Shown: in pieces, positions 1-21,172 of the stretch
Numbering within the stretch: position 1 is the stretch's first letter
Layout of the letters: every line of letters begins with the position of its first letter
Virus record (IMG/VR): IMGVR_UViG_3300001450_000408
Span: 1-21,172 of that record
Length of the DNA stretch: 21,172 nt
From: a virus
Strand: one strand, 5' to 3'
Notes under the pieces: model-generated
What the model saw: the letters and a program-made list of their open reading frames with translations, nothing else
What the model was told of the DNA's origin: nothing
Database searches by the model: none
Translations under genes and position numbers: made by a program

Positions 1-174
1 GCGTTTGTCGCGCAGTTGGCGCGCCTTGCCTTCCCAGATGATCTTTATATCTGGATCGTGGGCCCTGTCCCGTGCTTCCTCACAACGCGCTATACGCTGC
101 TCTGTAAGGGTGGGCTGGGCCAATTGCTGTCCTAGCCACTGCATGCCTTGCAGGAATTTCTGTGCTTCGTTCAT
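1..174 (-). CDS. Unknown phage protein, N-terminal 58 residues (cut by left window edge)
   Basis: The reading frame is open from an ATG at 174 to the first base of the window, so only the N-terminal 58 residues are visible. It begins MNEAQKFLQGMQWLGQQ and is rich in Gln, Glu, Lys and Arg, which suggests a soluble, mostly helical protein. No signal peptide or membrane segment is seen. The start is supported by an ATGA overlap: its ATG shares bases with the TGA of the upstream ribbon-helix-helix gene, the usual sign of translational coupling and a common operon. I do not recognise the family. The complete length and any catalytic domain lie outside the window. Confidence 0.6.
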   Translation of the reverse strand, partial: MNEAQKFLQGMQWLGQQLAQPTLTEQRIARCEEARDRAHDPDIKIIWEGKARQLRDKR

Positions 175-656
175 TTTACCTGCTCCCGACAAATTTTTTC
201 AAGGCAATCGGTGACAAATTTATTGATTGATATCTGTTGAGCCTTCGCCAACGAATTGATCTGCTTTTTGAGTGTGTCGGTCATTCTCAGCGTGAAGCGG
301 GCTTCTGCCTTGGCCTGCTCGTTGAACTCGCCCTCATAAATTTCTGGCCTATTTGGAAAATGCCGTTCAAGCCAAAACTTTACCCTCTCGGGCGTGAGCG
401 GGATTATCGATAACGGCGATGTCTCGTTGTGCTCCTGAAAGCAGCCGAGAAAGTAAACGCCCTTGCGCGTTTTGAACAAGGCTGTTTCGCTTGCTTGCCC
501 GAAAAGCCCGTCGTGAAATTCAAATCCGACAATTTCGGTGGAGGTCGCGGTGTTGTAGGTATGCCCGCCGATTATGCGCTTGATTTTGTGCTGAAAACCT
601 TCCTTCGTCGTCTTAGGTGCTGCACAGGCGGCTTCCAGCCAAAGGGCCATGCTCAT
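171..656 (-). CDS. Ribbon-helix-helix protein with an N-terminal beta-rich domain
   Basis: The protein has 161 residues from an ATG at 656 that overlaps the upstream TGA (ATGA). A GTG at 665 would add three residues and is less likely. Roughly the last 45 residues, with RFTLRMTDTLKKQINSLAKA followed by a second helix (ISINKFVTDCLEKI), have the strand-helix-helix pattern of Arc/MetJ-type DNA-binding proteins, which bind operators as dimers. The preceding ~90 residues (KRIIGGHTYNTATSTEIV, ALFKTRKGVYFLGCF, SIIPLTPERVKFWLE) resemble a small domain common in phage and plasmid proteins, with a [K/R]xIxGxxYxT opening, an L[YF]xTRKGxxFL strand and a PL[ST] helix. I recall that family by pattern only and know no firm function. 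A role as transcriptional regulator, perhaps sensing a ligand or partner, is inferred. Confidence 0.72.
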   Translation of the reverse strand: MSMALWLEAACAAPKTTKEGFQHKIKRIIGGHTYNTATSTEIVGFEFHDGLFGQASETALFKTRKGVYFLGCFQEHNETSPLSIIPLTPERVKFWLERHFPNRPEIYEGEFNEQAKAEARFTLRMTDTLKKQINSLAKAQQISINKFVTDCLEKICREQVK

Positions 657-940
657 AACAGCCACTCTGGAACGAGTTCGTAGTAGCCGGAGACGATCTC
701 ACTCTGAAGCTCGTCTTCGTCTATTTCCGCACTGTCGTAACTATCTCCTCCGACCTTACACAGAAGCGTGTAATAGTAGGACGTCGTCTCGACGGCAGTG
801 ACCTTGACTTGGTCAACTTCTTTTGTATGGCGCGTCTTCGTGCGCGAAAGCACGCGCTCCATGATTGTTAGGTGCGGGTAGCCCAAAATCGTTTGGCCCT
901 CCGCAGAAGCAGTCAGGGCGTAGCAGGATCCAATAAACAT
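653..940 (-). CDS. Unknown 95-residue phage protein
   Basis: The chosen start is the ATG at 940, which gives 95 residues (MFIGSCYALTASAEGQ...). A GGGAG Shine-Dalgarno sequence lies a few bases upstream. A longer frame from a TTG at 1003 exists, but its first 21 codons run through promoter-like sequence and lack a ribosome site. The protein has a beta-rich middle (VDQVKVTAVETTSYYYTLLC) and an acidic C-terminal third (SAEIDEDELQSEIVSGYYE). No membrane segment or known catalytic motif is visible. It is coupled to the downstream ribbon-helix-helix gene by an ATGA overlap. I do not recognise the family. Confidence 0.62.
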   Translation of the reverse strand: MFIGSCYALTASAEGQTILGYPHLTIMERVLSRTKTRHTKEVDQVKVTAVETTSYYYTLLCKVGGDSYDSAEIDEDELQSEIVSGYYELVPEWLL

Positions 941-974
941 TTCTCTCTCCCAAGAAGTTCGGATTAATCCCATA

Positions 975-1003
975 AGATTAGGCACAAAAAAAGGGGAAGT
1001 CAA
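975..1003 (-). promoter_or_regulatory. Possible sigma70-like promoter for the leftmost small genes
   Basis: On the minus strand TTGACT (1003-998) matches the -35 consensus in five of six positions. Seventeen bases later TAATCT (980-975) is only a weak -10 match. It lies just after the stop codon of the zinc-finger-like gene and about 35 bases before the 940 start codon, inside an A/T-rich stretch (TTAATTAATTGACTT). The position is sensible for a secondary promoter, but the poor -10 keeps confidence low. Confidence 0.3.
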
Positions 1004-1213
1004 TTAATTAATTGTTGGGTCGTCTTCTTCTTGGCAGCGCAGGCAACCTTGGCTAACCATGTCTACGATGCTGGCGTAGCACCAGACGCAGAACGCCACT
1101 GGGCAGATGCCGAAGTTCCCGGCAATGCCGCCCTCGCCTTCAAGATCAACCTCCGATTCGCAAATCGAGCAGGTCAGCCCTGCCCCCTCTTCCGCTTCTT
1201 CATCCCGCGCCAT
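1004..1213 (-). CDS. Small Cys-rich zinc-finger-like protein
   Basis: The protein has 69 residues. Seven cysteines are arranged as C15-x2-C18, C37, C42-x2-C45 and C57-x2-C60, which fits one or two zinc ribbons or a treble-clef finger. The N-terminus is acidic (MARDEEAEEG) and the tail is acidic too. An AGGA about 11 bases before the ATG is a usable ribosome site and lies inside the 3' part of the overlapping basic-peptide gene (1174-1317). Small phage zinc-finger proteins often modify host transcription or nucleases, but nothing here shows which, so no function is assigned. The first 40 bases are shared with the upstream gene in another frame. Confidence 0.6.
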   Translation of the reverse strand: MARDEEAEEGAGLTCSICESEVDLEGEGGIAGNFGICPVAFCVWCYASIVDMVSQGCLRCQEEDDPTIN

Positions 1214-1317
1214 TGTGATTTTGGTCCTAATTTCTTGCGGCCATTTAGAGGGAACGGCTTGTTTCGACGCCGCGCCTTTGTCGTTGTTTTGTGGGTAAAA
1301 GCTGTTTGTACGGCCAT
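1174..1317 (-). CDS. Very basic 47-residue peptide
   Basis: The frame runs from an ATG at 1317 to a TGA at 1174-1176. It is preceded by a good ribosome site, AGGA six bases before the ATG. Sixteen of 47 residues are Lys or Arg and there is no Asp or Glu; it starts MAVQTAFTHKTTTKARRR and ends GMKKRKRGQG. Such composition suggests nucleic-acid binding or contact with an acidic partner. The next gene encodes a strongly acidic Cys-rich protein and overlaps this one by 40 bases, so a charge-paired complex is conceivable, though this is inference only. The gene follows directly after a hairpin with a T-run (1326-1362). I do not recognise the family, and the call rests on frame, ribosome site and position. 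Confidence 0.5.
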   Translation of the reverse strand: MAVQTAFTHKTTTKARRRNKPFPLNGRKKLGPKSQWRGMKKRKRGQG

Positions 1318-1325
1318 TTTCTATC

Positions 1326-1362
1326 CTAAAAAGATGGCGGGGACTTTTTTAAGGCCCCCGCC
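1326..1362 (-). terminator. Hairpin plus T-run, probable intrinsic terminator or attenuator
   Basis: Positions 1336-1342 (GGCGGGG) pair perfectly with 1356-1362 (CCCCGCC), leaving a 13-base A/T-rich loop. Read on the minus strand, the stem is followed after two bases by TCTTTTT (about 1334-1328). That is the architecture of an intrinsic terminator acting on transcripts that come from the methyltransferase gene. The AGGA ribosome site of the next gene (start 1317) lies immediately beyond the T-run, so the element could instead work as an attenuator that lowers expression of the small genes downstream. Confidence 0.6.
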
Positions 1363-1443
1363 CCAGTTGTCTGTCTTAACGGCGCGACGGCAGGAGTCAA
1401 AGCGCACCATCGTGCCGCCGGGAGAACAGACAGCTTCGTCACC

Positions 1444-2079
1444 CTAGTCCAGCGCATGGTTTTCTGCCACCCTGCCCCAGAACTCGGGTGGCACTTGGAA
1501 CACGCTGTCTTGGTCAAAGAGATACCATGCACAATTATCTTTGCCCGTGTTTGGGCTGTCCGGTATCCACTTCACACGGCCAACGCTGACAATCTTCCTG
1601 CAAAATCTCAAATAAGGTGTGGCCTGCTTGGTGTGCATCCAGTCCGAATCAAACAACAACCAGGTTGGCCTCAGATCGGAGAGGTGGGATATAAGCTGGT
1701 GTAAAACGTCCCGCGACCAAGGAGGATTTGTTATGAAGAAATCCGCATTCTTTGCGTCCTCGTAACTGGTGGCAAAGACGTCCTTTATGAATGCTCGATG
1801 TCCGTTTTGCTCGTGCCTAGTTAATGGGCGCAGAGGGTTTGTTAAAATTGTGTGGGCTGTGGGTGCTATGTCCGAGGCATACTCCAACAACGGACAGAAG
1901 TTCCCGTCATGCGCGACACCTTCAAAACTTCCTAGGGCCTTAATCAACGCCCCGTCACCCGAGCAAGGCTCTATATATGTAAAGCGCTCGGGAAGATGGG
2001 CGATGAGCGGCTCTACCGCTTCCACGGGTGTCGGATAGAAATCTCTGTCGCGACGTTTAAAGTTGGAGCGCTTGCCCAT
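1444..2079 (-). CDS. DNA N6-adenine methyltransferase, orphan phage type
   Basis: The protein has 211 residues from the ATG at 2079, which overlaps the stop of the upstream membrane peptide (TGATG). It should transfer a methyl group from S-adenosylmethionine to adenine N6 in DNA. The evidence is a DFYPTP opening (about 13-18), motif I YIEPCSGDGALIKAL (about 35-49, cofactor binding) and motif IV NPPW (118-121, catalytic). This order and the short length fit small phage adenine methyltransferases. There is no recognisable separate target-recognition domain and no restriction enzyme nearby, so it is an orphan, perhaps shielding phage DNA from host restriction. The recognition site cannot be read from sequence. 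It is the last gene before the hairpin at about 1326-1362. No clear Shine-Dalgarno precedes it, which fits coupled translation. Confidence 0.87.
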   Translation of the reverse strand: MGKRSNFKRRDRDFYPTPVEAVEPLIAHLPERFTYIEPCSGDGALIKALGSFEGVAHDGNFCPLLEYASDIAPTAHTILTNPLRPLTRHEQNGHRAFIKDVFATSYEDAKNADFFITNPPWSRDVLHQLISHLSDLRPTWLLFDSDWMHTKQATPYLRFCRKIVSVGRVKWIPDSPNTGKDNCAWYLFDQDSVFQVPPEFWGRVAENHALD

Positions 2080-2144
2080 CAAATCACGTTTAGGGCCAGC
2101 ATTCCGGTGTAAAGCAGCGAGGCAACAAATAAAGCGGTCATCAT
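2079..2144 (-). CDS. 21-residue hydrophobic membrane peptide
   Basis: A tiny frame lies exactly between two coupled genes. Its ATG (2144) overlaps the TGA of the ribbon-helix-helix gene (ATGATGA junction) and its TGA (2081-2079) overlaps the methyltransferase ATG. A second in-frame ATG directly follows the first. The product begins MMTALFVASLLYTG and is nearly all hydrophobic, long enough for one membrane helix. A purine-rich GAGGCCGAG stretch just upstream may act as a weak ribosome site. It may be a real membrane peptide, or a translational relay that carries ribosomes from the upstream gene to the methyltransferase. The fit at both ends argues against chance, but no protein evidence exists here. 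Confidence 0.45.
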   Translation of the reverse strand: MMTALFVASLLYTGMLALNVI

Positions 2145-2308
2145 TTTTTCTCGGCCTCTTGCAAGGGTTTTATCGCTTGTCCCGTCATTTTTTCCAGTAG
2201 GAACGTAAACTGTCCTGAAATTGTTCTGTGCTCCTCGGTCGCGAGGCCCTTGAGCACCTTATAGCTCTCAATCGGTATCACGACCGACTTCCATTTCTCA
2301 GGGTTCAT
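2141..2308 (-). CDS. Small ribbon-helix-helix (CopG/Arc-like) DNA-binding protein
   Basis: The protein has 55 residues. The start at 2308 has an excellent ribosome site, AAGGA eight bases upstream, partly inside the end of the polymerase gene. WKSVVIPIESYKVLKGLATE gives the short strand and first helix, and HRTISGQFTFLLEKMTG gives the second helix, of a ribbon-helix-helix fold. Such proteins bind DNA as dimers and often repress their own operon or serve as antitoxins. No toxin-like gene is recognisable next to it; its only close neighbours are a 21-residue hydrophobic peptide and the methyltransferase. A regulator of middle or late phage genes is a reasonable inference. The N-terminal MNPEKW and C-terminal QEAEKK tails carry no known motif. 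Confidence 0.65.
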   Translation of the reverse strand: MNPEKWKSVVIPIESYKVLKGLATEEHRTISGQFTFLLEKMTGQAIKPLQEAEKK

Positions 2309-2312
2309 AGTA

Positions 2313-4241
2313 CTAATCCTTACTTTCTGGGAAACTATCGGACTTGTCTAGGGTAGTCAAGGTTCCCCAGTTGGGTCCTAGCGATATATCGCTAGGACTG
2401 GGCACCTCCAGTTGCAAAGCCTGCTCCATTATGATGCATAACTCCTTCGCCTCGTCGGCACTAGCCACCGAAAACGCCAATTCGTCGTGTATCTGTACGA
2501 GAGGGATCTTGTTCTTCTCTTTGTAGACCGCAGCCATGGCGGCCTTGGTTTGGTCCGCGGCACTGGATTGGATAAGGCGGTTCAATGCCTTATATGTGTA
2601 GGCTCGTTTGATGTTGTCGCCATATTCGATGTGCGCCTCATCCTTTGGCAGGGCCCGTGCTGACAGGAACAGGTTTGGCTCCCACAAATCAAAGCGGCAC
2701 TTGCGGCCCAGAAGCGAGCGGACAAAGCCGCCCTTGTCACGGTGCGTAACCTTGCGCTGCACAGCGTCCATCAGTTCCTTCACAAACGGAACGTCTTCGT
2801 GGTACTGGCGCATGAGCCGTTTAGCTTCTCCCGCGGTTACATCTAACTGCTCGGCGAGCCTTGTCTGCCCCATGCCGTACATAATCCCGAGATTAATTGT
2901 CTTGGCTTGTTTGCGCGGTATCTCGGCGATGTCTGCCACCATTTGGTGAAAGTCTGTTTCCGGGCTATTGCGATAGGCTGTAACGAAATCCTCGGATCCG
3001 GTCAGTCCGCGCTTTCCTGTAAGACTGGCAAAATGAACAAGGATGCGCGGTTCCTGCTGGTCAAAATCCATGGAGGCCCACTGCTCACCTTCTTCAGGCA
3101 GGAACAGCCCGCGTATCTTGCGGGCCATTTCGGGGTTGCGGGCAGGGATTTGTTGCAGGTTGGGGTTGGACATGGATATGCGGCCCGATACCGTACCGCC
3201 GCCGTCGGAGCGTAGCTGGTTGATGTGCCCGTGGATGCGGTCCTTCTCTGCATAACGGAAGATGCTGGACAGGAAGGTATTGCCCATCTTGTCGTATTCC
3301 CGCGCTTCGGCAATCTTCTGGGCGATGGGGTGCTCGTGCTGTGCGAGAAAGTTCTTGGTGAAGCTGGGCAGGCCCGTCTTGGTTCGGCCATATGGTATGT
3401 CCAGATGGTCAAAGACTTTGGCAATGCTGGCAGCGGCCCAGAGTTCAAACTCCAGCCCTGTCTCCTTCTTAACATCAGACTTTATGCCCTTAACGATTTT
3501 AAGAAGGTCTTGCTTCAGGCGCTCGGCGGAATCAAGGTCAACCCGCACACCCTTCCACGTCATCTCTATGCAGAGCGGGAGGATGGAGGTTTCCATTTCA
3601 AAGATAGGCCACAGGTCCTCTTTGGTCAGTTCCAACTTAAATACCTGCCACAAATCGAGCGTGAGCTGTGCATCTGCCTCGGCGTACTCTCCGACAAAGC
3701 AAGCCGGTAGCTTGTAGAGTTCCCCCTTGGGGTCCACGCCAAATTCTTGTGCGGCCTCCCGGAGCGCGGCCTCCGACTTCATCAAACCCATGTAATCGTA
3801 GCTGACGGCGTTAAGCGAATAGCTGAACCGGTTTTCGTTCAGCAGGGGTGCGGCCAACATCGCGTCGATCATCTTGCCCTTGAGGTCGATCCCAAGGCGC
3901 TTGAGCCAACCCACGTCATAGGCTGCGTTGAAGAAGATCTTGTCCGACGGGTGGTCGGCTATCTCCTTCTGGAACCAGCGCATGACGATGCCCCGGTCCA
4001 GATTTCCCCCACCTTCGTGGGCAATGGGCAGGTAGGCGTTAAAACCTTTGTATGCTACGGCAAACCCGACGACATCTCCGTGTCCGGTAGCCCACCCTGG
4101 ACCGTGGGACTTGAGCCGCGGGTCTTTAGTCTCCAGATCTATGGCAATTTCAGTTATGCCATCGGGCGTCTTGGGCAGTTGCTCTATTGGCACCCATTCA
4201 GTCTTCACGCCCCACTTAGGCTTCTTAAGATTCTTTTTCAT
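2313..4241 (-). CDS. polA: Family A DNA polymerase with 3'-5' exonuclease
   Basis: The phage replicative polymerase has 642 residues and extends primers by 5'-3' synthesis with proofreading. Exonuclease motifs are present: Exo I with D35 and E37 (AIDLETKD), Exo II FFNAAYDVGW with N105 and D109, and Exo III YAEAD with Y186 and D190. Polymerase motifs are TVSGRISMSNPNLQQIP (about 350-366), motif A MDFDQQEPRI with D392 and E397, motif B RKQAKTINLGIMYG (443-456), and motif C HDE (585-587). There is no 5' nuclease domain, as usual in phages. The residue equivalent to E. coli Phe762 is Leu451. The ATG at 4241 overlaps the upstream TGA and has a GGAAG ribosome site. Its neighbours (helicase, primase, SSB-like protein) form one replication operon. 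Confidence 0.96.
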   Translation of the reverse strand: MKKNLKKPKWGVKTEWVPIEQLPKTPDGITEIAIDLETKDPRLKSHGPGWATGHGDVVGFAVAYKGFNAYLPIAHEGGGNLDRGIVMRWFQKEIADHPSDKIFFNAAYDVGWLKRLGIDLKGKMIDAMLAAPLLNENRFSYSLNAVSYDYMGLMKSEAALREAAQEFGVDPKGELYKLPACFVGEYAEADAQLTLDLWQVFKLELTKEDLWPIFEMETSILPLCIEMTWKGVRVDLDSAERLKQDLLKIVKGIKSDVKKETGLEFELWAAASIAKVFDHLDIPYGRTKTGLPSFTKNFLAQHEHPIAQKIAEAREYDKMGNTFLSSIFRYAEKDRIHGHINQLRSDGGGTVSGRISMSNPNLQQIPARNPEMARKIRGLFLPEEGEQWASMDFDQQEPRILVHFASLTGKRGLTGSEDFVTAYRNSPETDFHQMVADIAEIPRKQAKTINLGIMYGMGQTRLAEQLDVTAGEAKRLMRQYHEDVPFVKELMDAVQRKVTHRDKGGFVRSLLGRKCRFDLWEPNLFLSARALPKDEAHIEYGDNIKRAYTYKALNRLIQSSAADQTKAAMAAVYKEKNKIPLVQIHDELAFSVASADEAKELCIIMEQALQLEVPSPSDISLGPNWGTLTTLDKSDSFPESKD

Positions 4242-4615
4242 CGTCGTTCTTCCATAGCATGGGACCGAGCGGCGGGGGTTTCCTTATCGCTTTCATAGTC
4301 TCCGAACAATTCGCAACTGAACAGCTCTCCCTGTCCGCTGTCCCGCGAGGCACATTCATATGCCGCCGCGGCATACCCCGCCCCGTCAACATAATCATCG
4401 ACGTTAATCTTCCCTGACTTTCTCCGGGCAATCTTTAGGAGTTCCATCATGTTTGCCACATCCGAGGCGTCCAGCGGGTCGGCCTTGTCGTTGAGGTAAC
4501 CGTTCCATAGATGTGCTATGTTGGTGTGGTTCTCCCACACTGGGCCATGGTACGTGGCTCGGTCTCCCGTGATGAGGGACAGGGCTCTCCGTAGAACGTC
4601 TGCTGCTTTTGTCAT
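4238..4615 (-). CDS. DUF6378-like phage protein
   Basis: The protein has 125 residues. The conserved part covers about residues 10-95: ITGDRATYHGPVWENHTNIA, then LWNGYL, DVANMMELLKIARRKSGK and DDYVDGAGYAAAAYECA. This pattern (TGDR..TYG...ENH, a K[IV]AR helix, a DxxxDxAGY) is the DUF6378 family as I remember it. The family is frequent in phage genomes near replication or nucleotide genes and has no established function. The Asp/Glu/His-rich helical pattern loosely recalls all-alpha NTP pyrophosphohydrolases, but I cannot confirm that here. The C-terminal 30 residues are variable. A GGAG site precedes the ATG, and its TGA overlaps the polymerase start, so the two proteins are made together. Confidence 0.72.
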   Translation of the reverse strand: MTKAADVLRRALSLITGDRATYHGPVWENHTNIAHLWNGYLNDKADPLDASDVANMMELLKIARRKSGKINVDDYVDGAGYAAAAYECASRDSGQGELFSCELFGDYESDKETPAARSHAMEERR

Positions 4616-4627
4616 CTTCTGTTCTCC

Positions 4628-4756
4628 TTAAAAAACGTGTCCAAGTCCTGCAAGCAGGCTTCCGATAAAGATCAACGCGAAATATTCCCAACCCATTCTA
4701 CTCTCCCAGTTTTCTTTGGCGCACAATCGCTTCCAAAGTTTCTTCAACATACTCAT
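4628..4756 (-). CDS. 42-residue single-span membrane peptide
   Basis: The ATG at 4756 shares bases with the helicase TGA (ATGA), and the frame ends at a TAA at 4628-4630, just before the GGAG site of the next gene. The N-terminal half is basic (MSMLKKLWKRLCAK) and the C-terminal half is one hydrophobic helix (YFALIFIGSLLAGLGHVF), so a cytoplasmic basic head on a membrane anchor is likely. An internal ATG at 4696 (residue 21, MGWEYF) has its own strong GGGAG site six bases upstream and would yield only the membrane helix. Two products, with and without the basic head, are therefore possible. It sits among replication genes, far from the lysin, so a holin role is not obvious. I do not recognise the family. 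Confidence 0.55.
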   Translation of the reverse strand: MSMLKKLWKRLCAKENWESRMGWEYFALIFIGSLLAGLGHVF

Positions 4757-6276
4757 ATGGCCCACCCTCGTTGTGAGTCTTCCGGCATCTTTAGAACAAG
4801 GTTTTCCTTGGCCCGGGTCACCCCAACGTACAACACACGGTGAGCGTCGTCGGGGTTCCTCTCCATCTCCTTTAGAGCCATTCCCGAAAGGTCTGTGAAC
4901 AGCAGGACGTTGTCTGCCTCGCCGCCTTTTGCGCCGTGGATCGTGGACAGCTTTATCTTAGGCTTCTCGAAAATGTTTATGCCTCTGTTGAGCAGCGCCG
5001 AAGCGTATGCCCGGTCTTCGTCTGCGATGCGGTCTAGGGCCACGTCCCATGTGTCGTCGGGTGTCTCCAGGCCAAAGTGCTGGCGCAGGACGGCCTTTGT
5101 AAACAGGTCGTTTTGGTCTGCCCCGGAAATCATCTTCTTAGCGCCGCGCTTTAGACGGCCTGCTCCGCTCGACATATGGTCGTATAGGTTGATGGCTTCC
5201 TTTACCGATATCTCATGTCCGGGGCTTTCTTGTAGGTGGTTCCAAGAACTGATGGCGTTCCGGACAGACTTTTTGAGGGAGGGCGATCCTTTGCGCTCGA
5301 AGTATTGCCCGCTGGAAGTCAGGCGGGCGGCAAGGTCATCCAGCATGTAGTTGGCCTGCGCTAGGACGAGCCACTCGTCGTTTCCGAACGTGACGGTGTT
5401 GGCGTCATAAGTGCGCTCCACGCTGCCTTCCTCCTGCCTCGGGGACCAGACCTTTTTCTGTCTGTTCTGTATCCTCCTTACTACAGAATCCGCTATCTTG
5501 TGAACGCTGCGGGGAACCCTGTAGGATTGCGACAAGACCTCCGAGCCTCCCGGCAACCCGACGAAGTGGTTTATGTCGGCCCCCGCCCAACGATAGATCC
5601 CTTGGTCATCGTCTCCTGCTACGAACATCCGGTCGCTGCGGTCGCTCAAATGGTGGGCTACTTTCCATTGGAGGGGGGTTAGGTCCTGAGCTTCGTCAAG
5701 AAAAACCACTTTGAGAAAGGGTATGTTCCCGGGCCGGTCGGATAGCTCCACCATCATGTCAGTGAAGTCTTTGAGGCCATGGGACACTTTAAACCGGTCG
5801 TACTCTTTGTATAGATGGTCAAACTCATAGTACGGGATCGACAGTTCGACAGCATTGTAGGCGTACTGAGGACCCAGCAGGGAGTTACGGGCTAGGTCAA
5901 TTGCTCGCATGATGGGGCTGTTGCTCTTCATCAGAACAAAGCCGTCGTCGGCTATATGCTCGGCACCTTTTGAGGACAGGTCCACCCCCGTCTCCTTGCC
6001 GAAAGTTTTCAGTCCTTTGTCCCCAAGCACGTCTGCCCCAACCATCCCAAGGGCTTTGAAGGCAAGACTATGCAACGTCCGGAAGTACTGGAAATCCTTC
6101 TCTGGATCCAAACCAAACCTTGCAACCGCGCGGTCCCGTGCTTCGTGGGCCGCTTTCCGTGTAAAAGCAAAGTATCCGATTTCATTAGGTGACATCCCCC
6201 CTGCAAGAAGTTCGTCCACCTGATTCAGCAGCGTGGTCGTCTTCCCTGTCCCCGGTGGGCCAAAGTACCTAAACAT
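4753..6276 (-). CDS. UvrD/Rep-like superfamily 1 DNA helicase
   Basis: The protein has 507 residues. It is an ATP-driven 3'-5' DNA helicase by family, probably opening duplex DNA for the phage polymerase or aiding recombination and repair. Motifs in order: Walker A GPPGTGKTT (6-14), motif Ia FAFTRKAAHEA (37-47), FRTLHSLAFKAL (65-76), Walker B VVFLDEAQD (190-198), motif III VAGDDDQGIYRWAGA (219-233), motif IV LSQSYRVP (248-255), motif V STIHGAKGGEADNVLL (444-459) and motif VI VLYVGVTRAKENL (481-493). It is shorter than UvrD/Rep (about 670-720 residues), and most of the loss is in the 1B/2B insertions. An AGAGGAG site lies seven bases before the ATG, which follows the regulator's TAG directly. 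Its TGA overlaps the small membrane peptide. Confidence 0.93.
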   Translation of the reverse strand: MFRYFGPPGTGKTTTLLNQVDELLAGGMSPNEIGYFAFTRKAAHEARDRAVARFGLDPEKDFQYFRTLHSLAFKALGMVGADVLGDKGLKTFGKETGVDLSSKGAEHIADDGFVLMKSNSPIMRAIDLARNSLLGPQYAYNAVELSIPYYEFDHLYKEYDRFKVSHGLKDFTDMMVELSDRPGNIPFLKVVFLDEAQDLTPLQWKVAHHLSDRSDRMFVAGDDDQGIYRWAGADINHFVGLPGGSEVLSQSYRVPRSVHKIADSVVRRIQNRQKKVWSPRQEEGSVERTYDANTVTFGNDEWLVLAQANYMLDDLAARLTSSGQYFERKGSPSLKKSVRNAISSWNHLQESPGHEISVKEAINLYDHMSSGAGRLKRGAKKMISGADQNDLFTKAVLRQHFGLETPDDTWDVALDRIADEDRAYASALLNRGINIFEKPKIKLSTIHGAKGGEADNVLLFTDLSGMALKEMERNPDDAHRVLYVGVTRAKENLVLKMPEDSQRGWAI

Positions 6277-6495
6277 CTAACCGCTCCTCTTAAAAACATC
6301 TATTTCATATCCAAGTGCCTCCAAGATCAGCTCCACCTTGTATATGGAGAGCTGCCTGGAAGCGCCTATGTTCTCGTATTCAGCTATGGTGCGCTGTGCC
6401 ATGTCTGCCTTTATGGCTAGGTTCTTCTGCGTTAGTCCGGCCTCCACCCTCAACTCCTTTAGAAGCAGGCTCCAATTAGTTTGTTCGCAGGTCAA
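6277..6495 (-). CDS. XRE-family helix-turn-helix regulator
   Basis: The protein has 72 residues. LLKELRVEAGLTQKNLAIKA, then DMAQRTIAEYENIG and LSIYKVELILEALGYEIDVF, form the five-helix Cro/C1 (HTH_3) fold, with recognition helix around residues 32-42. The only start consistent with the whole domain is a TTG at 6495 that overlaps the primase TGA (TTGA). The GAGGAGG stretch at the end of the primase gene can serve as a slightly distant ribosome site. A weak start and coupling to the primase would keep the amount low and tied to replication gene expression. It contains only the DNA-binding domain. It is the best candidate in the window to bind the inverted repeat at 9458-9472, though nothing proves that pairing. 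Confidence 0.82.
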   Translation of the reverse strand: MTCEQTNWSLLLKELRVEAGLTQKNLAIKADMAQRTIAEYENIGASRQLSIYKVELILEALGYEIDVFKRSG

Positions 6496-8033
6496 AACGG
6501 AACGTCCTCCTCCTCGTCAAAGCGTGATTCAAATCCCTCGTCGATCTTGGCGTATGATGGGATGGACCAGCATCGGACCGGCTGCCCCTTAATCCTGAAC
6601 TGTATGGCCTTGCCGTCTATGTCCCGAAGTCGTTGCGCGATCCGATTTGATTTGTATTCAAAGAACTTGTTGCGCTTGAGGAAGGCTTCGAAGTCCTTGA
6701 GCCGGAAGTATGTCCTCCCCTCTTCCTCGTCGGTCCATGGGCGGCGGAGAAGTATTTCTTCTCGGTCCATGGCTGATTGCATGTGCGTGGAGAACTCTTC
6801 CAGCATGTCGTAGAACTGTCCGCTCAGGCTGGTGTCGGCGGACGTTGATATTACCGCGCCCTCTGTGTCCACCATCTGCCCGAGAAGGCCGTGCATCTGC
6901 GCTTCCCAAGCCTGCCTTGTAATCGTGCGGGGCATGAAGTTTATTTGCTCCATACACAGGATCTGGAACCGGTGCTGGTTCTGGAGCCCCTCTGTGTCCA
7001 ACTCTACGGGGCTGCCGTTTACATCAAGAAACCACAGCGGTGGTTCGCTGTCGTATTTACGTAAATTGGCGACAGTGGGAGTGTTAGCCCCGCCTCCTAC
7101 CCCGTGCTTACGGCTCCTGCACAAATCCTTATTGCAGAAATTGCAGATGGGTTGGTCAGCGCATTTGTATTGATATTCTTTCTTCTTTATTTGGTCCGCG
7201 ACAACGTTGACCTCTTTAAGGGCTAGCGGCGGGTCCATGATCGTCTGGTTGTAGTCCAGAATTTTAGATTCCCAATCGTCGGGGTAAGCCTTCCGGAGAT
7301 AGACGCCTAAATTAAACAGACCGTTGTTTCGTGTGCCCTCTGGGAAACCCTGTCGTAGCAGGGCCTGCAAACACGGCGGCCCGTCTTTCAGCTTGTCGTC
7401 CACCACCGGCTCTGATTTAGCCAACATCCCCTCTAGCTGGTCTTCAGTTATGGCAGAGGCTTCGGCTTGGTCCAGAAACTCTATGAGGGTTGCGGCGCTT
7501 CCATCCTTGTTGAAGGCGTACCGTAGGCCGCCCTCGTGATCGAAGTATGGCAGGTTAAGGAAGTTTCCATTGTCCCCGCGTTCCAGAACGAGCTTGATCT
7601 GTTTTGGGAATATCTCACAGCCTCCGTAGCCTATCTCGGCGGCAATCTCTTTCAGCTTGAGCTGGACCTTCTCGGCTTCCACAAATTCCTTAAAGAACAG
7701 GTATAGGTGTGCGCCACCGGACTTACTGCGGCAAACCACCAGAGGTATCTCCAGCACAGCCAGCTTTCTCAGTATATCTGCGTGGTCCAGTGGGTACTGG
7801 TCAATGTCGATAGCGCCCCACCGACAGGCGTTGTCTTCATTAATAGGCACGACGCCTATGCTAACGGCACCTCTTAGATGGGCCGCGTAAGTAGCACTGG
7901 TCCGTGGTTCGTGGACAAATTTATAGACGCCCTTCTGTTTTCCCCGTGCGTCTTTGGTGGTCAACTCCAATGCCCCGTAAGCCCTGTTAAGGCCCTGGAA
8001 CAAGCGCGAAAATCTATCTAATTCTTTTTCCAT
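6492..8033 (-). CDS. TOTE-like archaeo-eukaryotic primase with Cys cluster
   Basis: The protein has 513 residues and by family makes primers for the phage polymerase. The catalytic core matches AEP primases of the TOTE type: HLRGAVSIGVVPI (52-64), the metal-binding WGAIDIDQY with D76 and D78, SKSGGAHLYLFF with H109, CEIFPKQ (139-145), and GNFLNLPYF (156-164). A helical PriCT-like region follows (about 230-285) with GTRNNGLFNLGVYLRKAYP. Next is a compact Cys cluster, C291, C297, C300 and C305 (CADQPICNFCNKDLCR), that probably binds zinc or an iron-sulfur cluster. The C-terminal ~190 residues are unassigned; the last twenty are acidic and end EEEDVPF. No helicase domain is fused. A stable hairpin (8042-8067) lies eight bases before the ATG and no good Shine-Dalgarno is visible. 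Confidence 0.85.
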   Translation of the reverse strand: MEKELDRFSRLFQGLNRAYGALELTTKDARGKQKGVYKFVHEPRTSATYAAHLRGAVSIGVVPINEDNACRWGAIDIDQYPLDHADILRKLAVLEIPLVVCRSKSGGAHLYLFFKEFVEAEKVQLKLKEIAAEIGYGGCEIFPKQIKLVLERGDNGNFLNLPYFDHEGGLRYAFNKDGSAATLIEFLDQAEASAITEDQLEGMLAKSEPVVDDKLKDGPPCLQALLRQGFPEGTRNNGLFNLGVYLRKAYPDDWESKILDYNQTIMDPPLALKEVNVVADQIKKKEYQYKCADQPICNFCNKDLCRSRKHGVGGGANTPTVANLRKYDSEPPLWFLDVNGSPVELDTEGLQNQHRFQILCMEQINFMPRTITRQAWEAQMHGLLGQMVDTEGAVISTSADTSLSGQFYDMLEEFSTHMQSAMDREEILLRRPWTDEEEGRTYFRLKDFEAFLKRNKFFEYKSNRIAQRLRDIDGKAIQFRIKGQPVRCWSIPSYAKIDEGFESRFDEEEDVPF

Positions 8034-8041
8034 TCTGAGGT

Positions 8042-8067
8042 ATGGGGGAAGGCGAACCTCCCCCCAT
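8042..8067 (-). promoter_or_regulatory. 11-bp hairpin with TTCG tetraloop just before the primase start
   Basis: On the minus strand the transcript reads ATGGGGGGAGG, TTCG, CCTTCCCCCAT. All eleven positions pair, with one G-U wobble, closed by a UUCG loop that is known to be unusually stable. It begins five bases after the stop of the SSB-like gene and ends eight bases before the primase ATG, where a ribosome site would normally be. There is no T-run after it, so it is not a standard terminator. It more likely blocks or tunes primase translation, protects the upstream mRNA 3' end, or marks a processing site. Confidence 0.6.
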
Positions 8068-8072
8068 GTTTC

Positions 8073-8852
8073 CTAGAAAGGCATGTCGTCGTCAGAGGAA
8101 GGTTTGTCTTCTTCCCTGACATGCTTCACGTTCACCTGTCCCGCGAGGATGGACTCAGCGAACAGCTTGGCCTCTGCATAGATGCTGGGCGATTCCACTG
8201 CCCGATCCTTTGAGATCTGCCATCCGTGCCATGAACCGTTTTTGTTCTCTTCGGATACGGTCTCAAGCTTCCAAACATGACTGAAGCGGGGCGGTGTAAA
8301 CAAATTGCCGCCCGAGTCCTTCATCTTCAGTGCCCGCATTGCGGAGTTCCACTGCTTCGATTTCTTGAACTGCGTTGACTTCATAGGCAGGAGTGCCTGT
8401 TGGGTCATGCCGTCATTGTCTACGATGAGGATGTAATGCTGGGCGGTGCGCTCTAGGTATCGACCGCTGCCCCCTTTCACGTAGTCTTTGTTGTCGTCAC
8501 CGCGTTCGGTTTCAGGAATCTCGTCTCCTGCGCCATAGATACGGTGTGGAGCGCCAGTCCCGGTGCCCCGGGGTTCCCATTCAATGTACTGAAGGGTATA
8601 GGCGCAGTTGATGACGGTAACGCCCTCAGTGCCTTTGACGACGTCCTTTGTAACGGTGTTGTAGATATCACCGGCTTTGGCCCCGTCAAGATCATCCAGC
8701 TCATCGGACATCTTTTGCAGAACCTTCAGGAAAGGTATCGCTAGATCTTCCGATCCGAGATCGCTTACGCCAATTCCTGCGTCGGCTGCGAACATGTTTT
8801 CGTCCATGATCGCGAGTTCGGCTTTCGCCTTCTTTGCTACGGCAGTTGCCAT
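8073..8852 (-). CDS. Probable single-stranded DNA-binding protein (acidic SSB-like tail)
   Basis: The protein has 259 residues from the ATG at 8852, chosen because an AAGAGGAG ribosome site lies nine bases upstream. A longer frame to 8951 overlaps the previous gene and lacks a site. The C-terminus EEDKPSSDDDMPF copies the acidic tip of bacterial SSBs (DDDIPF) and the acidic tails of phage ssDNA-binding proteins, through which they dock replication enzymes. The body includes DLAIPFLKVLQKMSDELD, GAKAGDIYNTVTKDV and VTVINCAYTLQYIEWEPRG, a set I associate with an uncharacterised phage family, then RYLERTAQHYILIVDNDG with a beta-rich pattern. I do not see a classical SSB OB-fold motif, so binding of ssDNA is inferred from the tail and position between the coiled-coil protein and the primase. 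Confidence 0.62.
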   Translation of the reverse strand: MATAVAKKAKAELAIMDENMFAADAGIGVSDLGSEDLAIPFLKVLQKMSDELDDLDGAKAGDIYNTVTKDVVKGTEGVTVINCAYTLQYIEWEPRGTGTGAPHRIYGAGDEIPETERGDDNKDYVKGGSGRYLERTAQHYILIVDNDGMTQQALLPMKSTQFKKSKQWNSAMRALKMKDSGGNLFTPPRFSHVWKLETVSEENKNGSWHGWQISKDRAVESPSIYAEAKLFAESILAGQVNVKHVREEDKPSSDDDMPF

Positions 8853-8854
8853 GA

Positions 8855-9430
8855 TTACTTGCTCCTCTTGATTGTTGCACGTTGTGAGATAAAGGCCCCA
8901 AATAGATCGAGCGGGATGGGGTCCCCCGCTTCTACCCGCTCCCGAAGCCAACCCCGTAAGGTCGAAGACTCGACCTTTTCCGCTTGGCTGGGAACGAATC
9001 CTTGTGCGTCGCAGAGTCCTACAAACTCTTTGGCAGTTTCGTCTTCGCCGCGACCAAAAGAAACGGACACAAGATTCTTTACGAGATCACCATGGTCGTT
9101 GTCTCTCAACCACTGGAACGCTTCTTCCTTGCGGTCCTTTGGAATGCTTGCGGCGTAAATAGGCTTGATGGCGATTTCGGACCCGTCGGTTAGAGTGAAC
9201 TTTTGTAAGCCCATAACTTCCAACGCTTCCGGAAGCCGCTCGTCCGTTATCTTAAGGAGAGCGGCTTTAGTTTCCTTCATAATCTTCTCTGTGTCGGCCA
9301 GCTTGTGCTCAAGGGCTGCGGCTTCCGTAGCCAGACGCGAAACAGCGTCGAGCTTACCTTCTTGTAGCTGGTCAATTTTGTTTGAGGTTGCTCCAGAGTC
9401 TGAAGCCATTTCTGCTAGTAAGTCATTCAT
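8855..9430 (-). CDS. Unknown replication-block protein with N-terminal coiled coil
   Basis: The protein has 191 residues from the ATG at 9430, with AGGAG eight bases upstream. An ATG at 9454 lacks a ribosome site and is rejected. Residues about 20-62 (SRLATEAAALEHKLADTEKI and after) form a likely coiled coil. The rest is a compact domain with LPEALEVMGLQKFTLTDG, PKDRKEEAFQWLRDNDHGDL and PIPLDLFGAFISQRATIKR. I recall similar phage proteins, generally called hypothetical, next to ssDNA-binding genes. It is the first gene of the leftward replication operon, about 45 bases from the predicted start of transcription, and so should be strongly expressed. Its end carries the ribosome site of the SSB-like gene, so the two are probably made together and may work together. 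Confidence 0.68.
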   Translation of the reverse strand: MNDLLAEMASDSGATSNKIDQLQEGKLDAVSRLATEAAALEHKLADTEKIMKETKAALLKITDERLPEALEVMGLQKFTLTDGSEIAIKPIYAASIPKDRKEEAFQWLRDNDHGDLVKNLVSVSFGRGEDETAKEFVGLCDAQGFVPSQAEKVESSTLRGWLRERVEAGDPIPLDLFGAFISQRATIKRSK

Positions 9431-9457
9431 GTTCTTTGCTCCTGTTTCATTCATCGG

Positions 9458-9472
9458 CGGTTGACTTAACCG
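9458..9472. promoter_or_regulatory. Inverted repeat, candidate operator in the divergent promoter region
   Basis: CGGTT (9458-9462) and AACCG (9468-9472) form a perfect 5-bp inverted repeat around GACTT. It covers the -35 box of the rightward promoter and falls within the first transcribed bases of the leftward one, so one bound dimer could influence both. Five-base arms can occur by chance, and the binding protein is unknown. The XRE regulator encoded at 6277-6495 is a candidate. Confidence 0.4.
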
Positions 9473-9489
9473 TCAGGAATCGTTATATG
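9461..9489 (+). promoter_or_regulatory. Sigma70-like promoter for the SNF2 helicase gene
   Basis: TTGACT (9461-9466) matches five of six -35 bases. After a 17-base spacer comes TATATG (9484-9489), a fair -10. The predicted transcript starts near 9496 and has about 26 untranslated bases before the helicase ATG at 9522. This is the only rightward transcription unit in the window. Confidence 0.6.
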
Positions 9490-9510
9490 GGTATAGATGA
9501 GAGGATGCAA
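9482..9510 (-). promoter_or_regulatory. Sigma70-like promoter for the leftward replication operon
   Basis: On the minus strand TTGCAT (9510-9505), a 17-base spacer, and TATAAC (9487-9482) form a strong sigma70-type promoter. The -10 matches TATAAT in five of six positions. Transcription would start near 9475, about 45 bases before the ATG at 9430. Its -10 box overlaps the -10 of the opposite promoter almost completely, so polymerase cannot sit on both at once. Confidence 0.65.
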
Positions 9511-9521
9511 GAGAAATCTTT

Positions 9522-10961
9522 ATGAGTGAATTTGTTTTCAAGACCCGACCTTACGATCATCAGCTCGAAGCTTTTACAGCTAGCGCTGAGAAGACGAACT
9601 TTGCCCTTCTCATGGACATGGGCACAGGGAAGACGAAGGTGGACATCGATTCCATGGGTCATTGCTTCGAGAAGGGTCTGATAGACTTTGCCATCATCGT
9701 AGCACCCAAGGGTGTCATTCGGAACTGGGTACCTGAGATAGCTGCACATTTACCCGAGCGGATCGAAAGAGAGATAGTCATCTGGAAGCCCGGACTGACT
9801 AAGGCTCATCGCAAGGAGCTGATGGACCTTCACGAACACACCGGGAAGATGAAGTTCTTACTAATGAACATAGAGGCGTTTTCCACCAAGAAGGGCGTGG
9901 ATATTGCGGACTTCTTTGTAAAGAAGTTTAAGGTCTTTATGACGGTAGACGAATCGACCACCATCAAAAACCGGCAGGCAAAGCGGACCAAGGCTGTGTG
10001 CGCCGTGGGCCGTGGTGCGGTAATGCGGCGCATCCTCACAGGCTCCCCGGTTACCAAGTCGCCCATGGACCTCTTTAGCCAGATGGATTTCCTGAGCCCG
10101 GACATACTGGGCTTCAAAAGTTACTACGCCTTTCAGAGCCGGTACGCCGTTGTGCAGCGCCGCAGCATGGGATCGCACTCCTTTAACCAGATATTGGGGT
10201 TCCAGAGACTAGATGAGCTTACGGAGAAGTTGAACGACCACTCCTTCCGCGTTCGCAAGGAGGACTGTCTGGATCTGCCCGACAAAGTTTACATGAGGCG
10301 GGCGGTGGAGCTTACGTCAGAGCAGTCGGATGCCTACGGTCAGATGAAGACCCTAGCGCTGGCTCGGTTGGACAATGGTGACTTAGCCACCACGCAGAAC
10401 GTATTGACGCAGATCATGCGTCTACAACAGATATGTCTGGGCAGCTTGACGGACGACGACGGCACGGTGCATCCGCTTAAATCCAACCGACAGGATGAAC
10501 TTTTAAATATATGTGACGAGATACAGGGCAAGGCGATTATATGGGCGACCTGGACGCAGGATATCCGCGCTATCGCCGAGGCCCTGCGCGACCGCTTTAG
10601 CGTACAAGCGGTTGCAACGCTCCACGGTGAGACCCCTGATTCTGAGCGCCAAGAAATCGTGGAAACTTTCCAAGATCGGCAATCGGAGTTACGTTTCATC
10701 GTGGGGCACCCTAAAACAGGCGGTTACGGTCTGACCCTCACGGCTGCAAACACTGTGATCTACTACAGCAACAGCTATGATCTGGAGCTACGGCTTCAGT
10801 CCGAAGACCGTGCCCACCGCATTGGACAGGAGAACAAGGTGACGTATATCGACCTGATCTCCCCCAAGACTATTGACGAGAAGATTGTGGATGCCTTGCG
10901 AAACAAGATTAAAATAGCGGACCTTGTATTGGGCGAGGACGCTAGGGATTGGCTAAGTTAG
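9522..10961 (+). CDS. SNF2-family (superfamily 2) DNA helicase/translocase
   Basis: The protein has 479 residues and by family is an ATP-driven double-stranded DNA translocase. The N-terminal lobe has a Q-motif-like YDHQ (11-14), Walker A LLMDMGTGKTK (29-39), IIVAPKGVIRNWVPEI (58-73, motif Ia region), Walker B VDEST (142-146) and motif III LTGSP (172-176). The C-terminal lobe has GKAIIWATWTQ, GYGLTLTAANTVIYYSNSYD (motif V) and the arginine-finger motif EDRAHRIGQ (428-436), characteristic of SNF2/HepA proteins. There is no fused nuclease or chromatin domain. Phage homologues are commonly found near primase and polymerase genes, and the exact role (fork remodelling, recombination, stripping host proteins) is unknown. 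The ATG has only a weak AAGAGA site. It is the sole plus-strand gene, and its end overlaps the lysin gene by nine bases. Confidence 0.93.
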   Translation: MSEFVFKTRPYDHQLEAFTASAEKTNFALLMDMGTGKTKVDIDSMGHCFEKGLIDFAIIVAPKGVIRNWVPEIAAHLPERIEREIVIWKPGLTKAHRKELMDLHEHTGKMKFLLMNIEAFSTKKGVDIADFFVKKFKVFMTVDESTTIKNRQAKRTKAVCAVGRGAVMRRILTGSPVTKSPMDLFSQMDFLSPDILGFKSYYAFQSRYAVVQRRSMGSHSFNQILGFQRLDELTEKLNDHSFRVRKEDCLDLPDKVYMRRAVELTSEQSDAYGQMKTLALARLDNGDLATTQNVLTQIMRLQQICLGSLTDDDGTVHPLKSNRQDELLNICDEIQGKAIIWATWTQDIRAIAEALRDRFSVQAVATLHGETPDSERQEIVETFQDRQSELRFIVGHPKTGGYGLTLTAANTVIYYSNSYDLELRLQSEDRAHRIGQENKVTYIDLISPKTIDEKIVDALRNKIKIADLVLGEDARDWLS

Positions 10962-11402
10962 AGCGGTCCAAGTACGACCGTCAAAGATGCGGGCCGACTT
11001 GCGGTGTGTCTTGTCCGCGTCGTAGCTGCAATGCACCCAGCCGCTTGTGGGCTCACCTTCCTTGTAGAACTCAAGGATTAGCTGGTCGAAGTCACAATTC
11101 TCCCGGACCCAGAGCGCGACCTCCTTGTTATCAATCCCCGGCACTTCAAAGTCTACGGCATTTCCTGTGACGTGTTGAGACTTGTCGGAAGAGCCGATTT
11201 CCCGGTTCAACGTAAAACCCCTGTAACCGCTGTTGGGTACAAACGGTATACCGTAATGCTCCCGGACAGGCTCCAATATATTATCGCAAAGAAGTATCAA
11301 GCTCTCGACTTCAGTGCCATTGGGCGTGTTGTCGATGCCCTTGCGGGTGGCCGTCTCGGACTTTGTAAGCTCGCTTAAAGAAAAGTGCTTGGAGAGCATC
11401 AT
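10953..11402 (-). CDS. Peptidase M15-family lysin (peptidoglycan peptidase)
   Basis: The protein has 149 residues and probably cleaves peptide cross-links or stem peptides of peptidoglycan for lysis. The zinc site of the M15 (VanY/D-Ala-D-Ala carboxypeptidase-like) fold is visible: SGYRGFTLNREIG, then SQHVTGNAVDFEV with H77 and D84 (HxxxxxxD), and GWVHCSY with the third ligand H124. The N-terminus (SKHFSLSELTKSETATRKGI) also matches family members. There is no signal peptide or membrane segment, so release would need a holin, which is not evident nearby. Two consecutive ATGs start it, and the first overlaps the TGA of the giant virion gene. The 3' end overlaps the SNF2 gene on the other strand. 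Being last in the virion operon, it could also be a virion-associated lysin. Confidence 0.9.
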   Translation of the reverse strand: MMLSKHFSLSELTKSETATRKGIDNTPNGTEVESLILLCDNILEPVREHYGIPFVPNSGYRGFTLNREIGSSDKSQHVTGNAVDFEVPGIDNKEVALWVRENCDFDQLILEFYKEGEPTSGWVHCSYDADKTHRKSARIFDGRTWTALT

Positions 11403-14400
11403 CCGACTAACTGCCTTGGTTTGCGCTTGACCGACATAATACCGGATTCTTCCATGCGGCCTACACCGCTTCCGGCACCGCCGGTTATGTAGCCGCCGTG
11501 CGCGGCGAAGACTGTATCGTTCGCGCCGAACAACTCGCGGCCTCTAGCGGCAACGACCTGAGAAGCTTGGCCCGTGGGCCGTTGGCCTCCCGGCTCGTCC
11601 ACCCCCTGAAATGCTGGTCTTTGAAGTCCAATGGGACTGCTCTGACTAAGTACGGATGCCGAAGAAGGAGACCTTGACGGTGGCAGGGCAGACGCAACTC
11701 GGCGCGTGGATGGCTCGACGGGCTGCACGGAGGACTGAGGCCCTACTCCACCGGGCTCGTCAACTTCTTCCAGGCCTCTTTCTATAATAGAAAGGCTGGC
11801 ACCGGGCCTTCTAGGGGGGGTGGTAACTACATCTAAGGCCGTTTGGCCCAGCGTTGCCCAGAACCCGTTACTTTGCTGCCCGACACGCAAGCCCAACTCC
11901 ACACCCTTTGCGGGGTATAGCGCCGCGTCGATCATAAGATCCTTGACCCGTCCTGCTGTTACTCTCAACCCTAGTGTCCTGCCAACCCTAGCACCAGCGG
12001 CTGCGGCCCAAAGCTGGTTTACTAGATTGGTCGTATTAGCTGCCCCGAGGGCGGAGATTCTACCCAAGAAGGCCCAGCCGCTAAGGTTAACGGCATTCGA
12101 TGGATCTACCACAGATAAGATCTTGCTGCCTTGCGTAAAGTTAGAAGTCTCAAAGGCCGTCAGCGCCATTTTTTCCAAACCGGGAAGGATAGTAGGGTTG
12201 TCCGGAAAGGCTTCCCGTATAATTGTCTGGACGCGAGGATTCCCGATCAGTTCCCGGAACTTGACCGGATCAAAAGCCTGCATGGAAAGATCGGAAGTTT
12301 CCTTGATAAGCTCGTCTGTGCGTGTAAGGGACCGTTTAACAATTTGGCCTATGATAGAAGCCTGCAACCCTCTTTCTGCCGCCTTGTCCCCACGGATAAT
12401 GGACAGAAACTCCTGAATATCTTGTTTAGGGCGGCTGTTGCCCGGGTTTAATATGTTCCTAAAAAGAGTATCCGTAGCGAGTCCGGGGTCTGCGCCAAAG
12501 ACTTCAGAAAAAGCGTTGTCATCAGAAGCCCGGCTTCTCCGCTGACCAATATACTCTAGGTAGTCATCTATTTTAAAACCGTTAAGGTCCAACTCACCCC
12601 GGTTTACGAGTTCCGTAAGTTGATTCCTTGTTTTATCTCTCCGAAGGCTTTTTATCGCGTCTAACTGGATCGCAAGATTGTCGGCATCATTTATAAGACC
12701 TACAACGGTGCGCTTCTCCGGCGCGTCGGGAGGACCGTTGTCTTTCAGAAACTTTATCGCAGCCTTGTTCTTTTGCCGGAAAGTATCCAACCCTTTTGAG
12801 TCTACGCCATCCGGGAATCTAAGGGCCAACCTTTCTAGGACAATGGCTTCGGCTATTTCTAAAGAGCGCGGAGATACTGGGGCATCTTGTTTGATTCTTA
12901 GCTCAAAAGGAGTACCTTCTTTCCCTACCCGAATCATCTCAAAAGGAGAATCGGCTCTGGCAAAAAGAGACGTGTCCCCGCCTAAAGCGGCTTCGTTTAT
13001 GGTTGCCACGCGCTTTCCGTCGGCCCCCTGTTTGACGGTGACAAAATCGGGAAGTTCGGCGGTGGCTTCTTGAAGTTGTCTTATCTTGGCCGCAGCCGCT
13101 GGTGCTCCTACCTGCAAGGGAAGGACGGCTTCTGCAACATTTTCTACTTCGACCTTAACCTCGGAGCCCCGGCTCTTGTCCAATACAGTTCCTTGAGAGT
13201 CTCCCAAAGACCTTCTTACTCGGTCGGCTTCCTTCGCAAGTTTTAACTTTCCTAAATCTAAGTCCGGGAAGGTCCTGGGATTTAAAAGCTGCTCAACCGT
13301 CGTTCTAAGATCAAGAAGGTTCCTGTGCTTGGTCGTTGCTCCGTTAAGCGCCTTTTCGGCTCTTGCCGCGTCTCCCAATTCGGTAGTAAATTCTACAACA
13401 TCATCTGCGGATGTCCCTTTTCGTATTACATCTCCGTCAGGGCCTTTGGCGGTCAATCTCCCTATCGGCGGAACAACAACGCCGTCTTCCAACCCAAGAG
13501 CTTTATTTGTAATATCATCAATGGAGTTTTGTGCTTTTTGAGCGGCTGTTGCAAACCCTTCCATCTTCTTGTCAAGGGACCGAGCCTCCTTTGAAGAAGT
13601 CAGCCCATCCCCCAACTCAAGTATTCTTTTCTTCTGTCTAGATATTTCGGCAAAGACGCGCTGTAGACCTTCCGGTGCAAGACCTTTTGCCATCTCCAGA
13701 GACATGTTTTCCCAGTCCATGTCCGGACTGCTTTCGAAATCAGCGACAGCCCGTTTTCCAGCGTCGTCAAGATCCCTCACAGCGTTTGCAGTGTAGGTCT
13801 GAAGCGTTCGATAATTGTCTTCGGACAATATGCGATCAGCTTCACGTTGTTCATTTAACCGGGCCTCCACTTGATCCCGTTGCGCTATAGCGTCATCCCG
13901 GCGGCGCTCAAGGTTAGGTATTGCCTCCTCCGAGTTGCTTATCCTCCCCGCTGTGGCGTCCTCCTTTCGAGACCGGTTCATCCAAGCTATAAGAGATCGG
14001 GAACCCGCAAGTTGGGCAAGCTGCGGCGGAATGAGTTTCATATTGAACGCTTCTCCGGGAGAGAAGTTTTCAAACCGTTGTGTAGCCCACTGCTCTACAG
14101 TCATTCCGGAAATGTCCGCGTCATTGGAAGGGTCCCTTGACCCTTTGGGAAAGACAATGTTTTCCGTAACCTTGACGTCTAGGCCATCTACCCGGCTGTA
14201 GGCAGCCTTTACAAACGCTCGCCATTCTCTTCCGGCGTCGTCGTATGTGCCTCGAATCAAATCGCCGACCATGCCTCTTTCCGCTGCTGGCAGGTCGTCG
14301 ACGGATTTTAAATTCAAGTTTTTCAGGTACAAATCTACGCTGTCGTTTAAAAAAACAACCCGGTCGTTAGCAGCGGCTTGCGCTTTTGCGAGGGCGTCGT

Positions 14401-16165
14401 CCATCTTTGCCGACAAGTCTTGTTCGATGGCCCCCACTCGTTGTTTTGTCTGCGGGTCCAACCAAAGAAGCTCCGAAGGCTCAACCCCTCTTTGGTCTCC
14501 CTCCATAACCAGTGTTCGACGGGTGCTCTCAAACTCCGGAACCCCTCCGCGTTTGGCGTTTTTCAAATCAACACGCAACTCGTCCGGAGTACCTCCCGGC
14601 TTGCCGTTGAAATTCAAATCGTCATAGGCCCTCTTAAACGTTCCTTCGATATAGTTAAAGAAAGCTTCTCGGCGCTGTACCAACCGTTTCGATTCATCCC
14701 GAAAGAACCTAGCTGCCACCCCTGGGGCTCTGTCCTTGGCAGCCGATTCTAGAACAGCCTCGTAGAAGTTTGCTGTCCGGGACAGATTATCGGCAGATGC
14801 TTGGTTCGCCTCAATTTCTTTTTGCAGCCGTTCCTGTACTTTCGGATCCGTCTCTTGAGAAAGGCGGTCTCTTTTGATCTGAATCTCCGCCTTCAATATC
14901 GCTGCTTCAGTCCGCGCCAGTTCGGGAGTCGTCATCGCAAGGCCGGAGGCGGCGTCAACGTGCTTCCCGCCTCTGATAGCTTCTTCTAACAGATTAGCGG
15001 TGCTTTTTACCGCTGCGCGGGAATCCGCGGAGTCCCCGAGATTTCTTTGCACGAAACTAGCCGCTGCGCGACCCGGCCTGAGAAGAGGATCGACAACAGC
15101 GCCAGTTAATTTTCTAATAACAGGTCCTTGGAGGAGCGAGGTGACTGTGCTCCTTACCGCAAGCGGTGCAAAAAGGCCGCTTCCTATGGCTACGGATGCC
15201 TTAACCCACCCTGCGGCTTCCGGGTCAACCTCCTGTAGCAGGTCTAAAGAAGCCGCTGTTGCGGCACCACCCACAAAACCAAAATTAAACTCCTGACGTA
15301 TGTTCCGGCGGCCACCTTTATTCAAGAGGCTGTAGGCAGCGTCGGCTTTGTCTATAAAGGATTGGTTGGCTTTTTTGACCAAGGATTGAACGTTTTCCGG
15401 GGATGTGGCAGCTTCTCCAAGTTCCCTAGCACTCTCCTTCGAGAACCTTGAGAAAAGGTACTGCGCGCCATCCTGCAAAAGCTTTGCAGGAGCCGTGACT
15501 CCCTTCACCATTAAGGGCCCGCTAGTCCCCATTTCTAAACCCGTCGCAAGCATTTTTTCGTACCAACCTCTGGCATCCGGGGTCATGTCCGTCCCGATAG
15601 AATCCTCGAAAGGCTTGAAACCCCAATTGTCTTGAGCCCATTTGTCCGCCTGCCGGAGGTACTGCGAGAACCGCCCCTGCTGGCCCTTGGTCCCGTAATT
15701 TTTTGCAAACTCCCGGGTCTCCTGAGATCTCTTTTGCCGGGTCTCGTTAACCCCGAAGGGGTCGACTCCCGTCAAGGCTTCATAGCCCATGGCTGCAAGC
15801 TCCCCGGGATTCGGGACATAGGACAACAGGGCAAAGATATCTGGGAGTCCTCCTGCTAAATAGGCCGGGATGCTACGAACTGTAGGCGCGACAACGCGAC
15901 TACCAAAACCTCGTTCGTCTTTCGACCGGAGGCCCTTTAAAAGCGGTCCCATCGTCTTCGCGAGAGCGCGGCCCGCGGGGGAAAGAAGCTTTTCATTTGA
16001 TTTTAACAGAGGAATTAGCTGCTCTGGGGTGTAACCCAGGTCTTGCCTTACCTTAGATCCGGTTTTTTGGTTAAAAAACTCATACGTAGAAGCTCCCGTA
16101 CCCTCATCGGTTGCAATAAACCTACCCTTAATTCCCTCACTTGGGGTGTCAAATTCATCCGCCAT
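11399..16165 (-). CDS. Giant (1588 aa) virion protein, probable internal/ejection protein
   Basis: This is the largest gene of the window, inside the structural block. I recognise no enzymatic domain, and I looked for lysozyme and transglycosylase motifs without success. Long Ala/Gly-rich hydrophobic segments occur near residues 100-126 (AYLAGGLPDIFALLSYVPNP), 293-311 and 319-346, with another around 1390-1430 (AFLGRISALGAANTTNLVNQ and onward). Charged coiled-coil stretches appear near 415-470 and in the middle (NLERRRDDAIAQRDQVEARL). Giant helical proteins with scattered membrane-active stretches, encoded late in the structural operon, are typical of podovirus ejection proteins that leave the capsid with the DNA and form a channel in the cell envelope. 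That role is inferred. The C-terminus ESGIMSVKRKPRQLVG is basic. The ribosome site is AAGGGA, and the TGA overlaps the lysin start. Confidence 0.72.
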   Translation of the reverse strand: MADEFDTPSEGIKGRFIATDEGTGASTYEFFNQKTGSKVRQDLGYTPEQLIPLLKSNEKLLSPAGRALAKTMGPLLKGLRSKDERGFGSRVVAPTVRSIPAYLAGGLPDIFALLSYVPNPGELAAMGYEALTGVDPFGVNETRQKRSQETREFAKNYGTKGQQGRFSQYLRQADKWAQDNWGFKPFEDSIGTDMTPDARGWYEKMLATGLEMGTSGPLMVKGVTAPAKLLQDGAQYLFSRFSKESARELGEAATSPENVQSLVKKANQSFIDKADAAYSLLNKGGRRNIRQEFNFGFVGGAATAASLDLLQEVDPEAAGWVKASVAIGSGLFAPLAVRSTVTSLLQGPVIRKLTGAVVDPLLRPGRAAASFVQRNLGDSADSRAAVKSTANLLEEAIRGGKHVDAASGLAMTTPELARTEAAILKAEIQIKRDRLSQETDPKVQERLQKEIEANQASADNLSRTANFYEAVLESAAKDRAPGVAARFFRDESKRLVQRREAFFNYIEGTFKRAYDDLNFNGKPGGTPDELRVDLKNAKRGGVPEFESTRRTLVMEGDQRGVEPSELLWLDPQTKQRVGAIEQDLSAKMDDALAKAQAAANDRVVFLNDSVDLYLKNLNLKSVDDLPAAERGMVGDLIRGTYDDAGREWRAFVKAAYSRVDGLDVKVTENIVFPKGSRDPSNDADISGMTVEQWATQRFENFSPGEAFNMKLIPPQLAQLAGSRSLIAWMNRSRKEDATAGRISNSEEAIPNLERRRDDAIAQRDQVEARLNEQREADRILSEDNYRTLQTYTANAVRDLDDAGKRAVADFESSPDMDWENMSLEMAKGLAPEGLQRVFAEISRQKKRILELGDGLTSSKEARSLDKKMEGFATAAQKAQNSIDDITNKALGLEDGVVVPPIGRLTAKGPDGDVIRKGTSADDVVEFTTELGDAARAEKALNGATTKHRNLLDLRTTVEQLLNPRTFPDLDLGKLKLAKEADRVRRSLGDSQGTVLDKSRGSEVKVEVENVAEAVLPLQVGAPAAAAKIRQLQEATAELPDFVTVKQGADGKRVATINEAALGGDTSLFARADSPFEMIRVGKEGTPFELRIKQDAPVSPRSLEIAEAIVLERLALRFPDGVDSKGLDTFRQKNKAAIKFLKDNGPPDAPEKRTVVGLINDADNLAIQLDAIKSLRRDKTRNQLTELVNRGELDLNGFKIDDYLEYIGQRRSRASDDNAFSEVFGADPGLATDTLFRNILNPGNSRPKQDIQEFLSIIRGDKAAERGLQASIIGQIVKRSLTRTDELIKETSDLSMQAFDPVKFRELIGNPRVQTIIREAFPDNPTILPGLEKMALTAFETSNFTQGSKILSVVDPSNAVNLSGWAFLGRISALGAANTTNLVNQLWAAAAGARVGRTLGLRVTAGRVKDLMIDAALYPAKGVELGLRVGQQSNGFWATLGQTALDVVTTPPRRPGASLSIIERGLEEVDEPGGVGPQSSVQPVEPSTRRVASALPPSRSPSSASVLSQSSPIGLQRPAFQGVDEPGGQRPTGQASQVVAARGRELFGANDTVFAAHGGYITGGAGSGVGRMEESGIMSVKRKPRQLVG

Positions 16166-16176
16166 CTAATTGTCCC

Positions 16177-18771
16177 TTACTGAGAGTTTTCACGCCAAGC
16201 ATTGAATGAAATTATGCCACGAACAACTCTTTGTCGCATTTTTTCTATCTGGCCCCGGCTGGGTGCGGCATTGGCGGCAAGCCCAAAAGCGGCTTTGGTG
16301 CGGCCTATCAGCCATGCTTCAAACTGTGGCTCATCCATCCGGAGCGGTTGAGTTCCAGAGGCGTCTGTGTCTCTGGTCGCGGGCTTCCAAGGGCCGAACG
16401 TGTGGTTCTGTTCTGTCCTGAAATCGACCCCGGGGACCGTGTATGTATTGTCATACATAGTAGCTTCCAGTTGCCCTTGTGTACGAGTAGCACTACGCTG
16501 CGCGTCGCTCAAGGTTGGGGTAAATTGCCTAGAGGTGGGGTACCGATTGTTCCCGTAATACCCATGCCCGTGCCAATTGTTTTTTGTCGTCAAGGAGGAG
16601 AAGTCCACTCCTGCTTTTGCAGAATCCTCCAACTGCCGCCTCGTCCACCCGAAGTCCCCGCCGTTCTCCATAAGCTGAGACAGTTCAACTGCATTTCGTT
16701 TTAACGCATCGTCGATGAGAATTTTATTAAACTTCTCATCGTTTTGTATGCTGGGAAGAAGTTTCTTATAGTCTTTTGCGTCGTAGTTACTAATCCGGGT
16801 GTCCCCAAACTCCCGGCCTTGTCGGCGAGAATAGCCCGACGACATGCGGTCGGAGGCCGCTTTCAGCCGAGCCCAATGCTTCGAGCCCGCCCCTACAATA
16901 AAATCCCCAAAACCAACCCTCGAGAGAAACCCCCCCGCCGTGCCGGTAGCATAACCGGCCACGCCGGTTTCTATGGCGGCGTTCCTGAATTGAAGTAGCG
17001 CGTCACGAAGCGAAAGCCTTTCCGCGAGAAGGTCGTTCCCGTCGTCGGAAAGTTTATTCTGAATTTTTTCTCGCTTTTCGCGGCTGGCGATAGCAACCTT
17101 CTGAAGAACCGCGCGATGGTCCGTCGAGGAGGCCTGCGGATTCAACGCAGCGTTACGCAGACCGGATTCTATATCTAGTCTTTGTTGAACGGTTTGTTCA
17201 TCGTAATCACCGGTCCCAGGCTTGCCCTCTCCCGTGTACGAGAAGACATCCTCGAAGACGGTCGCGGCTGTTTTCAAACGACCCCACGTCGTTCTGGAAT
17301 CTGCCTCGTTGTCCACATCTGGAAGAGTGCTTAGTACCCCCCCTTCGCCGTCCAGGGGGGTGTAGCGGCTTTCGGCGTTACCTAAAGTCGCCATGGCGGT
17401 TTTGGCGTTTTCAGTAACTGTAGCAGCGGATGTCGCGGCTACCGTGGGGGCATAGCCTATTACTTGGTCTGCTGCGTTTTTTCCTATGATTTCTATGGGT
17501 GTTGCTCCGAACACCGTCGAAGCGGGCAGGGAAAGCATTCGGCGAACGGCGTCTTGCAGGCGGGTACGTTGGGTGTCTGCCGCGGTGTCGCCAAAATCGG
17601 CCTTCAGGATCGTGTCCGAGACGTACCGGAGCTTATTATTAATAAGTTTTATTATACTCGGGTTGGTGATTGTTACATCTCTACTCCGGTCATTTATGCC
17701 TGTACCGGCTGGGATGTATTTAAACGCGAACTTTCCCGCAAGATGAGCCGTGGGGTCAAAGTAAAAGGCCGCTTTTGCGTTGTATGCCGACGTATCTCCG
17801 CTCTCTTTTCCAACTTGGATTTCCGACATTGAGTTAAGCAGCAAACCTAGTCTTGAAGCGGATTGTCTTTGTGCGTCGGTTTCCGTGGTTCCACCAGACT
17901 CCGCCGTTTCGAACTTCGTAGCAGAGACCAGTTTAGTGTTGGCGGGTTGGCGGTAAACGTTTTGGCTTCCCAGTTGGAACAACTGGTTCCCGCTACGAGA
18001 AACTTGGATTCGACGACCGCCCGAATCTACGACGGGCTTCCCAGTAGCCTTGTTCACAACAACAAGGTTGTCCTTGTACGTGTCGGTTCCTTTACCCGCG
18101 CCACCAAAAATATCCCCCGCCTCATTTGTAAGAACATGAGTGCGGTTTTTTCCACTAAGGATAACAGTCGGTTGCGGACCCCCCTCTCCTACCGTCCTAG
18201 CCGCGTATGTTTTAGTAGTAGGATCGAACGTATACTGAAGAGGAACTACGCCCCCAGTCGGCTTGCCGTCTTCACCTACTCGCCTTGCAAAACCACGGTT
18301 TCCTTGCTGCAAGGCCGCAGGCTTGGGCACAGTCCCCATCAGCTTTTCTGCAAGAGCCCGCTTTTCTTTGGCGGTGTTCCCCACCGCCGTGTAAGCGGCC
18401 ATCTTCCGCTGGCGGTCTTCCTGATCTTGTGCCGCCCTCTGAGCCTGCCGCTGCTTCATAAGGTCCGAGGATATCTGGCCCACGTCGGAAGCCAGAGGTG
18501 CAAGCAAGGTCCGGCCTAGCGTACCCGCAGGAGTCTCATTGTCTCCGGGGGGTGCGCCCATAGAGCCAAAGCCCCGCTCCATTAAGGACAGAGCAAACCG
18601 TAGTTGGGCAGCTTCTTTAGACTCTTGATTACGTGCGGCGTAATCCGTCGTACCAAGATAAGCCTTTAGCTCCGCGTCCTTGTCACGAACTGCGTCCATG
18701 TCAGTTTTAAACAGGGGGCCGGATAGACTTTTGTAGATGTTTCCGAACGATCTAGCTCTAGGGTCAGCCAT
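16177..18771 (-). CDS. Unknown 864-residue virion protein, probable internal/ejection protein
   Basis: I do not recognise a family. The start at 18771 has a clear AGGAG six bases upstream. Residues about 1-150 are helical and charged (SSDLMKQRQAQRAAQDQEDR, KMAAYTAVGNTAKEKRALAE). About 170-300 is beta-rich with many Gly and Asn, and after that comes a long alpha-helical region. A hydrophobic Gly-rich stretch lies around 620-650 (AAIETGVAGYATGTAGGFLS). The C-terminal section is rich in Tyr, Asn and Gly (NNWHGHGYYGNNRYPTSRQF). It sits eleven bases upstream of the 1588-residue gene and is clearly in the same operon. Size, order and composition fit a second internal or ejection protein. A tail component is the main alternative. 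Confidence 0.62.
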   Translation of the reverse strand: MADPRARSFGNIYKSLSGPLFKTDMDAVRDKDAELKAYLGTTDYAARNQESKEAAQLRFALSLMERGFGSMGAPPGDNETPAGTLGRTLLAPLASDVGQISSDLMKQRQAQRAAQDQEDRQRKMAAYTAVGNTAKEKRALAEKLMGTVPKPAALQQGNRGFARRVGEDGKPTGGVVPLQYTFDPTTKTYAARTVGEGGPQPTVILSGKNRTHVLTNEAGDIFGGAGKGTDTYKDNLVVVNKATGKPVVDSGGRRIQVSRSGNQLFQLGSQNVYRQPANTKLVSATKFETAESGGTTETDAQRQSASRLGLLLNSMSEIQVGKESGDTSAYNAKAAFYFDPTAHLAGKFAFKYIPAGTGINDRSRDVTITNPSIIKLINNKLRYVSDTILKADFGDTAADTQRTRLQDAVRRMLSLPASTVFGATPIEIIGKNAADQVIGYAPTVAATSAATVTENAKTAMATLGNAESRYTPLDGEGGVLSTLPDVDNEADSRTTWGRLKTAATVFEDVFSYTGEGKPGTGDYDEQTVQQRLDIESGLRNAALNPQASSTDHRAVLQKVAIASREKREKIQNKLSDDGNDLLAERLSLRDALLQFRNAAIETGVAGYATGTAGGFLSRVGFGDFIVGAGSKHWARLKAASDRMSSGYSRRQGREFGDTRISNYDAKDYKKLLPSIQNDEKFNKILIDDALKRNAVELSQLMENGGDFGWTRRQLEDSAKAGVDFSSLTTKNNWHGHGYYGNNRYPTSRQFTPTLSDAQRSATRTQGQLEATMYDNTYTVPGVDFRTEQNHTFGPWKPATRDTDASGTQPLRMDEPQFEAWLIGRTKAAFGLAANAAPSRGQIEKMRQRVVRGIISFNAWRENSQ

Positions 18772-18783
18772 AATTAACTCCTG

Positions 18784-19440
18784 TTAGGCCAAGCCTTGGC
18801 CCATGGGCACTGTATCTTGCATCAACGCTTGCATCATCTCTGGGTCCATGCCCATGGGATCCCCCCCTGTAGCCATTATCCCGGATGGAGCTTGGGACAT
18901 ACCGCCGACCGCGTCTACCAAGGCCGCCGTCTCGTTAGCCATGCCGTCAGCTACCGCACTCTTGGTGGCTATTTCTGTAATGCCACCGCCCATGCCGCCA
19001 CCGGATTCGGCTAGCTCTTCCTGCATCAAAGCGCCCACGCCTTGATCTAGTTGAGCCAGTTGAAGCGTAGGCTGTATGAGAGCCAGTACCGAGACCGGTG
19101 TCTCAGCGGCATCCTGTGGCCCAACGACCGCGGCAAGCCGAGCCCGGTACGTCTCAACATCGGCGTCCTCGTCCCATACGGCGTTCATAATGTCCTTAAA
19201 ACCTGTAGCGCCCTCAAGATTTTGGATGCTACGGCCAACCTCCTGATCCACAGATTCTTTGACCTCGCCAGCCATAGCCTGTTCGAAGAACTTGCGAGCT
19301 TCGGCCTGCTGCATCTCTGGAGGCATTGCATCGATTTCGGCAGCTATCTGCTGCATCTCTGGAGGCATCATTCCGCCCTGCGGCGGCACTTCTCCTCCTG
19401 CGGCCATGCGGAACATCCGTCGATCATATACACCCGGCAT
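18784..19440 (-). CDS. Met-rich 218-residue structural-block protein of unknown role
   Basis: The start at 19440 has an AAAGGG ribosome site seven bases upstream, placed directly after the TAG of the repeat protein gene. The protein is rich in Met, Gln, Ala, Glu and Gly, with a short internal duplication of MPPEMQQ (near residues 25-45). The C-terminal quarter is Met/Gly-rich (MATGGDPMGMDPEMMQALMQ). The centre is acidic and helical (FKDIMNAVWDEDADVETYRA). I know similar Met- and Gln-rich proteins between tail and internal protein genes of marine phages, but they have no assigned function. It might be a scaffold-like or tail-associated protein, and the sequence does not decide. No membrane or signal sequence is present. 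Confidence 0.6.
   Translation of the reverse strand: MPGVYDRRMFRMAAGGEVPPQGGMMPPEMQQIAAEIDAMPPEMQQAEARKFFEQAMAGEVKESVDQEVGRSIQNLEGATGFKDIMNAVWDEDADVETYRARLAAVVGPQDAAETPVSVLALIQPTLQLAQLDQGVGALMQEELAESGGGMGGGITEIATKSAVADGMANETAALVDAVGGMSQAPSGIMATGGDPMGMDPEMMQALMQDTVPMGQGLA
19306..19368 (-). repeat. Two copies of a 21-bp direct repeat within the Met-rich gene
   Basis: An identical 21-base sequence occurs at 19306-19326 and 19348-19368. The copies are 42 bases apart from start to start (14 codons), so the frame is kept. Each copy encodes the heptapeptide MPPEMQQ. DNA identity, not just protein identity, points to a fairly recent duplication or selection on both levels. Confidence 0.75.
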
Positions 19441-19453
19441 AGTAAAACCCTTT

Positions 19454-20836
19454 CTAGAACAACTTACCTATATTTTTTGCGCCATACGCGGCACCCAATA
19501 TTCCTGTCGCAGCCCCTGCTGCCTGCTGGAACATCGAGGGGCTAGTGCCGGTTTTTGAAGCCAATATTGATTGGCTGGAAGGCGCACCCTTGTAGATGTC
19601 GCTTAAGAAACCCAGCCTTGTATAGGGCTCATACGCCTGAGCAGATTGGTTTGCGTAATCGGCATCAAGGCCCTGCTGCCGGACCTGCCGCTGTAGAGCA
19701 CCGTACTGCGAGGCCGCGCCCATTTCTGCAAGGCCCTGCTGCTGTGCTTGCTGCGCGGCGTTCATCTGTTGCGCTCCAATATTGGCCGTCGCCTGACCTA
19801 TGTTCCCGTACCCCGAGGCGATGCCCTGTTGCATCTGCGCTCCGGCTTGCCTGCGGCGCTGTTGATCTTCAAAGGCTTGCTGCCCTGAAGTGGTTAAGAA
19901 TTGAGATTGTGCTTGAGCGCGACGTTGCTGATCTTCAAAGGCCTGCTGGCCTATCTGAGTTCCAAACTGATTCTGTGCTTGAGCGCGACGTTGCTGATCT
20001 TCAAAGGACTGTTGCCCTATCTGAGTGCCGAACTGGTTCTGTGCTTGAGCGCGACGTTGCTGATTTTCAAAGGCCTGCTGGCCCATCTGAGTGCCAAACT
20101 GGCTCTCCGCTTGAGCGCGGCGTTGCTGATCTGCGAAAGCACCCTGAGCTTGTTGCATGGCGTTTTGGTAGCCCGCTTGACGCATCCCAACCGCGGTCCT
20201 TGCTTGCTGATTAAGAACGTTGCGGCCCAGCTCTGAAGATTGTAGAGCCTGTCTAGACCCGCCGAAAGCACCCGCTGCAACCGCACCCGCGTCCTGTTGG
20301 TTCCCTGCGATAGTCCCCTCTCTACGAATATCACTCAAGGCGCTCTGCACAGCTTGGTCTTCGTAAGGGTTCATGTAGGAAGAGACGCTGTTGGGATCAA
20401 AACCCTGCGCGTCGTATCCCGGGCCCGCTTGGTACTGACCCGACTGGTATCCCGGGCCCGCTTGGTATTGTCCAGCTTGGTATCCCGGGCCCGCTTGGTA
20501 TTGTCCAGCTTGGTATCCCGGGCCGCCGCCGTATTGTCCATACGAACCCTGCAACGTCTGTCCGGCCTGACCCAAGGCCCCGAGAGCCTGACCCATGCTT
20601 CCCAGACCGCGATTCATGGTGTCGTATCCGCCTTGAGCTAGTGCTCTGTATCCGCCGATACCGCCAGCCTGACCGGTCTGGGCACCCGCCCAGTTTTGGC
20701 TACTGGTTAGCCCCGCGACCTGTTGGTCTGGAAGATTTATGGCATCTCCGGCAAGTGTTTTTGCCGAGTCCATAAGACCCAGCTTGCGGGCCTCAATCTC
20801 TGCGGCCTCGCGCATAATTGTTGTTTCGGTACCCAT
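19454..20836 (-). CDS. Repeat-containing 460-residue structural protein
   Basis: The start at 20836 has AGGGG eight bases upstream, just after the TAG of the previous gene. Layout: a helical head (1-70), a Gly-rich linker, three and a half 11-residue GPGYQAGQYQA repeats (about 105-145), then a conserved-looking core, SSYMNPYEDQAVQSALSDIR (153-172) and GAVAAGAFGGSRQALQSSEL (184-203). Four 22-residue DQQRRAQAQNQFGTQIGQQAFE-type repeats follow (236-323), then a Gln/Ala-rich segment and a hydrophobic Gly-rich C-terminus (GAATGILGAAYGAKNIGKLF). The MNPYED and AGAFGGSR motifs recur in structural proteins of marine podophages and siphophages as I remember them. Function is not established. A rod- or fibre-like helical segment from the 22-residue repeats, in a tail or internal role, is inferred. 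Confidence 0.75.
   Translation of the reverse strand: MGTETTIMREAAEIEARKLGLMDSAKTLAGDAINLPDQQVAGLTSSQNWAGAQTGQAGGIGGYRALAQGGYDTMNRGLGSMGQALGALGQAGQTLQGSYGQYGGGPGYQAGQYQAGPGYQAGQYQAGPGYQSGQYQAGPGYDAQGFDPNSVSSYMNPYEDQAVQSALSDIRREGTIAGNQQDAGAVAAGAFGGSRQALQSSELGRNVLNQQARTAVGMRQAGYQNAMQQAQGAFADQQRRAQAESQFGTQMGQQAFENQQRRAQAQNQFGTQIGQQSFEDQQRRAQAQNQFGTQIGQQAFEDQQRRAQAQSQFLTTSGQQAFEDQQRRRQAGAQMQQGIASGYGNIGQATANIGAQQMNAAQQAQQQGLAEMGAASQYGALQRQVRQQGLDADYANQSAQAYEPYTRLGFLSDIYKGAPSSQSILASKTGTSPSMFQQAAGAATGILGAAYGAKNIGKLF
19868..20131 (-). repeat. Four tandem 66-bp repeats (22 residues each)
   Basis: Within the 460-residue protein gene, a 66-base unit is repeated four times, with partial copies beyond both ends. 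Each unit encodes a variant of DQQRRAQAQNQFGTQIGQQ followed by [AS]FE. Two copies are almost the same, while the last (with SQFLTTSGQQ) has diverged. The Gln/Arg pattern predicts an extended amphipathic helix. Confidence 0.85.
20402..20524 (-). repeat. Tandem 33-bp repeats (11 residues each), about 3.7 copies
   Basis: Three full units and a partial one encode GPGYQAGQYQA-type repeats. Each DNA copy holds the G/C-rich palindromic core CCCGGG. Adjacent copies are nearly identical at the DNA level, so copy number can change easily by slippage. A Gly/Pro/Tyr/Gln composition suggests a flexible, low-complexity linker. Confidence 0.85.
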
Positions 20837-20840
20837 AAGA

Positions 20841-21172
20841 CTATCCCCTCATCTCGAAGCCGCGCATCATCTCATACAAATGTTGCGCTCCTTTGTACCG
20901 GTCGCCCCCACCTGTTGGGTCCGCGCCGCGGACTGACTTGGCGTTCAGAACAAACTCACCGTCAGAAAGCATGGCAGGGATGTCATCGGAACGTTCTGTC
21001 CCGGGACCCTCTACCAGAAGCTCTCGCCTCGGGTACTTGTTGGTTTGCGCGAGCCCGCCTTGGGCTAGATCCACTACGCTATCCGTGTTCGAGTTGTAAA
21101 GCTCGTAGTAATAGCTGGGGTTCTCGTCATCGCTATCGTCAACTTGTCTAATGAAGTACCCGTTACCTAACT
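20841..21172 (-). CDS. C-terminal part of a virion protein (cut by right window edge)
   Basis: The frame is open from the window edge to a TAG at 20841-20843, giving at least 109 residues with no need for an internal start. A GTG at 21074 exists but the frame clearly continues upstream. The visible part has an acidic Tyr-rich segment (QVDDSDDENPSYYYELYNSN) and then RSDDIPAMLSDGEFVLNAKS followed by VRGADPTGGGDRYKGAQHLY. This SDGEFV[LM]NAKAVRG signature is familiar to me from structural genes of marine phages, near tail and internal protein genes. Function is not established. It is followed within five bases by the repeat-protein start, so they share an operon. The N-terminal part lies outside the window. 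Confidence 0.72.
   Translation of the reverse strand, partial: LGNGYFIRQVDDSDDENPSYYYELYNSNTDSVVDLAQGGLAQTNKYPRRELLVEGPGTERSDDIPAMLSDGEFVLNAKSVRGADPTGGGDRYKGAQHLYEMMRGFEMRG

Follow-up and report, generated by a model that had tools for sequence, protein, structure and literature searches.

A putative bidirectional promoter with a conserved dyad between a replication operon and an SNF2-type helicase gene of an uncultured phage

Introduction

How are two oppositely oriented genes served by the 91 bp that separate them? The question arises at positions 9431-9521 of the window, the whole stretch of DNA analysed here, a piece of 21,172 bases from an uncultured phage. The leftward block encodes, in order, a DUF7307/phrog_2378 protein, a Pam3 gp34-like protein, a primase, an XRE protein, a UvrD helicase, a DNA polymerase and a small ribbon-helix-helix (RHH) protein. 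An SNF2-type helicase gene lies on the other side of the gap. Among annotated phages, no DNA-level match to the window was found. Based on sequence comparison among relatives, we suggest that the element is probably a bidirectional promoter of the host sigma70 type, which carries a single dyad operator.

Results

Two promoters and an inverted repeat had been placed in the gap by an initial annotation, and all boxes are found at the positions it assigned to them, with 17-base spacers in both directions (Table 1). The two -10 boxes have the four bases 9484-9487 in common, as expected of bidirectional promoters. The term face-to-face, used at first for this arrangement, is a misnomer because the transcripts diverge. 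Both -35 boxes had been rated as good, which fails for the leftward TTGCAT with its 3/6 matches to the E. coli consensus. Over both boxes, the match to this consensus is 9/12 for the rightward promoter and 8/12 for the leftward one. A stock promoter scanner lists neither promoter because both -10 boxes lack a T at -7.

Judged by motif matches alone, the promoter pair is unremarkable and such matches are weak evidence. Overlapping pairs of comparable quality number four in the window and average 3.1 across 60 shuffled versions of it. Shuffling the 91-bp gap produced an overlapping pair in 77 of 3000 shuffles. The element rises above chance because it is conserved in relatives.

Table 1. Coordinates of the promoter element and of the genes discussed, in window positions.
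Feature	Position	Strand	Remark
Rightward -35 TTGACT	9461..9466	+	TTGAC in 71/71 protein-found relatives
Rightward -10 TATATG, without T at -7	9484..9489	+	17-nt spacer; 0-1 changes per site in window clade
Leftward -10 TATAAC	9482..9487	-	TATAA core conserved
Leftward -35 TTGCAT, CTTGC core 9511-9507	9505..9510	-	Exactly 17 nt from TATAAC; noncoding in window
Leftward transcription start, predicted	9475	-	7 nt from -10; inferred from box positions
Rightward transcription start, predicted	9496	+	7 nt from -10; inferred from box positions
Putative operator, pseudo-palindromic, 19 bp, GGCGGTT-gactt-AACCGTC	9456..9474		Dyad centre 9465; over rightward -35
Conserved leader block GCAAGAGAAATCTT, ahead of helicase start	9507..9520	+	Weak ribosome-binding site AAGAG on rightward transcript
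AGGAG	9443-9439	-	8 nt ahead of leftward start 9430
First gene of leftward replication operon, DUF7307 / phrog_2378, Pam3 gp33-like	8855..9430	-	Start ATG 9430
SNF2-type helicase	9522..10961	+	Sole evident rightward gene of window
XRE/HTH_3 protein	6277..6495	-	Inside leftward operon; weighed as regulator, unsupported
Small RHH protein	2141..2308	-	After DNA polymerase; possible regulator, candidate

Relatives were gathered through similarity of the helicase protein, blind to the gap, and 71 of them (~72-91% identity) came with upstream sequence. All 71 carry TTGAC followed 38-42 bases on by (G/A)CAAGA, around a TATA core, and 69 of the 71 match the strict spacing. On the helicase tree of the window clade, the operator shows a mean of 1.7 changes per site, the TATA block 1.9 and the leftward -35 1.5, compared with 8.9 in the spacer adjoining the operator and 7.8 in the other spacer. 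Positions 9449-9455 are variable too (6.4 changes per site). Zero change counts at TTGAC and CAAGA arise partly by construction because the search pattern behind the per-site counts demanded both motifs; the protein-found set provides the unbiased check. Across 49 distinct sites, the distance from TATAT to CAAGA underwent no length change on the tree and the rightward spacer underwent 4, compared with 16 in the left flank and 14 in the leader to the helicase. One lineage, L195, with the core TGTATAGG, is ambiguous in this spacing comparison. The rightward TTGACT-17-TATATG and the 19-bp dyad are almost invariant among relatives. Alignment of the same region in related phages, a check that had been proposed at the outset, finds the overlapping divergent promoters conserved together with the inverted repeat over the rightward -35.

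We favour the existence of a leftward promoter despite its weak boxes, given the fixed geometry, the conserved T at 9483 and the lack of any other conserved leftward promoter candidate in the 91-bp gap. Position 9483 lies outside the rightward hexamer, has changed three times and fits a TATAA on the minus strand. An A at 9482 would complete a leftward TATAAT, and this position has undergone ~12 changes among G, C and T without showing A in any of 42 sites. With a -35 of 3/6 and a -10 that never carries T at -7, the leftward promoter may be weak or factor-dependent.

The conserved leader block aligns with the helicase start ATGCAAGAY of a sister clade (L072, L069, L071, L087 and relatives). In the window clade, the helicase starts ~17 nt further downstream and CAAGA is retained, including in several lineages where the old ATG has given way to ATT, AAA, AGG, CGG, ATA or GTG. 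Coding accounts for the conservation of the block in the sister clade and not in the window clade, where the ATG is often lost. GCAAGA could partly be kept for helicase translation, through start codons in the sister clade and a weak Shine-Dalgarno (SD) sequence here. Tentatively, and with some doubt, we propose that the sister-clade helicase codons ATG CAA GAY (Met-Gln-Asp) double as the opposite-strand -35 of the replication operon, and that the aligned block survives in the window clade only as a promoter box. Promoter element and start codon would then be tied together in the sister clade and separate in the window clade. A conserved upstream open reading frame overlapping the helicase start (MQEKSL followed by a stop) was rejected as a candidate, as neither its ATG nor its frame is preserved in relatives.

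The inverted repeat CGGTT-5-AACCG (9458-9472) can be extended outward to GRCGGTT-N5-AACCGYC, and the resulting dyad sits just inside the predicted leftward transcript start. A shared inverted repeat over the rightward -35, as proposed at first, is supported by its conservation and by the covariation of its arms in two lineages. Both arms changed together around an unchanged centre in L205 (GATGGTT/AACCATC) and L204 (GGTAG/CTACC). One arm is altered in L200, the dyad is partly or wholly broken in L206, L188 and L210, and L195 has rebuilt it at a different centre. The window contains a single exact CGGTT-N5-AACCG, as does each of 20 related contigs, with no further exact operator copies in these contigs. 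The joint change of both arms suits a dimeric DNA-binding regulator.

Two proteins of the leftward block had been put forward as regulators. The XRE gene is missing from three lineages that keep the operator exactly (L077/L211, L103 with its relative L080, and L149), and in L068 the operator is unchanged beside an XRE that is strongly altered. XRE is not required for operator maintenance, since the operators of the three XRE-less lineages are intact. The gene is also missing in L188/L189, where one dyad arm is broken. The co-occurrence and co-change of operator and protein expected under XRE/Cro-like autoregulation were not found. The suggestion of XRE as the regulator is unsupported, and an essential role of the operon's XRE in dyad regulation appears unlikely. 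XRE as the sole operator-binding protein was rejected on the strength of the three lineages. As a separate observation on this part of the operon, at least four lineages (L077, L103, L149, L188) lack the small XRE gene, whose absence brings primase and UvrD helicase next to each other; L080 has ~530 bp extra between these two genes (~5264-5794) compared with its close relative L103.

The RHH protein is found in every related locus reaching its position and is absent in DSL-LC04. Lineages whose dyad is altered have the identical KWKSVV strand too. The presence of RHH at all related loci that reach it fits the proposal of RHH as the regulator, and its strand does not track changes in the dyad; overall, the data are compatible with RHH as a candidate regulator and no more. 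A tiny RHH protein with an invariant KWKSVV strand was also noted directly 3' of the DNA polymerase in L261-L264.

Discussion

Host RNA polymerase might bind the one TATA core facing either way. Facing right, together with TTGACT, it would transcribe the SNF2 helicase gene. Facing left, together with (C)TTGCAT, it would transcribe the replication operon with its genes for DUF7307, a gp34-like protein, primase, UvrD helicase and DNA polymerase. A regulator recognising the 19-bp dyad as a dimer would cover the rightward -35 as well as ~20 bases at the beginning of the leftward transcript. From this position, such a regulator could shut down or gate both units together. The sequence, its conservation, the joint arm changes and the fixed spacing are shown; firing of both promoters, a repressor role of the dyad and mutual exclusion of polymerases are inferred. 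The early claim that only one polymerase binds at a time agrees with the geometry, which makes simultaneous binding unlikely, and with the steric exclusion stated generally for bidirectional promoters (PMC12825309). The accompanying idea of a natural switch fares less well. The five bidirectional promoters assayed in E. coli were all reported to be basally too weak to compete, and one direction suppressed the other only if strongly activated (PMC12825309). We consider joint control of both directions by a dyad regulator likelier than a switch. An either-or switch in the strict sense is possible and is not the default, because the studied promoters show suppression only under strong activation of one direction.

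The gap might instead hold a one-way promoter, with only the rightward promoter and the operator being real. The leader block GCAAGAGAAATCTT would then be a translation-initiation leader that goes back to an ancestral start codon, with the leftward operon driven from elsewhere (e.g., from inside the helicase gene). The poor leftward -35, the missing T at -7 and the alignment of the block with the sister-clade start codon all suit this explanation, and AAGAG, located 8 nt ahead of the ATG, can act as a weak SD sequence. A leader needs no fixed distance to a -10 box, yet this distance has never changed in length compared with 14 changes in the region up to the helicase start. CAAGA moreover stays where the ATG was lost, and the conserved T9483 is left without explanation. 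We regard a one-way promoter as unlikely.

The inverted repeat could also form an RNA hairpin where the leftward transcript begins, controlling stability or translation, rather than serve as a DNA operator. The leftward leader opens with a CGGUU-5-AACCG stem-loop, and the joint changes of the arms would preserve an RNA stem too. Compared with shuffles, however, the leader has no folding advantage in the window (z -0.06) or in L204 (z 0.80), and only a modest one in L205 (z -1.89). The arms preserve sequence and not pairing alone, the 9457/9473 mismatch (C-A in the leftward RNA) persists at almost every site, and the repeat overlies a -35. Searches for a known RNA family at the site returned none beyond chance-level matches, and the hairpin is in our view very improbable. 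We give hardly any credence to an element that is mainly a replication origin or replication signal, with promoter-like motifs as by-products. The location between replication operon and helicase would fit an origin, and the records of cultured relatives were opened near the junction. An origin is at odds with the lack of repeated binding sites, each contig having a single exact dyad, with a GC skew that tracks gene direction without an origin-like turn, and with conserved parts that fit the -35/-10 geometry exactly.

The bidirectional promoter that we favour resembles alphaproteobacterial sigma70 promoters, in the majority of which T at -7 is absent (PMC8407463), in its TTG-type -35, 17-bp spacer and TATA core without a T at -7 in either direction. 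Of 35 window-clade sites, 34 have G at the rightward -7, and all 42 sites compared have C, G or A at the leftward -7. The host of the window phage may be an alphaproteobacterium; a host of this kind is known only for a distant relative, HTVC027P. This cultured phage infects Pelagibacter, has 44% helicase identity and resembles the window phage in how the genes near the junction are ordered. HTVC027P was reported to depend on host RNA polymerase throughout (PMC12753301). The main text of the published HTVC027P transcriptome does not give an expression class for the helicase. The host listing of DSL-LC04 is Gammaproteobacteria, and a genome collection searched for a relative as a clue to the host contained none.

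Putative overlapping promoters recur at the helicase junction, though not in all relatives. Among lineages at <=60% identity with the same leftward gene family, L042/L060 have an overlapping pair of TTGACT-17-TATGTT versus TTGACT-17-TATATA, and L055 has TTGACT-17-TATAAA versus TTGACA-17-TACAAA. No clear promoter pair was found at the junction of L213 and DSL-LC04. A near-symmetric promoter pair TTGACA...TATATA...TGTCAA was observed at the helicase junction of L228, L238, L243 and L252, likewise lineages at <=60% identity; their leftward neighbour is another gene, identified as phrog_5888 in the lineages tested.

Divergent phage promoters under operator control are known from PR/PRM of lambda. 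The element described here likewise combines divergent promoters with operator DNA in common. It differs in that the -10 boxes themselves would overlap, in having a single dyad, and in serving two replication-type modules rather than lysis/lysogeny genes. Bidirectional promoters are reported to be common in bacteria and, by the authors' own account, hardly studied (Warman, Grainger, Wade; PMC12825309). They share overlapping -10 boxes with inherent symmetry with the putative phage element, which would also have divergent transcription and occupancy by one polymerase at a time in common with them, and a regulator site can set their direction. Their transcription starts are preferably 18 bp apart, and also 10 and 23 bp, with small variations allowed (PMC12825309); the distance predicted here from box positions is ~21 bp. 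The phage setting and the conservation of a putative operator at the shared core set the present element apart. A fast-diversifying phage group appears to have frozen the geometry of both promoters and one operator within ~60 bp, while the surroundings change freely. The relatives provide a natural alignment for testing what each direction requires, how specific the regulator is and whether polymerases compete, and the element could be useful as a bidirectional promoter with strong evolutionary evidence for both directions. Two-way promoters as such are already known, and what this putative element adds is an example unusually well supported by comparison across relatives.
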